The notes below the pieces were generated by a model that saw only the letters and a list, made by a program, of their open reading frames with translations, was not told where the DNA came from and did no database searches. The position numbers and the translations under genes are program-made. From Nitrospiraceae bacterium (GTDB lineage: Bacteria; Nitrospirota; Nitrospiria; Nitrospirales; Nitrospiraceae): a stretch of 64,000 bases of DNA. Positions 1-64,000 of this stretch are shown here, in pieces (position 1 is the stretch's first letter; the number at the start of each line of letters is the position of its first letter). The stretch is from assembly GCA_013140715.1 (NCBI GenBank), contig JABFSG010000059.1, positions 1-64,000 on the forward strand, written 5' to 3'.

Positions 1-317
1 GGGTGGCGAGCTACCTGTATGCCATGACCCGGTTGCCGCAGTTCAGCAAGAACGTGTCGTTCCCGTTGGTGGGGGCGATCGTAGGGCCGATGATGATTCT
101 CCCGAACGTGGGCCTCAACGAGTGGGGGCATGCCTTCTGGTTCGTCGATGAGTTGTTTGCGGCGCCGTTGCATTGGGGCTTTGTGACCTTGGGCTGGTGC
201 GGCTTGTTCGGCGGCACCGGCGGTGTGGCGGCCCAGATCGTCGCCCGGATGTCGAACCTCTGCGACGTGGTCTGGAACAACGAGGACAAGAAGTGCTTGC
301 ATGTGATCCCCTACTAA
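1..317 (+). CDS. amoC: Ammonia monooxygenase subunit C (AmoC), C-terminal part
   Basis: This is the membrane subunit C of the copper ammonia monooxygenase, which oxidises ammonia to hydroxylamine. About 104 C-terminal residues are visible; the 5' end lies outside the window and the frame enters at position 3. The stretches [33 protein letters not shown] and GVAAQI match what I remember of bacterial AmoC, including the Asn-Glu-His segment near the last membrane helices. It ends with TAA at 315-317, followed by a strong hairpin. No amoA or amoB follows, although amoC normally precedes them, so this looks like a stand-alone copy or the end of a rearranged cluster. With the Nitrospira-like surroundings it suggests comammox. 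PmoC is the close alternative family, but the residues favour AmoC. Confidence 0.9.
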
Positions 318-340
318 GGGATCAAGCGCCTGTGGGTGTT

Positions 341-373
341 AGCCCCGCGCTCCGGATGCCGGAACGCGGGGCT
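341..373 (+). terminator. Strong hairpin after amoC, probable terminator
   Basis: The arms AGCCCCGCG (341-349) and CGCGGGGCT (365-373) pair perfectly. After one mismatch the stem continues with TCCGG/CCGGA around an ATG loop. It lies 24 bases after the amoC stop. There is no T-run, only an AT-rich tail (TATAATAAAT), so it could be a weak intrinsic terminator or a 3' stabilising structure of the amoC transcript. Confidence 0.6.
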
Positions 374-418
374 GGCTATAATAAATAGAGGGTGAGGGGT
401 CAAGGGGTTGTCTCTGGT

Positions 419-787
419 ATGGCTCCACCTTGCAAAGAAATGTGGTGTGAACGCGATGAGGCAAGACAACGGCTCTCTTTCATCTTCACTATCTGTAAAC
501 GGAAAATTTCTGTTATTTCTGAGGGAAACACGAGTGCGAAGGAAACCGCCTTCTGGGCGTCGCATGACTCCACTGCATATTTCGATGACTCAAAAATCCG
601 CAGGAGGATCTTTCTGCGATTCAAACCGTTAGCGGAGATGATTTCACTCCGGCTGCCAAAATCTTTACTGGATCAACTCAAGGCGTTGACCAACAAGCAC
701 GATGTTCCCTATCAGAAGCTCCTAAAACGTTTTCTGCTTGAACGAGTGCAGATGGAGCTGCATCTCAAGGCTGCCAAGGCATCATAG
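419..787 (+). CDS. CopG-type ribbon-helix-helix antitoxin, no adjacent toxin
   Basis: The C-terminal 80 residues fit the CopG antitoxin family of type II toxin-antitoxin systems: an ETAFWASHDSTAYFDD segment, then a ribbon-helix-helix body (MISLRLPKSLLDQLKAL, VPYQKLLKRFLLERV) that would bind operator DNA. The partner is usually a BrnT-like toxin encoded just upstream, but only about 100 bases separate this gene from amoC and hold no such toxin. The start is uncertain. GTG 392 has no ribosome site, ATG 419 has AAGGGG 11 bases upstream, and ATG 440 has none. The first 45 residues do not resemble the family and may be remnant sequence. The family call is fairly safe; whether the gene is still functional is unclear. 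Confidence 0.6.
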   Translation: MAPPCKEMWCERDEARQRLSFIFTICKRKISVISEGNTSAKETAFWASHDSTAYFDDSKIRRRIFLRFKPLAEMISLRLPKSLLDQLKALTNKHDVPYQKLLKRFLLERVQMELHLKAAKAS

Positions 788-805
788 AGGGCAGGATAGC
801 TTCAC

Positions 806-1717
806 ATGAACACTGGACAGATGAAGACATTCGGACGAAAGCCGCCTGATCGGAGAACTATTATTGCCGTCACCATAGGCCTATTGATGCTTGGTGTGAT
901 TGGCGCAATTCAATATGCCGGGAACAACAATGGTGAAGCCGTTGATCGTGGCAAAATGCTCGGCGAGGCTGTGTATGCAGTCGACAGTAATACGGTTCGC
1001 TGCGAGCCAGGAACCAAACCAGGCATTGCAGGCACCAGCAATGATGAGCAGACATCAGCTGGCATTCGCTATATGGTCAAAACGCCGGTGAATTATAATT
1101 CAACGATCGCCCACCCGTTACTCATGGTCTATGCGCCTGCGGGAACAAGTCGATATGAATCGGAGACGTTTATGCCTCTCACACAAGAAGCGACGACGGC
1201 AGGCTTTATTGTGGCCTACGCAAATAACCGCAGATTGTCTCCCAAGGCAATTGAAGAGCTTGCTGAAATACCGGGACTGATTGAACAGAAATGGTGCATC
1301 GAGAAGAAGCGGATTTTCCTCACCGGTCACTCCGACGGCGGGACTATTGCCATGGGCATCGCCTTTATCAAAGGCACCAGACATATCCCAGCGGCCATCG
1401 CTCCCAGTGCGATGGGCATCACGGGCGAAAACTTGAAAGACCAGAGTTGTCCTAACCCGATTCCCGTCCTGCTCATGCACAGTAGACAAGACAGCCTTTT
1501 CCCTGGTTATGGGAAAGAGGCAATACAATGGTGGGCCGCCTGTAATGGTTGCGATCCTACAAGCCCGGTACAAGGCGAAGACGGCTGTGTCACGTACAAG
1601 GGCTGTAAGAACAATGTCACAACCAGCTATTGTGAAGGCTCGGGGACTCACCGCGAATGGCCGGGAAAAAACAAGGCGATCATTGAATTTTTCAGAAGCA
1701 CTAAAGATGTTCGTTGA
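806..1717 (+). CDS. Membrane-anchored alpha/beta hydrolase, PHB-depolymerase/esterase-like
   Basis: This 303-residue protein has one N-terminal membrane segment (about residues 18-37) followed by an exported catalytic domain. The domain has the nucleophile elbow GHSDGG (174-179, Ser176), a likely acid Asp in HSRQDSLFP (about 229) and a late His in THREWPG (about 282). This is the layout of LpqC/poly(3-hydroxybutyrate) depolymerase-like and feruloyl-esterase-like hydrolases. Several cysteines in the last third (WCIE, ACNGC, GCVTYKGC, SYC) could form disulfides outside the membrane. AGGGCAGGA lies upstream of the ATG. It stands alone between the antitoxin gene and the repeat region before the RM operon. 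The substrate cannot be told; an intracellular granule depolymerase is unlikely given the anchor. Confidence 0.7.
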   Translation: MNTGQMKTFGRKPPDRRTIIAVTIGLLMLGVIGAIQYAGNNNGEAVDRGKMLGEAVYAVDSNTVRCEPGTKPGIAGTSNDEQTSAGIRYMVKTPVNYNSTIAHPLLMVYAPAGTSRYESETFMPLTQEATTAGFIVAYANNRRLSPKAIEELAEIPGLIEQKWCIEKKRIFLTGHSDGGTIAMGIAFIKGTRHIPAAIAPSAMGITGENLKDQSCPNPIPVLLMHSRQDSLFPGYGKEAIQWWAACNGCDPTSPVQGEDGCVTYKGCKNNVTTSYCEGSGTHREWPGKNKAIIEFFRSTKDVR

Positions 1718-2220
1718 AATTTTCCGAGCGGCCCCGGTAGGTCATTACTCATACCAACCCCATTCTATCGACTCTTCTCACAGTTGATTTCCTAGCACGC
1801 GCAGTGCGTGGCCTCAGAAGGATGGAGGGAAACGGCCAGGTGCCCCTCTTGCTCGCAGAACAGAGGAAGGGATGGGGCCTGATGATCTCCTGTGCTCGCG
1901 CAACGCGCGGCCTCCAAAGGCTCTCGTTGAACGCGCGCAGTGGGAGATCAATCAGGCCCCATCCTTGAGAGATACTGAGCAAGCTTGGAGGGAAACATTT
2001 GCATTGTTCTACGCGCACAATGGAGGATCAACCATGCCGCCCTGTGAGGAAACGAGTAGCGAGCTTGAAGGGAGCATCGGAGCATAAGCTGTCCGGTAGT
2101 AACTGGCTCCTCCGGTCATGTTCGTGAAACCCGAAGGCATCCCTTTGGAGGAACGTGATTTCTCGGAGGGAAAGGGGTATCCTTCGGCGGCAAATGCTTT
2201 AGCAATCTGAGTTTTCTTAC
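1718..2220. other. Non-coding flank of the RM island, repeat-rich
   Basis: No credible gene is seen in these 503 bases. The stretch holds a small hairpin, CACGC-GCAGT-GCGTG (about 1796-1810), a long imperfect palindrome (1867-1966), and a segment near 2053-2078 (AACGAGTAGCGAGCTTGAAG) whose inverted relative lies near 8905-8930 beyond hsdS. No clear promoter or ribosome-binding site is seen directly before hsdR. Confidence 0.6.
1867..1966. repeat. Left-flank palindromic element of the RM island
   Basis: The arm GATGGGGCCTGATGATCTCC (1871-1890) pairs imperfectly with GGAGATCAATCAGGCCCCATC (1943-1963), giving a palindrome of about 100 bases. Between the arms lie GCTCGCGCAACGCGC (1894-1908) and CGCGCGCAGTG. 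The same sequences occur in inverse orientation at 8935-9229 on the other side of the RM operon, and the GC-rich boxes recur at 29354-29368 and 29440-29449. It looks like a REP/BIME- or MITE-type element; no transposase gene is present. Confidence 0.65.
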
Positions 2221-4599
2221 ATGGCAGGACCCGACAAAAAGACTCTCACCGAGCGCGATATCTGCACCAAATTCATTACGCCCGCACTGGTCGGTTCCGA
2301 CAGTACAAAGTGGAATGTGATGACACAGCTTCGGGAGGAGTTCTACTTCACCAAGGGCCGGGTTATTGTCCGTGGAAAGACGGTGAAGCGAGGTGAGGCT
2401 AAGAAAGCCGACTATCTCCTCTTCTATAGACCGAACATCCCCATTGCCGTCATCGAAGCCAAGGACAACAACCATTCGGTGGGCGCCGGGATTCAACAGG
2501 CACTGGAGTATGCGGAGATCCTCGACATTCCATTTGCCTACAGTTCCAATGGAGATGCCTTTTTAGAGCACGATCGTACTGTTTCATCCAGTGCGGTTGA
2601 ACGGGAAATTCCCCTCCAAGAGTTTCCAGCACCCGAGGAGCTCTGGGCACGCTTTTGCAAAGCCAGGACCTACACGCCAAAACAAGCAGCCGTCACCATA
2701 CAGGATTATTTTGACGACGGGTCAGGCAAGACACCTCGCTATTATCAGTTGATTGCCATTAATCGAACCATCGAGGCGATCGCTCGCGGAGAGAACCGCA
2801 TCCTATTGGTCATGGCCACTGGCACGGGTAAGACCTACACAGCTTTCCAGATCATCTGGCGTCTGTGGAAGTCAGGTGCCAAGAAGCGGATCCTCTTCCT
2901 CGTCGATCGTAATATCCTCGCCGATCAGACCAAAACCAACGACTTCAAGCCGTTCGGTCAAGCGATGACCAAGATCACCAATCGTACGGTTGATAAAGCA
3001 TTCGAGATTTACCTCTCTCTCTACCAGGCCGTCACAGGCACCGAGGAGGAGCAGAACATCTACAAGCAGTTCTCGCCCGATTTCTTCGACCTGGTGATCG
3101 TTGACGAGTGCCACCGTGGCAGCGCCGCCGAAGATGCCAACTGGCGCAAAGTGCTGGAGTATTTCTCGTCGGCCACTCAGATCGGCATGACGGCCACGCC
3201 TAAGGAGACGAGGGCCGTCTCCAACATCGAGTACTTCGGCGACCCGCTCTACACATACTCACTCCGGCAGGGAATATCCGACGGCTTCCTCGCGCCCTAC
3301 AAGGTGATCCGTATTGGCATTGATAAAGACTTGGAAGGGTGGCGACCGGAAAGAGGTAAGACAGATAAGTATGGTCAGGTGGTCGAGGATCGCGAATACA
3401 ATGTTACAGATTATGACCGCAATCTCATGCTTGAAAAGAGGACGGAGCTAGTCGCAGCGAAGATCACGGAGTTCTTAAAGGCCACCGATCGCTTTGCCAA
3501 AACCATCGTGTTCTGTGAAAACATTCCCCATGCTGAGCGGATGCGTCAGGCGCTGGTCAACGCCAACCCAGACCTGGCTGCCGCCAACAGCAAGTATGTC
3601 ATGAGGATCACCGGTGATAACGAAGAAGGGAAGGCGCAGCTCGATAATTTCATCGACCCCGAATCAACCTTTCCAGTCATCGCCACGACCTCGCAGTTGA
3701 TGTCAACCGGCGTGGATGCCCAAACCTGCCATCTCATCGTGCTTGATAAGACCATCAACTCGATGACTGAGTTCAAGCAAATCATCGGTCGTGGTACGCG
3801 TATCAATGAAGACTATAACAAGCTCTTCTTTACCATCATGGATTTTAAACGGGCTACAGCGCTGTTTGCGGACCCAGACTTCGATGGCGAGGCCGTTCAG
3901 ATCTACGAGCCTGGTCACAATGACTCACCAGTTCCTCCTGATGAGGTGGAAGGGCGGGATGAAGAGCACCTTGATGGCTACGCTGATCTTGGTTGGGCGG
4001 ATAGCGCAGAGCCGCCTGCGGTCCATGAACGTCCAGCGAAGTACTACGTGGACGATGTGGAGGTGACCGTCGCGACGGAGCGGGTTCAATATCTCGATGA
4101 ACATGGCCAACTCATCACGGAGTCGCTTAAAGATTACACGCGCAAGACCGTACGGAAAGCCTATGCCTCGCTCGACGCCTTCCTGAACGCCTGGAAGGAT
4201 GCCGACCGTAAGCAGGCCATCGTCGAAGAGCTTTCAAGCCGTGGGGTGTTTCTTGAAGAACTCGCAGAGCAGGTGGGAAAAGATTATGACGCCTTTGACA
4301 TTATCTGCCATGTCGCATTCGACCAGCCACCGCTCACCCGCCGTGAGAGGGCCGACAAGGTCAAGAAGCGGCATGTCTTCGCCAAGCATGGCGCAAAGAC
4401 TCGGGCGGTGCTCGAAGCGCTGCTTGAGAAGTATGCCGATGGCGGTGTTAAGAGTGTGGAGTCTCTTGAGATCCTCAAGGTCGATCCACTGACACAGTTT
4501 GGAACGCCGGTGGAAATTGTGAATCTCTTCGGGGGCAAGAATCACTACATGGCCGCCGTTCGGGAACTTGAATCGGCCCTTTATCAGAAAGCCGCCTAG
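2221..4599 (+). CDS. hsdR: Type I restriction enzyme, R (motor/nuclease) subunit
   Basis: HsdR of a type I restriction-modification system translocates and cuts DNA lacking the host methylation pattern. The 792 residues show an N-terminal PD-(D/E)XK domain (Asp64, then EAK at 79-81), a superfamily 2 helicase core with MATGTGKT (198-205), VDECH (294-298), MTATPKE (323-329) and the arginine-finger motif QIIGRGTRI (520-528), and a C-terminal region typical of the EcoEI/EcoAI (type IB) R subunit. The length is normal for that subtype. hsdM starts three bases after the stop, so the genes are co-transcribed. No good Shine-Dalgarno sequence precedes the ATG. All visible catalytic motifs are intact. 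Confidence 0.93.
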   Translation: MAGPDKKTLTERDICTKFITPALVGSDSTKWNVMTQLREEFYFTKGRVIVRGKTVKRGEAKKADYLLFYRPNIPIAVIEAKDNNHSVGAGIQQALEYAEILDIPFAYSSNGDAFLEHDRTVSSSAVEREIPLQEFPAPEELWARFCKARTYTPKQAAVTIQDYFDDGSGKTPRYYQLIAINRTIEAIARGENRILLVMATGTGKTYTAFQIIWRLWKSGAKKRILFLVDRNILADQTKTNDFKPFGQAMTKITNRTVDKAFEIYLSLYQAVTGTEEEQNIYKQFSPDFFDLVIVDECHRGSAAEDANWRKVLEYFSSATQIGMTATPKETRAVSNIEYFGDPLYTYSLRQGISDGFLAPYKVIRIGIDKDLEGWRPERGKTDKYGQVVEDREYNVTDYDRNLMLEKRTELVAAKITEFLKATDRFAKTIVFCENIPHAERMRQALVNANPDLAAANSKYVMRITGDNEEGKAQLDNFIDPESTFPVIATTSQLMSTGVDAQTCHLIVLDKTINSMTEFKQIIGRGTRINEDYNKLFFTIMDFKRATALFADPDFDGEAVQIYEPGHNDSPVPPDEVEGRDEEHLDGYADLGWADSAEPPAVHERPAKYYVDDVEVTVATERVQYLDEHGQLITESLKDYTRKTVRKAYASLDAFLNAWKDADRKQAIVEELSSRGVFLEELAEQVGKDYDAFDIICHVAFDQPPLTRRERADKVKKRHVFAKHGAKTRAVLEALLEKYADGGVKSVESLEILKVDPLTQFGTPVEIVNLFGGKNHYMAAVRELESALYQKAA

Positions 4600-4602
4600 C
4601 CT

Positions 4603-6066
4603 ATGTCCAACGTCTCGAACATTGTGAAAACTATCCAGGACATCATGCGCAAGGACGCCGGCACCTACGGCGATGCACAGCGCCTTGAGCAACTCGGCTG
4701 GATGTTCTTTCTCAAGATTTTTGATGACCGCGAAAAAGAGCTGGAACTCCTGCGCGATAACTATAAATCGCCATTGCCGAAGCATCTGCGCTGGTCAAAC
4801 TGGGCCAAGGATGAAGAGGGCATCACGGGTGACGGGCTACTCGATTTCGTGAATAACACCCTCCTGCCAAAGCTCAAGTCATTGACTGGTGGTGCAGATA
4901 AGATCGCCGGTCTGATCCGCATGACCTTCGAGGATGCCAATAACTACATGAAGAACGGCACCCTCATGCGGCAGGTCATCAACAAGATCAACGCCATCGA
5001 CTTCAATGCCTCCGATGACCGCCATATGTTCGGCGATATCTACGAGAAGATCCTCAAGGATCTCCAGTCCGCCGGTAACGCAGGTGAGTTCTATACTCCA
5101 CGGGCCGTGACGCAATTTATCGTCGAGCAGGTGAACCCCAGCCTGAAGAAGCGCGAAACTATCCTTGACCCGGCCTGCGGCACTGGAGGCTTCTTGGTCT
5201 GTGCCATAGAGCACTTGCGGAGGCAGGCCAAGACCGAAGCCGATGAAGCGTTCATTCAGGACTGTTTTTCCGGCATCGAAAAGAAACACCTACCGCACGT
5301 CTTGTGCATGACAAACTTGCTGCTGCACGGAATCGATGTCCCCTCCAACGTTAGGCATGACAACACGCTGGCTCGCCCGCTGCGTGACTGGTCACCCAAG
5401 GAGCGGGTAGACGTCATCGTCACGAACCCGCCGTTCGGCGGCATGGAAGAAGACGGCATCGAGGCCAACTTCCCATCAGAGTTCCGGACCCGTGAGACGG
5501 CGGACCTCTTCCTCGTGCTGCTCATGAAGATTCTCAAGCCCGGTGGGCGCGCAGGGCTGGTGTTGCCTGACGGCACGTTGTTTGGTGAAGGCGTCAAAAC
5601 GCGCATCAAGGAAGCGCTGCTCAGCGAGTGCAACCTGCATACGATTGTCCGATTGCCCAACGGCGTGTTCAATCCCTACACCGGCATCCGTACGAATCTA
5701 TTGTTCTTCACCAAGGGCCAGCCCACCGCCGAGATCTGGTACTACGAGCACCCCTATCCACCCGGTGCCAAGAGTTACAACAAGGGCAAACCTATCCGCA
5801 TCGAAGAGTTTGAACCGGAACGTGCCTGGTGGGGCGATGAATCGAATGGTTTCGCCGCTCGCGTGGAAAACGAGCAAGCCTGGCGCGTCTCCATCGACCA
5901 GATCAAGGCAGGCAACTTCAACCTCGACCTCAAGAACCCGCACAACCCCGACACCGGTCCCGGCGACGTGGACCACCTCCTGCCCGAATACGAAAAGCTC
6001 CTAGCCCAGATCGCCGAGACACGCGCACAGTTGAAAGCTCAGCTTATGGCGGCGCTGACCCGATGA
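4603..6066 (+). CDS. hsdM: Type I DNA adenine methyltransferase, M subunit
   Basis: HsdM transfers a methyl group from S-adenosylmethionine to the N6 of adenine in the site chosen by HsdS. The 487 residues have the N-terminal helical HsdM domain (about 5-140), the AdoMet-binding motif LDPACGTGGF (188-197) and the catalytic NPPF (275-278). GEFYTPR (161-167) is the usual family signature ahead of the methyltransferase core. The stop overlaps the start of the DUF1016 gene by four bases (ATGA), which indicates translational coupling. The gene appears complete and of ordinary length. Confidence 0.94.
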   Translation: MSNVSNIVKTIQDIMRKDAGTYGDAQRLEQLGWMFFLKIFDDREKELELLRDNYKSPLPKHLRWSNWAKDEEGITGDGLLDFVNNTLLPKLKSLTGGADKIAGLIRMTFEDANNYMKNGTLMRQVINKINAIDFNASDDRHMFGDIYEKILKDLQSAGNAGEFYTPRAVTQFIVEQVNPSLKKRETILDPACGTGGFLVCAIEHLRRQAKTEADEAFIQDCFSGIEKKHLPHVLCMTNLLLHGIDVPSNVRHDNTLARPLRDWSPKERVDVIVTNPPFGGMEEDGIEANFPSEFRTRETADLFLVLLMKILKPGGRAGLVLPDGTLFGEGVKTRIKEALLSECNLHTIVRLPNGVFNPYTGIRTNLLFFTKGQPTAEIWYYEHPYPPGAKSYNKGKPIRIEEFEPERAWWGDESNGFAARVENEQAWRVSIDQIKAGNFNLDLKNPHNPDTGPGDVDHLLPEYEKLLAQIAETRAQLKAQLMAALTR

Positions 6067-7220
6067 AAAAGAAGCCTGTCGTCGCTACACAAACCGCCGT
6101 GGCCAAGGCGAAACCCGACAGCCTCGCTCCGCTCATGACGGAGGTGCGCAAGCTCATCCAGTCCGCCCGCCGAGGAGTTGCTTCCGTCGTCGATATGTTT
6201 CAGGTGATGACCAACTTTGAGATCGGTCGCCGCATCGTCGAGCATGAGCAGAAGGGTGAAAGGCGGGCCGCGTATGGAGCCGAACTTTTGAAGGAGCTTT
6301 CGGCGCGGCTGACGGAGGAGTTTGGGCGGGGGTTCTCTGTGGTGAACTTGTCGAATATGCGGCGGTTTTTCCTCCTCTGGAAAGAGCGGATTCAGATTCT
6401 TCAGTCACCGGCTGAAAAATGGAGACTGCCCTCCTCAAAAGGTCAGTCGGCAACCAACCCATCGGCAATTATTCAGGCAGTGACTGAAAAATCCACCTCG
6501 CTCCCATTTGTCCTGAGTTGGACACATTACGTCGAGCTGCTCGACATCAAAGCCCCGGACGAACGGAGCTTTTACGAAATCGAGTCGGCCAACTCAGGAT
6601 GGAGCGTCCGCGAACTCAAACGCCAGAAAGCCGCCAGCCTCTATGAACGGCTCGCCCTCAGCCGCGACAAAGCCGGCATCAAGCGCCTCGCCCGCGAAGG
6701 GCAGATCGTCACGAAACCGGAAGACCTCTTCAAGGAACCCCTCGTGCTCGAATTCCTCGGCCTGGAAGAGCGCGCCCGCTACTCCGAGTCCGATCTCGAA
6801 TCCGCCCTCATCACCCATCTCGAAAAGTTCCTCCTCGAACTCGGCAAAGGCTTTCTCTTCGAGGCGCGGCAGAAGCGGTTCACCTTCGATGGCGACCACT
6901 ACTTTCTCGACCTCGTTTTCTACAACCGCCTCCTGCGCTGCTACGTCGTCATTGATCTGAAGCTCGACAAGCTCACCCACCAGGACCTCGGCCAAATGCA
7001 GATGTATGTGAACCACTACGACCGCCATGTGAAGCTGCCGGAGGAAAACCCCACCGTTGGCCTGCTCCTGTGTAAGGAGAAGAAAGACGCCGTGGTGAAA
7101 CTCACTCTGCCCAAAGGCGCCAACATCCACGCCAAGGAATACCAGCTCTACCTCCCCTCGAAGGAACTGCTCAAAGCCAAGCTCCTCGAATGGACCCGCG
7201 CCGAAGAAGCCAAGACATGA
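6063..7220 (+). CDS. DUF1016/YhcG-type PD-(D/E)XK nuclease inside the RM operon
   Basis: This 385-residue protein has the two-part layout of the YhcG/DUF1016 family: an N-terminal helical domain (about 20-190, with VVNLSNMRRFFLLW and LSWTHYVELL) and a C-terminal PD-(D/E)XK nuclease-like domain (about 220-375). The likely active site is formed by FLDLVFYN (281-288) and VVIDLK (295-300), followed by the conserved GQMQMYVNHYDR. The family is often found near type I RM genes, but its role is not firmly known to me. Here it overlaps hsdM by four bases and hsdS by four bases, so it is made together with the RM subunits. Residues 112-145 between the two domains look low in conservation. It may be an accessory nuclease or a regulator of restriction. 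Confidence 0.88.
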   Translation: MKKKPVVATQTAVAKAKPDSLAPLMTEVRKLIQSARRGVASVVDMFQVMTNFEIGRRIVEHEQKGERRAAYGAELLKELSARLTEEFGRGFSVVNLSNMRRFFLLWKERIQILQSPAEKWRLPSSKGQSATNPSAIIQAVTEKSTSLPFVLSWTHYVELLDIKAPDERSFYEIESANSGWSVRELKRQKAASLYERLALSRDKAGIKRLAREGQIVTKPEDLFKEPLVLEFLGLEERARYSESDLESALITHLEKFLLELGKGFLFEARQKRFTFDGDHYFLDLVFYNRLLRCYVVIDLKLDKLTHQDLGQMQMYVNHYDRHVKLPEENPTVGLLLCKEKKDAVVKLTLPKGANIHAKEYQLYLPSKELLKAKLLEWTRAEEAKT

Positions 7221-8701
7221 AGCTGGAAACCTTCTTCGAGCAATTCGACCAGTTCGCCGACGCGCCCGATGCAGTGGCGAAGATGAGAGAGTTGGTGCTG
7301 GAGTGGGCGATCACTGGAAAACTGTGCCACACCAACTTTGCTGAATGGAGCGAAGGTGTCTTGGGGGATGTAATTGAGCTAATTTCGGGGCAACACTTGC
7401 TTGGCCATGAACACAACGAAGAGGGTCGTGGTATTCCATACCTCACTGGCCCTTCCGACTTCGGCGAGAAAAACCCAATTCCAACGCGCTGGACCGAGCA
7501 GCCGAAAATCACGGCGAAGCCCGGCGACATCTTGATCACTGTGAAGGGATCTGGAGTTGGGAAGACGAATGTCCTCGTTGATCAGCCAACGGCAATCAGC
7601 CGTCAGCTCATGGCAATTCGTGTGACAGGTGCTGAACCTGAGTTTGTGCATTTCGTACTGAAGCGAGCAGCTGAACACTTTCAGAATGCCAAAACTGGCA
7701 TCGCTATTCCCGGTATCGGCAGAAGAGAAGTTCTAGGCTTGAAGGTCGTTCTTCCACCCCTGGCTATGCAGAAGCAGATTGTGGCGAAGGTGGATGAGTT
7801 GATGGCGTTGTGTGATCGGCTGGAGGCGCAGCAGCAGGAACAGGAGCCGCGGCACGCCGCGCTCGCCCGCGCGTCGCTGGCCCGTTTTGCCGACGCACCC
7901 ACCCTGGCCAACCTCGACCTGCTCTTCCACAAGTCCTACAGCATCCCCGCCACCGACCTCCGCAAGTCGATCCTCACCCTCGCCGTCCAAGGCAAACTAG
8001 TTCCCCAAGACGCCAACGACGAACCTGCGGAGGTACGCTTGTTACCGCCCGTTACGAGGCCAAAGGGCGAGCAAGAGACTCCGTTTGAGTTACCCGACAG
8101 TTGGAGATGGATACAGTTAGGTCAGGTCAGCGACTTAATCAATGGCGACCGAAGCAAAAACTATCCAAACAAAGCTGAGTATGTTCAGGAAGGTGTAGCG
8201 TGGATCAACACAGGGCACATTGAACCCGATGGAACGCTTTCCACGGATTCGATGCACTACATCACGCGGGAGAAATTCGATTCGCTCCGGAGCGGCAAGG
8301 TGCGCCCAGGTGATTTGGTCTATTGTCTACGGGGTGCGACGCTCGGGAAAACAGCGATTATCACTCAATTTGAAGAAGGTGCGGTTGCTTCCTCGCTAGT
8401 GATCATTCGCCTCTCGTCGTTAGTTGATCCAAAATTTGCATATCACTTTCTGATGAGTCCGTTGGGGCGCGACCAGATCTATGAATTTGATAACGGCTCG
8501 GCGCAGCCGAATCTGTCAGCGAATAACGTCAGAAAATATTGGGTTCCCCTCCCACCCCTCGCCGAACAACGTCGGATCGTGGCGAAAGTGGAGCAACTGA
8601 TGGCCTTGGTGGACGAGCTGGAAACGCAGCTTGCCACCGCCCGCACCACCGCCGAACAACTTCTGGAAGCCGTGGTCGTCGAACTGACCACACAGGACTA
8701 G
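7217..8701 (+). CDS. hsdS: Type I restriction-modification specificity subunit
   Basis: HsdS recognises the bipartite DNA target of the complex. The 494 residues hold two target-recognition domains, each followed by a conserved helical spacer: LPPLAMQKQIVAKVDELMAL in the middle and LPPLAEQRRIVAKVEQLMAL near the end. The two near-identical spacers are the structural repeat that sets the distance between half-sites. ATG 7217 overlaps the stop of the DUF1016 gene (ATGA), which favours this start over the in-frame ATG at 7190. The target sequence cannot be read from the protein. Confidence 0.93.
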   Translation: MKLETFFEQFDQFADAPDAVAKMRELVLEWAITGKLCHTNFAEWSEGVLGDVIELISGQHLLGHEHNEEGRGIPYLTGPSDFGEKNPIPTRWTEQPKITAKPGDILITVKGSGVGKTNVLVDQPTAISRQLMAIRVTGAEPEFVHFVLKRAAEHFQNAKTGIAIPGIGRREVLGLKVVLPPLAMQKQIVAKVDELMALCDRLEAQQQEQEPRHAALARASLARFADAPTLANLDLLFHKSYSIPATDLRKSILTLAVQGKLVPQDANDEPAEVRLLPPVTRPKGEQETPFELPDSWRWIQLGQVSDLINGDRSKNYPNKAEYVQEGVAWINTGHIEPDGTLSTDSMHYITREKFDSLRSGKVRPGDLVYCLRGATLGKTAIITQFEEGAVASSLVIIRLSSLVDPKFAYHFLMSPLGRDQIYEFDNGSAQPNLSANNVRKYWVPLPPLAEQRRIVAKVEQLMALVDELETQLATARTTAEQLLEAVVVELTTQD

Positions 8702-8704
8702 CCT

Positions 8705-8869
8705 ATGCCCGACAACCGCCCGCTCAACTTTGACCACGAAGCAACACTGGGAGAACTCGCTGGCCTCGGCAAGAACCGCCGCTTCGACGAAGTCATTGAC
8801 GACGAAGAATTCGAGGACATGGCAACCAATGGTTCCAGGAACTTTATTCTGCGACAAGGCCGCCGTTGA
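8705..8869 (+). CDS. 54-residue acidic ORF after hsdS, unknown
   Basis: A 54-codon frame starts three bases after the hsdS stop, the same spacing as between hsdR and hsdM. The product is acidic in the middle (FDEVIDDEEFEDMA) and begins MPDNRPLNFDHEATLGEL. I do not recognise it. Its position suggests a last small gene of the RM operon, or the N-terminal stub of a longer gene cut by the island boundary, since repeat sequence begins about 65 bases downstream. There is no clear Shine-Dalgarno sequence, so it would depend on coupling to hsdS. Confidence 0.45.
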   Translation: MPDNRPLNFDHEATLGELAGLGKNRRFDEVIDDEEFEDMATNGSRNFILRQGRR

Positions 8870-9268
8870 CGGCGCACAACGAACGCCATCTCTTCCTCCT
8901 CAATAATCCTTCCAAGCTCGCTCGTTATCTATTCGGGGATGGGGCTGATTGATCTTCCACTGCGCGCGTCCATTCCTAATCTTATCTTCATGTCAATGCC
9001 CAGCCCAGCTAAGGACGTGAGGAGCTTTTGACTGCGGCCGTCGAGCGAGGCCCTTCCAATGCTTCAATTTTTCCAGAGGGGGCAGGCAAACCGTTCTTCA
9101 CTGCGCGCATCGAGCGACCACCGGTACATCGTGGGGGCTCTGCGAGCAAGAAGGATGGTTGCCCGCCCCCTCGCATCCTTCTGAAGCCACGTCTTGCGCG
9201 AGCACAGGAGATCATCAGGCTCCATCCCCTCCTCAGTTCCACGAGCAGGAGGAAGACCGTCACCCGCC
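8870..9268. other. Non-coding right flank of the RM operon
   Basis: No gene is supported in these roughly 400 bases. They are largely occupied by the inverted-repeat element at 8935-9229 and, nearer hsdS, a segment (8905-8930) related in inverse orientation to the left flank near 2053-2078. Together with 1718-2220 this marks the two edges of the RM insertion. Confidence 0.6.
8935..9229. repeat. Right-flank element with about 33-bp terminal inverted repeats and a nested palindrome
   Basis: The left end (8935-8968, starting GGGGATGGGGCTGATTGATC) is the imperfect inverse of the right end (9197-9229, CGCGAGCACAGGAGATCATC then AGGCTCCATCCCC). A second inverted pair is nested inside: 9076-9108 (GAGGGGGCAGGCAAACCG and on to CTGCGCGC) against 9142-9172. 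The right arm matches the inverse of 1868-1905 almost base for base. Both left arms end in CACTGCGCGC. No open reading frame is evident inside, so it is a non-autonomous, MITE- or REP-like structure. Confidence 0.65.
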
Positions 9269-9580
9269 TCATGCTGCAGCCTTTTTTACCCTTACTTCAG
9301 CGCGGTAGCCTGTTGCGGCGAGAACTCGAATGAGCACATCGGTTGAGACACCATGAGTGTTCCCGTTTGCAATTGCGGTCACTCGTGTTCTCGACGTGCC
9401 GGCGTATTTTGCAATTTCGGCATGGGTGAGCCGTCCTGCTTGAATGATTTTCGCCAGTGCAACGGTAAGCTCCGAACGGAACTCCATTTCGGCGGTATCA
9501 GCTGCTGACAAACCCAAGGCATGTCCAAGGTCCTCGGCAGTCCGAACGGTCACACGCTTGCGGGTCTTAGGCCTAGTCAT
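9269..9580 (-). CDS. HigA-type XRE-family antitoxin
   Basis: About 103 residues with a helix-turn-helix of the XRE/Cro type (LTHAEIAKYAGTSRTRVTAI followed by a recognition helix) form the DNA-binding antitoxin of a type II pair. It would neutralise the toxin encoded immediately upstream and repress the shared promoter. ATG 9580 lies inside the end of the toxin gene (8-base overlap), so the order is toxin first, antitoxin second, as in higBA. The frame is open further upstream, but those residues are antisense-like and unconvincing. Confidence 0.82.
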   Translation of the reverse strand: MTRPKTRKRVTVRTAEDLGHALGLSAADTAEMEFRSELTVALAKIIQAGRLTHAEIAKYAGTSRTRVTAIANGNTHGVSTDVLIRVLAATGYRAEVRVKKAAA

Positions 9581-9905
9581 CCAATACCTCCTTGAGTCGC
9601 TGTTGGCCAATGGCAATTTCATGCGCAGGCGTCTTCTGGGTCTTCTTTTGGAATCCGTGAAACACCACAATCGTATCAACAACTTTTACAAAGTAGAACA
9701 CTCGCACAACCGTCGTTGCGCTTCTAACTCTAAGCTCGTGAACACCTGATGCCACCGTAGGCATCGGCCTACTGAGAGGTAAGCCGAGACTGACACCCTT
9801 CTGAACATCACGAAGTGCTTCACCGATCTCACGCTTGATCATCGGCGATTGGTTTCGAATGAATGCCAGCGCCTTGGGATGAAACGTAATCGACTTCACG
9901 GGCAC
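9573..9905 (-). CDS. HigB/RelE-type toxin (phage Gp49-like family)
   Basis: The 110-residue basic protein has the features of the Gp49-like HigB toxins: KSITFHPKALAFIRNQ, a GLPLSRPMPTVASGVHELRV core and VVRVFYFV followed by FHGFQKKTQKTPAHEI. Such toxins are ribosome-dependent mRNA interferases. It overlaps the antitoxin gene that follows. The pair sits between the repeat flank of the RM operon and the HIT/his operon, so it may belong to the same accessory island. The family is clear; activity is assumed. Confidence 0.82.
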   Translation of the reverse strand: MPVKSITFHPKALAFIRNQSPMIKREIGEALRDVQKGVSLGLPLSRPMPTVASGVHELRVRSATTVVRVFYFVKVVDTIVVFHGFQKKTQKTPAHEIAIGQQRLKEVLDD

Positions 9906-9971
9906 AGTATGTCTTAGATTCAGGACATTGGCAAGGGTGGTCAGTGACAGAAAATCTGCAATGGAAAAGGG

Positions 9972-10316
9972 TTAGCCGGGAGGCCAGCTCATGTGGCGGC
10001 CGCCTAGGATGTGGAGATGAAGATGAAATACACTCTGGCCGCCATCGGCACCGGTATTGACGACGAAGCGGTAGCCGGCATCGGCAATCCCCTTCTGTCG
10101 TGCAACCTTGTTGCCTGCCAGCAACAGACGCCCAAGTAGCGTCACATCCGAATCCTGAAGTTCGGCAATCGAAGTGACATGTTTGCGAGGGATGACGAGC
10201 GTATGTGTCGGAGCTTGGGGATTGATATCGTCGAACGCCACCACCAGCTCGTCCTCATAGACCAGCGTTGCAGGAATGGTCCGCGCGACGATTTTGCAAA
10301 AGAGACAGTCGCTCAT
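9972..10316 (-). CDS. HIT-family (HINT-like) nucleotide hydrolase
   Basis: The 114-residue histidine-triad protein has the motif HLHLH (98-102) with an upstream His in TPTHTLVIP-type context (PTHTLVIPRKH) and a zinc-type CLFC pair (4-7). HINT proteins hydrolyse adenosine phosphoramidates and acyl-adenylates. The gene overlaps hisIE by four bases and is the last member of the hisH-to-hisIE transcription unit. The length is typical. The physiological substrate is not known for most members. Confidence 0.9.
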   Translation of the reverse strand: MSDCLFCKIVARTIPATLVYEDELVVAFDDINPQAPTHTLVIPRKHVTSIAELQDSDVTLLGRLLLAGNKVARQKGIADAGYRFVVNTGADGGQSVFHLHLHILGGRHMSWPPG

Positions 10317-10966
10317 TTGGTCGCTTCTTTTCTCAAGCCTGATTTTCCGAACCGAGTCGCCAACTCCTGATAGATCTCCTGCGGCGTGATGCCGTGGTAC
10401 CCTAGCGCCACTAGAGTGTGGAACAACAGATCCGCCGTTTCGTAGACAATCTCGTCCCTCTTCCCACCCTTCCCCGCAATTGCCACCTCGCCTGCCTCCT
10501 CGACGACCTTCTTCAAGATACGATCGACACCGCCTTCCAGCAGTTTGGAGGTATAGGACTCGCTTGAGGGCTGACGTTTCCGCTCCTGGATCGTCTGGTA
10601 GAGACGCTCAAGAATTCCCCCCCAGGACTCGGACGTCTTCGTCCCAGGCTGGTCCAGACGAGAAAAGAAGCAGGCCCTCTCTCCTGTGTGGCAGGTCGGG
10701 CCGACCGGTTCGACCTTCACGAGAAGGGCATCGCCGTCACAATCTAAAAATAGATCCTTGAGCTGCAGCCTGTGGCCGGAGGTCTCACCCTTTTCCCATA
10801 GCGCCTGGCGCGAGCGGCTCCAGAAATGCACGGACTTGGTTTCGACGGTCTTTTGCAAAGCCTCCTGGTTCATAAAAGCCACCATCAGCACCGTCCCGTC
10901 CCGCCAATCCTGCACGACTGCAGGAATCAGCCCCTGCGCATCGAATTTCAATTGCCCGGCATTCAT
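10313..10966 (-). CDS. hisI: Phosphoribosyl-AMP cyclohydrolase / phosphoribosyl-ATP pyrophosphatase (HisIE)
   Basis: This bifunctional enzyme carries out the second and third steps of histidine synthesis. The N-terminal half is the cyclohydrolase ([34 protein letters not shown], zinc ligands around DCDGDALL and [12 protein letters not shown]). The C-terminal half from about residue 110 is the pyrophosphatase helical domain ([30 protein letters not shown]). At 217 residues it is the usual length for the fused form. It overlaps hisF by four bases and the HIT gene by four bases, so the three are translationally coupled. Confidence 0.95.
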
Positions 10967-11727
10967 AATCGAACCGCCACTCCCTTCTGACGGAGATAGG
11001 CCTTCGCCTCAGGAATCGTGTGGGTCCTGAAGTGGAAAATAGACGCGGCCAGCACCGCATCGGCTTTGCCCTCGACCAATCCATCATAGAGGTGATCCAA
11101 ATTTCCGACACCGCCAGACGCAATGACCGGAATCGACAGGGCCTCCGATACGGCGGCAGTCAACGCCAGGTCATAGCCATGCTGATGGCCGTCTTGATCC
11201 ATGCTCGTCAGCAAGATCTCACCTGCCCCATACTGCGCCATTGTCTTTGCCCATTCGACAACGTCGAGCCCGGTCGACTTGCGGCCACCGTGAGTAAACA
11301 CTTCCCACCCTGTCGCCGGCGCAGCGCGATGTTTGGCATCGATCGCCACGACGATACACTGCGTCCCGAATCGCTCCGCTGCTTCCTTCACAAACTCAGG
11401 CCGTTGGACTGCCGCAGTATTGATACTCACCTTATCCGCGCCCGCGTTCAACAGCGCCCGGATGTCCTCAATCGTTCTGACTCCTCCGCCGACGGTCAGG
11501 GGCATAAATACCTGTGCCGCCGTCCGCTCGACCACATCGATGGTCGTCTTACGGTTCTCATGGGAGGCCGTGATGTCCAGGAAACAGAGTTCATCGGCTC
11601 CTTCGCGGTCGTAAAGCATCGCCGCTTCAACTGGATCTCCCGCATCGCGAAAATTGACATAACTCACGCCTTTGACGACGCGGCCGTCTTTGACATCGAG
11701 ACAGGGAATTATGCGTTTGGTCAACAC
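10963..11727 (-). CDS. hisF: Imidazole glycerol phosphate synthase, cyclase subunit
   Basis: HisF is the TIM-barrel subunit that joins ammonia, released by HisH, to the PRFAR intermediate and yields imidazole glycerol phosphate and AICAR. The 254 residues begin [20 protein letters not shown] with the catalytic Asp11. [13 protein letters not shown] and [13 protein letters not shown] are the two phosphate-binding loops of the half-barrels. It overlaps hisIE and follows hisA by nine bases. The HisH partner is encoded at the start of the same unit. Confidence 0.96.
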
Positions 11728-11735
11728 TTTACCCC

Positions 11736-12461
11736 TTACGCCTCACCGAGGGCTGCTAGAGCAACGCGATAATCTAGCTTGCCGTCGTAGAGCGCCTTCC
11801 CCACAATCGCGCCTTCAACCTGATGACCGAGCGCCTGCACAGCCTTCAAGTCTTCGACTCGCGAAATCCCGCCGGAGGCAATCACGGGGAACGACGACAA
11901 CTCCACCACTTCACGCAGCGCTGTCAGATTCGGTCCACCCAGCATCCCATCGCGGGCAATATCCGTATAAATCACCGCGCCCAACGCATGGCCTTCCAAC
12001 TGACCGAGTAGATCCGTCGCCTTCGTCTCCGACACTGCCGTCCAACCTCGTACCGCCACCTTCCCATCCCTCGCATCAAGCCCCAACAGAATCTGGTGAG
12101 GAAACTCCAGACAGGCTTTTTCTAAGAAAGACCGATCGGTCAAGGCCGCAGTACCGAGCACCAGCCTGGTCACGCCTGCGCCGAGATAACGACGTACCGT
12201 TTCGATCGACCGGATCCCTCCTCCCACCTGCACCTTCACGGTAACGGTACGAATGATCGCTTCGATCTGGGGAAGATTGCGGGGCTCCCCATCCACTGCT
12301 CCATTCAGGTCTACGACATGGATCAGGGACGCGCCTGCTTGTTGCCATTGCCTTGCGACAGCCGGTACATCGTCTGAATAGACGGTTTCGGCGGCCATGT
12401 CGCCCTGACGCAACCGGACACAGCGGCCGTCTTTCAGATCGATCGCTGGAATCACGAGCAT
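11736..12461 (-). CDS. hisA: ProFAR isomerase
   Basis: HisA opens the ribose ring of ProFAR by an Amadori rearrangement to give PRFAR, the substrate of HisF. The 241 residues form a TIM barrel with [20 protein letters not shown] (catalytic Asp8), [13 protein letters not shown] and [14 protein letters not shown]. It is a half-barrel paralogue of hisF and is adjacent to it, as is usual. Start ATG 12461. It lies five bases after the lipoprotein gene. Confidence 0.96.
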
Positions 12462-12466
12462 ATCTG

Positions 12467-13219
12467 CTACCGTTCCTCTGCCTTTCCAAACGGGAACTCG
12501 AGGAGCAAATGTTCGACCCCATAGGCTGCCAGCTCATCCGCCGTGACAAATACCCCGTGCCGCTGAATAAACCCCATCACATCTTCCGTCATCGGCCGCT
12601 GTCTCTCGTAGTAATTCCCTTCCCACAAAACCTGCCCGTCAGCCGCGACAACCTTAGCTTCAAATCCCACCATCGCAGCAGGGCTGGCGCCAAAGCGACC
12701 ACCGACTCGCTCCTGGTATACCAACACTTGGCCGATCAGCGACGCATCTACCTTGAGCTGCTTCATCACTGTGACCGCCGGTAATTGACCGGCTGGAAGT
12801 TGAGTCGTCGTCTGGGATGCCAGCACTCTCGCTGCTTCACTCGGTGCCAGCACCGTCACACCCTGCCTTGTCCTTAACCTGCTCCAGAATAATTGGGTAA
12901 CAGTATCCCCAGCACTAGTCGGCACAATGACTGTTTGCCGGAGGGGCTGTTCGGTATTCGGCGGTATGGCGAATGCGATATCAGATCGGCGAACCCCCGC
13001 CGGCACCGAGAAGGTCTGATCGACGACATCCCTCACCTGTGGAGTTGTGAGGGTCGTGAACGGGACCAGCGCGATGGTGCGAACCTGATAGCGCGGCAAT
13101 TCTGCGGACGATCTCGTCGTCACTTTCGATCCGCTGCAGCCGACTACGGCTAGCGCGAGAATCACCAGCGTGAGCGCGCGAGGCGTCAGGCGTGAGGCGA
13201 CCGTTCGCTTGTTTCTCAT
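12467..13219 (-). CDS. Lipoprotein of unknown function inside the his unit
   Basis: About 250 residues begin MRNKRTVASRLTPRALTLVI and reach a lipobox AVVGC, so the mature protein should be a lipid-anchored periplasmic or outer-membrane protein. ATG 13219 is chosen because GAGG stands eight bases upstream; two earlier in-frame starts have no room for it. The mature part contains VRTIALVPFTTL, VTQLFWSRLRTRQGVTVLAP and QLKVDASLIGQVLVYQERVG, reminiscent of lipoproteins that assemble multimeric outer-membrane complexes, but I cannot name the family. It sits between hisH and hisA, where no envelope gene is expected. Confidence 0.75.
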   Translation of the reverse strand: MRNKRTVASRLTPRALTLVILALAVVGCSGSKVTTRSSAELPRYQVRTIALVPFTTLTTPQVRDVVDQTFSVPAGVRRSDIAFAIPPNTEQPLRQTVIVPTSAGDTVTQLFWSRLRTRQGVTVLAPSEAARVLASQTTTQLPAGQLPAVTVMKQLKVDASLIGQVLVYQERVGGRFGASPAAMVGFEAKVVAADGQVLWEGNYYERQRPMTEDVMGFIQRHGVFVTADELAAYGVEHLLLEFPFGKAEER

Positions 13220-13255
13220 TTTCATCACCTCACCCGCAGGCCTAACCCCTGACAG

Positions 13256-13867
13256 CTATGCGTGCCAAGATCCAAAATTTTTGACCAACTGCAACCCGAC
13301 GGCCTGGCTCTTTTCGGGATGGAACTGACAGGCCACCACATTGTCCCGCCAAATACTCGACACAAACGTCGCCCCATAGTCCGTCGTCGTTGCTGCAACG
13401 GCCTTGTCGGAGGGGTCGACATAGAATGAATGCACAAAGTACCAGTACGACTCGTTGGGAATCCCTTCGAACAGGGGGCAGCGCCGCTCAAGCGAGACCC
13501 TATTCCACCCCATGTGCGGCACCTTTAGGCTCTGATCGACGGCAAATCGTCTGACTTTTCCGGGAATGATACCGAGCCCCTTGTGGGCCCCAAATTCCTC
13601 ACTCTCCTCGAACAATAATTGGAGCCCCAAACAGATTCCCAAAAATGGCTTTCCCGATTGAATCGCCGTGCGAATCGGTTCCGCCAACCCATAGCGATCG
13701 ACGTTGGCCATACAGTCCCCAAAGGCCCCGACACCCGGTAACACCACATGACTCGCATTTCCAATCACGCGCGGGTCACGTGTCACCACCGCCTGATGTC
13801 CCATCGCCTCGAAGGCTTTGGAGACACTGCGCAGGTTACCCATACCGTAGTCGATGATCGCGATCAC
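13256..13867 (-). CDS. hisH: Imidazole glycerol phosphate synthase, glutaminase subunit
   Basis: HisH hydrolyses glutamine and feeds ammonia to HisF. About 203 residues form a class I glutamine amidotransferase with the nucleophile in GICLGLQLLFE and the His-Glu pair in CQFHPEKS; the N-terminus is AIIDYGMGNLRSV. GTG 13867 is preferred over TTG 13873 because AGGA lies seven bases before the GTG, whereas it would abut the TTG. That ribosome site is part of the palindrome CCTGCAGG (13876-13883), which overlaps the end of the repeat element at 13879. It is the first gene of the hisH-lipoprotein-hisA-hisF-hisIE-HIT unit. Confidence 0.95.
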   Translation of the reverse strand: MIAIIDYGMGNLRSVSKAFEAMGHQAVVTRDPRVIGNASHVVLPGVGAFGDCMANVDRYGLAEPIRTAIQSGKPFLGICLGLQLLFEESEEFGAHKGLGIIPGKVRRFAVDQSLKVPHMGWNRVSLERRCPLFEGIPNESYWYFVHSFYVDPSDKAVAATTTDYGATFVSSIWRDNVVACQFHPEKSQAVGLQLVKNFGSWHA

Positions 13868-13878
13868 ATTCAATTCCT

Positions 13879-14004
13879 GCAGGATGCTGAAAAAGCCCGC
13901 CAGCTTTGTTCTCGGCTCATCGAAATCCTCAACGTACCCCTGAGGGTACGCCTCCGGTTCCGACTCGCCTGCGGCCTTGCTGAACGGCCTTTTTGAGCAT
14001 CCTG
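13879..14004. repeat. 126-bp inverted-repeat element, copy 1 (upstream of hisH)
   Basis: The element starts GCAGGATGCTGAAAAAGCCC and ends GGCCTTTTTGAGCATCCTG, so its ends are near-perfect inverted repeats of about 17 bases. The interior has the palindrome-like CGTACCCCTGAGGGTACG. A second copy lies at 56761-56884 in inverse orientation, and outer parts and interior match over the full length. It separates hisB and its terminator from hisH. It is too short to encode a protein, so it is best described as a MITE- or BIME-like repeat. Confidence 0.85.
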
Positions 14005-14163
14005 ATGGATGCGAGAGGGAAGACTCCTGATTCCACTCACATCCTGCTCCCTAATCTGACCGTAAGATTGTAACAATACCGCAACTGAGCTGACTCTGCC
14101 ACTAACATGTATGCATGATAGATCCACAGGCTGAGGTTCTTCTTTATCGCTACGTTCAGCAAC

Positions 14164-14197
14164 AAAAAGGGGATGGCCCATTCAACATGCCATCCCC
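14164..14197 (-). terminator. Intrinsic terminator after hisB
   Basis: Read on the minus strand, GGGGATGGC and GCCATCCCC form a 9-bp GC-rich stem around an 11-base loop, followed directly by TTTTTGTT. It lies about 40 bases after the hisB stop and closes the prfA-to-hisB unit, so hisH must have its own promoter in the remaining 160 bases or in the repeat element. Confidence 0.85.
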
Positions 14198-14236
14198 TTC
14201 ATTCACCGGGCTCTGAGCCGTCTGTAAAAATCCGTC

Positions 14237-14845
14237 TTATAGCATCCCCTTCGTCGACAGCACCTTCCCTGCCAATCGCTCTTCCGGCATCGTTGCCTGA
14301 TCCAATGCCTTGGCTAACGCCTTGAAGATGGCTTCCATAATATGGTGCGGGTTGCGCCCGTACATGAGATTCACGTGGAGGTTCAATCCACCATGCGTCA
14401 CGAAGGCCTGGAAGAAGTCCTCGAAGAGACCGAGATCGAAGGCTTTGATCTTTCGATCCGGCAACACCACGTTGTAGACAAGATAGGGCCTACCGCTCAG
14501 ATCGACCGTGACCTGGGCCAGCGTTTCATCGAGCGGGGCTGAGGCAAATCCAAACCGCTTGATTCCCGCCTTCTCGCCCAAGGCCTGATGCAAGGCCTTG
14601 CCCATCACGATGCCGACATCCTCTACCGTGTGGTGTTCGTCGATATCGATGTCGCCCTTGGCTTTGACCGTGATGTCGAAAAACCCATGCTTGGACATCA
14701 GCTCCAGCATGTGATCGAAGAAGCGAATCCCTGTGTCGATCTTTCCCTGCCCGCTCCCGTCCAATGTCCATTCGACGTGGATGTCCGTTTCCTTCGTGGC
14801 TCGGTGAATCGACGACTGTCGAAGTGCAGATCCGTTTTTCTTCAT
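14237..14845 (-). CDS. hisB: Imidazoleglycerol-phosphate dehydratase
   Basis: This manganese enzyme dehydrates imidazole glycerol phosphate to imidazole acetol phosphate. The 202 residues contain the metal-binding motifs [27 protein letters not shown] and, in the second half, [15 protein letters not shown] and [17 protein letters not shown]. It is the monofunctional dehydratase; no phosphatase domain is fused, so histidinol phosphatase must be encoded elsewhere. It overlaps hisD by four bases. Confidence 0.96.
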
Positions 14846-16125
14846 GAAAACCTGCTTTGCGCCGACTTGGCATGGGCGTCGAACCCTTCGATATGCGCCA
14901 AGCGCACGAGATGATCCTTCACCCTGCTTAACTCCGGGCGTGTATAATGCACGATGTTGCTCACCTTGATGTAGTCGTGCACGGAGAGCGCCGAAAAGAA
15001 ACGCGCCGTCCCGCCGGTCGGCAAGACATGATTCGGTCCCGCCACATAATCTGCAACCGATGGAGGAGTATACCGGCCTAAGAAAAGCGCCCCCGCGTGA
15101 CGGATTTTCTCTAAATATTCAAACGGCTCATCGACCGAGAGAGTCAAGTGTTCAGGGGCAATCTCGTTAGCCACATCGATAGCTTCATCCATGGTAGCGA
15201 CGACGAAGGCCACCGAATGTCGCGCGATGGACTTGGCTGCAATCTTTTCCCGTAGCAACCCCTTCAACTGACTGTCGATGAGTCGCACGACATCCTTCGC
15301 CAACCGGGCCGACGTCGTAACGAGATAGACCTGTGCATCTTCATCGTGTTCTGCTTCGCAGAGAAGATCGGCCGCGACATGGGCCGGTTTGGCGTCGTCA
15401 TCTGCCACGACGAGCAATTCGCTCGGGCCTGCCACCATGTCGATCCCGACCGTGCCGTAGAGAAGCCGTTTGGCCGTCGCAACATAAATATTGCCAGGAC
15501 CCACAATTTTGTCGACGCGCGCGATCGTCTTGGTCCCATAGGCCATCGCTCCGACTGCTTGCACGCCTCCGATGCGATAGATCTCCGTGACCCCGGCGAT
15601 GTCGGCCGCAACCAGCAAATAGGGATTGATCGGACCTTTTTGCGGCGGGGTACACATGACCACACGGGAAACACCCGCGACCTTGGCCGGAATCGCGCAC
15701 ATCAAGACCGATGAGGGATAGACGGCCTTGCCGCCCGGCACATAGACCCCGACTGAATCGACCGGTGTGACCAACTGTCCCAGTGTCGCCTCGTTGTCCT
15801 GATACATCCAGGTCTTGATGCGTTGGCGCTCGTGGAACGATGTGATCCGCTGGGCCGCGAACCGGAGTGCATCGCCCTCGTCTTTCCGAATATGAAAATA
15901 TGCGTCTTTGATTTCTTCCGGAGTCACGCGCAGCTCCGAATCTTTCATGGAGACGCGGTCGAATTGTTTGGTATAGCGGAGGACGGCCTTATCGCCGCCC
16001 CGTTCCACGGCTTGCAGAATAGACTTGACCGTTTTTTCAACGGCCGCCCCCTGCACGCGGGCGCGCGAAGCCACTTTTTTCAGTGCGGAGGAAAAGACTC
16101 GCTCGGTGGAGGCGACAATCTTCAT
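14842..16125 (-). CDS. hisD: Histidinol dehydrogenase
   Basis: HisD makes histidine by two NAD-dependent oxidations of histidinol. About 427 residues include [40 protein letters not shown] and the zinc-site segment [11 protein letters not shown], and near the end [17 protein letters not shown]. The true start is MKIVAST at 16125, which overlaps the hisG stop by four bases; the open frame upstream is antisense to hisG and is not part of the protein. Length is typical. Confidence 0.96.
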
Positions 16126-16826
16126 ATGGGCGTCCGTCTCACCTTTCGACGTGCTCCGCGCGAAGACTTCCGCGGAACGGATGGTCGAGGCTCTATCGCT
16201 GCGCTGGTGACGGCCCTGAGATTTTTGATCAACTCTGTGACTACCGCATGCTTCAGCTTCAAACTCGCTCGATTGACAACCAACCGGGCTGTGGACCGCG
16301 CAATACACTCGACTTCAACAAGTTGATGCGCCTTCAAGGTGTTGCCGGTCTCGACCAGATCGACGATCCGATCGGCCAGACCGACCAACGGAGCCAGTTC
16401 GATCGAGCCGTATAACTTGACGATTTCGACCGGCACGCCGCGCTGATTGAAATATCGCTCAGTGATCTTCGGATACTTCGTTGCGACCCGAATTTTCGAG
16501 GACAGCCGATCGCGTGAAGCCTGCCCCTGAAGCGCAGCGACGGCAATTCTACACGCTCCAAACCCTAAATCCAATGGTTCATATACGTCGCTATCCTGCT
16601 CCATCAAGACGTCTTTCCCGACAATCCCGACGTCCGCCGCGCCATACTCGACATAGGTCGGCACGTCGGTCGGACGCACGACCAGAAAGGTCATGCCGAC
16701 CTCCGGACAGGGAAATACCAGCCGACGACTCTCGGTCGAGAGGCTGCCCATGGCATATCCCGCCCGGCGAAAGACGTCCAGCGTGAGATCCAACATTTTC
16801 CCCTTCGACAAGGCAATCGTCAGCAT
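16122..16826 (-). CDS. hisG: ATP phosphoribosyltransferase, short form
   Basis: HisG condenses ATP and PRPP in the first, feedback-controlled step of histidine synthesis. The 234 residues begin MLTIALSKGKMLD and have EQDSDVYEPLDLGFGACRIA and DLVETGNTLKAHQL, the PRPP-binding loop region. It lacks the C-terminal ACT-like regulatory domain of the about 300-residue form, so it is a short HisG that normally needs HisZ for activity. No hisZ is seen in the window. The last 14 residues ([14 protein letters not shown]) are a strongly basic extension. It starts four bases after murA. Confidence 0.94.
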   Translation of the reverse strand: MLTIALSKGKMLDLTLDVFRRAGYAMGSLSTESRRLVFPCPEVGMTFLVVRPTDVPTYVEYGAADVGIVGKDVLMEQDSDVYEPLDLGFGACRIAVAALQGQASRDRLSSKIRVATKYPKITERYFNQRGVPVEIVKLYGSIELAPLVGLADRIVDLVETGNTLKAHQLVEVECIARSTARLVVNRASLKLKHAVVTELIKNLRAVTSAAIEPRPSVPRKSSRGARRKVRRTPI

Positions 16827-16830
16827 AGTA

Positions 16831-18108
16831 TCAACAAGCCTCGGCTGAACCCGCTCCTTCTTTGTGACGGGTAATCGTCGCACCCAACCCACGCAGTTTC
16901 TCCTCCATCCGCTCATACCCGCGATCCAGATGGTAGACCCGTAAAATCTCCGTCGTGCCTTCTGCTGCAAGACCGGCCAAGACCAATCCTGCGCTCGCAC
17001 GAAGATCGGACGCCATCACCGGGGCTCCGGCCAGCTTAGTCGGTCCGGTCACGACCGCCCGATTGCCTTCGACTTTGATCTCGGCGCCCATCCGCCGCAA
17101 CTCTTCGACATGCATGAACCGGCTTTCGAATACCGTCTCCGTAATCACACTTGTGCCCTCGGCCGCCGTCATTAAGGCCACCATCTGCGCCTGCATGTCG
17201 GTGGGAAATCCGGGATGCGGCAAAGTCCGAATGTCGATCCCTTTAAGCCGCGAGGCCGCATTGAGATGAATCCGCTCCTTCTCGACCTGTAACTCGACAC
17301 CGGCTTCCCGTAACTTCAACAGCAAGGCGTCTAAATGATGCGGGCAACATCGATTGAGCGTCACTGCGCCACCCGTAATGGCCCCTGCCACCAGATAGGT
17401 TCCCGTTTCGATGCGATCCGGAATGACGTCGTGATCGCTCCCGTACAACTCACGGACGCCTTCGATCGTAATGACATCCGACCCGGCGCCGTCGATACGG
17501 GCTCCTCGCTTTATGAGAAAATTTGCGAGGTCCACGATCTCCGGCTCCTTCGCGGCGTTTTCAATGACCGTCGTTCCCTGGGCGAGCGACGCAGCCATCA
17601 TCAAATTCTCCGTTCCGGTGACCGTCGGCGTATCGCAATAGATTTGCGCCCCTTTCAGCCGTTTCGCTTTGGCATGAATATACCCGTGCTCCATCGAAAC
17701 TTCCGCCCCCATTTTGGCGAGTCCGGCAAGATGGAGGTTGACGGGCCGCGACCCGATCGCGCAGCCACCGGGCATCGACACTGTCGCTTCTCCCCATCGC
17801 GCCAACAGCGGCCCCAGCACAAGCACGGAGGCCCGCATGGTCTTCACAAGATCGTACGGAGCTTGGGTCGACGTGATCACCGCGGCGTTAATGGTCGCCC
17901 GATTCCCCTCATGGTGCACCTTTGCGCCCAAGATGCCCAACAGCTTACCCATGGTGAGGACATCCACCACGCGAGGTATATTGGTGATCACACACTCGCC
18001 GCCGCCAAGAATGGTCGAGGCCAAGATCGGCAATGTGGCATTCTTTGCCCCGCTGATCTCGACCTCTCCTCGAAGCGGCGCCCCGCCGATGATGACCGTA
18101 CGATCCAT
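16831..18108 (-). CDS. murA: UDP-N-acetylglucosamine 1-carboxyvinyltransferase
   Basis: MurA commits UDP-GlcNAc to peptidoglycan synthesis by adding enolpyruvate. The 425 residues are of normal length. [14 protein letters not shown] gives the substrate-binding Lys-Asn pair, and [15 protein letters not shown] carries the PEP-binding Cys that is the fosfomycin target. [16 protein letters not shown] and [11 protein letters not shown] are further conserved blocks. AGGGGACG precedes the ATG. It lies between prmC and hisG with gaps of six and four bases, so envelope synthesis, translation factors and histidine synthesis share one transcript. Confidence 0.96.
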
Positions 18109-18114
18109 CGTCCC

Positions 18115-19020
18115 CTATGCCCCTACTCGCTCCACGATCACCACACGCTCAAGCCCCGCCTCATCGTAGACCAGCCGGTGAAATCTATATTCGGGCATCT
18201 GGTCGACAATCCGACGCATGGCACGAGCCTGTCCGGCACCGATTTCCATGATCAATGCGCCTCCGGGAGACAGGTATTGGCTGGCCTCCCGCAGCAACCG
18301 TTCGTGTAACTCCGTCCCATGAGGCCCCGCCACCAGCGCGCCCCGCGGCTCGAATAGCCGCACTTCAGGCTGAAGCGTCGCCCAATCGGTCTCTGCAATA
18401 TACGGTGGGTTCGAGACGATGACGTCGATACACCCTTCCAGCGCCTGCGTGACCAACGGCTCCAGCAAGTCGCCTTCTAACCAGGTGATGCGCTCGCATA
18501 CCGCATGACGAGCGGCATTCTGCCTGGCGACAGCGAGCGAGGAGTTCGAGAGGTCCGTCGCAATCACCCGTGCGCAAGGTCTCAGTCGCGCAATCGACAC
18601 GGCAATGCACCCGGATCCCGTGCAGGCATCGAGGATGGTTGCCTGTCGCTCGACGGAAATGCGTTGCAGGACATACTCCACCAACAGCTCGGTCTCCGGC
18701 CTCGGGATGAGCACTGCTGGGTTCACCGTAAATTCCAATCCACAAAATTCCTGAGTCCCCAGAATGTACTGCAAGGGTTCACGACCGACCCGCCGCCGGA
18801 TCAGCGCTCTCGCAGCTAACAATTCGGCCTGAGACAACAGTCGATCTCGGTCGGCGATCACATGGTGTGAGGGAAGACGAAGCACATGCTCTACGATCCA
18901 CAAGGCCTCTTGATCCGCGCTTTCGATACCGGCCTGTTCCAGTATCCGCCGCGCCTCAGCGATCACCTCACAGAGCGTCACTCGGCCTGTCGATTGGGGA
19001 ATCGGGGCAACTGCATCCAT
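18115..19020 (-). CDS. prmC: Peptide chain release factor N5-glutamine methyltransferase
   Basis: PrmC methylates the glutamine of the GGQ motif in release factors, here presumably the PrfA encoded one base upstream. The 301 residues have an N-terminal helical domain, the AdoMet site TILDACTGSGCIAVSIA, and the catalytic SNPPYI. RREPLQYILGTQEF is the family signature before the methyltransferase core. Gene order prfA-prmC is widely conserved. Confidence 0.95.
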   Translation of the reverse strand: MDAVAPIPQSTGRVTLCEVIAEARRILEQAGIESADQEALWIVEHVLRLPSHHVIADRDRLLSQAELLAARALIRRRVGREPLQYILGTQEFCGLEFTVNPAVLIPRPETELLVEYVLQRISVERQATILDACTGSGCIAVSIARLRPCARVIATDLSNSSLAVARQNAARHAVCERITWLEGDLLEPLVTQALEGCIDVIVSNPPYIAETDWATLQPEVRLFEPRGALVAGPHGTELHERLLREASQYLSPGGALIMEIGAGQARAMRRIVDQMPEYRFHRLVYDEAGLERVVIVERVGA

Positions 19021-19021
19021 A

Positions 19022-20098
19022 TTAGGCGGCTCCCACTTCTTGCTGACGCTGCGCTTTCAGAGCCTGGACAAGGTCGCCGAGGTCGCCCTCGAGCACCTGC
19101 TCCAACTTGTGCAAGGTCACACCGACACGATGATCTGTCACACGATTCTGTGGAAAATTGTAGGTGCGAATCTTCTCGCTTCGCTCGCCTGTGCCGACCT
19201 GGGCCTTGCGACTCTGGGCGATCTCCGCCTCCTGCCTCTCTCGCTCTGCCTCGACGATTCTGGCCCGCAGGGTTCTCATCGCCTTGTTGCGATTCTTCAG
19301 CTGCGACCGTTCGTCCTGGCAGCTCACCACCACACCGGTCGGGATATGGGTAATCCGTACCGCCGATTTTGTCGTATTGACACTCTGCCCTCCGGCGCCG
19401 GATGAGCAGAAGGTGTCGATGCGAAGATCCATGGGATCGATCTGCACATCCACCTCATCCACCTCAGGCATGACCGCGACGGTAACGGTTGAAGTATGAA
19501 TCCGGCCGCTGGCCTCTGTAACAGGGACACGCTGGACACGGTGCACCCCGGCTTCGAACTTAAAGTGACTGTAGGCGCCCTTGCCTTCTATCAGCGCCAC
19601 AACACCCTTGTAGCCCCCGCCCCCGGTTTCTGTGGCTTCCACCACATCGACCTTGAAACCCTTGATCTCCGCGTATTTGCTGTACATGCGGAATAGGTCT
19701 CCGGCAAAGAGGGCCGCCTCATCACCGCCGGTCCCGGCGCGGACTTCGAGAAGCAGACTCTTCTCGTCACGCGGGTCTTTCGGAATGAGCAACTCTTGGG
19801 CTTGTTGCTCAATCTCACGCTGTTGGCGTTTGAGCGTGGCGCTCTCCTCCTCCGCCATCTCGTATAAGTCGACCCCAGCCCCGGGATCTGCCAGAATCTG
19901 AGCCGCTTCTTCCAACTGTTTGGCATTGTCCCGATAGGTAGCAAGAAGCTTCGCCGCCGGTTCGATATCCGTCCGTTCCTTATTGACCTTGTGTAGCTGC
20001 GAGGGCTGGCTCATCAGAGAGGAATCCATGAGCTGATTCGTCAGCTCATCATAGCGGGCGGCCAACACTTCCCATTTCTTCAGTAAGGCTGCTTCCAT
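19022..20098 (-). CDS. prfA: Peptide chain release factor 1
   Basis: RF1 ends translation at UAA and UAG. The 358 residues contain the peptidyl-tRNA hydrolysis motif GAGGQSVNTTKSAVRITH (GGQ) and, upstream, VHRVQRVPVTEASGRIHTST. The tripeptide codon-recognition region lies before the GGQ domain; KVDVVEATETGGGGYKG is conserved there. AAGGAA stands ahead of the ATG. It follows the rpmE terminator and starts the prfA-prmC-murA-hisG-hisD-hisB series. Confidence 0.96.
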   Translation of the reverse strand: MEAALLKKWEVLAARYDELTNQLMDSSLMSQPSQLHKVNKERTDIEPAAKLLATYRDNAKQLEEAAQILADPGAGVDLYEMAEEESATLKRQQREIEQQAQELLIPKDPRDEKSLLLEVRAGTGGDEAALFAGDLFRMYSKYAEIKGFKVDVVEATETGGGGYKGVVALIEGKGAYSHFKFEAGVHRVQRVPVTEASGRIHTSTVTVAVMPEVDEVDVQIDPMDLRIDTFCSSGAGGQSVNTTKSAVRITHIPTGVVVSCQDERSQLKNRNKAMRTLRARIVEAERERQEAEIAQSRKAQVGTGERSEKIRTYNFPQNRVTDHRVGVTLHKLEQVLEGDLGDLVQALKAQRQQEVGAA

Positions 20099-20140
20099 GG
20101 CCCCGTTTCCTTCCGACTCGTTCTTGGCCCCTTAACGCAC

Positions 20141-20178
20141 AAAAACAAAGAGACCCTGCCCCTCAACGAAGCAGGGTC
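20141..20178 (-). terminator. Intrinsic terminator after rpmE
   Basis: On the minus strand GACCCTGC and GCAGGGTC form an 8-bp stem around an 11-base loop, followed by a T-rich tail (TCTTTGTTTTTG). It lies about 20 bases after the rpmE stop and separates it from prfA. Confidence 0.85.
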
Positions 20179-20200
20179 CCCCATATGGCCTCTCCTCGCG

Positions 20201-20407
20201 CTACTTCGCTTTTTTCGCGTACTTCTTCTTAAATCGTTCAACGCGCCCTTCGGTATCAATGATCTTTTGCGTCCCAGTAAAAAACGGATGACAGTTCGAA
20301 CAGATATCGACATTGATATCGCCACCCGTCGATCGAGTCTTATACTTGTTGCCGCAGGCACAATGTACCCCGACTTCCCGATACACTGGATGAATACCCT
20401 TCTTCAT
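20201..20407 (-). CDS. rpmE: 50S ribosomal protein L31
   Basis: The 68-residue L31 begins [20 protein letters not shown]. It keeps the four zinc-binding cysteines of the C+ type (CACG near the start and CSNCHPFF), followed by [27 protein letters not shown] lies eight bases before the ATG. It is a single-gene unit between rho and prfA with its own terminator. Confidence 0.96.
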
Positions 20408-20501
20408 AGTTCACACTCCCCGGACATCACAATCATCGACCTTCGCCCATTCGAAGGCCTGTCACTCTATCCTGTCCCACCGACCAGATACAAGTCTGAT
20501 G

Positions 20502-21773
20502 TTATCGATTCATCGACTGTAGGAATTCCTGGTTAGTCTTGGTGCCGTGCAACTTGTCCATCAAGAATTCCATGGCCTCCATCGTCCCGAGCGGACTCAA
20601 CACCTTGCGCAAAATCCACATCTTGTTGAGACGATCCTTATCCACCAGCAGTTCTTCTTTTCTCGTTCCGGACTGGCTGATATCGATGGCCGGAAAGAGC
20701 CGCTTGTCGGCCAGACGGCGATCGAGATGGACTTCCATATTGCCGGTCCCTTTGAACTCTTCAAAGATCACATCGTCCATCCTGCTACCGGTGTCGACAA
20801 GAGCCGTTGCCATAATGGTCAGACTGCCGCCGTTTTCAATGTTGCGGGCTGCTCCAAAAAACCGCTTCGGCCGCTGGAGCGCGTTCGAGTCCAATCCTCC
20901 CGACAAGACCTTGCCGCTCGGCGGCGCGATCGTATTGTAGGCACGAGCCAGACGAGTAATGCTGTCCAGCAACACAACGACATCTTTCTTATGTTCGACC
21001 AGTCGCTTGGCTTTTTCGAGCACCATTTCAGCCACCTGAGCATGGCGCTGGGCCGGCTCATCGAAAGTGGAACTGATGACTTCGGCCTTCACCTGCCGCT
21101 GCCAGTCGGTGACCTCTTCAGGCCGTTCGTCGATGAGCAGCACGATCAAGGTCACTTCCTTGTGGTTCTTAAGAATGGCCCGGGCGATGGCCTGCAGCAG
21201 CATCGTCTTTCCGGTTCTGGGAGCCGCGACGATCAATCCACGCTGACCCTTGCCGATCGGAGTGGTGAGATCCATGACGCGGGTGCAATATTCCTCACGG
21301 TCGAACTCGAGGACCAAACGTTCTTCCGGATACAACGGCGTCAGGTTGTCGAACAGGATCTTGTCGCGAGACACTTCAGGATCTTCGTAGTTGACCTTCT
21401 CGACCTTGAGCAGCGCAAAATACCGTTCGCTCTCTTTCGGAGGGCGGATCTGCCCCGACACAATGTCGCCGGTGCGGAGGTTGAAACGCCGTATTTGGGA
21501 AGGCGAGATATAAATGTCGTCGGGACCGGGAAGGTAATTCGAATCGGGAGCGCGCAGAAATCCGAACCCGTCGGGGAGCGTTTCGAGCACCCCTTCACCG
21601 AAGACCACGCCGTTGTTCGCGGTCTGCGCCTGCAGAATTGCAAAAATCAATTCCTGCTTCCGCAGATTGGGAGCGCCGTCGATCTTCAGGTCCCGCGCCA
21701 CCTCATTGAGATCAGCAATGGACTTCTGCTTTAGTTCCGCAAGATGCATAACCTCCCCCTTCGTTTGTGCCAT
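20502..21773 (-). CDS. rho: Transcription termination factor Rho
   Basis: Rho is the hexameric RNA-dependent helicase that ends untranslated transcripts. The 423 residues have the N-terminal Rho domain ([20 protein letters not shown]), the cold-shock-like RNA-binding domain ([38 protein letters not shown]) and the ATPase core with [22 protein letters not shown] and [18 protein letters not shown] is placed five bases before the ATG at 21773; a second ATG at 21749 also has a strong GGGGGAGG but only two bases of spacing. Confidence 0.96.
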
Positions 21774-22260
21774 GAGTATCCTCTCAAGCCCTCGGCTGCC
21801 TTGTTATCGGCAGCAATCGCACATGGTGAACCATGGGAAATTGTCCACGAACTGACATGGTGATGATAATGCGTTGATGGTTGTATCGTGTCTAACAACT
21901 ACAAGAGGATGACCTGTGAAGGACTTACCTATTTTTGCTTGGTGCTATCAGGGTGCGACCCTGTCTCAGTGGTTGCGGATATTGTTGCAGGCCGGAACTC
22001 ATGCCGAGCTGATTCGCCTCTGTCCCCTGAATAAATAAATTATGACTTGTATCGAGATGCGTCCCGGAAGTCTTGTGTGTGGAGATAATTGTGAATCGAA
22101 CTGAGATAGTATGTGAATAATAGCGCGAGCGGCACGCCTTGTCAACACGGATATCTCTTTCAGATCCAGAATACCTCCAGGCCATACACCACTCTCTCTC
22201 CTCGGTCTGCAGGTCTTGCCCCTGCATCCCCTGTTTCGAATATCGAGAGTCCGCCCTGGA
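21774..22260. other. 487-base region upstream of rho
   Basis: This region should hold the rho promoter and leader on the minus strand. I see no sure promoter, riboswitch or stable hairpin. The only coding candidate is a 40-codon frame on the plus strand (21916-22038), described separately. Confidence 0.4.
21916..22038 (+). CDS. Possible 40-residue ORF opposite rho
   Basis: GTG 21916 is preceded by AGAGGA and runs 40 codons to TAA. The product starts VKDLPIFAWCYQG and is not low-complexity, but I do not recognise it and nothing around it supports a function. It may be a chance frame or a gene remnant. Confidence 0.2.
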   Translation: MKDLPIFAWCYQGATLSQWLRILLQAGTHAELIRLCPLNK

Positions 22261-22605
22261 CTAGGAAAGATAGAGTTCTAGAAACTGATCGTATTCGGCA
22301 GGAAGATTCAGGCTGGACCGGTTGCGCGCAAGGCCGGCAATGATGCCACGGTGCTTCTTGCTGAGCCCGGACGATTCAAAAGCTTGACGAAAATGCCGCC
22401 ATCGCGCAGTAGCGTCGGTGGTCAGGCGCGCACGTTCCAGCGGCGGCAACGCGTGGACCGACGTCGTAAGCGAACGAATGGCGCCTTCGACGCTCTCATA
22501 GGGCGGCGCCAGTTTGAGCTGGGCATAGAACCTTTCGAGATGATGACGAAACTCCTCTCGAAGCGCCAGAGTATGATCTGCTACAGGATCTTTCGGTTTA
22601 GGCAT
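22261..22605 (-). CDS. Hypothetical 114-residue protein
   Basis: The small, soluble, mostly helical protein begins MPKPKDPVADHTLALREEFR and has an arginine-rich middle (LERARLTTDATARWRHFRQAF) and end GIIAGLARNRSSLNLPAEYD. I do not recognise a family. It has no signal peptide or membrane segment. It stands alone, with about 110 bases to the membrane protein gene upstream of it on the same strand. The composition looks like real protein; the function is unknown. Confidence 0.5.
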   Translation of the reverse strand: MPKPKDPVADHTLALREEFRHHLERFYAQLKLAPPYESVEGAIRSLTTSVHALPPLERARLTTDATARWRHFRQAFESSGLSKKHRGIIAGLARNRSSLNLPAEYDQFLELYLS

Positions 22606-22716
22606 GGCGATCTAATGTGAAACGCGACGATACTGGATAGACCGTCAACGATACCTCCTCAGTATTCATCACTGGGCCGGCTGTTGATCCTAGTTCACCG
22701 GCATCTCAACGAACCG

Positions 22717-23340
22717 TCATGCCTGAGGCACACGGGGTCCTTCGAGCAGTTCCCGGAGTTCTTCATAGACGATCGTAAGCCGGGCGTTCTCTAACCGATA
22801 GGCAAACACAACTGTAATGGCGCCGGACAATAAAAAAACAAGTCCCAATCCCACAATCCCAAAGGCCAAGGTCATTCCTCCTAGTGCCGCCAGTTCTCCT
22901 TCCACAAACAGGGAGATCAAAGCCCCTACCGTACCGACGGCCACCAAGACAAACCAGAGGCCGGTGAGAAGAGCCGAGGACCAGGGAGTGAGCTTTCGGC
23001 ACATGACCGCAAGTGCATCGTCTTCGTGAGACAGAGAGATCAACCCTTTCAGCGGCCACAATGTTCGGAAGCCCATGGCGAACAGCCGGTACTTTTGGCG
23101 AATCACGATCTGGTTCAGGTCCTGGTAAAATCTCGCAGTTCCATGCGGCAACGTTAAAAGACCATTGGTATCAAACCGGTCGGCCAGTTGCTTCATGGTC
23201 GTCTGCGTGAATCGGTCATGGATGCGGGCGACCCCGCATCCATACCGGCTCGCATCCGGCGTGAGGCGCATGAAGTAGAACCAGTCTCCGAGAATGAGGC
23301 CGAGGAACAAGGCACCGGCAAAGAAGCCAGCGAAAATCAT
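22717..23340 (-). CDS. Membrane protein of unknown function, three to four membrane segments
   Basis: The 207 residues start with a hydrophobic helix (IFAGFFAGALFLGLILGDWF). A loop of about 100 residues with several charged residues follows, then two or three more hydrophobic helices (SSALLTGLWFVLVAVGTVGALI, then LAALGGMTLAFGIVGLGLVF). The C-terminal 25 residues (LENARLTIVYEELRELLEG) look like a short soluble helix. No family is recognised. It is divergent from the PmtA-like gene, with a 235-base shared upstream region that holds a perfect 16-base palindrome. Confidence 0.6.
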   Translation of the reverse strand: MIFAGFFAGALFLGLILGDWFYFMRLTPDASRYGCGVARIHDRFTQTTMKQLADRFDTNGLLTLPHGTARFYQDLNQIVIRQKYRLFAMGFRTLWPLKGLISLSHEDDALAVMCRKLTPWSSALLTGLWFVLVAVGTVGALISLFVEGELAALGGMTLAFGIVGLGLVFLLSGAITVVFAYRLENARLTIVYEELRELLEGPRVPQA

Positions 23341-23402
23341 GCCGGTACCTATCCCATAGCGACCGCGAGCGAATCAAGTTCAGGGCTCAAGATAATCTGT
23401 TG

Positions 23403-23418
23403 ACTCGCTGCAGCGAGT
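23403..23418. promoter_or_regulatory. Perfect 16-base palindrome in a divergent intergenic region
   Basis: ACTCGCTGCAGCGAGT reads identically on both strands and lies between the membrane protein gene (minus) and the PmtA-like gene (plus). Symmetry of this length suits a dimeric repressor, but it may also be chance or a small RNA hairpin. No regulator gene is adjacent. Confidence 0.35.
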
Positions 23419-23575
23419 TGGCTAGAGTAGCTCGCGTGCTGTTCAGGCGGGTCCCCTCGCTCCATTCAGGTGCTCCGCCGCACAATTTTCCCCTGTGTAG
23501 TTGCGGCAGTCGGCCCATCTCTCGTGAGTCGAGGAGCGCAAGTCGTCTTGAATCATATATGGAGTCGGAGGTGAC

Positions 23576-24307
23576 ATGGATTTAGCGAAGGTCGAGCGTG
23601 TCTATACGTCGTACGCCAAGATTTACGATCGAATTTTTGGGAAGGTATTTCACGAAGGCCGTCAGTCGGTGATCAAAAATTTGAATGCCCAGCGCGATGA
23701 AAAAATCCTCGAAGTGGGAGTCGGAACCGGACTGGCCCTGCCGATGTATCCCCGCCATTGCCAGATCGTCGGCATTGATTTTTCAGAAGGCATGCTGGAC
23801 CAAGCGAAGCAACGAGCGGCAGAACACCGGATGGACCATGTGCAACTCTATCGAATGGATGCCGGCGCGATGGAATTCAAAGACGATAGTTTCGACACGG
23901 TCGTCGCCGCCTACGTCGTTACCGCAGTCCCAGACTACCGCAAGGTCGTCAGCGAAATGATTCGCGTCTGTCGGCCCGGTGGACGGATTATCATGTTGAA
24001 TCACTTCAGCAACGACAACAAAGCCATCGCCGCAATCGAAAAAGTGCTTTCTCCTATCACAAAAAACTTAGGATGGCGGACAGATCTGGCACTCCACACC
24101 GTGCTGGAAGGAACGCCGCTGCACGTTGCCAGGAAACAGAGTGTGAATCCATTCCGGCTCTGGGCCTTGGTGGAATGTGTAAACGAGAAATATGTAAACG
24201 GCAAGACGCACATCAACGGCGTGAAGAGCGGGAACGGCGCTGCGGCCTTCGCGCATCTCAACGGCACGCGCCTGCCGGAACCAGCCCCCGGCCAGGCCCT
24301 GGTATAA
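23576..24307 (+). CDS. PmtA-like SAM-dependent methyltransferase (phospholipid N-methyltransferase type)
   Basis: The 243 residues have a class I methyltransferase fold with EVGVGTG (46-52), a GIDFSEGMLDQAKQRA second motif, and FDTVVAAYVVTAVPDYRKV. Together with the opening YTSYAKIYDRIFGKVFHEGR this resembles the Rhodobacter-type phosphatidylethanolamine N-methyltransferase that makes phosphatidylcholine. A ubiquinone/menaquinone methyltransferase (UbiE-like) is the main alternative. The last 30 residues (GNGAAAFAHLNGTRLPEP) look flexible. GGAGGTG is placed just before the ATG. It appears monocistronic. Confidence 0.72.
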   Translation: MDLAKVERVYTSYAKIYDRIFGKVFHEGRQSVIKNLNAQRDEKILEVGVGTGLALPMYPRHCQIVGIDFSEGMLDQAKQRAAEHRMDHVQLYRMDAGAMEFKDDSFDTVVAAYVVTAVPDYRKVVSEMIRVCRPGGRIIMLNHFSNDNKAIAAIEKVLSPITKNLGWRTDLALHTVLEGTPLHVARKQSVNPFRLWALVECVNEKYVNGKTHINGVKSGNGAAAFAHLNGTRLPEPAPGQALV

Positions 24308-24455
24308 AAATCTAATCCGGCAGATAAAAACGCGAGACCAGGCTAGTGACTCTGTTTTATGAGTCTGGTCTGTCTCGTGTATTTGATTGAATCAGACGAA
24401 GATCCCCCAGCCTCGTTCGGCTCCTTCGTCAACCCTCCTGACCGCCTCCCCCCAC

Positions 24456-25277
24456 TTACGACTCATCACCTCCGCGTAGCCGTCCCATCGACTTCCAATG
24501 CTGCCATTCTTCACCAGGAATGATCGTATTGCCCACCAGGCACTGGCCGGAGAATCGTTGTACGATCAAGTCAGCCAGGAGCGAAAGCACCTGACCGGTA
24601 CGGCGATCCTGCATCCCCCGAACCCTCAGCACCATGCCGAATCCTGATCCTTCATGGGGTCCATACAGCATGCAGTGAATCCCTCTGACATCCGTTGCCC
24701 CTTGCACCGACGCCGGGATCAACTCCCCTTCCCACTGAATGGTAGAATGCTGTCCGGGAGATGAAACAATCGTTCGCCAGACACAGGGAACACCCGCCAG
24801 GTCCAGCTCGGCCAATATCCAAGTCACCGTCGGCCAATCCGACATCGTGCTTTGAAATATCCATTGGGGCACCTGCTCCAACGAGAGAATTTCGAGGCTC
24901 GGCGCCGCCACTTCTTCCAGCTGCACTTCCTCGCAGACTACATAGAGCTCGCCCTGAGGATCGAACCAGAAGCGGAATTTCCCGTCGGTCAATTCTGCTT
25001 GAATCACCCCCAGCGTCGAGCAATCGGCCCCTTCCTGTTCAAACATCGAGAAGTCCGTCACGCTGGTCATCGTCAGTTTCGCGACACAAGCCATCTCGCG
25101 AATACGATAGCGGATCACGACCGTGACCGTCGTTCCAGCCGGCACCTCGCGGCCCGACGCTTCGTCCAACAGCCGTCGCTTCGATACCTGCACATCCGTG
25201 ACATAGCCGCCGCGGAATCCGCCGGTATGGCCCATGAGCCAACGCAGATCCTCAATGGTCTTGATCAGTTGCTTCAT
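24456..25277 (-). CDS. Hypothetical 273-residue protein
   Basis: This soluble protein begins MKQLIKTIEDLRWLMGHTGG and is rich in beta-strand-like segments (TTVTVVIRYRIREM, KFRFWFDPQGELYVVCEEVQ, GFGMVLRVRGMQDRR). It has no signal peptide, membrane helix or catalytic motif that I recognise. It is 35 bases downstream of the first methyltransferase-like paralogue on the same strand, so it may be co-transcribed with that pair. The function is unknown. Confidence 0.6.
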   Translation of the reverse strand: MKQLIKTIEDLRWLMGHTGGFRGGYVTDVQVSKRRLLDEASGREVPAGTTVTVVIRYRIREMACVAKLTMTSVTDFSMFEQEGADCSTLGVIQAELTDGKFRFWFDPQGELYVVCEEVQLEEVAAPSLEILSLEQVPQWIFQSTMSDWPTVTWILAELDLAGVPCVWRTIVSSPGQHSTIQWEGELIPASVQGATDVRGIHCMLYGPHEGSGFGMVLRVRGMQDRRTGQVLSLLADLIVQRFSGQCLVGNTIIPGEEWQHWKSMGRLRGGDES

Positions 25278-25311
25278 GCAGCGAATTGTAACGTAGCCCG
25301 GAGCAGAACAG

Positions 25312-26169
25312 CTAGCGTGGACTTGTGGCTGTCCAACAGGATACCACCGGGAAAACGCGGCGAGAACGGAGCGTCGACCTCAACTCGCATGAATCCTGAC
25401 GTTCCAAGCCCGCATGACTACAGAGCGAGGCCGCGATCGCTGCCTCCGCCGCGCCTTGGTTCACCATGACGAACAACCCGTTGGGCTTTAGATTCTGAGC
25501 GATGCGTGAGAACAATGCCTGGGGCGCGAGCAAAGAGAGCGGGAGTCGCCAGGCAAGAACCGGTGCAGGCGTCACGAAAGGATACCAGGCCACGACGACA
25601 TCGGCCGCCTGCCCATACTTCGCATAGTCGCCAATGACAAATTCCGTGTTCGGCAAATCCTGAATATAGCCGCACGCGTAATCCCAGCGGCTATACCCGT
25701 TGAAATATATCCGATGACCTTCGACTTCGATGCCCGTCAGTTCAGTCGGTCGAAAAAAAGCGTGCAACACTGAAGCGTACCAGAAGTTGCTCGACCCGAC
25801 GTCCTGCACGACACCACCGATCGAACGAGGGCGCCCCCACGCCGACCAGGCTTGTTCGAGGATATCGAGGTAATCGTAACTTTTGAGCGCCGTCAGATGT
25901 TCACTCTGCTGCTCGAATTGGACCATGAAACGCCGCTGAAGCGCCGCGATCCTTTCCTGCTGAATCCCGTTCAGATGGTTCAGGCGCCTCACCGGCCGCT
26001 CGCGATAGACGCCGCGCGACCAGTTCAGTCTCTCGCCCAATCGATACCAGAACGCGTGATAATCGGACTGCAGGCGCTGAGACAGAGAATACCGTGGCGA
26101 TGGACTGGCGAGGACAAGCGGCAAAAACCGTTCTTTGTCGGAAACCGTGCTTTGAATCTCTGCTGGCAT
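25312..26169 (-). CDS. Methyltransferase-fold protein, tandem paralogue B
   Basis: The 285 residues share a full-length match with the gene at 26347-27249: SLSQRLQSDYHAFWYRLGER, LKSYDYLDILEQAW, VVQDVGSSNFWYASVLHAFF, GIEVEGHRIYFNGYSRWDYA, DVVVAWYPFVTPAPVLAWRL, LFVMVNQGAAEA. The DVGSSNFW and GIEVEGHRIY blocks sit where a class I methyltransferase binds AdoMet, but the glycine-rich loop is degenerate. The last shared block is RSRRVFPVVSCW. I do not know a characterised member. Both genes run on the minus strand with a 177-base gap. Confidence 0.6.
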   Translation of the reverse strand: MPAEIQSTVSDKERFLPLVLASPSPRYSLSQRLQSDYHAFWYRLGERLNWSRGVYRERPVRRLNHLNGIQQERIAALQRRFMVQFEQQSEHLTALKSYDYLDILEQAWSAWGRPRSIGGVVQDVGSSNFWYASVLHAFFRPTELTGIEVEGHRIYFNGYSRWDYACGYIQDLPNTEFVIGDYAKYGQAADVVVAWYPFVTPAPVLAWRLPLSLLAPQALFSRIAQNLKPNGLFVMVNQGAAEAAIAASLCSHAGLERQDSCELRSTLRSRRVFPVVSCWTATSPR

Positions 26170-26346
26170 GGTCTATTTTCGGAAGATAGACGATGGACCT
26201 AAAGAACAAAATATTCTCAAGGAAAGGATCATTCCTTGTCCACCCACATCGTTGACGACCGATCAGACTCGTGAAGGAGCCGGACCAACGGAGGTTCAGT
26301 CCTCGAAGCCTATCGATACCTTGACCATCTGCTGCCACTCAAGACT

Positions 26347-27249
26347 CTAGTGCGAGCGCGAGGGAAGCAACCTGAGACTTCGCTGCGCAGTCATGTGACG
26401 AGTCCCCCGCCGCCAACAAGAGATCACCGGTGAAACCTGGCGTGAGCGAATGGACCGTTTGATATACGTCGATCCCACATTGTTCAGCCCTACCGCTCGA
26501 CAAAGAGTAGCTGCAATGTTCGCCTCGGCCTGGTGGTGGTTGACCATGACAAACACCCCGTTCAGATTGAGATTCGACAGAATGGCCCGGATTAATGACT
26601 CCGGGTTAAACAGCGAGAGCGGTAAACGCCAGGCGAGCAACGGTCCCGAGGTGATAAATGGAAACCAGGCGGTGATCACGTCGGCTCGCTGCCGGAACCC
26701 CACGTAGTCCTCCACCTCAAAGGCAGCGTGAGAAAGCCCGCGCAGATACCCAAGGGCATAGTCCCATCGACTATGTCCGTTGCGGTAAAGCCGATAACCG
26801 TCGACTTCCACGCCAATCAACCGTTTGGGACGAAAGAATGCCCCTATGGTCCGCGCATACCAGAAATTTGCGCAGCCCACGTCGCAGACGATGCCGTGCG
26901 ATGGACGAACAAGACCCCAATCCGTCCATGCCTGATCCAGCAAGTCGAGATAATCATAATTTCTCAGGGCGGTGTCGGCGCTCAGATACGACTCGAATTT
27001 CATGCCGTAGCGTCGTTGCAGAACGGCCACACGGGATCGCTGTTCCGGCGTCAGATCGAGGAGATGACCGGCGGGCAGCTCGCGGTACTCGCCCAAGGAC
27101 CAGCGCAAGTTGTTCGCAAGACGATACCGTACGGCATGATACGCGGAACGCAACCGCTGATGGATCGAGTAGCCTGGCGGAGAAACATCGATCGTGGCAG
27201 GAAGAGCCCCCTCGTGCCCGACAGTCAGATAGGCAGTCTCAGAAGACAT
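26347..27249 (-). CDS. Methyltransferase-fold protein, tandem paralogue A
   Basis: The 300 residues are the sister of the gene at 25312-26169: SIHQRLRSAYHAVRYRLANN, LRNYDYLDLLDQAWTDWG, IVCDVGCANFWYARTIGAFF, GVEVDGYRLYRNGHSRWDYA, DVITAWFPFITSGPLLAWRL, VFVMVNHHQAEANIAATLC. Here the AdoMet-type loop reads CDVGCANFW, closer to a working motif than in copy B. The strings YDYLD, SRWDYA, PLSL and LAWRLPLSL are invariant between the copies and may mark a family-specific site. The two copies have diverged well but kept length and order, so both are probably maintained. It is divergent from the amidotransferase gene. Confidence 0.6.
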   Translation of the reverse strand: MSSETAYLTVGHEGALPATIDVSPPGYSIHQRLRSAYHAVRYRLANNLRWSLGEYRELPAGHLLDLTPEQRSRVAVLQRRYGMKFESYLSADTALRNYDYLDLLDQAWTDWGLVRPSHGIVCDVGCANFWYARTIGAFFRPKRLIGVEVDGYRLYRNGHSRWDYALGYLRGLSHAAFEVEDYVGFRQRADVITAWFPFITSGPLLAWRLPLSLFNPESLIRAILSNLNLNGVFVMVNHHQAEANIAATLCRAVGLNNVGSTYIKRSIRSRQVSPVISCWRRGTRHMTAQRSLRLLPSRSH

Positions 27250-27343
27250 ATCCTACCTTTCGGACGATTCGAGGCAAACCTGAAATCTGGAATAGAGCTC
27301 CTACGCTTGCGGCTCACGCCCACTTGACATTTCTTCGTTTCCC

Positions 27344-28042
27344 ATGACAGTTAATCCGATGCGCGCTGTCTGTCTGACACATGTTCCCTTTGAAGGGCCA
27401 GGAGCTTTCGCGACGGCGCTGACTGCGCACGGCGCAAGCTTGGAGCGACATCTCGTTCCACGAGACGGTCTGCCGAAAGACGCGGGCGATCTACTCATTG
27501 TAATGGGCGGGCCGATGTCGGTGAACGATTCGGATACTTGGATTGCCAAAGAGACGGCATTCATTCGATCCGTAATCCTGTCCGGCAAGCCAGTGATCGG
27601 TGTCTGCCTAGGCAGTCAGTTCATGGCAAAATCGCTGGGAGCCACTGTGCGATCCGGCAAGGAACTGGAAATTGGGATGACGCCCATTCGACTCACGAAT
27701 GAGGGCAAGAGCGATCCAGTCTTCGGTGGTTGCCCTGAGACTTTCGAAGTATTTGAATGGCACGGCGAGATCTTTGATCTGCCCAACGACTGCGTCCCAC
27801 TGGCCGGTTCAGAAATTGCCCCGTTGCAGGCGTTCCGATATGGCGTACATGCTTATGGTCTCTTATTTCACCTGGAAATGGAGCAGACTGGAATCGACTC
27901 ACTTTGCTCAGAATGTGCGCCGGACATCGCAAAGGCAGGTCTCGCTGCGCATACCGTGAGATCCATCGCACTTCCCCATCTCCCGCAACTCCATCAGGTC
28001 GCCGATCGGCTGGTTGCCCATCTGCTCGATCCTGCACATTGA
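27344..28042 (+). CDS. Class I glutamine amidotransferase, GMP-synthase-like
   Basis: This stand-alone 232-residue glutaminase domain has the nucleophile in GVCLGSQFMAKSLGA and the His-x-Glu in LLFHLEMEQTG. LLIVMGGPMSVNDSDTWIAKE is typical of the GuaA-like single-domain group annotated as type 1 glutamine amidotransferase. The acceptor enzyme, if any, is not obvious. The start is ATG 27344 or the in-frame ATG 27359; neither has a strong ribosome site. It lies about 100 bases before dapL on the same strand. Confidence 0.85.
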   Translation: MTVNPMRAVCLTHVPFEGPGAFATALTAHGASLERHLVPRDGLPKDAGDLLIVMGGPMSVNDSDTWIAKETAFIRSVILSGKPVIGVCLGSQFMAKSLGATVRSGKELEIGMTPIRLTNEGKSDPVFGGCPETFEVFEWHGEIFDLPNDCVPLAGSEIAPLQAFRYGVHAYGLLFHLEMEQTGIDSLCSECAPDIAKAGLAAHTVRSIALPHLPQLHQVADRLVAHLLDPAH

Positions 28043-28146
28043 TTGCCGGCACTGCTCTGAAGTACTCTAAACCGCCTCGTGCAAGTCGATCAGCAGTCAG
28101 TCAGCTGATCGCTGAACGCTATTCCATGAAAGGAGTCGGATCGAAC

Positions 28147-29322
28147 ATGGCCGGTTTCCCTATTGAGGTCGCAACCAGAATTAAGACTCTCCCTCCCTAT
28201 CTCTTTGCCGCCATCGACAAGATGAAACAGGCTGCGATTGCCAAGGGTGTGGATATTATCAATCTCGGCATCGGCGATCCGGATTTGCCCACTCCGGCGC
28301 CGATCATCGACAGTCTGGCTCAGGCCGCCAAGAGTCCGAAACATCACCAGTATCCCTCCTACGAAGGCATGCTGGCCTTCCGCAAAGCGGTCGCCGACTG
28401 GTACCAGCGCCGATTCAATGTCACGCTCGATCCGGCGAACGAAGTACTGACCCTGATCGGGTCAAAAGAAGGGATCGGTCACATTCATCTGGCCTTCGTC
28501 GATCCTGGCGATATCGTGCTCGTCCCGAGCCCTGGGTATCCTGTGTATCCGGTCGGCACCAGTTTTTCAGGCGGTGTGTCGCACCTCATGCCGTTGACGA
28601 AGGAGAACGGGTTTCTGCCGGACCTGAACACGATCCCAAAAGACATCGCGAAAAAAGCGAAGTTGATGTGGCTGAATTCCCCGAACAATCCGACGTCGGT
28701 CATCATGAGCAGAGACTACTTCAAGCGCGTCGTCGAGTTCGCTCACGAGAACCAGGTCATCGTCTGTCACGACGCGGCCTACTCTGAGATTTATTACGAC
28801 GGGAAGCGCCCCACGAGCTTTATGGAAGTCGATGGAGCCAAGGATGTCGGTGTGGAGTTCCATTCTCTCTCCAAGACGTACAACATGACCGGCTGGCGTA
28901 TCGGCTTCGTCGTGGGTCACAAGGATGTCTTGGCGGGGCTCGGCAAGGTGAAATCCAACCTGGACTCAGGTGTGTTCGAAGCGGTGCAGGCTGCCGGAAT
29001 CACGGCGCTGGGGTTGGATGATTCCGTGACTGACGGCATTCGAAAAATCTATCAAGAACGGCGCGACACCTTGGTGCCGGGATTGAAAACCCTCGGACTC
29101 GAGGTCGATCTTCCACCTGCAGCATTCTACATCTGGGTGACCGTGCCGAAGGGTTACACCTCTGCTTCATTTACAGCCCACTTGCTGGAAAAAGCCGGGA
29201 TCGTGACGACACCGGGCAACGGATTCGGCGCGCCGGGCGAAGGGTATATTCGGATGACGGTCTGTACGACGAAGGAACGGTTGGCAGAGGCAGTCGAGCG
29301 AATTAAGAAGGCGGGATTCTAG
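28147..29322 (+). CDS. dapL: LL-diaminopimelate aminotransferase
   Basis: DapL converts tetrahydrodipicolinate directly to LL-diaminopimelate using glutamate, a one-step bypass of the succinylase route to lysine and peptidoglycan. The 391 residues are a class I/II PLP aminotransferase with INLGIGDPDLPTP, WLNSPNNPTSVIMS and the PLP lysine in SLSKTYNMTGWRIGF. ATG 28147 (MAGFPIEVATRI) is chosen because AGGAG precedes it; the open frame further upstream overlaps the amidotransferase gene and is not convincing. It is followed directly by a repeat element. Confidence 0.9.
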   Translation: MAGFPIEVATRIKTLPPYLFAAIDKMKQAAIAKGVDIINLGIGDPDLPTPAPIIDSLAQAAKSPKHHQYPSYEGMLAFRKAVADWYQRRFNVTLDPANEVLTLIGSKEGIGHIHLAFVDPGDIVLVPSPGYPVYPVGTSFSGGVSHLMPLTKENGFLPDLNTIPKDIAKKAKLMWLNSPNNPTSVIMSRDYFKRVVEFAHENQVIVCHDAAYSEIYYDGKRPTSFMEVDGAKDVGVEFHSLSKTYNMTGWRIGFVVGHKDVLAGLGKVKSNLDSGVFEAVQAAGITALGLDDSVTDGIRKIYQERRDTLVPGLKTLGLEVDLPPAAFYIWVTVPKGYTSASFTAHLLEKAGIVTTPGNGFGAPGEGYIRMTVCTTKERLAEAVERIKKAGF

Positions 29323-29324
29323 AA

Positions 29325-29475
29325 GGGAGTCGGAGTGCCGAGGCGAGTCTTTTGCTCGCGGAACGCGCACGATGACACTGTGCTCGCTTGGGACAAGAGC
29401 GCGTCTCGGCGCGATCGGGGTGGGGTGGGTGAGAATGTTGCGCGCAGTGAGACTTCGCTCCGACACTCCGACTCA
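29325..29475. repeat. Inverted-repeat element between dapL and folK
   Basis: Ends GGGAGTCGGAGTGCCGAGG (29325-29343) and CTCCGACACTCCGACTC (29458-29474) are near-perfect inverses of each other, giving an element of about 150 bases. Near the left arm is GCTCGCGGAACGCGC (29354-29368) and near the right arm GCGCGCAGTG (29440-29449), the same boxes as in the repeats beside the RM island, while the stem arms are different. No gene is contained. Confidence 0.65.
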
Positions 29476-29522
29476 CGACCTAGACCATCACCCTTGTGGG
29501 AAGGAGGGAGGGCTAAGAGAAG

Positions 29523-30080
29523 ATGGGACGGGAGACGGTCTTCATCGGGTTTGGATCCAACGTCGGGGATCGAGTCGATTTCTGCGATCGTGCGGTGACC
29601 CTGCTGAGCCTCCTGCCGCATTCGCAAGTCGTGGGCGTGTCGCTGCTCTATGAAACCGAGCCGGTGAACGATCATGCCAAACCAGGCGATGACTGGTTCT
29701 TAAACGGCGTCGTGCAGCTTGAGACCGATATCACGCCGAAAAGTCTCATGACCATCCTGCGTGAGATTGAGCGGGCGCTCGGCCGTGATGAAGACAATCG
29801 ATCCGGCCCCAGGACGATCGATCTGGATATTTTGTTCTACGGCCAACAGGTGATCGACGAACCGGATCTCGCGGTGCCGCACCCTCGGATGCACCAGCGC
29901 CGATTTGTTCTCATGCCGCTGAGCGAGCTTGACCCGCTGTTCCTCCATCCATTACTCCGGCGCACAATCAATCAGTTGCTTTCCGAGGCGGGAAAACAGT
30001 CCGAGGTTCGCCTGCTGTTTCCTCAGCCCTCGACGCGCTATGGTTCACGCCCTGCTTGTAGTCCACCCCCAGGTCCATGA
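29523..30080 (+). CDS. folK: 2-amino-4-hydroxy-6-hydroxymethyldihydropteridine pyrophosphokinase
   Basis: FolK transfers pyrophosphate from ATP to the pterin alcohol in folate synthesis. The 185 residues have the opening FIGFGSNVGDRVDF, LYETEPVNDHA, and the nucleotide/metal site SGPRTIDLDILFYGQ, ending with VLMPLSELDP. The C-terminal 25 residues beyond the domain are unremarkable. The stop overlaps the panC start by four bases, so folate and pantothenate steps are translationally coupled. Confidence 0.93.
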   Translation: MGRETVFIGFGSNVGDRVDFCDRAVTLLSLLPHSQVVGVSLLYETEPVNDHAKPGDDWFLNGVVQLETDITPKSLMTILREIERALGRDEDNRSGPRTIDLDILFYGQQVIDEPDLAVPHPRMHQRRFVLMPLSELDPLFLHPLLRRTINQLLSEAGKQSEVRLLFPQPSTRYGSRPACSPPPGP

Positions 30081-30949
30081 AGACCATCCGTACGACACGA
30101 GCCATGGCTGCCTGGAGCGAACGACTCCGTCGGGAAGGTGTGACCATCGGATTCGTTCCCACGATGGGTGCGCTGCATGACGGCCATCGCTCACTCATTC
30201 GAACCGCGCGATTACGTTGCGATGCACTCGTCGTAAGTATCTTCGTGAACCCCTCACAGTTCAGCCCGACCGAAGACTTATCGACTTATCCTCGCCCGAT
30301 TACGAGTGATCGGGCACTCTGCCGAGAAGAAGGAGTTGATGTCTGCTTTGAGCCGATAGCCCAGACCCTGTATCCCCAGGGCTTCCAAACAACTGTGACG
30401 GTACCGGCTCTTGCGCGCCGATGGGAGGGAGCGGCCAGACCCCATCACTTCACCGGTGTCGCCACAGTAGTCACGAAGCTTTTCGGCATCGTGCGACCCC
30501 ATCTTGCCCTATTCGGCCAGAAAGATTACCAACAGGCAGTACTGGTTCGGCAACTGGCGGAGGATCTCAATCTCGGCGTGGCGATTCAGATGCGCCCGAC
30601 GGTCAGGGAGCGGGATGGGCTGGCCATGAGTTCTCGCAACATCTATCTCGACGCTGACGAACGTCGAATCGCTCCCCTGCTCTCTCAGGCGCTCCGCGCC
30701 GGTCAGGAGATGATCGAAGGTGGGATGAGCAACGTGGCGGCGATCGAGCAAGTTATGCGGCAGACCATCGAACAGGCACCAACCATTCATGTCGAGTACC
30801 TGGCCGTTTGCGACCCGAATAGTCTCGAACCTCTGTCCGTTGTCGCAAATCGTGCGATACTCCTGGGCGCGGTCCGGCTTGGCTCAATTCGCTTGATCGA
30901 TAATAGGCCGGCGAAAATACCGGGCAGGAAGAGTCGCACTACGCAGTGA
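30077..30949 (+). CDS. panC: Pantothenate synthetase
   Basis: PanC joins pantoate and beta-alanine with ATP to make pantothenate. The 290 residues have the HIGH-type motif GALHDGHRSLI, the pantoate/ATP segment VSIFVNPSQFSPTED, LFGQKDYQQAVLVRQL and the KMSKS-equivalent MSSRNIYLDADER. Length is typical. It is encoded in an ATGA overlap with folK, and no other coenzyme A gene is adjacent. Confidence 0.95.
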   Translation: MKTIRTTRAMAAWSERLRREGVTIGFVPTMGALHDGHRSLIRTARLRCDALVVSIFVNPSQFSPTEDLSTYPRPITSDRALCREEGVDVCFEPIAQTLYPQGFQTTVTVPALARRWEGAARPHHFTGVATVVTKLFGIVRPHLALFGQKDYQQAVLVRQLAEDLNLGVAIQMRPTVRERDGLAMSSRNIYLDADERRIAPLLSQALRAGQEMIEGGMSNVAAIEQVMRQTIEQAPTIHVEYLAVCDPNSLEPLSVVANRAILLGAVRLGSIRLIDNRPAKIPGRKSRTTQ

Positions 30950-31027
30950 ATGTGGTGTCAAAGCCTTGACCAAGCCCTCTCGGTCGATCACGCGGGCAAA
31001 TGGGCTCGGATTTGGGTGGCACAGTTC

Positions 31028-31429
31028 TCACGAGATCGAACGAACCTTGGACTGACCCGGCCCTTGCTCCTCCAGAATCGGTTCGATGAGGGCCGGGGAA
31101 TAGGTAGCAGGCTTGACCCACTTCCCGTCTTCGCGCTTATGGCCACCGACTTTGCTCATGTTGGATCGGTGCACTTCGCGGAAAACTGGGCCCATGTCGA
31201 TGCCATAGGACACGGCAGTGCCATAGACGACGTAGAGCAGGTCGGCCATTTCCTTAGCGATGGATGAAAGATTTTTTACCGCAAGGGCCTCTTTCAACTC
31301 ATCGAATTCTTCCTGAATCAGTGCGACACGTAACTCACGCGTCCGCTCGTCGGCGACCGTTGGGACTGGGTTGACGACGATTTCAAATGTCCGGTGGAAG
31401 GTTTCTACCATCGCCTGTTCGTCGGCCAT
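31028..31429 (-). CDS. MazG-like all-alpha NTP pyrophosphohydrolase
   Basis: The 133 residues have the metal-binding helices of the all-alpha NTP pyrophosphatases: ALIQEEFDELKEALAVKN (ExxE-like) and IAKEMADLLYVVYGTAVSYG (ExxD). This group (MazG, DR2231, phosphoribosyl-ATP pyrophosphatase-like) removes non-canonical or excess nucleotides. After GPVFREVHRSNMSKVGGHKR the tail is short. It lies nine bases after rmuC on the same strand, so they may be co-transcribed. The substrate is not predictable. Confidence 0.82.
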   Translation of the reverse strand: MADEQAMVETFHRTFEIVVNPVPTVADERTRELRVALIQEEFDELKEALAVKNLSSIAKEMADLLYVVYGTAVSYGIDMGPVFREVHRSNMSKVGGHKREDGKWVKPATYSPALIEPILEEQGPGQSKVRSIS

Positions 31430-31438
31430 AGGTACTCC

Positions 31439-32830
31439 TTATTCACTGTCAACCGGCAACGCTTTGCGAGAGACGAGTTCTACCGGATCCAACATCGGAA
31501 TGTCTTTTTCCGATGAGACTCCGAGATCCTTGAACCGTCTGGCTGCCGGCAGGATTCTCGTTTCGAGCGACCCAATCGCCTTGTTATAAGCCAGAACGCT
31601 TTTCCCAAGCGCCTGCCCGACATCGTTCAAATGCTCTGTCAACACCGCCATCCGTTCGTAAAGATCTTTCCCCAATCGCCCTGCTTCCTCTGCATGCTCG
31701 GTCAGCCGCTCCTGCCTCCATCCGTAGGCGACCGCCCGCAAGAGCGCCATGAGTGTCGTTGGAGTGGCGAGAACCACGCTCCGAAGAAACCCATCCTCAA
31801 TGAGTCGTGGATCGTGCTCCAGCGCGGCGCCGAGAAACTGTTCGCCCGGCAGAAAGAGCACGACGAATTCCGGCGCCTGCGCGAATTGATTCCAGTAGGC
31901 TTTCAGACTCAACTCGTCCATACGCGATCGGACTTGAGCCGCGTGACGGCGCATACCCTCAAGACGTTGCTCTTCAGTGGAGGCTTCATGCGCGTCCAGA
32001 TAGCCTGCCAGCACGGTCTTGGCATCCACGATGATCTGCCGCCCACCGGGCAGCTGGACGACCATATCGGGACGAAGCCGTCCGTCGTCGACCGTGATGG
32101 ATTCCTGCTCGAAAAAATCGCAATGAGCCACCATACCGGCCAGCTCCGCCACACGCTTGAGCGTGATCTCGCCCCATTGGCCGCGGATAGCCGGCACACG
32201 TAGCGCCTGCACAAGGTTGCCTGTCTCCGACTGCAGCCTCTGCTGCGACTCGGCCAGGAGCTTGAGATGTTGATCGAGGCCCCCATAAGCCGCTTGCCGA
32301 GATTGTTCCAATTGCCTGAGCTGGTCGTCGTATCGATACAGTGAATCTTGGAGGGGTTTGACCAGACTATCGATCGCCTGTTGTCGCTGAGCAAGATCGC
32401 CTTTGGCTTCGGCTTGGAGCGTCTCGAATGAGCTGCGAGCCAGGGTCAAAAAAGCTTCGTTGTTCTGTTTGAGGGCTTCGCCGGAGAGCGCTTGGAAGGT
32501 CTCGGCTAATTCCTGCCTGGCTTGGCTCAAGAGAGTTTTTTGTTCACTGAGATGGAGCGCAGCCTCTGCCGACCGAGTCTCCGCCACCGCACGGGCCTGG
32601 GAGGTCTCTGAAAGATCCTGTCTGATTCGGTCGAGATCGAGGCTATGCTGTTGTACCTGTCGGCGCAATTCGTCCGCCAACGACTCTGCCCGCTGCGCCC
32701 GTTCACCGCTCGCTGACAGTTGTGCCTGCAAATGTGTGCGTACGCGAGATGCAATCCAGAATCCGACGACCAGCGCGCCGAGGATACCTCCGACCAGGAT
32801 CCCGGCACCGAAGGCCGTGCTATCAATCAT
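31439..32830 (-). CDS. rmuC: DNA recombination protein RmuC homologue
   Basis: RmuC proteins limit inversions at short inverted repeats and have a PD-(D/E)XK-like core. The 463 residues show an N-terminal membrane segment (GILVGGILGALVVGFWIASR), a coiled coil of about 150 residues rich in Gln/Glu/Arg, and the RmuC domain with IRGQWGEITLKRVAELAGM, LPGGRQIIVDAKTVLAGYLDA (the VDAK site) and LATPTTLMALLRAVAYGWRQ. Length is typical. Confidence 0.93.
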   Translation of the reverse strand: MIDSTAFGAGILVGGILGALVVGFWIASRVRTHLQAQLSASGERAQRAESLADELRRQVQQHSLDLDRIRQDLSETSQARAVAETRSAEAALHLSEQKTLLSQARQELAETFQALSGEALKQNNEAFLTLARSSFETLQAEAKGDLAQRQQAIDSLVKPLQDSLYRYDDQLRQLEQSRQAAYGGLDQHLKLLAESQQRLQSETGNLVQALRVPAIRGQWGEITLKRVAELAGMVAHCDFFEQESITVDDGRLRPDMVVQLPGGRQIIVDAKTVLAGYLDAHEASTEEQRLEGMRRHAAQVRSRMDELSLKAYWNQFAQAPEFVVLFLPGEQFLGAALEHDPRLIEDGFLRSVVLATPTTLMALLRAVAYGWRQERLTEHAEEAGRLGKDLYERMAVLTEHLNDVGQALGKSVLAYNKAIGSLETRILPAARRFKDLGVSSEKDIPMLDPVELVSRKALPVDSE

Positions 32831-32991
32831 GGGTGATCGTCCAGATCATGCCGCCGATCCCTATTCGGCTAAGTTGTTGAATACTGCAATGAACGCGACG
32901 GAGCTTCGAAGAATACGTAGCCCCCTATGAAAGATCAAGGACGCAACAAGGCGCGCTCATCCGACAAGGCCGGTTCTCCCATCAACCGCCA

Positions 32992-33813
32992 TCAGCGCGA
33001 TCCGGCCAGAAATCTTTTCAGAATCGCCTGCTCGATCCTCGATCTTCCACGATCAGGGGCCGGGAACCGCAGCGCCAAATGAATGCGTCCCTGCTCGGAC
33101 AACTGGATCGTGACGCGAGGCTCCGGCGACGGCGCCTCGAGCAGATTCGTCTGTTCCAACAACTTCATCTGACGACCGGCCTCATCCATAAAGAGAGTAC
33201 ATTCTTCCTTGGCTGCGTCGAGCAGGCGCCGTTCGGCATCCTGCCAGTCGTCCGCCTCCTTGAGAGGAATCAGGAGGATATAGAGCCCATACTCCTGGCC
33301 GGGGTTCTCTTTGATCAGGGCATTGGTAAACAGCAAGCTGTTCGGAAATATTGTGACGCGGCCCGTATAGAGATGCGACGCTTGGCCCGGTCCGATCTCG
33401 AGGAGCTTGGTCGCAAAGATATCATGGTCCAAGACCACCCCTCGATGGCCCGCAATCTGAATACGGTCACCCACCGAATAGACCTTCCCTCCCACCCGCA
33501 ATGCCGCCCCGCTCCAGCAGAGAATCAACTCTTTGGTCGCCAGCACAAGCGCGGCAGCCAATGCGACCAGGGACACGGCAAGGGCCTGCAGTTCATGCGC
33601 CCAAATCACCAGCATCCCGATGAGCAATGCAAATAGGATCAAATTTCTCGTCGTCACGACCCAGCGTCGCTTGGCCTCCATCGACAGGGCCGAGTTTTTG
33701 GCGATCGCGCGCACAATCAATGTCCGAGTGACGAAGAGCGTCACAAGCAACAAAAGCGACTTGAGACTGTCGAGTACGATCGAGCTGTCGATGTGAGGCA
33801 ACCAGGCAGGCAT
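32992..33813 (-). CDS. MscS-family mechanosensitive channel-like protein
   Basis: The 273 residues have three N-terminal membrane helices (about 10-100), then the MscS beta domain (GGKVYSVGDRIQIAGHRGVVLDHDIF, TGRVTIFPNSLLFTNALIKE) and a C-terminal alpha/beta domain (LYILLIPLKEADDWQDAERR). The pore-lining TM3 is ALAVSLVALAAALVLATKEL, with small residues as expected. It lies between a lipoprotein gene and rmuC. It should act as an osmotic release channel in the inner membrane. Confidence 0.85.
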   Translation of the reverse strand: MPAWLPHIDSSIVLDSLKSLLLLVTLFVTRTLIVRAIAKNSALSMEAKRRWVVTTRNLILFALLIGMLVIWAHELQALAVSLVALAAALVLATKELILCWSGAALRVGGKVYSVGDRIQIAGHRGVVLDHDIFATKLLEIGPGQASHLYTGRVTIFPNSLLFTNALIKENPGQEYGLYILLIPLKEADDWQDAERRLLDAAKEECTLFMDEAGRQMKLLEQTNLLEAPSPEPRVTIQLSEQGRIHLALRFPAPDRGRSRIEQAILKRFLAGSR

Positions 33814-33832
33814 AGGTTACGGAATCAGAACG

Positions 33833-34255
33833 TTATCTCGCGTTGAGCGAATCGTGGGTTCCCGGCGCGCATTCTTCGCGTTTCCACTGCGTCAAAATTT
33901 TCTGTTCATTGAACGTCAGGATATAGCGGTAGCAATACAACATTTCTTTGGGCCCTTCCCCCGGTTTTCCGATCAGAGAGGTGGCCTGCGACGTAGCATT
34001 GGCCAGGGCAGCAAAGTGCAACGGACTCAATTCCTTTTCGGCCAAGGGCACGCGATAGGTCCAGACCGAATCCCCTCCGAGAACAGGCGTCTTCACCGTA
34101 TGGGGCGGCCCGAGCGTTTCCGTCACCTCCTCTTGCGTGAGTCGATCCACACCTTTTTTGAAATAACCGTCGCGCCAAGGGCCTCCGCAGGCCAGCAACG
34201 TCCCTGCAAGGAGGAGCATGCAGACCGTAACCAGAGAGCGACCAGCTCCTTTCAT
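33833..34255 (-). CDS. Small lipoprotein, SmpA/BamE-like
   Basis: The 140 residues open with a lipoprotein signal (VCMLLLAGTLLACGG; lipobox LLAC). The mature part KKGVDRLTQEEVTETLGPPH followed by DSVWTYRVP is the pattern of SmpA/OmlA/BamE-like folds, in which a short helix and a strand pair pack together, though the similarity is loose. The start overlaps the downstream end of the small membrane protein gene by four bases. Confidence 0.65.
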   Translation of the reverse strand: MKGAGRSLVTVCMLLLAGTLLACGGPWRDGYFKKGVDRLTQEEVTETLGPPHTVKTPVLGGDSVWTYRVPLAEKELSPLHFAALANATSQATSLIGKPGEGPKEMLYCYRYILTFNEQKILTQWKREECAPGTHDSLNAR

Positions 34256-34494
34256 GACTTAGGCCTATCTTGCGGTTGCTGCATGCGCTTGATCGAACAG
34301 TAGAGAGCGTAGCCTTGGGCGAGCATCCCAGTTACCAAGAGCCCCAATGCCGTCTGCAACCACACCGTTCCTGTGTTTTCCAGTCCATACATCCCGACGA
34401 CGAACCCAAGCGCAATCGCCACAACCCCCACGGATCGCGCGATCATGCCGGTCATCCGCAAATTAACCCGAGCCGGCTCGTTCAGTATCGCCAT
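34252..34494 (-). CDS. Small membrane protein, two helices
   Basis: The 80 residues have two hydrophobic helices (ARSVGVVAIALGFVVGMYGL and WLQTALGLLVTGMLAQGYAL) and a basic tail (CSIKRMQQPQDRPKS). No family is recognised. It overlaps the lipoprotein gene by four bases, so the two are coupled and may act together in the envelope. Confidence 0.6.
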   Translation of the reverse strand: MAILNEPARVNLRMTGMIARSVGVVAIALGFVVGMYGLENTGTVWLQTALGLLVTGMLAQGYALYCSIKRMQQPQDRPKS

Positions 34495-34561
34495 GGGGAG
34501 TACGCTACACTGGATGGCGCAGCCGGTTCAACTCCGATTGACGCGAATATACGAAGTCTCT

Positions 34562-35971
34562 TCACCATGCGCCCAGCTGTTCTACAATGGACTCCGCTGG
34601 ATAGGTCACGATTTCTGCCAGCGTGGGGTGATAATGAGGCATGCGCAAGAGGTCTGCCGCAGTCCCGTGGTAATACATCACGGCAATCAGTTCGTGAATC
34701 AGTTCACCCGCTTCAGGACCGACGATCTGCGCGCCAAGGAGTTCGCCTGTCGGCCTCGCACAGAGAAGTTTTACGAAGCCCTGCGATGACCCGAGACAGA
34801 GAGCCTTCCCATGGTCTGCGAAGGGATAGGAAGCGGTAATATAGGAGAGCCCCTTCGAGCGACAGATCCGTTCATTCAGTCCCACAACCGCTACTTGTGG
34901 CTCTGTGAAGACCACCTCTGCATCGAGACGATGATCGATTTTTTTTGAAGGTTTTCCTGCATGGGTTGCATTATACCCGGCAACCTCGCCCTGTTGAACG
35001 GCGAGGTGCACGATCGGACTCACATCGTTCACATCGCCCACGGCAAAGATATGCGGCTGCGATGTTCGCATCGCCTCGTCGACGACGATCCGGCCTTCCA
35101 TCACATCTACCCCCGCGGCATCCAGCTGCAGCCCGGAAATATTGGGACGGCGGCCTAACGCCTGGAGAATCGCATCGGCCGTAAAAATCCGTTCTTGGCC
35201 ATGGTGTCGTACCCACACCGATTTACGGCCCTCTTGGCAGGTGACGCGGAGCACCTGGGCCTCCGTCACAACTTCGAGGCCGTCCTCTTTCAACGCAACT
35301 TCGAGCGCCAGACCGACATCCTCGTCCATCTGCGACAGGATCGTGCGCCCCCTCTGAAAAATCGTGACTTTCGTGCCGAGCCTGGCAAAAAACTGGCCCA
35401 GCTCGAGCGCCACAGGCCCTGCCCCCAATACCAACAGGGAATCCGGTTGCGTGCGCAGGTCCAGAATCGTATCGCTCGTGAAGAAATCGACGGCGGATAA
35501 ACCGGGGATGGCGACCTCGGAAGGACTGGAGCCGGTTGCAATAATAAAAGTCTTCGCGGAGACCCTGGAGCCTCCGATGTCGATTTCATGGGGTGAGCAA
35601 AACTTGCCGGGAGACTCGTAGAGCACAAAGGTCGGATCGCGAAGCTGTTGAATCCGGTAATCGGCAAACTCGCGGATCAGCCGATCTTTTCGATCCACAA
35701 TTGCGGACAGATCGGCCTTGCCCGAACCAGGAGAGAGTCCAAACTCCTTCGCTCTTCTGAAGAGAGCCGCCACCTCGGCGGAACGCAGAATGGCCTTGGT
35801 CGGCATGCAGCCGCGAAGAATACAGAGCCCCCCCAGCGGACCCTGATCGACAATCGCCACGTCGGCGCCTGCGTCGCGCGCGGTCCGTGCCGCCGCATAA
35901 CCAGCCGATCCTCCGCCGATTACGATGACATCGTGTGTCTTGCTCGTCGAAATCTGACCCTGTGATTTCAT
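34562..35971 (-). CDS. Dihydrolipoyl dehydrogenase-like FAD disulfide oxidoreductase
   Basis: The 469 residues form a pyridine-nucleotide disulfide oxidoreductase: FAD-binding VIVIGGGSAGYAAARTARDA, redox disulfide GGLCILRGCMPTKA, NAD-binding VLGAGPVALELGQFFARLG, FAD motif IFAVGDVND, and the C-terminal dimer interface with HYHPTLAE, whose His is the active-site base. The CILRGC spacing is as in dihydrolipoyl dehydrogenase and mercuric reductase. No lipoyl-domain gene is adjacent (lipB is 12 kb away), so the partner complex is unclear; a role as Lpd of an oxo-acid complex is a reasonable guess. Confidence 0.85.
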   Translation of the reverse strand: MKSQGQISTSKTHDVIVIGGGSAGYAAARTARDAGADVAIVDQGPLGGLCILRGCMPTKAILRSAEVAALFRRAKEFGLSPGSGKADLSAIVDRKDRLIREFADYRIQQLRDPTFVLYESPGKFCSPHEIDIGGSRVSAKTFIIATGSSPSEVAIPGLSAVDFFTSDTILDLRTQPDSLLVLGAGPVALELGQFFARLGTKVTIFQRGRTILSQMDEDVGLALEVALKEDGLEVVTEAQVLRVTCQEGRKSVWVRHHGQERIFTADAILQALGRRPNISGLQLDAAGVDVMEGRIVVDEAMRTSQPHIFAVGDVNDVSPIVHLAVQQGEVAGYNATHAGKPSKKIDHRLDAEVVFTEPQVAVVGLNERICRSKGLSYITASYPFADHGKALCLGSSQGFVKLLCARPTGELLGAQIVGPEAGELIHELIAVMYYHGTAADLLRMPHYHPTLAEIVTYPAESIVEQLGAW

Positions 35972-36017
35972 CGATCATTCCCTCTATAGTATGGAGTCGG
36001 CAAGGGAAGGATACACG

Positions 36018-36230
36018 ATGGTGCAGCCCGGTCGCTATCGGCACTATAAAGGCGAAGAATATGAGGTGCTGGGGGTGGCCCGGCATTCGGAAACAGAGGA
36101 GGAGTTTGTGGTCTATCGGGCACTCTACGGTGAGTACGGGCTATGGATCAGACCGAAGACCATGTTCCTTGAGATGGTGATCGTTGATGGTCATTCCTGT
36201 CCACGATTCCAGCTTCTTGCTCCCCCCTAG
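36018..36230 (+). CDS. DUF1653 domain protein
   Basis: About 70 residues form the small DUF1653 fold: QPGRYRHYKGEEYEVLGVAR, ETEEEFVVYRALYGEYGLWI, RPKTMFLEMV. ATG 36018 follows AAGGGAAGGA with good spacing, which is why it is preferred over the in-frame ATG at 35991. The family is widespread in bacteria without known function. It is divergent from the Lpd-like gene. Confidence 0.82.
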   Translation: MVQPGRYRHYKGEEYEVLGVARHSETEEEFVVYRALYGEYGLWIRPKTMFLEMVIVDGHSCPRFQLLAPP

Positions 36231-36354
36231 GGTCTACCAGCATCCCTGGATTTCACTTGCAACCAGCCCAATTCTCCCCAGACCATAACTAGCCAGTCGA
36301 CTGCCGGCTTAAGTATTTACAACAGGGACCCGATACAGACACCGTGAGGTCGCC

Positions 36355-36978
36355 ATGCCGATTATACGCGCGGTCAGTGGCATCGTAGAAATACATCCTT
36401 CGCCACCGGTATCTTCACGTCCACCGGCAACACAGACCGACGCAGACCATCGGCGAGACCGGGCGAAAGAACAAGAACATCAGGATGCCGACCGTGCAAC
36501 CCATCTCGCCCAGCAGGCATACCAGCAACAGGCCAACCAGCCATCTGCATTGAAACCAGCCCTCCTTGCACAGGATCTCATGACCTCGCCCGCCACCTCA
36601 TTGCCATCCGACTCTACGCTGCTGGAGGCCTGGACGATGATGCAACACAAGGGGATCCACCATCTCCCTGTGACGTCAGTTCATGGCACGTTGGTCGGAA
36701 TGGTATCGAACTGCGACCTGCTGCCCTATGCGCATGGACTGGAATCCGTCGATCCACCGGGACCCACGGCCGAGTACAAACTCACTCATGTGATGAACAG
36801 CCGGGTCTTGTCAGCTAGCCCGGCGACGGAGATACGAGAGATCGCCCATCTTATGCTGAATGAACATGTGAATGCGATTCCGATCCTCGACGGCTCCCGT
36901 CACTTGGTCGGCATTCTGACGACCAGCGATATTCTCAGGGCCATCGTCCACCAAAGCCCCCTCGAACTCTGGACGTAA
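36355..36978 (+). CDS. Protein with two CBS domains
   Basis: The 207 residues start with about 70 residues of low-complexity, polar sequence (many Gln, Ala, Asp, His), then two CBS motifs: LAQDLMTSPATSLPSDSTLL to GTLVGMVSNCDLL and LTHVMNSRVLSASPATEIRE to LVGILTTSDILRAI. Such tandem CBS units bind adenosine nucleotides and act as energy sensors. No catalytic domain is fused, so the partner is unknown. It stands alone. Confidence 0.82.
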   Translation: MPIIRAVSGIVEIHPSPPVSSRPPATQTDADHRRDRAKEQEHQDADRATHLAQQAYQQQANQPSALKPALLAQDLMTSPATSLPSDSTLLEAWTMMQHKGIHHLPVTSVHGTLVGMVSNCDLLPYAHGLESVDPPGPTAEYKLTHVMNSRVLSASPATEIREIAHLMLNEHVNAIPILDGSRHLVGILTTSDILRAIVHQSPLELWT

Positions 36979-37203
36979 TCGACCCGATGATCTTGCGGCC
37001 TTGTGCCTCGGGATGACTGCAGGCTCACCGAATCTCTGGGCAGATCGTTGGCAGACTGCGGAAAGATTTACGGGAGCAAACCACACCAAATAGCCCTGCA
37101 AGACCAGGGAGACGAGGTGATCTGGTTCAACCAAATGAACGGGACAGACCGGAGAGGCTCTATGAATGGTCTTCTTACGCCTACGGACTGTTTCCGCATC
37201 CTG

Positions 37204-37674
37204 CTATGACAACCAAGTCCAATGTATGAACGTCGCGGCCTGCCCAACCCTCTGTCCCTCTGCGTCTATCACGTTCCAGATGATGGCATTCTCGACGAGA
37301 AAACGACGTCCTGTCGACGTCACCCTCACGCCTTGATAGGTATCGAGGTAGCCACGGGTTCTAGCCTGTTCTAACATCCATTCACGTTCAGCCCGGTTTA
37401 CTGGCTCCGCTGTCAGTCGTGACGGAGTCCTCGTCAGGTCTTCCCAGGCCATCTCCCAGAGCTCCAACGCCGCCTGATTGCCATAATTGATGAGGGGGTC
37501 TTCTTCCATCCCGTGAGAGACGACGATGAAGGGTGAGAGGAAAAGAGCGTGAGCCTGATAAGCGGGATCGCCGGCTCGTTCAAGCAGTTCACGCCCGATC
37601 CAGTGGCTATAACTGTTGAGGAGCAGTTGCGACCAGTCCACAACCGTTGAATTGGCCCATAGCTGAAGTGTCAC
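37204..37674 (-). CDS. MEKHLA-domain protein
   Basis: The 156 residues form a PAS-like MEKHLA domain: LFLSPFIVVSHGMEEDPLIN, YGNQAALELWEMAWEDLTRT, PSRLTAEPVNRAEREW, and GYLDTYQGVRVTSTGRRFLV, ending WNVIDAEGQRVGQAATFIHW. GTG 37674 is preceded by AGAGGA with six bases of spacing; the open frame upstream of it is antisense to leuC and is discarded. The domain was named from plant HD-ZIP proteins and occurs as small single-domain proteins in bacteria, where it may sense a small molecule or redox state. It is divergent from leuC, sharing a 186-base upstream region. Confidence 0.8.
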   Translation of the reverse strand: MTLQLWANSTVVDWSQLLLNSYSHWIGRELLERAGDPAYQAHALFLSPFIVVSHGMEEDPLINYGNQAALELWEMAWEDLTRTPSRLTAEPVNRAEREWMLEQARTRGYLDTYQGVRVTSTGRRFLVENAIIWNVIDAEGQRVGQAATFIHWTWLS

Positions 37675-37776
37675 AATGAATCCTCTTGTATCGGAGCAGG
37701 GATGAAAACTCGCACCAGCCGATGAGTCGGTGGTATCACGTCCATACATGCAACGCAATAATTTGGATAAACGCTC

Positions 37777-37807
37777 TTGTACAGACCATAGGAGGACTCT
37801 GTATAAT
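37777..37807 (+). promoter_or_regulatory. Probable leuC promoter
   Basis: TTGTAC (37777-37782) and a perfect TATAAT (37802-37807) are 19 bases apart, about 50 bases before leuC. The -10 box is ideal, the -35 and spacing are less so. Confidence 0.5.
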
Positions 37808-37817
37808 GTGCCTTCTC

Positions 37818-37834
37818 TCGGAGGTACCCTCCGA
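37818..37834 (+). promoter_or_regulatory. Leader hairpin upstream of leuC
   Basis: TCGGAGG and CCTCCGA pair perfectly around a TAC loop between the -10 box and the leuC ribosome site (GAGGA near 37850). It could shape the leader or protect the 5' end; there is no T-run and no leucine-rich leader peptide that would indicate attenuation. Confidence 0.4.
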
Positions 37835-37860
37835 ATGGAACCGATCAACGAGGAATACCT

Positions 37861-39264
37861 ATGGCCGCTCAAACCCTCTTCGATAAAATCTGGGACTCTC
37901 ATGTCGTGCGAGCAGAACCGGATGGAACTACCCTGCTCTACATCGATCGTCAGCTCGTCCACGAAGTGACGTCGCCGCAAGCATTCGAGGGGCTCAAGCT
38001 TTCCGGCCGCCGGCCTCGACGTCCCGGGGCCACGTTGGCTGTGCCCGATCACAATGTCCCGACCACTGACCGGACCGTCGCTATCGCCGACCCTCTCAGT
38101 GCGAAACAAATCCAGACGCTCGAAGAAAATTGCCGTGACTTCGACATCACACTCTTCGACATGAACGACATCCGCCAAGGAGTCGTGCATGTGATCGGAC
38201 CTGAACAGGGCTTTACCCTTCCAGGGACAACCATCGTCTGCGGCGACTCCCACACCTCGACGCACGGCGCCTTCGGAGCCTTGGCTTTCGGCATCGGCAC
38301 CAGCGAAGTGGAGCATGTGCTGGCCACCCAGTGTTTGGTGCAGAAGCGTCCCAAGACCATGGAAGTCCGCATCGAGGGAACCCTATCCAATTTTTGTTCG
38401 GCAAAGGACATCATCCTCGCAATTATCGGTAAGATCGGCACAGCAGGAGGAACCGGCTATGTCATCGAGTACACCGGTTCGGCGATCCGAGCCCTCAGCA
38501 TGGAAGGGCGCATGACGCTCTGCAACATGTCGATCGAGGGCGGTGCACGGGCAGGGATGGTCGCACCGGACGAAACCACCATCGCCTATATCAAAGGACG
38601 TCCCTTAGCGCCGAAGGGAGAGCTGTTCGAACAGGCCGTAAACGCTTGGCGGCAGCTCAAAACCGATGCGAACGCAACCTACGATATGACCGTCACGATG
38701 CGAGCGGAAGACATCGCACCGCAAGTCAGCTGGGGAACAAATCCTGGGATGGTGACCGGAATCGATCAACGAGTCCCAGACCCACGTACGATCGCCGACG
38801 AGAACCAGCGCCAGGCGACGACGCGGGCATTAGAATACATGGGCCTCCTGCCGAACATCCCCATGACCGATATCAAGATCGATACGGTGTTCATCGGATC
38901 CTGCACCAATTCACGCATCGAAGACCTCCGCCTTGCAGCCAATTTGGCCAAGGGCAAGCGCGTCGCCACAGGAGTGCGGGCGATGGTAGTGCCTGGTTCC
39001 GGTCTGGTAAAACAACAGGCGGAGCAGGAGGGGCTCGACCGCCTGTTCAAAGAAGCTGGATTCGAGTGGCGCGAGGCCGGGTGCAGCATGTGTCTGGCGA
39101 TGAATGCCGACGTATTGCAGCCGGGAGAACGTTGCGCCTCGACCAGCAATCGAAACTTCGAAGGGCGCCAGGGGGCCGGCGGCCGCACACATCTCGTCTC
39201 TCCTGCCATGGCGGTAGCAGCCGCCATCGAGGGACATTTCGTCGATATCCGAACCTGGAAATAG
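37861..39264 (+). CDS. leuC: 3-isopropylmalate dehydratase, large subunit
   Basis: LeuC, an aconitase-family iron-sulfur protein, isomerises 2-isopropylmalate to 3-isopropylmalate in leucine synthesis. The 467 residues include [53 protein letters not shown] (first cluster Cys) and [10 protein letters not shown] (the other two), and [10 protein letters not shown]. All cluster ligands are present and the length is normal. leuD follows after seven bases. Confidence 0.96.
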
Positions 39265-39271
39265 AGGACCT

Positions 39272-39913
39272 ATGCAAGCCTTTACCGCCATGACAGGTCT
39301 GGTCGCGCCGTTGGACCGCGTCAATGTCGATACCGATCAAATCATCCCGAAGCAATTCCTCAAGACAATCAAGCGCACCGGACTTCGCGAAGGCTTGTTC
39401 TACGATTGGCGCAAACAGAAGGACGGTTCACAGGACCCGACATTCTTTTTGAATCAACCGCAATTTCAGGGCGCGACCATTCTCCTGACTCGCGATAATT
39501 TCGGGTGCGGATCGTCGCGTGAACATGCGCCCTGGGCCCTCCTCGACCAAGGCTTTCGTTGTGTCATCGCATCGAGCTTCGCCGATATCTTCTACAACAA
39601 CTGCTTCCAAAACGGCATACTGCCTGTCGTGTTAAAAGCCGACGAGGTCCTGGCGATGATGAACGACTGCCTTGCGACGCCAGGATACCGACTCACGGTG
39701 GACCTCGGAAATCAGACGGTGACGACCCCGGACGGTGTCCGCTCTTGCTTTGAGATCGACCCCTTCCGAAAAGACTGTTTATTTCGGGGTCTTGACGCAA
39801 TCGGCTTGACACTGCAGCACGAGGCAAGCATCACCACGTATGAGACTCGGCGAAGGACGGAAGCCCCCTGGTTATTTACAGACCTTCGCTACGATCAGGG
39901 TGGCGCGCGATGA
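39272..39913 (+). CDS. leuD: 3-isopropylmalate dehydratase, small subunit
   Basis: LeuD completes the dehydratase active site. The 213 residues have the swivelling aconitase domain: [40 protein letters not shown] and [19 protein letters not shown]. Length is typical. It overlaps the next small gene by four bases (ATGA). Confidence 0.96.
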
Positions 39914-40260
39914 AGACACTGTTTCTCGTAATCCTACTGGCATGCTTCATTGGGGCAGGCTATCTACTCATCGCCTTCAACTATAGCTATTCCGACGGCA
40001 GTCGGGCCGGGTACATTCAGAAATTCTCCAACAAGGGCTGGATTTGCAAAACGCACGAGGGGGAGCTGGCCATGACGACTGTGCCGGGCGTCGCCCCCAT
40101 CTTGTGGTCCTTTTCAGTCCGGGATGGGAAAGTCGCCTCGCAGCTCTCGGAAGCTATGGGGAAACGATTGGTTCTGCACTACAAAGAATTTCGCTACCTC
40201 CCCACAACCTGCTTCGGCGAGACCGCCTATTTCGTCGATCGCGTCGAAATCACCGAATAG
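39910..40260 (+). CDS. Membrane-anchored hypothetical protein coupled to leuD
   Basis: The 116 residues begin with one hydrophobic segment ([20 protein letters not shown]), followed by a soluble part with [34 protein letters not shown] and [20 protein letters not shown]. The pattern GYIQKFSxKGWxCKTxEGEL occurs in small conserved bacterial proteins of unknown function, as far as I remember. It is probably anchored with the domain outside the membrane. Coupling to leuD by ATGA overlap says little about function. Confidence 0.65.
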
Positions 40261-40274
40261 GCTCCCGCCTCAGC

Positions 40275-40835
40275 TCAATGCTGCTCCGCATTCTTGCCGC
40301 CATGGACGCACCAGACTTGAACGGCATGGGCCCAATTGATGAAGACCGATCCCCCGCCCAACCCAAAATGCACCGCCCAGGCGCCCGAGGGATTATCACC
40401 CACCCTCGTCTCCGACCAATAAACAGCCGACTGGACAGTCCGAAAGGGATGACCGGGCGAAAGAGTCGGGCCTGGAGGGGGAATGGATGAGTCCACTAGG
40501 CTGCGCAACTCTGACAAGGAAGGCAGACGCCAGCCTTTCTGGCCTCCTACACTTTTCTCGGCACACAGACGCCGGGCCGCACTCCATCTGGCAGTCGTCG
40601 CCTGAGGGGACTTCTCCCAGACGAGGCCCGTTTCATGATCCAACACCGCATCGCCATTGAAGGCAGGTAGGATGGCGAACCGCTGTTCTGCCGGCAAAGC
40701 TTTACCAGGGCTCTGGACGACTCCCGACAGATCGGTCTGTGCTCCTGGCGCATCTGCTGCCACAATCAACCAGCCAAGCAGCAACGCGCCTATCGTGACG
40801 GCGAGAAACCGTCGTCTCCTCATCGCCTCCTCCAC
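40275..40835 (-). CDS. Exported DUF1566 (Lcl C-terminal-like) protein
   Basis: The 186 residues have an N-terminal signal segment (RRRRFLAVTIGALLLGWLIV) and a DUF1566 domain: VLDHETGLVWEKSPQATTAR, ARRLCAEKSVGGQKGWRLPS, LSELRSLVDSS, VYWSETRVGDNPSGAWAVHF and a final VWCVHGG. Such C-type-lectin-like domains are found in exported adhesion or surface proteins. The start could be the ATG at 40823 (MRRRRFLAV). It converges with the gene before it. Confidence 0.8.
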   Translation of the reverse strand: MEEAMRRRRFLAVTIGALLLGWLIVAADAPGAQTDLSGVVQSPGKALPAEQRFAILPAFNGDAVLDHETGLVWEKSPQATTARWSAARRLCAEKSVGGQKGWRLPSLSELRSLVDSSIPPPGPTLSPGHPFRTVQSAVYWSETRVGDNPSGAWAVHFGLGGGSVFINWAHAVQVWCVHGGKNAEQH

Positions 40836-40852
40836 CCATTGTCACCGAACTG

Positions 40853-41908
40853 TCAGATCCACCGTTTCCGTATGAAAAACCCCAGCATGGCGATCGCGAT
40901 CGCTACCATCACGCAAAGCACCAGCGGGTAACCCCATTCCCACTTCAACTCCGGCATATGCTCGAAGTTCATCCCGTAGATACCGACAATGAAAGTCAGC
41001 GGCATGAAAATCGTCGTAATGATCGTCAGAACCTTCATCACGGCGTTCAAACGATAGCTGATGCTCGACAGGTAAATGTCGAGACTGGCCGAGACCATTT
41101 CGCGAAGCGTCTCGATCGTATCCACGATCTGAACCACGTGATCGTACACATCGCGGAAGAATACCCTCGTCGCTTCACGCAGGAAGGGGGAGTCCGATCG
41201 GGAGAGACTGTTCGTCGCTTCACGCAGTGGCCACACCGCCCGACGCAGAAACAGCAGCTGCCCTTTGAGAGCATGAATCTGGCGCAGCGTCTCCGGCTTA
41301 GGGTCGCTGACCACCAAATCTTGCAGCGCTTCGATCTTTTCGCCTAAGACCTCCAGCACCGTGAAGTATTGATCCACGATCGCGTCGACCAGAGCATAGA
41401 GCAGGTAATCGGCCCCGGATTGCCGCAGACGTCCCTTACCGGCACGAAGGCGATCCCGCACCGGCGTGAAAACGTCGGTTCCGTTTTCTTGAAAGGACAG
41501 CACAAAGTTCCGTCCGAAAACCAAACTCACCTGCTCGACGACAATATCCTGCCGGTCGGACACTGAGAGCATCTTCATGACGAGAAACAAGCAGGTTTCA
41601 TAATCGTCGAGTTTCGGCCGCTGATCGGTATTGGCGATGTCTTCGAGGAGCAGGGGATGGAGCTGAAACTGTTTCCCGAACGATTCCAGGATTTCCATCT
41701 TGTGCACGCCCCCGACATCCACCCAGGTGACGGATTCATCGGTCGGTGGCACGAGGTCATCGAGCGACAGGTCCTGGCGTTCGTCGCAACGGGTGCCGGA
41801 ATAGTCGAAGGCCCTGATCGTGACCTTGTCTGTTTTCTTTTCGCCGATATGGACAAGAGTGCCAGGGGGGAGACCTATCTTTTGGGATCGCTTCTTGATC
41901 AGCTTCAT
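40853..41908 (-). CDS. corA: CorA-family magnesium/cobalt channel
   Basis: CorA is a pentameric inner-membrane Mg2+ channel. The 351 residues have a large cytoplasmic N-domain (WVDVGGVHKMEILESFGKQF, HPLLLEDIANTDQRPKLDDY), the long stalk helix, and two C-terminal membrane helices with the signature YGMNFEHMPEL (GMN motif). The end FFIRKRWI is basic, as usual. It is separated by about 340 bases from the PilZ gene, which is divergent. Confidence 0.94.
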   Translation of the reverse strand: MKLIKKRSQKIGLPPGTLVHIGEKKTDKVTIRAFDYSGTRCDERQDLSLDDLVPPTDESVTWVDVGGVHKMEILESFGKQFQLHPLLLEDIANTDQRPKLDDYETCLFLVMKMLSVSDRQDIVVEQVSLVFGRNFVLSFQENGTDVFTPVRDRLRAGKGRLRQSGADYLLYALVDAIVDQYFTVLEVLGEKIEALQDLVVSDPKPETLRQIHALKGQLLFLRRAVWPLREATNSLSRSDSPFLREATRVFFRDVYDHVVQIVDTIETLREMVSASLDIYLSSISYRLNAVMKVLTIITTIFMPLTFIVGIYGMNFEHMPELKWEWGYPLVLCVMVAIAIAMLGFFIRKRWI

Positions 41909-42248
41909 CGGTCGTCACCTCGCAGGACCCCCTGCTTGTACGCAGGTTCTCTGTGAGGGTCAAGGGGGGGCTCCGTTGTGGCTGCTCGATAACTACCATC
42001 CACATCATCCTCTAGAAACCGGCCCTGGAACCCCTTTCAGGGCTGGGGAAAACATGGCTACCCCTCCTTCGTAGTACCTCTCACGGGGAATTTCGCTCTC
42101 CTGAACATACGGCTATTCTTCGTCACATGGAGATACGGGTCACCAGAGCATCATTACCCTGTCGGCCGGCTGCCTTACAGGCCAGTCGAAGGGTGAGACA
42201 ACGCTCTCCGCATGAATCGTCGCTCTAGCAACTGGAAAGGGCTTACTC
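41909..42248. other. 340-base divergent intergenic region corA / PilZ gene
   Basis: No gene is supported. The region must hold the promoters of corA (minus) and of the PilZ gene (plus). I looked for a magnesium-sensing leader (M-box-like) before corA and a c-di-GMP riboswitch before the PilZ gene and recognised neither. A short pairing GGCCGGCTGCC...GGCCAGTC near 42160-42190 is weak. Confidence 0.4.
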
Positions 42249-42638
42249 ATGTCCTGGGAACATCGAACACACCGGCGGGTCTTGACTGTGGTACCAGTGC
42301 TGATTTTTGGCGAACTGTTCCACACAAAAGGCGAGATCGTCAATCTCAGTAGAAACGGATGTGTGATCGCCGTGGCACAGGCTCCGGAGAAGGGGCAAGA
42401 GCTGCATCTGCTCGTACAGATTCCAAACCGAGATACTTCGATCGAAATTCAAGTTGCCATGGTCAAGTGGAATGCTCTTGGGCTGTTTGGCGTTGAATTT
42501 GTTCGGGTCAACACCCCCCACCAGATAAGTCTACAGCACTACCTATCCATGATGGATTCCTGTCCACTCCTCGGCAAACTGGTTCATCCAGATGGTTCTG
42601 CAGAAGTGGCCCAACCCCGACGGCAAGTGGTAGCCTGA
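42249..42638 (+). CDS. PilZ-domain protein, possible c-di-GMP receptor
   Basis: The 129 residues are almost only a PilZ domain: an RxxxR-like opening (HRTHRRVLTVVP), then IVNLSRNGCVIAV (the N/D-x-S-x-x-G motif) and AMVKWNALGLFGVEFVRV. The two motifs are those that hold cyclic di-GMP. The C-terminal 30 residues are variable. With no fused output domain it may act on a partner protein. A perfect 10-bp hairpin follows the stop. Confidence 0.82.
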   Translation: MSWEHRTHRRVLTVVPVLIFGELFHTKGEIVNLSRNGCVIAVAQAPEKGQELHLLVQIPNRDTSIEIQVAMVKWNALGLFGVEFVRVNTPHQISLQHYLSMMDSCPLLGKLVHPDGSAEVAQPRRQVVA

Positions 42639-42640
42639 TT

Positions 42641-42670
42641 AAGCCAAGCCTCCATATCCAGGCTTGGCTT
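42641..42670 (+). terminator. Hairpin after the PilZ gene, probable terminator
   Basis: AAGCCAAGCC (42641-42650) and GGCTTGGCTT (42661-42670) pair perfectly over 10 bp around a 10-base loop, two bases after the stop codon. The T-run is short (TTTG), so termination may be partial. Confidence 0.65.
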
Positions 42671-42836
42671 TGCGCTGGCATCTATGACCATCGCCGTTAC
42701 TTATTGAGGGCCATCGATTCCACAAAGAACTGCACCCCCTCACACCGAGAAAAAATCTTTCCTTCAACAGGGCTGTCATGGTTTCGGTGAGGCGGGGGAG
42801 CGGCACGTGCGCCGTATACGTACCACTTGTAATCGT

Positions 42837-42912
42837 TGGTGCGCCCGGAGGGACTTGAACCCCCAACCCTCGGATCCGAAGTCCGATGCTCTATCCATTG
42901 AGCTACGGGCGC
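42837..42912 (-). tRNA. tRNA-Arg (anticodon TCG)
   Basis: Read on the minus strand the 76 bases fold into a full cloverleaf: acceptor GCGCCCG/CGGGCGC, D stem GCTC/GAGC, anticodon arm TCGGA-CTTCGGA-TCCGA with anticodon TCG (reads CGA and other CGN arginine codons), and T arm with TTCAAGT. The 3' ACCA end is encoded. It stands alone between the PilZ gene and aroK. Confidence 0.95.
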
Positions 42913-42970
42913 AGATGGCTATTTCAAACACTTCGAATGAGACCTTGTCAAGGATGAGGATCGAGCCTGT

Positions 42971-43471
42971 TCACACCAACGCAAGTATCGCTTCAACCAG
43001 CTGATTGATCGACCGATTGTCGGTTGCAATACTATGGTCGGCTGCCGCTTGATATTTCGGCGTTCGCTCCCGCAATACGTCCTGAATTTCATCGACAAAC
43101 GACTTGCTCCCTGTCAATGAAGGACGCTGATTGTCACCGCCGATGCGTTTTGCAATCGTCTCGACGGAAGCCGTCAGCCAAAATACGATGCCATTCTCCT
43201 TCAGCATCTCGACATTCTGTGCGCGCAGTATCGCTCCACCGCCAGTATCGATCACAAGCCCGTCGCGGTCGGAAAATTCCCGGCAGATAGCAGACTCCAG
43301 ATCGCGAAAATATTCCCATCCCTCTTGAGCTACAATGTCTGGAATCGAGCGCTGCGCACGTTTGACGATTTCTGCATCGGTTGACAGGAAATCGCCTCCC
43401 CATCGCGCGGCAAGCAGTCTGCCCACCACACTCTTGCCGGTACCCCGATAACCGATCAGGACGATGTTCAT
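42971..43471 (-). CDS. aroK: Shikimate kinase
   Basis: AroK phosphorylates shikimate in the chorismate pathway. The 166 residues have the P-loop GYRGTGKSVVGRLLA, LSTDAEIVKRA (Asp for Mg/shikimate), the shikimate-binding arginine in WEYFRDLESAI and LVIDTGGGAILR. ATG 43471 overlaps aroE by four bases; the open frame further upstream is antisense to aroE. The kinase follows the dehydrogenase step encoded just before it. Confidence 0.95.
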   Translation of the reverse strand: MNIVLIGYRGTGKSVVGRLLAARWGGDFLSTDAEIVKRAQRSIPDIVAQEGWEYFRDLESAICREFSDRDGLVIDTGGGAILRAQNVEMLKENGIVFWLTASVETIAKRIGGDNQRPSLTGSKSFVDEIQDVLRERTPKYQAAADHSIATDNRSINQLVEAILALV

Positions 43472-44322
43472 GAGAAGCGGGATTCCAAGACGGAACGCAT
43501 TACATCGGTAGGAGCAGCCTGATTGGTCCAAAGCTCGAACTGCGCTGCAGCTTGATGAATGAACATCTCGAGCCCGGGAATCACACGGCAACCTGCCGCC
43601 TTGGCATCCTTCAGCAACTGGGTGTCCCGAGGGTTGTAGACAATGTCCATGACCGTCAATCCTGCATACAGTAATGTCGCCGGCACGGAGGTCGCGTGCA
43701 CTTTGGGCGACATACCCATCGGGGTGCAATGGATCAGCACATGAGCATCCGGCAGAACCTTTTGCAACGTAGGTTCATCAAGAAACGATTCCTGCACGGT
43801 TATTCTCGTCTTCGACTCGAGATCTCGCGCCAAGGCCGTGCGTTCCTGGTCATCGATTCCAAGTAAAGTCAAACGATCGATCTCAGCCTCTGCTCCGAGC
43901 GCAAATGCAATCGCTCGGGCAGCGCCACCCGATCCCAGTATGACGACTCGATGCCCTTTCAAGGCGACCGCGCCTTCACGAAGCGCCCGCAAGGCGCCGG
44001 TCGCATCGGTGTTATACCCTGTGAGGGCTCCACCCGTAGCCACAATGGTATTGATCGCACCGATATGACGTGCCGTCGGTTCGATCGTGTCTAGAAACGG
44101 AACAGCTGCCACCTTGTGGGGAATGGTCACACTGGCGCCGCGAAAATTTCCCAGGGCGCGCAGACCCTTGATCGCATCGCCGATCGCTTCCACAGGGAAT
44201 GCCAGATACACAAAATTCAGCCGGAGTTTCTGAAATGCGGCATTGTGAATGGCGGGTGAAAGCGAGTGTTCGACTGGATTGCCGATGACGCCGCAGAACT
44301 GAGTATGAGCGTTGATTTCCAT
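43468..44322 (-). CDS. aroE: Shikimate dehydrogenase
   Basis: AroE reduces 3-dehydroshikimate with NADPH. The 284 residues have FCGVIGNPVEHSLSPAIHNA, ASVTIPHKVAAVPFLD (catalytic Lys), GYNTDATGALRAL (Asp) and the NADP loop VILGSGGAARAIAFAL. The start is taken at MEINAHTQ (44322), the usual position relative to the first motif; earlier in-frame starts would add about 20 odd residues. It overlaps aroK and follows the SDR gene on the same strand. Confidence 0.95.
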   Translation of the reverse strand: MEINAHTQFCGVIGNPVEHSLSPAIHNAAFQKLRLNFVYLAFPVEAIGDAIKGLRALGNFRGASVTIPHKVAAVPFLDTIEPTARHIGAINTIVATGGALTGYNTDATGALRALREGAVALKGHRVVILGSGGAARAIAFALGAEAEIDRLTLLGIDDQERTALARDLESKTRITVQESFLDEPTLQKVLPDAHVLIHCTPMGMSPKVHATSVPATLLYAGLTVMDIVYNPRDTQLLKDAKAAGCRVIPGLEMFIHQAAAQFELWTNQAAPTDVMRSVLESRFS

Positions 44323-44395
44323 CGATCTGAATACTCGCAACAGCCGTGAACCCATCGCCGCAAGCGCAATTCTCACCATTACGGGAGGCGCTTGC

Positions 44396-45151
44396 TCAGG
44401 AGATGGTCATGCCTCCATCGATCGGAAAGGTCCCGCCTGTAACCCAGGCTGCCTCGTCGGAGGCTAGATAGAGGACCATATTAGCCACTTCCTCTGGTTT
44501 CCCGGCTCGACGGATAGGATAGTGCGAAAGAATGGGGTCCAGTTGTTCGGGATTGCCCATCAACGGAGCGGCCATTGGCGTATCGACGAGTCCTGGATTC
44601 ACCACGTTACAGCGAATGCCCTCCTTGGCATAGTCGACCGCAAGGGCTCTAGTCATCGCATCGAGCGCCCCCTTGGAAGCGGCATAGACCGGCAATGTGG
44701 GGAGTCCGACCAGGCTCGCAATAGAGGAGATATTGATAATCGCGCCCTTCCCCTGCTTCAACATCTGCGGCAAAGCGGCTCGGGTCATACGGAACACTCC
44801 AGTCAGGTTGACGTCGAGGACCTGCGCCCAGGTCGTGTCATCGATCTCGTGCAGACGCTTCCCAAAGTCCCCCACTCCGGCATTGTTGACGAGGATGTCG
44901 AGCCGTCCGAACTGCTGCACCGCCTGACGTACCGTTTCCTGGACATGGGATTCATCTGTAACCGAACCGACAACGGCGAAAACCTTGCCCTGCTCCTTTG
45001 CGATGTCGCTCACGACCCGGTACAGCTCCCCTTGCCTTCTCCCCGTGATCACGACCGATGCCCCCTCACGCACAAAAGCTTTCGCGATCGCTTCACCGAT
45101 ACCGGCGTTGCCTCCTGTGACGACCGCTACCTTTCCACTTAACCGTTTCAT
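44396..45151 (-). CDS. Short-chain dehydrogenase/reductase, FabG-like
   Basis: The 251 residues have a classical SDR fold: cofactor loop TGGNAGIGEAI, NNAGVGDFGKRL, ISSIASLVG, catalytic YAASK and PGLVDTPM. The fold and length fit 3-oxoacyl-ACP reductase, but no fatty-acid gene is near, and many SDRs with this sequence type reduce other substrates. It overlaps trmI by four bases and precedes aroE-aroK. Confidence 0.85.
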   Translation of the reverse strand: MKRLSGKVAVVTGGNAGIGEAIAKAFVREGASVVITGRRQGELYRVVSDIAKEQGKVFAVVGSVTDESHVQETVRQAVQQFGRLDILVNNAGVGDFGKRLHEIDDTTWAQVLDVNLTGVFRMTRAALPQMLKQGKGAIINISSIASLVGLPTLPVYAASKGALDAMTRALAVDYAKEGIRCNVVNPGLVDTPMAAPLMGNPEQLDPILSHYPIRRAGKPEEVANMVLYLASDEAAWVTGGTFPIDGGMTIS

Positions 45152-46017
45152 CGCTCGTGATCCTCCCGCTCTTCGGGAACGTCTGTGGACTCACCGACAG
45201 ACCCGGCAGCCTGAGCGGCAGGCCACAAGCCGGATTCAATCTTTCTCGCCACCGTAATGAACCCTGAATGGGCAACCATGCGGTGATCCGGACGTACGCT
45301 ACGACCCTGAATCGACCAGGTTCTCAATAGGGTTTCAAACGTTTCAACCATGCCAAAGACCGCCGCTCGCTCAAGCGCCTCAACCGTCTGCACCACTTGA
45401 GGGACCGTGGGAACGAAACTCAAATACATGCCGCCGGAACGAAGGGCCTGCGCGGCATGCGGTACCACCTGCCAAGGCTCAGGAAGATCTAGAACGAGAC
45501 GATCGAAGGGCAGACCATCGTCCAGCAGACTGATCCCCTCGTATGCGTTCCTTCGAAGGGGGACGAGATTCGGCACCGGACCCATATATCGTTCAATATT
45601 CGTCATCGCCGTTCGCGCGAAATCCTCACGGGCTTCGTACGTCACCACCAAACCCCGTAGCCCGACGGCACGCAAAAGAGCCATAGTCAAGGCCCCGGAA
45701 CCGGTCCCAGCTTCGAATACCCGCGCGCCTGGATAGACATCCGCCCACATAGGAATCAGTGCAAGATCCTTCGGATATAGGACCTGCGCACCGCGCGGCA
45801 TCTTCAGCACATAGTCGCCGAACGTTGGCTTGAGCGCCAACATCGTCTTGTTACCGGAGAGCGTGACGAGGGAACCATCGGACTTTCCGATGAGATCGTC
45901 GTGAGCAATTTTGTGACCGCTCAGTTGGTACAGATCTCCGGCCTTCAGGGTCAGGGCATACTGCCGCCCTTTCTTGTCGACTAGGTGAATGCGTTCGCCT
46001 GACTGGAGATATGACAT
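45148..46017 (-). CDS. trmI: tRNA (adenine-58-N1)-methyltransferase
   Basis: TrmI methylates A58 in the T loop of tRNAs. The 289 residues have the small N-terminal domain (GERIHLVDKKGRQYALTL), the AdoMet motif VFEAGTGSGALTMALLRAVG, LVLDLPEPWQVVPHAAQAL and an end domain FETLLRTWSIQGRSVRPDHR. PRGAQVLYPKDLALIPMWAD is a strong family signature. The last 30 residues are a disordered tail. The four genes trmI-SDR-aroE-aroK form one minus-strand unit. Confidence 0.92.
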   Translation of the reverse strand: MSYLQSGERIHLVDKKGRQYALTLKAGDLYQLSGHKIAHDDLIGKSDGSLVTLSGNKTMLALKPTFGDYVLKMPRGAQVLYPKDLALIPMWADVYPGARVFEAGTGSGALTMALLRAVGLRGLVVTYEAREDFARTAMTNIERYMGPVPNLVPLRRNAYEGISLLDDGLPFDRLVLDLPEPWQVVPHAAQALRSGGMYLSFVPTVPQVVQTVEALERAAVFGMVETFETLLRTWSIQGRSVRPDHRMVAHSGFITVARKIESGLWPAAQAAGSVGESTDVPEEREDHER

Positions 46018-46616
46018 TGGGGGACCATTCTAGAAGCGCTGTGCCGGGTTTTCAACAAGACAAACAACCGGTGATGGACCATAGGCGCGAACATCGCGCG
46101 AAGGTTTTACGAGCGAAGACAAACTTGAAATCTCCCAACAACTCGCCGAGACAGAGGCGCGATCGGCCGAAATTCCGCAACATTGCCACCGGTATAGCCA
46201 GACGGTTGTCAAAATCGTAGCGGAGAAAATTCTGCCACAATGGTTTTGCTTTCTCCCGATCCGATCACCTTACTTATGAAAGGGCTGGCCTGAAAATACC
46301 TGTGGCAATCTCGCAGAGCGCTATATCAACCCCTCCACACCTGCAGCAATGTTGCCTCACCCCACCACACATCTCCTCATTAGAACGCTTTAATAGTGCT
46401 GTCTTTTCCTCGTGATCGTGCTCCACCGTTCTTATGAGCAATCCAGCATAGGACTTGCTACGTAGAGGGTTCACGGGACAACACGATACGACAAAGCCTG
46501 GAATGAATCGTTTGGCGGATCGTTGTCTCTCATAAATTAGAACGGAAGAACGTGAACCTCTTGAGAGCGAGACCATGCGGAGCAAGCCATCAGATAGCCA
46601 GAGGAGGGGCGATGAC
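46018..46616. other. 599-base divergent intergenic region trmI / sigma factor gene
   Basis: I see no gene with a believable start and composition here. The stretch carries the promoters of trmI (minus) and of the sigma factor gene (plus). A strong ribosome site (AGGAGGGG, about 46600-46607) precedes the sigma gene. No hairpin or riboswitch was recognised. Confidence 0.4.
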
Positions 46617-47873
46617 ATGAAAGAACATCTATTCCCAAGCCCTGAGCCAGAAGAGTCCGTCACGATTGCAAAGGATGTCGATGCCGACGATCCTGAGGCA
46701 AGCGACCTGTTGGATGTGATCGGTAGAGCTACGTCCGAAGAGGAACAATCTGAGGAGCCGACGAACAGGGTCACTCGTACGGCCATGAGCAGTGGCCCCT
46801 TCATGTTGGAATCGCTCTACTTTAGCTCCTTCGGCGAACGCGCCCTCCTGACCAGAGAAGAAGAAATCGAGCTGGCGAAGAGGATCGATAACGGAACGAT
46901 CTCTATCCGTAAAGCCTTACGCCATGCCATACAAGTCTTCCGCCGGCTCAAACGTTCGGACTCCGTGCTCGTGGCGCAACGCACACTCCAGATGGTCAAA
47001 GGCTTGAGCGGGCTTTCAGCTACCGCGATCGATAAGGCGGAGCAGAGTCTCACCGAGATGATCGAGCAGGGAACAGGACAGCAGAAGCTTCCACTTAGCA
47101 TCACCAAGCAACTCAAGGAAGAGTTGGCTACTCTCCGTTCCGCTCGGATCGTGCTCGAACGGGCGAAAGACGAGTTGGTGCGCTGCAATCTGCGGCTCGT
47201 CGTGGATATCGCAAAACATTACACAGGCCGGGGCCTGACTTTGCTGGATCTCGTGCAAGAAGGAAACATCGGATTGATGAAAGCGGCCGAGCGCTACCAG
47301 TACCGCAAAGGGTTCAAGTTCAGCACCTATGCAACCTGGTGGATCCGTCAAGGCATCACACGCGCACTGGCGGATCAATCGCGGACCATTCGTATTCCGG
47401 TTCACCAGACTGAGGCCTCGCACCGCATCCTCCGCGTGACCAGACGACTCGGACAACAGCTGGGCCGTCCGGCTCGACTCGAAGAAGTGGCGAGGGTGCT
47501 ACGAATGAGACCCGATCGACTCCACGAAACCATGCAGGCCTTTCAAGAGCCGGTTGCCCTGGAGAAATCGGTGGGAGACGGAAGCACGGAGTTTGGAGAA
47601 TTGCTTCCAGACCTGCAAGCGGTCCCACCCGATGCCCATGTGCACCGGACGGAACTGTCGCACCAGCTCGAACGTATTCTCGGCACGCTCACGCCCCGAG
47701 AGCAAACCGTCATCCGGTTACGCTTCGGAATCGGTCATGATGAGGCCCGCACGCTGGAGCAGGTGGGACAGAGCCTCTCGGTAACGAGAGAACGGATTCG
47801 CCAGATCGAAGCGAAAGCGCTAAAAAAACTGAAGACCCCCCAGGTGAAAGAAATGTTTGCCGCCATCCAGTAA
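46617..47873 (+). CDS. RNA polymerase sigma-70 family factor (RpoD/RpoS-like)
   Basis: The 418 residues contain regions 1.2 (ESLYFSSFGERALLTREEEI), 2 (NLRLVVDIAKHYTGRGLTLL, FKFSTYATWWIRQGITRALA), 3 (DQSRTIRIPVHQTEASHR) and 4 (LTPREQTVIRLRFGI, SVTRERIRQIEAKALKKL). Region 1.1 of housekeeping sigma is absent; in its place is an acidic, low-complexity 65-residue head. The -10 recognition helix resembles the primary type, so promoters would be similar to sigma-70 ones. It is therefore best called a group 2 or shortened primary sigma. A textbook terminator follows. Confidence 0.9.
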   Translation: MKEHLFPSPEPEESVTIAKDVDADDPEASDLLDVIGRATSEEEQSEEPTNRVTRTAMSSGPFMLESLYFSSFGERALLTREEEIELAKRIDNGTISIRKALRHAIQVFRRLKRSDSVLVAQRTLQMVKGLSGLSATAIDKAEQSLTEMIEQGTGQQKLPLSITKQLKEELATLRSARIVLERAKDELVRCNLRLVVDIAKHYTGRGLTLLDLVQEGNIGLMKAAERYQYRKGFKFSTYATWWIRQGITRALADQSRTIRIPVHQTEASHRILRVTRRLGQQLGRPARLEEVARVLRMRPDRLHETMQAFQEPVALEKSVGDGSTEFGELLPDLQAVPPDAHVHRTELSHQLERILGTLTPREQTVIRLRFGIGHDEARTLEQVGQSLSVTRERIRQIEAKALKKLKTPQVKEMFAAIQ

Positions 47874-47894
47874 GGCCCGGGCCCATGAAACAGA

Positions 47895-47926
47895 AAGGGG
47901 CGAGGACGATCCTCGCCCCTTTTTTA
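47895..47926 (+). terminator. Intrinsic terminator after the sigma factor gene
   Basis: GGGGCGAGGA and TCCTCGCCCC form a 10-bp GC-rich stem with a three-base loop, followed by TTTTTTAT. It lies about 20 bases after the stop. Confidence 0.95.
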
Positions 47927-47991
47927 TTCTGCGACTTTCACCCTGACAGCGCTTATGCGACAATGAGGCCCACTCGAGTAGACGAGGCCCC

Positions 47992-48798
47992 ATGAGTCTC
48001 ACGGATAGATCGCACCCAAATCAGGCTTTCCCAGGAGAGGGAAGCAATCATCTCCCGACAGGTACCATGCAAGCGGGTATGCTCATCCGGTTTTCTGAAC
48101 CGGTCCCCTATGCTGAGGCCTGGACCATTCAGAAACAGCTCCATCAAGACCGGACGACGGATAAGCGGGAGGATGTCTTATTGCTGCTTGAGCACTCGCC
48201 GACCTATACCCTAGGCCGTACCACCAAGCCGGCACATTGGAACTGCGGGGGAAAAACCCTCCGCCAGACAGGCGCCAACCTTCACTCCGTAGATCGTGGC
48301 GGCTCGATTACCTATCATGGACCTGGGCAGGTCGTGGGCTATCCCATCCTCAAGCTGTCACGCTATTGTTCAGGGCCGAAACAGTATGTACGGAAGTTGG
48401 AGGAGGTCTTGATCCATACACTTTTGCGATGGGGGATTGAGGGCTATCGCCTCGAAAAGAAACCCGGCGTCTGGGTGCGTTGGAAGCTGGCTGATGCAAA
48501 GGTCGCCGCAATCGGAGTACGGATCGATCATGGAGTCACGATTCATGGCTTTGCGCTCAACGTCGATCTGGACCTCTCCCCTTTCTCCCATATCATGCCC
48601 TGCGGGCTGGCGCAGTGCCCCATCACATCCATGGCTGAGGTAAAGCAATCAGCCCTGTCGCCTTCAGCCGTTGCTCAGCAGATTGCGCAGGAGTTCTCGC
48701 GAGTATTCAATATCCAATGGATGGATCTCTCCCCCGACATCATGGAGCGGGAGCAGCACTGCCATTCTCTTGCATCGACATCCTCACAGCGCACCTGA
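47992..48798 (+). CDS. lipB: Octanoyl-ACP:protein octanoyltransferase
   Basis: LipB moves octanoate from ACP to lipoyl domains, the first step of lipoate synthesis. The 268 residues have LLLEHSPTYTLGRTTKPAHW, VDRGGSITYHGPGQVVGYPI, the catalytic Lys in DAKVAAIGVRI and the Cys in IMPCGLAQCPITSM. A 25-residue N-terminal extension precedes the domain, and the start may be the internal ATG at 48067. It would serve lipoylated complexes such as those using the Lpd-like protein at 35 kb. Confidence 0.93.
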   Translation: MSLTDRSHPNQAFPGEGSNHLPTGTMQAGMLIRFSEPVPYAEAWTIQKQLHQDRTTDKREDVLLLLEHSPTYTLGRTTKPAHWNCGGKTLRQTGANLHSVDRGGSITYHGPGQVVGYPILKLSRYCSGPKQYVRKLEEVLIHTLLRWGIEGYRLEKKPGVWVRWKLADAKVAAIGVRIDHGVTIHGFALNVDLDLSPFSHIMPCGLAQCPITSMAEVKQSALSPSAVAQQIAQEFSRVFNIQWMDLSPDIMEREQHCHSLASTSSQRT

Positions 48799-48814
48799 CC
48801 AAAGGAACATTCAC

Positions 48815-50071
48815 ATGCATGAACTCGATACACCGACCTTCCGATTGGCGGTTGCACAGTTCGATCAAGCGGCCGAGGCCATGGAGCTTGACCATAATTT
48901 ACGTGAGCGGCTGAAGCTTCCACAGAGATCGCTGATTCTCAGCCTGCCAGTCCGGATGGATGACGGCCGCGTCGAGGTCTATACCGGTTATCGCGTGCAG
49001 CACGATTCTGCCCGCGGGCCTACAAAAGGCGGCATCCGCTACCACCAGGATGTGAATCTTGGTGAAGTCGCAGCTCTCGCCATGTGGATGACCTGGAAAT
49101 GCGCGTTAGCCGACCTGCCCTATGGCGGAGCCAAAGGCGGCATCGCGATCGACCCGAAACAGTTGTCACGACCGGAATTACAACGATTGACTCGGCGCTA
49201 TGCGGCAGAGATCTTCCCCTTGATCGGACCAGACAAAGACGTGCCGGCCCCGGATGTCGGCACAGACGCTCAGGTGATGGCCTGGATCATGGATACATAC
49301 AGCCAGCAAGTCGGGTATGCAGTGCCCGGCGTCGTCACGGGCAAGCCTTTATCGATCGGAGGAAGCCTGGGGCGTGAGGAGGCCACTGGCCGCGGAGTGG
49401 TCTATGTCACTTTGGAAGCGCTTCGCCACCTCAAGCTCGACATTCGGAACACCACCGTAGCCATACAGGGGTTCGGTAACGTCGGAGCCCATACGGCCCG
49501 CATCATGCAGGAATGCGGCGCACGAGTGATCGCCGTGAGCGACGTGCATGGAGGCATCCATAATTCGAACGGTTTGGATATCCCTGAACTTCTCGCACGC
49601 TACAAAACAAAAGGGCAATCCCTCCGCGACACCAAACTGGGAGACTGGCTCTCCAATGACGAATTGCTGCAACTCGACTGCACCGTCCTGGTTCCCGCTG
49701 CACTCTCCGAGCAGATCACCGAACGCAATGCCACAAAGCTACGCTGCCGGATTCTCGCCGAAGGGGCAAACGGTCCGACGACCCTGGAGGCCGATCACAT
49801 TCTTCAGGACCAGGGAGTCTTTATCATTCCCGACATCCTGGCCAACTCCGGTGGTGTCATCGTGTCCTACTTCGAGTGGGTGCAGGATGTGCAGCGCTTT
49901 TTCTGGAAAGCGACGGATATCCAGGAGCGCTTGCAAGATATTCTCACCTCCGCCTTCCAGCGAACATTACAGTTTTCCGTCGCCAAAAATACCTCCATGC
50001 GTATGGCCGCCCTGATGAGCGGGATCGATAAAGTGGCTCAAGCTCACCTCCATCGTGGACTCTATCCATGA
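48815..50071 (+). CDS. Glutamate dehydrogenase (Glu/Leu/Phe/Val family)
   Basis: The 418 residues fit the hexameric glutamate dehydrogenase: VYTGYRVQHDSARGPTKGGI, PYGGAKGGIAIDPK (catalytic Lys), PAPDVGTDAQVMAWIMDTYS, the dinucleotide loop IQGFGNVGAHTARIM, and ANSGGVIVSYFEWVQ. The ATG 48815 (MHELDTPTF) follows AAAGGAAC. In an ammonia oxidiser it could provide ammonium assimilation or glutamate turnover; cofactor preference cannot be read. Confidence 0.93.
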   Translation: MHELDTPTFRLAVAQFDQAAEAMELDHNLRERLKLPQRSLILSLPVRMDDGRVEVYTGYRVQHDSARGPTKGGIRYHQDVNLGEVAALAMWMTWKCALADLPYGGAKGGIAIDPKQLSRPELQRLTRRYAAEIFPLIGPDKDVPAPDVGTDAQVMAWIMDTYSQQVGYAVPGVVTGKPLSIGGSLGREEATGRGVVYVTLEALRHLKLDIRNTTVAIQGFGNVGAHTARIMQECGARVIAVSDVHGGIHNSNGLDIPELLARYKTKGQSLRDTKLGDWLSNDELLQLDCTVLVPAALSEQITERNATKLRCRILAEGANGPTTLEADHILQDQGVFIIPDILANSGGVIVSYFEWVQDVQRFFWKATDIQERLQDILTSAFQRTLQFSVAKNTSMRMAALMSGIDKVAQAHLHRGLYP

Positions 50072-50183
50072 GTTTCACCTGTTACGTACGGGATTTGGCC
50101 CTGTAAGCTTGCGACCCCGTTGCTCTCTGCGCTAGGGTAGATGGGTTAGAGCTGAGGCAGGCGGGATTAAAGAGGACTTTGGG

Positions 50184-50477
50184 ATGGATCGAAACGTTGT
50201 ACTGTCTCTCTGGGAAGACCACAAAAATGACCGCTGGCCTCAGGTAGGAGGCCAACATGAGGGGCCGCTGATGACCCTGGATACCGTGATCAGCGGATGC
50301 GTCGTGTACTTTCTTGATACTCCCGAAGGGCTTGATGTTCAGCGGATTGGAATCCTTGAAGACTGTATCGCGGACCTGGATACCCTAACTGACGAGGTTG
50401 AGGAAGGATACCAGCCATATTTTCAACGACTCCGCCAGCTCGGATCCCTCCTCATCACCACTCACCGCGCCAGCTAA
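50184..50477 (+). CDS. Hypothetical 97-residue protein
   Basis: A small soluble protein begins MDRNVVLSLWEDHKNDRWPQ and continues with VISGCVVYFLDTPEGLDVQR and ILEDCIADLDTLTDEVEEGY. The acidic helix near the middle and the end YQPYFQRLRQLGSLLITTHR are unremarkable. I recognise no family. It lies between the glutamate dehydrogenase and the His-rich membrane protein, nine bases from the latter, so these two may be co-transcribed. Confidence 0.6.
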   Translation: MDRNVVLSLWEDHKNDRWPQVGGQHEGPLMTLDTVISGCVVYFLDTPEGLDVQRIGILEDCIADLDTLTDEVEEGYQPYFQRLRQLGSLLITTHRAS

Positions 50478-50485
50478 TTTCACTC

Positions 50486-51262
50486 ATGATGCAGCGACAA
50501 TTTCCGTCGTGGGCAGGGCTCCAGTTAACGAACGTAACGATGGCAATCCTCCTGGCTATCCTCTGTATCATTCCTCTGCCCGTGAACACAGCTCCCCTCT
50601 ACGCCCAGCCGAGCGAAAACCGACATCCGTATGAGCACGCTCATCATGGGGCGAGCAGTAGTGGGTGGGAGGGCTCAGCCCAAGGCATGGCCTATTCGGA
50701 GTTTAATCACCACCTTACCGGAATGTTGGTGCTCATCATCGGTCTCAGCGAGCTTCGCCAGGCGCTGGCAATACCATTCTGGGCTTGGACCAGATTTCTT
50801 CTTCCCGGAGCCTTACTCACGGCAGGATTTTATCTCTTCGTCTGGAGCGACCATGAAGCCTGGCCGATCGGTTCGCTCGGTTTCGTGCAGACGTTTTTCG
50901 GCAGTGACTTGGAAATCTTTCAGCATAAGAGTTGCGCCCTCCTGTCGTTAACGGTGGGGACCGTCGAGCTGCTCCGTCGACTTGGATGGATTGGCCATGC
51001 GGTCTGGGTCGCACCCCTGCCATCGTTTGCCATCATCGGAGGGCTGATGCTGTTCGGCCACTCGCACGGTCTTCATCCTTCGGCTGATAAGATCGCTCTG
51101 GACCATATGATCATGGGCTCGATGTCCGTGACCGCCGGCTCCTGTAAACTCCTATCCGATTGGTTCCGCTCCCCATGGCTGGGTCGGTCCTCCCGATGGG
51201 AATCGCTCTGGGCTGGATTGATCCTGCTCATCGGGATCCAGCTGTTGATCTACTCAGAGTAA
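50486..51262 (+). CDS. His-rich multi-spanning membrane protein
   Basis: The 258 residues have a signal-like N-terminus (VTMAILLAILCIIPLPVNTA), then about six membrane helices. Histidines cluster in HPYEHAHHGAS, SEFNHHLTG, FQHKSCALL and FGHSHGLHPS, with others near the middle. This layout resembles putative copper/metal-handling membrane proteins, but I cannot assign it to a named family. Copper trafficking would make sense beside ammonia monooxygenase, yet the position, far from amoC, does not prove it. It starts nine bases after the 97-residue gene. Confidence 0.65.
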   Translation: MMQRQFPSWAGLQLTNVTMAILLAILCIIPLPVNTAPLYAQPSENRHPYEHAHHGASSSGWEGSAQGMAYSEFNHHLTGMLVLIIGLSELRQALAIPFWAWTRFLLPGALLTAGFYLFVWSDHEAWPIGSLGFVQTFFGSDLEIFQHKSCALLSLTVGTVELLRRLGWIGHAVWVAPLPSFAIIGGLMLFGHSHGLHPSADKIALDHMIMGSMSVTAGSCKLLSDWFRSPWLGRSSRWESLWAGLILLIGIQLLIYSE

Positions 51263-51393
51263 TGAGTTCTGTACCCGATGCCTCCCGGCATAATTGACAC
51301 CCTTCCAAACCCTGTGTTACGAGTACGAGCTCTGAGCAAGCGGGATGGTATCGGGTAGGGTCGGACTCCTGAGTCGCACTGCATGGAGTAATC

Positions 51394-52146
51394 ATGGGTG
51401 GACATAGCCATTGGGCAACGGTCAAACGACATAAAGGCGCCCAGGACGTCAAACGCGGAAAGATCTTCACCCGAATTATCCGCGAGGTGGCGATTGCGGC
51501 TCGCTCAGGCGCCGATCCAGACGGTAATCCGAGACTGCGTTTGGCCATCATGAAGGCGAAAGAAGCCAACATGCCTGGCGATACGCTGAAAAAAGCCATT
51601 CAGCGCGGTACGGGAGAGTTGCCCGGCCTGGTCTATGAAGAGTTCAATCTGGAAGCCTATGGGCCGGGAGGAACCGGCATATTGATGGAAATCACGAGTG
51701 ACAACCGCAATCGAACCGTTGCAGAACTACGAAACCTCCTCACAAAGAATCATGGCAATATGGCGGAAGCAGGCGCCGTCTCCTGGCAGTTTCATAAAAA
51801 GGGGCTGCTCGCGATTGAGAAGACCTCCGTCGACGAAGACACATTGATGTCTCTCGTTCTCGACGCGGGAGCCGAGGATGTGAAGGTGGGGGACAAGAGC
51901 TTTGAGGTCATCACGGATCCGCACTATTTTGAGCAGGTAAAAAAGACCCTTGTCGACGCCAAGATCGCCACCTCGTTTGCCGAGGTGGCCTACGTTCCAC
52001 AAAATACGATCAGACTTGAGGAAAAGGCAGCGGAACAAATGCTCAAGTTGATGGAGATCTTGGATGAGCATGACGACGTACAGAAGGTTCATGCCAACTT
52101 TGACATTTCTGACGAGGTGATGGAGAAAGTGGCCGCTGCTGGATGA
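51394..52146 (+). CDS. yebC: YebC/PmpR-family protein
   Basis: The 250 residues match the three-domain YebC fold: GGHSHWATVKRHKGAQDVKR, KAKEANMPGDTLKKAIQRGT, YGPGGTGILMEITSDNRNRT, GSFxF-type AEAGAVSWQFHKKGLL, and LDEHDDVQKVHANFDI at the end. Some members regulate transcription, others relieve ribosome stalling. The common neighbours of yebC are ruvC, ruvA and ruvB; here ruvA follows after a repeat-rich gap and no ruvC is between them. Confidence 0.95.
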   Translation: MGGHSHWATVKRHKGAQDVKRGKIFTRIIREVAIAARSGADPDGNPRLRLAIMKAKEANMPGDTLKKAIQRGTGELPGLVYEEFNLEAYGPGGTGILMEITSDNRNRTVAELRNLLTKNHGNMAEAGAVSWQFHKKGLLAIEKTSVDEDTLMSLVLDAGAEDVKVGDKSFEVITDPHYFEQVKKTLVDAKIATSFAEVAYVPQNTIRLEEKAAEQMLKLMEILDEHDDVQKVHANFDISDEVMEKVAAAG

Positions 52147-52166
52147 GCAACAGCGGTAGCTACTCA

Positions 52167-52236
52167 GGTGTTCAGCCTGAAGGTATTCAGGCTGAAGGTC
52201 GGAGCTCCGAGCACTTCAGCCTTCAGCCTGAACACC
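52167..52236. repeat. Large imperfect hairpin between yebC and ruvA
   Basis: GGTGTTCAG (52167-52175) is inverted as CTGAACACC (52228-52236), the centre TCGGAGCTCCGA (52199-52210) is a perfect palindrome, and the units CTGAAGG and CTTCAG recur several times in both orientations. It occupies the gap where ruvC often lies. It could be a terminator or processing structure of yebC or a degenerate short-repeat insertion. Confidence 0.6.
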
Positions 52237-52261
52237 TTCAGCCCATGTTGCCTCTTAGAGT

Positions 52262-52870
52262 ATGATCGCCTCACTGACAGGCCGATTGGCCTTCAAGGCG
52301 CCGACCTATCTGGTCCTCGACGTGCACGGGGTCGGGTATGAAGTGTTTATCCCTCTCAGCACCTATTACGGGTTGTCCAATCTCAGTGAAAGCACCTCGC
52401 TGAGTGTTCACACCCATGTCCGTGAAGACGCGATTCAACTATTCGGCTTTCTGACGTCGCAGGAAAAAGATGCCTTCGTGCTGTTGACCAGCGTGTCGGG
52501 CGTCGGACCCAAACTGGCGCTCAGCGTATTGTCGGCCCTCCCGGTGTCCGACCTGGTCTCGTCGATTCAGTCGGGAGATGTCGAGAAGTTGACGACGGTT
52601 CCAGGGATCGGTAACAAGTCGGCCAGCCGCCTTGTGCTGGAACTCAAGGACAAAATCGGAAAACTCCACCCTGGCCTTGCGGCAGGAAATGACGTACCCC
52701 GGCAGGGACAAGATGTCGTCTTCGACGACGCCCTGTCGGCCCTCGTGAATTTGGGCTATCGCCCGCAAGATGCCAAAGAGGCGTTGAAACAGGTGAAGAA
52801 GGCCAACGCTGAATCTATGGCGCTCAAAGACATGATTCGTGAGGCTCTGAAGGAATTGGCAAGGGGGTAA
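52262..52870 (+). CDS. ruvA: Holliday junction branch migration protein RuvA
   Basis: RuvA grips four-way DNA junctions and loads RuvB. The 202 residues contain the OB-fold N-domain (MIASLTGRLAFKAPTYLVLD, HVREDAIQLFGF), the two helix-hairpin-helix motifs in LLTSVSGVGPKLALSVLS and LTTVPGIGNKSASRLVLEL, and the C-terminal three-helix domain that contacts RuvB (DALSALVNLGYRPQDAKEAL). Length is typical. A Cys-rich exported protein gene follows after two bases. Confidence 0.96.
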   Translation: MIASLTGRLAFKAPTYLVLDVHGVGYEVFIPLSTYYGLSNLSESTSLSVHTHVREDAIQLFGFLTSQEKDAFVLLTSVSGVGPKLALSVLSALPVSDLVSSIQSGDVEKLTTVPGIGNKSASRLVLELKDKIGKLHPGLAAGNDVPRQGQDVVFDDALSALVNLGYRPQDAKEALKQVKKANAESMALKDMIREALKELARG

Positions 52871-52872
52871 TA

Positions 52873-53361
52873 ATGATGACCAGATTGGTCCAACGAATAG
52901 TCCGGACTCCGGTGCCCCTCGGACTTGTGGCGCTCCTATTGGGGCTGGGAGCGATGCCTGTGCAAGCCGAAGAATCGAATGAACCAAAAAGCATTCGCAA
53001 AACTTGTGGGAGCTGTCCTGACGGCTATGCAACGACTGGCGTGACCGAAGCCAAAGAAATCTGCAAAGAAGGCGACCCCACACTCGTACAGTGCGTCCCA
53101 CTGGGGGCCAATCTGCTGTCTGTCTGCGGATCCTGCCCCCAGGGTTACCGTGAAATCGGCAACTCGACAGTACCGGCTCGGTGTGGAAGTCGGGACAGTG
53201 GACTGCTCACACAATGTCAGTTGGAAAGGATGGAGCTGAACCTTCCGGATCCGACTCAAGGCGGTAAGACCTGCCCGCCGGATTGCGGTAGTACGGCAAC
53301 ACCGGGGCAGGGTGCCTTGCCGCCTCCACCCAAATACCTCCCAACGCCCGAAAAGAGGTAA
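52873..53361 (+). CDS. Exported Cys-repeat protein between ruvA and ruvB
   Basis: The 162 residues have a signal peptide ([19 protein letters not shown], cleavage likely after QAEES-type junction) and two repeats of about 55 residues that each start CGSCPxGY ([20 protein letters not shown] and [20 protein letters not shown]) and end xxxQC (LVQC, LTQC), then a proline-rich tail with a CPPDCG pair. Eleven or more cysteines point to disulfides in the periplasm or a metal site. I recognise no family. It starts two bases after ruvA and ends about 20 before ruvB, so it is co-transcribed with recombination genes although its product leaves the cytoplasm. Confidence 0.65.
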
Positions 53362-53383
53362 GACCAGAACAAGGGGGCCATCG

Positions 53384-54391
53384 ATGATCGAGCGGGTTGT
53401 CGGTACGCAGATCACGGACGAAGAGCGCAGTATTGAAACGGTGCTGCGTCCGCAGACTTTAGAGGAGTACATCGGCCAGGAGCGGATGAAAGAGTCCCTG
53501 CGGATCTGCATCGAGGCGGCAAAGCAGCGGAATGAAGCGCTCGATCATACAATCTTTTATGGCCCCCCTGGGTTGGGAAAGACAACCATTGCCCACATCA
53601 TTGCCCGTGAGATGGGGGCTGCGCTCCGCTCGACCTCCGGTCTCGTGTTGGCCCATGCGGGAGATCTGGCCGCCATCCTGACAAACCTCCAAGAGCACGA
53701 TGTCCTGTTTATCGACGAGATTCACCGGCTCCCCGCCTCTGTCGAGGAAGCGCTCTACCCAGCAATGGAGGACTATCAGCTCGACCTCGTGATCGGTCAG
53801 GGACCTGCCGCCAGGACAGTGAAATTAGATCTCCCCCAATTTACGCTTGTCGGGGCTACCACCAGGGCCGGTGCCCTGACCTCCCCACTACGGGACCGAT
53901 TTGGCCTCGTCCACCGTCTGGAGTTTTATTCTCCAGTGGAATTGCAGACGATCGTAACGCGCTCGGCCGGGGTGCTCGGAATCCCCATCGACTCCGGGGG
54001 AGCACAAGAAATTGCCGGTCGCGCGAGAGGAACTCCTCGCATCGTCAACCGGCTTATCAAACGAGTGCGCGACTACGCCCAGGTCAAGGCAGCAGGACGC
54101 GTAACTCAAGCCGTTGCCCAGGAGGCCCTCGCCTGGTTGGGCGTGGATGGAGCGGGGTTCGATGAGATGGATCGTCAGATTCTTCTGACCATCATCGACA
54201 AGTTCGCCGGAGGGCCTGTTGGAGTGGAATCTCTGGCTGCTGCGGTCCAGGAGGATAAGGGCACCCTCGAAGATGTCCATGAGCCCTATCTGATTCAGGC
54301 CGGCTTTCTCGAGCGAACCGGTCGAGGCCGTCAAGCCACGAAATTGGCTTTCGATCATTTCAAGAGACCGATTTCCCCTCTCTTCTCGTGA
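53384..54391 (+). CDS. ruvB: Holliday junction branch migration helicase RuvB
   Basis: RuvB is the hexameric AAA+ motor that drives branch migration with RuvA. The 335 residues have Walker [13 protein letters not shown], Walker [11 protein letters not shown], sensor [18 protein letters not shown] (arginine finger) and the C-terminal winged helix ([29 protein letters not shown]). ATG 53384 (MIERVVGTQ) is used; the frame is open for 24 codons upstream inside the previous gene but has no matching sequence. Confidence 0.96.
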
Positions 54392-54477
54392 GAAGCCAAG
54401 CCCCTGTTACAACCTGTTGACGACAGATACAAACTTACGGATACATCCCGCAAGCTTTTGAAACCTCTAGGGTCTCC

Positions 54478-54507
54478 TTGCATTGCCAAGAATAGTTCCT
54501 GTATCAT
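54478..54507 (+). promoter_or_regulatory. Possible pheA promoter
   Basis: TTGCAT (54478-54483) and TATCAT (54502-54507), 18 bases apart, lie about 75 bases before the pheA GTG. The match to sigma-70 boxes is moderate. A second weaker pair (TTGACG at 54418-54423) stands upstream. Confidence 0.3.
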
Positions 54508-54581
54508 TTCCCTCTTGGCTTGCGCCACCCCAACCGATAAATAGATGACCGCATCCATGGGTTGGGAAGAGGGGGATCGTT

Positions 54582-55658
54582 GTGTCCGGAGACTTCTCCA
54601 AGTACCGGCAAGAGATCGATCGCATCGATGACGAGATTTTGCGACTGCTGAATGTGCGGTCCAAAAGCGTCATCGAGATCGGCAAGATTAAGAAACAGCA
54701 GGATGTGGACGCCAATCTCCACACATCCGCGCGGGAAGCGGCAATAATCGAGCGCCTCGTACAGCAGAACTCCGGGCCATTTCCCTCCGAGGCAATCCGG
54801 CCAGTCTATCGAGAAATCATGTCCGCCTCCCTCTCTCTCGAAGGCCCTCAGAAGGTTGCCTATCTTGGCCCCAGGGCGACGTTCACGCATATGGCTTGCA
54901 TGCAGAAATTTGGATCGTCGGCCCAATATATTCCGGTCAATAGCATCAGGGAAGTATTCAGTGAGGTCGAACGGGGACGCGCCAATTTCGGCGTGGTCCC
55001 GATCGAGAATACGACAGAAGGTGTTGTGACCCACACACTCGATATGTTCATCGACTCCGACCTCCTGATCTACGGCGAGGTTCTTCAAGAAGTGTCCCAT
55101 CATTTGATGTCGAAGTCCGGCGCGATGGAAGAGGTGAAAACGATTCATTCTCATCCCCAGGCCATTGCCCAATGTCGGAATTGGCTGGAAACGAATCTGC
55201 CTGGTGTACCTTGGTCTGAAGTGGCCAGTACCGCACGCGCGGCGGAGCTATGCGTGGAGAATCAGATGGCTGCCGCTATTGCATCGGAGTTGGCGGCCCA
55301 GATGTACGGGTTAAAGGTCATCAAAGCCCGTATCGAAGATAATATGTACAACATGACCCGCTTTCTCATCCTCTCTCAGAAGCCGCCAGAGCGTACGGGA
55401 AAAGACAAGACCTCGTTGATGCTCTCGGTGAAAGACAAAGTCGGCGCCCTGTATGATCTCCTCAGGCCCTTTGCTTCTCACGGCCTGAGCCTGACCAAGA
55501 TCGAATCGCGTCCCTCCAGACGAAAAGCATGGGAGTACATTTTTTTCGTCGATATCGAAGGCCATATTCAGGAAGAGCGGGTCAAGAAAGCCGTTGATGA
55601 AATTGTCGGACGCTGCCTGTTCATGAAAGTCCTCGGATCCTATCCGGCCCACAGTTGA
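54582..55658 (+). CDS. pheA: Chorismate mutase / prephenate dehydratase (P-protein)
   Basis: This bifunctional enzyme makes phenylpyruvate from chorismate. The 358 residues contain an AroQ chorismate mutase domain (about 1-90: YRQEIDRIDDEILRLLNVRS), a dehydratase domain (from about 91: KVAYLGPRATFTHMA; IENTTEGVVTHTLDMF with the catalytic Thr) and an ACT domain (about 275-355: LSVKDKVGALYDLLRPFASH, SLTKIESRP) for phenylalanine feedback. GTG 54582 is preceded by GAGGGGGATC. hisC follows after four bases. Confidence 0.95.
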   Translation: MSGDFSKYRQEIDRIDDEILRLLNVRSKSVIEIGKIKKQQDVDANLHTSAREAAIIERLVQQNSGPFPSEAIRPVYREIMSASLSLEGPQKVAYLGPRATFTHMACMQKFGSSAQYIPVNSIREVFSEVERGRANFGVVPIENTTEGVVTHTLDMFIDSDLLIYGEVLQEVSHHLMSKSGAMEEVKTIHSHPQAIAQCRNWLETNLPGVPWSEVASTARAAELCVENQMAAAIASELAAQMYGLKVIKARIEDNMYNMTRFLILSQKPPERTGKDKTSLMLSVKDKVGALYDLLRPFASHGLSLTKIESRPSRRKAWEYIFFVDIEGHIQEERVKKAVDEIVGRCLFMKVLGSYPAHS

Positions 55659-55662
55659 TGTC

Positions 55663-56745
55663 ATGTCATTGAAGGTCCATCCAGATATCGCCTCACTGAG
55701 TCCCTATGTTCCTGGGAAGCCGATTGAGGAGCTCCAGCGAGAACTGGGGCTCGCGCGTGTTATTAAGCTGGCGTCCAACGAGAATCCATTAGGATCATCT
55801 CCAAGGGCGCTCGCCGCGTTGAGTGGAGGAGCTGCGACTCTGCATCGCTATCCCGACGGCGGCGCGTTCCGCCTACGAGAAGCCCTGGCGGACCGTTGGA
55901 AGGTGAACCGGGATCAAATCATTCTTGGAAATGGATCGGATGAAATTCTGGGCCTCCTCGCCCGTACGTTTCTAGCCCCGGGCGATGAAGCGGTCATGGC
56001 CGATCAGACCTTCGTCATCTACAAGATGGAAGTGACGGCAGCCCACGGGAAACCCATCATCATCCCGTTGAAGCAATGGCGGCACGATCTTCCGGCGATG
56101 GCGGACGCCATCACCGACCGAACAAGGCTCCTTTTTCTCTGTAACCCCAATAATCCTACCGGAACGATGGTGTCAACCGATGAAGTCGAGCTGCTGCTCG
56201 CGCGTGTGCCGTCGCACGTCGTCGTGGTGTTCGATGAAGCCTATTTCGAGTACGTCAGGAGCCCGCAATTTCCGGACTCCATGGCCTATGTGAAGCAGGG
56301 ACGGAACGTGATCGTGCTGCGGACGTTTTCAAAAATCTATGGCCTCGCGGGATTGCGAATCGGGTACGGCGTGGCCACAGCGGAGATCATCAATTTCCTG
56401 AATCGAGTACGCCCTCCCTTCAACGCCAATAGCCTGGCGCAGCGAGCCGCACTCGCCGCCCTCGGCGACGACGAACATGTGGCTCGCAGTCGCGCGGCGA
56501 ATGAAGCGGGGATGGAACAGATCATCGAAGGCTTGTCCATGCTCGGGTTTTCGCCGATACCGAGCGAAGCGAATTTTGTCTATGTCGATGTCGGGCGAGA
56601 CGGCCGTACGTTGTTCGAGGCCATGCTGAGAGAGGGCATCATCGTTCGTCACATCGAAGGGTCTATGGTTCGAGTGACCGTCGGTCTGGAAGAAGAAAAC
56701 AGCGAACTCTTGGCTGTGCTCAAGCGGGTCATCCATTCGCATTGA
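55663..56745 (+). CDS. hisC: Histidinol-phosphate aminotransferase
   Basis: HisC transaminates imidazole acetol phosphate; members in aromatic operons can also act on phenylpyruvate and hydroxyphenylpyruvate. The 360 residues are a class I/II PLP enzyme: IKLASNENPLGSSPRA, LGNGSDEILGLLARTF, LCNPNNPTGTMVS, VFDEAYFEY and the PLP lysine in RTFSKIYGLAGLRIGYG. It is placed between pheA and aroF, away from the other his genes, so a double role is likely. A 124-bp repeat element follows the stop. Confidence 0.93.
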   Translation: MSLKVHPDIASLSPYVPGKPIEELQRELGLARVIKLASNENPLGSSPRALAALSGGAATLHRYPDGGAFRLREALADRWKVNRDQIILGNGSDEILGLLARTFLAPGDEAVMADQTFVIYKMEVTAAHGKPIIIPLKQWRHDLPAMADAITDRTRLLFLCNPNNPTGTMVSTDEVELLLARVPSHVVVVFDEAYFEYVRSPQFPDSMAYVKQGRNVIVLRTFSKIYGLAGLRIGYGVATAEIINFLNRVRPPFNANSLAQRAALAALGDDEHVARSRAANEAGMEQIIEGLSMLGFSPIPSEANFVYVDVGRDGRTLFEAMLREGIIVRHIEGSMVRVTVGLEEENSELLAVLKRVIHSH

Positions 56746-56760
56746 GTGTCTTGTAACCAC

Positions 56761-56884
56761 GCAGGATGCTCAAAAAGGCCGTTCAGCAAGGCCGCAGCGA
56801 GCGAAGAGGTGAGGCGTACGATTCGGTACGTTGAGCCTCTGAGCGATGCGAGAACGCCGCTGGCGGACTTTTTCAGCATCCTGC
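56761..56884. repeat. 124-bp inverted-repeat element, copy 2 (between hisC and aroF)
   Basis: It starts GCAGGATGCTCAAAAAGGCC and ends GACTTTTTCAGCATCCTGC, the inverse orientation of the element at 13879-14004; read on the other strand the two align over their whole length. It lies 15 bases after the hisC stop and 13 before aroF. The outer ends and the GTACG-containing centre are best conserved. A repeat-flanked mobile insertion is likely, but direct target duplications are not evident. Confidence 0.85.
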
Positions 56885-56897
56885 TAGTGAGGGCAAC

Positions 56898-57911
56898 ATG
56901 ATTATCGTATTAAAACCAGAGGCCAGCGAACGGGAAGTCGATCACATCATCGATCGGCTCCGCGAGCTGGGGTTGAAGTCGCAACTCTCGACCGGCCAGG
57001 AACGGACGATCATCGGCGTCGTCGGCGACGATCGCATTCTGCATAACCAACCGCTCACGGCCATGCCGGGCGTTGAAAGCGTACTGCCGATTCTCGCGCC
57101 ATGGAAACTTGTCAGCCGGGAGTTCAAGCGTGAAGGTACGATTATCGATGTGGGCGGCGCGAAGATCGGCGGCAACAAGCTGATCATTATGGCAGGACCT
57201 TGCGCAGTGGAGCGGCTCGAGATCACGGTTGGCATCGCCCACGAGGTCAAGGCGGCCGGAGCGAGTATTTTGCGAGGTGGCGCCTACAAGCCACGGACCT
57301 CGCCTTATTCCTTTCAAGGGTTAGGGCGTGAAGGATTAGACTACCTGGTCGAGGCAAAGAAACAAACCGGGTTGCCGGTGGTCAGTGAAATTCTGGATAC
57401 CCGCGACATCGAACTGTTTCTCGAAAAAGCTGACATTATCCAGGTCGGAGCCCGCAATATGCAGAACTTTGAACTCCTCAAGGAAGTTGGAGCCTACGAC
57501 AAGCCGGTCCTGTTGAAGCGAGGACTTTCGGCGACGATCAAGGAATTCCTCCTGTCGGCGGAATACATCATGTCCCGCGGGAATCAGAACGTCATCTTGT
57601 GCGAACGGGGGATCAGAACCTTCGAAACGCAGTACCGCAATACGCTCGATCTCGCTGCCGTTCCGACATTGAAGGAACTTTCGCATTTGCCCGTCATCGT
57701 CGATCCCAGCCATGCCACCGGCAAGTGGAATCTGGTCGCGCCGATGTCGAAGGCCGCAGTGGCCGCGGGAGCGGACGGCATTCTGATCGAAGTCCATTCG
57801 AACCCGGAATGTGCTCTGTGCGACGGTGAAGAATCCATTAAGCCAAGCCAGTTCAAAGAGCTGATGCGGGACATGGGAAAGATCGCGGCGGCGGTTGGTC
57901 GGGAACTGTAG
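56898..57911 (+). CDS. aroF: 3-deoxy-7-phosphoheptulonate synthase, type Ib with ferredoxin-like domain
   Basis: DAHP synthase starts the shikimate pathway by joining PEP and erythrose-4-phosphate. The 337 residues have an N-terminal ferredoxin-like/ACT-type regulatory domain (about 1-75: MIIVLKPEASEREVDHIIDR) and the TIM-barrel (IMAGPCAVERLEITVGIAHE, LRGGAYKPRTSPYSFQGLG, VGARNMQNFELLKEVG, LCERGIRTFETQYRNTLDL, VDPSHATGK). KxRTS and DPSHATG bind substrate and metal. The regulatory domain suggests feedback by aromatic amino acids. Confidence 0.94.
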   Translation: MIIVLKPEASEREVDHIIDRLRELGLKSQLSTGQERTIIGVVGDDRILHNQPLTAMPGVESVLPILAPWKLVSREFKREGTIIDVGGAKIGGNKLIIMAGPCAVERLEITVGIAHEVKAAGASILRGGAYKPRTSPYSFQGLGREGLDYLVEAKKQTGLPVVSEILDTRDIELFLEKADIIQVGARNMQNFELLKEVGAYDKPVLLKRGLSATIKEFLLSAEYIMSRGNQNVILCERGIRTFETQYRNTLDLAAVPTLKELSHLPVIVDPSHATGKWNLVAPMSKAAVAAGADGILIEVHSNPECALCDGEESIKPSQFKELMRDMGKIAAAVGREL

Positions 57912-57971
57912 TCGGAAGGACTGGGCTTGAAGGAATCAGGATTGAGGGTCGACCTCGGCCCAACGTGAAAC

Positions 57972-58865
57972 ATGGCGCTGCATTTCACCCAAGTGACGAT
58001 TATCGGAGTCGGGCTGATCGGCGGATCGCTGGGGATGATTCTACGCCGAAAGGGATTGGCGACAAGGGTCATCGGGGTTGGGAGGCGAGTCGAAAACTTG
58101 AAAACGGCGGTCGAGCTGGGCGCGATCGACCGCTACGTCGTCGATTCCAAAGACGGTGTGAGGGATGCCGATCTGGTTGTACTGGCCACGCCGGTCGATA
58201 CATACGACCGGCATCTGACCGAGTGGGCGTCTTGCTTGAAAAAAGGCGCGATTGTGACCGATGTTGGAAGCGTGAAGGGTCTGCTGGTGGAACAGACTGA
58301 ACGAGCCATGCCGGCCGGTGTCCATTTTGTCGGAGCCCATCCCATTGCCGGTAAGGAAAAGACCGGTGTGGCAGCCGGATCGGATCAGCTTTTTGTCGGT
58401 GCACGCTGTATCATCACTCCGACAAAAACGACGGATCCCCAGGCGTTTGAGCAGGTCCGAACGATGTGGCAGGAGACCGGCTCGGTGGTGCTCACGATGG
58501 ATGCCCACCTCCATGATAAGATCCTCGGGGCAGTCAGCCATCTGCCTCATGTGGCAGCCTTTGCCTTGATCAATGCCCTGTCTGAGATTCGCGATCAGCA
58601 AGTTCCCTCGCTCGATCTGGCAGGCCATTCAGGCGGTGGGCTGCGGGATACGACCAGGATTGCCGCGAGTTCTCCTGAAATGTGGCGCGATATTTTTCTC
58701 TGGAACCGCGACAATGTCGTTACCTTCATCGAAGCCTATGAACGCTCGTTGAGCCAATTGAAACAGCTCATTCAATTGGGCGACGCATCGGGTATTGAGA
58801 AAGAGCTCGAGCGAGCCAGGCAGGAGCGAGAGAAGCTCTCCGCGCAACCCACGGTGTCCGCATAA
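57972..58865 (+). CDS. tyrA: Prephenate dehydrogenase
   Basis: TyrA oxidises prephenate to 4-hydroxyphenylpyruvate on the way to tyrosine. The 297 residues have the dinucleotide loop TIIGVGLIGGSLGMILRRKG, LVVLATPVDTYDRHL, VTDVGSVKGLLVEQTERAM, FVGAHPIAGKEKTGVAAG (conserved His) and SHLPHVAAFALINAL. It has no ACT or chorismate mutase domain. The tail has a helical Lys/Glu-rich stretch. It follows aroF by 60 bases and precedes aroA by seven. Confidence 0.93.
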   Translation: MALHFTQVTIIGVGLIGGSLGMILRRKGLATRVIGVGRRVENLKTAVELGAIDRYVVDSKDGVRDADLVVLATPVDTYDRHLTEWASCLKKGAIVTDVGSVKGLLVEQTERAMPAGVHFVGAHPIAGKEKTGVAAGSDQLFVGARCIITPTKTTDPQAFEQVRTMWQETGSVVLTMDAHLHDKILGAVSHLPHVAAFALINALSEIRDQQVPSLDLAGHSGGGLRDTTRIAASSPEMWRDIFLWNRDNVVTFIEAYERSLSQLKQLIQLGDASGIEKELERARQEREKLSAQPTVSA

Positions 58866-58872
58866 GAGGCCG

Positions 58873-60195
58873 ATGACATCTTTGACCATCACACCAGGCG
58901 GGCCTTTACGGGGAACGATTTCCGTTCCGGGCGATAAATCGATCACCCATCGCGCCGTGATCCTGACAGCCTTAGCGAATGGGGTCAGCACGGTTGCAGA
59001 CTATTGTCGAGGCGAAGACTGCCTCAATACGATGCGGGCCTTTCAGGCTCTCGGTATACGCATCGATGAATCGGTTGAGGAGCTTCGTGTGTATGGCAAG
59101 GGGCTCTGGGGTCTGACCGAGCCGAATGGGCCGATTGATTGCGGGAATTCCGGGACGGGTATCCGTCTCCTGACCGGCCTGCTGGCTGGCCAGGACTTTT
59201 TTACGGTGCTGACCGGGGACGAATCGATTCGTCGCCGTCCGATGGGTCGGATCGTCAAGCCCTTGCGGGAAATGGGGGCGACGATCGCCGGACGCAAAGG
59301 CGGCGAACTGGCGCCTTTAGCCGTGGTGGGAAGCCGGCTCCGCGCAATCGCCTATGCCTCGCCGGTGGCCAGCGCACAAATTAAGTCGGCGTTGTTGCTC
59401 TCAGCCCTGTTTGCCGAAGGGACGACTCGCATTACAGAACCTCGACTCTCGCGGGACCATACAGAACGGTTGTTCCAGTTTTTCGGTATTGCGCTTCGAC
59501 GGGAAGGGGCAACCTTGCTCCTCGACGGACGACCGTCCGTCGGGTGGAATGCGGCGCCAAGATTGGTCGTGCCTGGCGATTTCTCAGCCGCTGCATTCTT
59601 TATCGTGGGCGCAACGATTGTTCCCGGCTCGGATGTGACGATTCAGCAGGTCGGGATCAATCCTACCAGGACTGGGCTATTGGAAATCATGACGAGGATG
59701 GGCGCGGATATTCAATTGCTCAACCGGCGAGAAGCGGCAGGAGAGCCGATTGCGGACATCCGAGTGAAGTCTTCGCGCCTGCGGGGAGTGGCCGTTGGGT
59801 CTGACTTGATCCCCCAGACGATCGATGAATTTCCCATTCTTTCTGTCGCAGCGGCAGTTGCAGAGGGCCAGACGATCATCTCCGGGGCCGAAGAATTACG
59901 GGTCAAAGAGAGCGATCGGATAGCGACGATGTCGGCAGAGTTACGCGCGATGGGGGTTCAGATCGCAGAAAATCACGACGGGATGATTGTGCAAGGGCTT
60001 GGCACAACAGAAGATAACGGTCGATTACAGGCTACCCATGGCCGTAGCCATGGCGATCACCGGGTGGCAATGTCGTTGGCCATCGCGGGACTGACCGCTT
60101 CGGCATCAACCGTGATTGACGAGACTGCTTGCATCGAGACATCGTTTCCGACATTTCATCGCACACTTTTGGAATTATTGACTGAGCGCCAGTGA
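58873..60195 (+). CDS. aroA: 5-enolpyruvylshikimate-3-phosphate synthase
   Basis: AroA adds enolpyruvate to shikimate-3-phosphate, the glyphosate-target step. The 440 residues have PGDKSITHRAVILTALANG (PEP site), CGNSGTGIRLLTGLLAGQ, DESIRRRPMGRIVKPLREMG, and LRVKESDRIATMSAELRAM; the RxxxR loop HGDHRVAMSLAIAG is near the end. ATG 58873 is used; in-frame sequence upstream overlaps tyrA. The stop overlaps cmk by four bases. Confidence 0.95.
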   Translation: MTSLTITPGGPLRGTISVPGDKSITHRAVILTALANGVSTVADYCRGEDCLNTMRAFQALGIRIDESVEELRVYGKGLWGLTEPNGPIDCGNSGTGIRLLTGLLAGQDFFTVLTGDESIRRRPMGRIVKPLREMGATIAGRKGGELAPLAVVGSRLRAIAYASPVASAQIKSALLLSALFAEGTTRITEPRLSRDHTERLFQFFGIALRREGATLLLDGRPSVGWNAAPRLVVPGDFSAAAFFIVGATIVPGSDVTIQQVGINPTRTGLLEIMTRMGADIQLLNRREAAGEPIADIRVKSSRLRGVAVGSDLIPQTIDEFPILSVAAAVAEGQTIISGAEELRVKESDRIATMSAELRAMGVQIAENHDGMIVQGLGTTEDNGRLQATHGRSHGDHRVAMSLAIAGLTASASTVIDETACIETSFPTFHRTLLELLTERQ

Positions 60196-60914
60196 CGGCT
60201 ATAATACGGAACCACAACGTGGGACATATTGCGGAGCACAAGCAAGCGAGTCGACTGATTGTCGCGATCGACGGTCCGGCCGGTGTCGGCAAGAGTACCG
60301 TAGCCAGGCTGTTGGCATCCCGATTGGGCTACCTGTATCTCGACACGGGAGCCCTCTACCGCGCGGTAGCCTGGGCTGTGACTGCATCCGGCAGGGACCC
60401 TGCGGATGCCGAGGCAGTTACCGCTCTATTGCCTGCACTCTCGCTCCAAATGCAGTTCCATCATGGAACCGCAACGGTGTTGGTCAACGGCAAGGACGTG
60501 ACCGGCGATCTCCGGACGCCTGAGGTGTCGAGTGCGGCATCGGTGGTCTCGGCCATTCAAGCAGTCCGGACCTGGTTGTTGCCGATTCAGCAACAAATCG
60601 GACAGGACGGAGCGGTAGTGGCTGAAGGACGGGACATGGGGACGAACGTATTCCCTGCGGCAGACGTGAAATTTTTTCTCGAAGCGGATCCGACCGTCAG
60701 GGCTCAACGCCGACATCGGGAACTCGTTGCGGCGGGACATTCCGGGGCGCTTGAAGAGACGACAGCCGATCTGGCGGGACGCGATACCCGAGACCGTTCC
60801 CGTTCAATCGCCCCGCTGGTTCCAGCTGAAAACGCCCGCTTCATCGACACTTCGATCTTATCCGTCGCTGAGGTCGTGGACCAGATGATGGGTGTGATTG
60901 CGGCCAGACTGTGA
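60192..60914 (+). CDS. cmk: Cytidylate kinase
   Basis: Cmk phosphorylates CMP and dCMP. The 240 residues have the P-loop IDGPAGVGKSTVARLLASRL, YLDTGALYRAVAWAV, AEGRDMGTNVFPAADVKFFL and RDTRDRSRSIAPLVPA. GTG 60192 overlaps the aroA stop, but the kinase domain begins about 25 residues later, so an internal start is possible. The order aroA-cmk-plsC-rpsA is a known conserved cluster. Confidence 0.93.
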   Translation: MTAIIRNHNVGHIAEHKQASRLIVAIDGPAGVGKSTVARLLASRLGYLYLDTGALYRAVAWAVTASGRDPADAEAVTALLPALSLQMQFHHGTATVLVNGKDVTGDLRTPEVSSAASVVSAIQAVRTWLLPIQQQIGQDGAVVAEGRDMGTNVFPAADVKFFLEADPTVRAQRRHRELVAAGHSGALEETTADLAGRDTRDRSRSIAPLVPAENARFIDTSILSVAEVVDQMMGVIAARL

Positions 60915-61567
60915 GTTCAGTCCTATACGGGATCCTGTGGATCCTTGCCAGGACCATCGGCCGAGCCTGTTTTCACTTTCGAGTCGTCGGTGAAGTTCCG
61001 CGAACCGGTGGATTCATAGTGGCAGCAAACCATGCCAGCTATCTGGATATTCCCCTTCTGGGGTGCGGGATGCAGCGGCGGGCCTGGTATTTGGGGCGGA
61101 GTGATCTCTTTCCGGTTCCAGGCCTGAGAGCGATCTGCCAATGGCTGGGATGGATACCGTTGCGAACCGGACGATTAGACCGTGATGCCTTCGGCAAGGC
61201 AGTCGCGCTGATCAAAGAAGGAAAGGTCGTGGTGATCTTTCCGGAAGGGAGCCGCAGCCAGGATGGCCGATTACAGTCTCCCAAACCCGGGATCGGTGTA
61301 ATTGTCGCACAAACCGGTTGCCCCGTAGTGCCGGCCTATTTGAAGGGAACATTCGACGTGTTACCGGCGGGAGCCAAGTGGCCGCGCTTTCGTCCCGTGA
61401 CCGTTCTCTATGGAGACTCTCTCACGTTTCCCCGGAGTGGGGAGAATGGAGAGTCCAAGCAGTTTTATCAGGAAGTCAGTCGCACCGTCATGGACCGCAT
61501 CGCGTCCTTAGGTGCGGTAGAGTCTCCCATACGGCAGTCCAGTGCCGACATTCGCAAGGCTGAGTGA
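60911..61567 (+). CDS. plsC: 1-acyl-sn-glycerol-3-phosphate acyltransferase
   Basis: PlsC makes phosphatidic acid from lysophosphatidic acid at the inner membrane. The 218 residues have an N-terminal hydrophobic stretch, the catalytic NHASYLD (HxxxxD), FPEGSRSQDGRLQSPKPGIG and VVPAYLKGTFDVLPAGAKWP. Length is typical. GTG 60911 overlaps the cmk stop by four bases. Confidence 0.92.
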   Translation: MSSVLYGILWILARTIGRACFHFRVVGEVPRTGGFIVAANHASYLDIPLLGCGMQRRAWYLGRSDLFPVPGLRAICQWLGWIPLRTGRLDRDAFGKAVALIKEGKVVVIFPEGSRSQDGRLQSPKPGIGVIVAQTGCPVVPAYLKGTFDVLPAGAKWPRFRPVTVLYGDSLTFPRSGENGESKQFYQEVSRTVMDRIASLGAVESPIRQSSADIRKAE

Positions 61568-61622
61568 ATGTCGGTGTATAACCATCAGCACCCGACTTCT
61601 GTCGGAAGAGTAGGATTCACAC

Positions 61623-63338
61623 ATGAGTACGGTTTCGCCATCGAATGACCAGCAGTTAGACCGAGCGGCCCTAGCGGCCCTCTACGAGGAGACCTTCAAA
61701 AACCTCGAAGAAGGCACCATTACCGAGGGTCGCGTCGTCGCCGTGACCAAAGACAAGGTGATCGTCGACATCGGTTATAAATCCGAAGGCATGATTCCGA
61801 ACGATCAGTTCTCCGCCGAGGAACTTCAGAACATCAAGGTGGACGATCGGTTTCAAGTCTATATCGAGGAGTGCGAAGACGCGGACGGCAATTTGGTTCT
61901 CTCCAAGGAAAAAGCCGACAAGATGAAGATTTGGGAAGAGCTGGAGAAGCTCTTCAACGACGGGAAAAGCATCGACGGCAAGATCGTGGCGAGAATCAAA
62001 GGCGGCATGATGGTGGATATCGGCGTGAAGGCGTTTCTGCCCGGTTCGCAGATCGATCTCCATCCAGTGCGGGATCTTGACGGATTGGTTGGGCGCACAT
62101 TCCCGCTCAAGATCATCAAGATCAATCACCGGCGCGGCAACGTCGTCGTGTCGAGGCGTGTGCTCCTGGAGGAGACGAGGGATTCAAAGCGGAAGACGAC
62201 CCTCTCCACGTTGAAAGAGGGGCAATTGATTCAAGGCGTGGTGAAGAACATCACGGATTACGGTGCGTTCATCGACCTCGGCGGGATCGACGGGCTCCTC
62301 CACATCACGGACATGTCATGGGGCCGTGTCGGCCATCCGTCGGAAATGTTCAATATCGGCGACAAGGTGGAAGTGAGCGTGCTCAAGTACGATCGAGAAA
62401 CCGGTCGCATTTCACTCGGCCTGAAGCAAAAAAGCGCCGATCCCTGGACCGGTGTCGCCACAAAGTATGCGATCGGCACCCGCGTCAGAGGTCGTGTCGT
62501 AAGCCTGACCGACTACGGAGCGTTCATCGAGCTCGAGCCGGGCGTCGAAGGACTAGTGCATGTCTCCGTCATGTCATGGACGCATGAAGTGCGCCATCCG
62601 TCGCGCGTCGTCTCCATTGGAGATCAGGTCGAAGCGGCAGTGTTGAATGTCGATCCAGCCAGCAGGAAGATCTCGCTCGGCATGAAACAGACTGCGCCGA
62701 ACCCCTGGGATATGGTGGAAGGGAAGTACGCCATCGGCACGCGCATCGAAGGGAAGGTCAAAAGCCTCACCGACTTTGGCGCGTTCGTCGGACTCGAAGA
62801 GGGCATCGATGGCTTGATCCACATTTCCGACATGTCTTGGACCAAACATATCAAACATCCCTCTGAACTCTTCAAGAAGGGGCAAAAGGTCGATGCGGTG
62901 GTCTTGCGAATCGACAAGGAAAAGGAACGGCTCTCGCTCGGGTATAAGCAACTCAAGAGCGATCCATGGGACAATGAGATTCCGAGCCGATATGCGGTCG
63001 GAGATGTGGCGGTTGGGAAGGTCAGCAAGGTCGCCGATTTCGGTATCTTCGTCGAGCTGGATGGAGGAGTCGAAGGGTTGATTCACATCAGTGAAGCGAG
63101 TCTCGACCAGCAGGCCAAACTCGAAGAGAAATTCAAACTCATGGACGAAGTCACCGCCAAGATCATCAAAGTCGATCGTGAGGAGCGGAAGATCGCCCTC
63201 AGTCTTCGCGATCATGAAATGGATACCGACCGACGGAAGGTCGACGAATTTCATGCCACGCAAGGCGCGTTGGACCAAAGCCTGGGTCGGGCGGCGAAAC
63301 AGAACCGGAAACGAGGCGAGGCCGATGACGATAAATAG
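61623..63338 (+). CDS. rpsA: 30S ribosomal protein S1
   Basis: S1 binds mRNA and guides it to the 30S subunit. The 571 residues consist of six S1 RNA-binding motifs. The third to sixth are the most alike (VVKNITDYGAFIDLGGIDGL, VVSLTDYGAFIELEPGVEGL, VKSLTDFGAFVGLEEGIDGL, VSKVADFGIFVELDGGVEGL). The first two bind the ribosome. AGGA precedes the ATG. It follows the usual plsC/cmk context and is followed by a GC-rich hairpin. Confidence 0.96.
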   Translation: MSTVSPSNDQQLDRAALAALYEETFKNLEEGTITEGRVVAVTKDKVIVDIGYKSEGMIPNDQFSAEELQNIKVDDRFQVYIEECEDADGNLVLSKEKADKMKIWEELEKLFNDGKSIDGKIVARIKGGMMVDIGVKAFLPGSQIDLHPVRDLDGLVGRTFPLKIIKINHRRGNVVVSRRVLLEETRDSKRKTTLSTLKEGQLIQGVVKNITDYGAFIDLGGIDGLLHITDMSWGRVGHPSEMFNIGDKVEVSVLKYDRETGRISLGLKQKSADPWTGVATKYAIGTRVRGRVVSLTDYGAFIELEPGVEGLVHVSVMSWTHEVRHPSRVVSIGDQVEAAVLNVDPASRKISLGMKQTAPNPWDMVEGKYAIGTRIEGKVKSLTDFGAFVGLEEGIDGLIHISDMSWTKHIKHPSELFKKGQKVDAVVLRIDKEKERLSLGYKQLKSDPWDNEIPSRYAVGDVAVGKVSKVADFGIFVELDGGVEGLIHISEASLDQQAKLEEKFKLMDEVTAKIIKVDREERKIALSLRDHEMDTDRRKVDEFHATQGALDQSLGRAAKQNRKRGEADDDK

Positions 63339-63363
63339 GTCGACGCCCTAGGTCTCGATGTAT

Positions 63364-63387
63364 GCGGGGGGCGGTCACGCCCCCCGC
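63364..63387 (+). terminator. GC-rich hairpin after rpsA
   Basis: GCGGGGGGCG and CGCCCCCCGC pair perfectly over 10 bp around a GTCA loop. There is no T-run, so it may pause or partly terminate transcription into sppA, or stabilise the rpsA message. Confidence 0.55.
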
Positions 63388-63404
63388 TGTGAGACAACAG
63401 AGCC

Positions 63405-64000
63405 ATGAACGACGAATCCGCACAGAGACCGGCCAAGCGCGGCATTTTTCGCAGAGTGCTTTGGGCACTCGGTATCGGGCTGGGTGTGCTCTTTCTGACG
63501 AACCTGTTCTTTCCCGACCTCGATGTTTCGATGGAGGACCGGGTCGGATTGATTCGGATCGAAGGCGTGATTGTCGATGCGCAATCTACGATCAGCGAGT
63601 TGAAACGTTTTGCCGACAATCCTTCCATAAAAGCCATCGTCTTGCGAATCGACAGCCCCGGAGGAGGAGTCGTCCCGTCGCAAGAAATCCATGATGCGGT
63701 CCAACGGGTTCGAAACAAGAGCAATAAGGCGGTCATTGCCTCAATGGGTACGGTGGCAGCGTCAGGAGGCTACTATATCGCAGTTGCGACGGATCGGATC
63801 ATGGCGAATTCTGGGACGTTGACGGGAAGCATCGGGGTCATTATGGAGACGGCCAATGTCGAAGGGCTACTTCAGAAGATCGGGGTTGAAGGTGTCGTGA
63901 TTAAAAGCGGCCGCTTCAAGGATGTGGGGTCGCCGCTCAGAAAAATGAGCGATGAAGAACGCCAGCTGCTCCAATCGGTCATGGACGATGTCCATAAACA
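63405..64000 (+). CDS. sppA: Signal peptide peptidase SppA (start; runs off the window)
   Basis: SppA digests cleaved signal peptides in the membrane. About 198 residues are visible. There is one membrane helix (VLWALGIGLGVLFLTNLFFP), then the S49 domain: IRIEGVIVDAQSTISELKRF, LRIDSPGGGVVPSQEIHDAV, and the catalytic Ser in SMGTVAASGGYYIAVATDRI, followed by the Lys-containing region KSGRFKDVGSPLRKMSDEER. The start is MNDESAQRP at 63405. The C-terminal end lies beyond position 64000. The predicted size fits the short, single-domain SppA. Confidence 0.9.
   Translation, partial: MNDESAQRPAKRGIFRRVLWALGIGLGVLFLTNLFFPDLDVSMEDRVGLIRIEGVIVDAQSTISELKRFADNPSIKAIVLRIDSPGGGVVPSQEIHDAVQRVRNKSNKAVIASMGTVAASGGYYIAVATDRIMANSGTLTGSIGVIMETANVEGLLQKIGVEGVVIKSGRFKDVGSPLRKMSDEERQLLQSVMDDVHK

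Follow-up and report, generated by a model that had tools for sequence, protein, structure and literature searches.

A contig-end amoC of a clade B comammox Nitrospira genome, probably one of three non-operonal copies, and its conserved 3' hairpin

The window, a stretch of 64,000 nucleotides, starts at base 1 of contig C3 of genome G000 (Nitrospiraceae bacterium, GCA_013140715.1), which is rated 99.7% complete. It opens with the 3' third of an amoC gene. With a probability of about 0.78, the gene is one of three amoC copies that a clade B comammox organism has outside its operon, and these copies would give an extra or timed supply of AmoC to the same AMO. To our knowledge, there is no agreed explanation for the spare amoC genes of nitrifiers. 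As every comammox genome is reported to carry at least one non-operonal amoC (PMC6311188), the window copy is of a known kind, and the detail added here concerns copy identity, hairpin and neighbours. It shares with the reported copies its place outside a single amo cluster, its AmoC family and its clade B sequence. It differs in that G000 has three extra copies, an operon-identical protein over the compared sequence, a recurrent esterase neighbour and a conserved 3' hairpin. The following features of the window are considered:

1 to 317, forward strand: 3' part of amoC, last 104 codons and TAA (PF04896, E 1e-38; open frame from position 3)
117 to 173, forward strand: CuD copper-ligand triad N-x3-H-x13-H (codons 117-119, 129-131 and 171-173; motif at fragment residue 39)
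210 to 218, forward strand: two-residue insertion relative to AOB AmoC, in GLFGGTGG (alignment to solved AOB AmoC)
338 to 376, forward strand: RNA hairpin after amoC, without a U-tract (fold z -3.6, pairing conservation)
530 to 787, forward strand: CopG/BrnA-type antitoxin (PF12441, E 6e-19)
806 to 1717, forward strand: esterase-like protein with an N-terminal hydrophobic segment and a GHSDGG nucleophile motif (weak Pfam/NCBIfam matches)
1719 to 9911, no strand assigned: accessory island with type I R-M genes hsdR, hsdM and hsdS, a YhcG/DUF1016 nuclease and a Gp49/HTH toxin-antitoxin-like pair (comparison with locus L106 of G016, Pfam, PADLOC)

An earlier note, made from the letters of the window, had read its first 317 bases as an AmoC C-terminus. 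In agreement with this, the open frame from 3 to 317 ends in TAA and matched Pfam PF04896 with 133 bits (cut-off 26.7; E 1.2e-38) over profile positions 158-244 of 245. On the NCBIfam model AmoC_BACT, the cut fragment scored under the whole-protein cut-off, while its complete twin on contig C104, with 100% protein identity across the overlap, passed with 341 (cut-off 319). Among solved structures, the best matches were AOB AmoC chains with 364-376 bits, and PmoC of the particulate methane monooxygenase (pMMO) reached approx. 238 bits or less; a best match to pMMO, which the note had named as grounds for giving up its reading, was not found. PmoC shares the Pfam family, and its CuD ligands Asn227/His231/His245 have the same spacing as the triad in the window (PMC12576850). 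Still, with scores of approx. 240 bits or less for PmoC there is no evidence for methane oxidation. CuC ligands (Asp/His/His) are present in the C104 twin, and the corresponding segment of the window copy lies in the part that is cut off. The difference from AOB that had been noticed before VAAQI, GG(T)GG, proved in the alignment to be a two-residue insertion, the AOB counterpart being GLF(Q/A)GG(V/I)AAQI. An insertion of this length was found in every comammox copy checked, as GT in clade B and mostly as AA, GA or AG in clade A.

The tree of comammox clade A, clade B and AOB copies that the note had proposed was calculated from the protein sequences (72 rows). The window fragment and C104 fell together within a group of 24 clade B rows (SH-aLRT 99). 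The clade B rows, among them a record named Rifle clade B, stood apart from clade A and AOB. G000 also has a match to an HAO-type octahaem cytochrome (PF13447 on C69, E 2.5e-141). A comammox Nitrospira of clade B is supported as the host by the tree.

G000 contains four amoC places, one complete (C104) and three cut (C3, i.e. the window, C26 and C70). Only one amoA and one amoB were found; both directly follow the amoC of C70. Downstream of the window amoC there is neither gene, and the genes found there are unrelated. Since the single amoA and amoB have their own amoC on C70, the three other copies, the window's included, are non-operonal. Thus, the proposal of an extra or solitary comammox amoC with no amoA or amoB next to it was borne out. 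Alternatively, the window gene might belong to a second amoCAB operon, inverted or split, or encode a pMMO subunit, as the sequence upstream of it lies beyond the contig start. This is highly improbable, given that amoA and amoB occur once, behind another amoC, and that pMMO scores far lower; the inverted operon that would have spoken against a solitary copy was therefore not encountered. A plasmid search returned short AmoC-type matches only.

The four copies are very similar. Their coding overlap has five variable sites, all synonymous (dN 0), and the identity of AmoC within the genome covers 96-104 C-terminal residues and, on C75 and C21, residues 1 to 42. Homology between the copies extends from near the start codon through the 3' hairpin, and the flanks differ. 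In other clade B genomes, AmoC copies of one genome share 87 to 100% protein identity; compared with this spread, the sameness in G000 suggests recent homogenisation.

AmoC3 of Nitrosomonas europaea is divergent from its operon AmoC and is encoded, like the window copy, by a singleton gene besides an amoCAB operon. A specialised stress variant of this kind, i.e. a distinct AmoC for heat or starvation, is an unlikely though not a far-fetched explanation of the window copy. The solitary amoC of AOB, amoC3 included, is reported to be under sigma-32 control (PMC6311188), and in the relatives RSF3, RSF6 and CG24A the esterase-linked amoC adjoins a gene for a sigma-54-type regulator, followed by FtsH in RSF3 and RSF6. 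Furthermore, the esterase-linked AmoC of RSF3 differs by approx. 8-9% in protein from its other two copies. The window AmoC, however, is identical to the operon AmoC across the overlap and so does not show a distinct sequence, and no regulator is located downstream of it. Any specialisation would therefore lie in regulation and not in the subunit, while differences of up to approx. 13% in protein would allow specialised variants in other clade B genomes.

The truncation of the gene in the window can be traced to the assembly. Base 1 of the window is base 1 of contig C3, and the 5' part of amoC runs off the contig. C3 and C26 begin at the identical amoC base and are alike for 127 bases, with the first difference at 128; the amoC 5' ends on C75 and C21 overlap the complete amoC of C104 by exactly 127 bases. 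This pattern is the one left when a de Bruijn graph with k=127 breaks within a gene present in several copies. The shared start and the exact overlaps make the truncation an assembly effect, and we infer that the window amoC is intact in the organism. A dead fragment left by recombination is improbable. Other clade B genomes do contain partial amoC matches, most of them next to runs of N or at the end of a contig, and the antitoxin next to the window amoC is without its start. But the break coincides exactly with the k=127 break common to C26, the copy has no nonsynonymous change relative to the others, and dN/dS was 0.05-0.10 between the window amoC and the esterase-linked copies of relatives. 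As amoC repeats break short-read assemblies, amoC copy numbers, or an absent amoC, call for caution in metagenome-assembled genomes.

The hairpin mentioned in the earlier note was recovered by folding. The region 315-385 reached -35.4 kcal/mol (z -3.6) and no shuffled sequence folded equally well. The identity of the window with C104 ends at 376, just past the hairpin, and alignments to several relatives end at the same base. Over 19 sequences, standard pairs filled 92.6% of the pair cells compared to 35-53% when the pairing was slid. Changes on both sides were seen in four pairs, with a covariation score that was reached by 3 of 500 shuffles. In the operon copies of G000 and relatives, amoC and amoA are separated by a hairpin of the same type, while other amoC copies, among them the one on C26, have a longer hairpin of another, GGGCGACC type. 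A run of T is absent from the window hairpin, and terminator scoring gave no candidate site there. Because of the missing T-run, and because the polymerase must read through the hairpin in the operon, the hairpin more likely serves to process or stabilise the transcript than simply to terminate it.

For the window copy, an extra AmoC supply from separate promoters is the likeliest role as judged from gene content and context. The gene would be transcribed from its own upstream region, and its AmoC would join the same membrane AMO complex as the operon AmoA and AmoB. The 3' end of the transcript might be shaped by the hairpin, through stabilisation or processing, and the copies might stay alike through gene conversion. 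Since the same subunit behind different promoters implies a different dose or timing, the solitary copies would raise or time the AmoC supply (dosage or stress recovery) and not form a different enzyme. More tentatively, and with the odds against it, amoC and its 3' hairpin could form a mobile, self-homogenising cassette in clade B, whose copies reach new promoters, the esterase locus included, and are kept alike by gene conversion, and whose hairpin permits an excess of AmoC over AmoA and AmoB from one operon.

An antitoxin and an esterase follow the window amoC as described in the note, the former assigned by PF12441 and the latter by weak matches to alpha/beta-hydrolases and PHA-depolymerases. 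In the antitoxin gene, the stretch from the ribosome-binding site to approx. codon 17 is missing; the relatives G019, G016, G003 and G021 have it and retain the start MSKLKxRPTFKS. The ORF 392-787 is, on this comparison, a chance 5' extension of the antitoxin. amoC lies directly upstream of the esterase in nine of the 15 testable genomes of the genus, the window counted. The order amoC-antitoxin-esterase is as in the window in G019, G016 and G003, where contig ends cut amoC, and G002, G004, G008, G009 and G017 have amoC before the esterase without the antitoxin. In at least five other genomes of the genus, the esterase is located downstream of a mutS2-like gene (called by eye from a C-terminal HGHGTGKLK motif, with no profile behind it) and there is no amoC between them. 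The esterase occurred in 16 of 20 amo-positive and in none of 12 amo-negative genomes of the genus (Fisher p 1.6e-5, kinship ignored). Relatives with approx. 50% identity were present in 52 genomes of another genus. A role of the esterase as an ammonia-oxidation-specific gene was dropped in view of these relatives and of the mutS2-like context without amoC. In G019, the closest relative, the esterase has an in-frame TGA (L105) and may be a pseudogene or contain a sequence error.

The accessory island that had been proposed next to amoC exists, beginning at approx. 1719 after the esterase. The antitoxin and the esterase do not belong to it, as both recur beside amoC in relatives. G016 is devoid of the stretch 1719-9911, and its esterase and HIT/his genes adjoin except for one repeat element; G019 has different genes at the site. 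A dispersed intergenic repeat was found at 1790-2095 and 8907-9252, with 51 matches in G000 on many contigs. From these arrangements, the site between the esterase and the HIT/his genes resembles a hotspot for insertion, with the repeat in inverted copies at its borders. The same repeat (1790-2095) also adjoins several amoC loci of relatives.

The upstream regions of C75 and C21 are unlike each other and unlike C104 beyond the ribosome-binding site. In G019, C75-type sequence ends one contig and C70-type sequence another, which pairs C75 with the operon and not with the window. Synteny with G019 and CG24C accordingly placed C75 upstream of the operon amoC. For the window and C26 copies, the upstream flank could be C21 or one missing from the assembly. 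At the contig ends of G000, no orthologue of the sigma-54 regulator on the amoC side in RSF3 was detected; the best match had 54% over half of the protein and was located on C2. On one flank, the solitary amoC of RSF3 (L032, 7215-13470) faces FtsH and the gene of a GAF-PAS sigma-54 activator; the other flank holds an esterase, a small lipoprotein-like gene and a gene for an SPFH-domain protein. In one genome, a C21-type upstream block (L018, L022, L035 and L034) leads into a solitary amoC, and in others into amoCAB. This points either to amoC copies that have recombined with each other or to chimeric assemblies.

On C75, copCD and the operon amoC are separated by an intact IS1595/ISXO2-type transposase gene (L098, 386-1288; PF12762, PF12760), with 259 bp between the transposase gene and the start of amoC. 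Orthologues with 71-81% identity adjoin amoC in G019, CG24A and CG24C, and in G015 the orthologue shares its contig with the 5' end of an amoC. All of them are intact with a dN/dS of 0.08-0.16, and the first catalytic-type Asp appears to be changed in G015. The transposase of the amo cluster may be domesticated.
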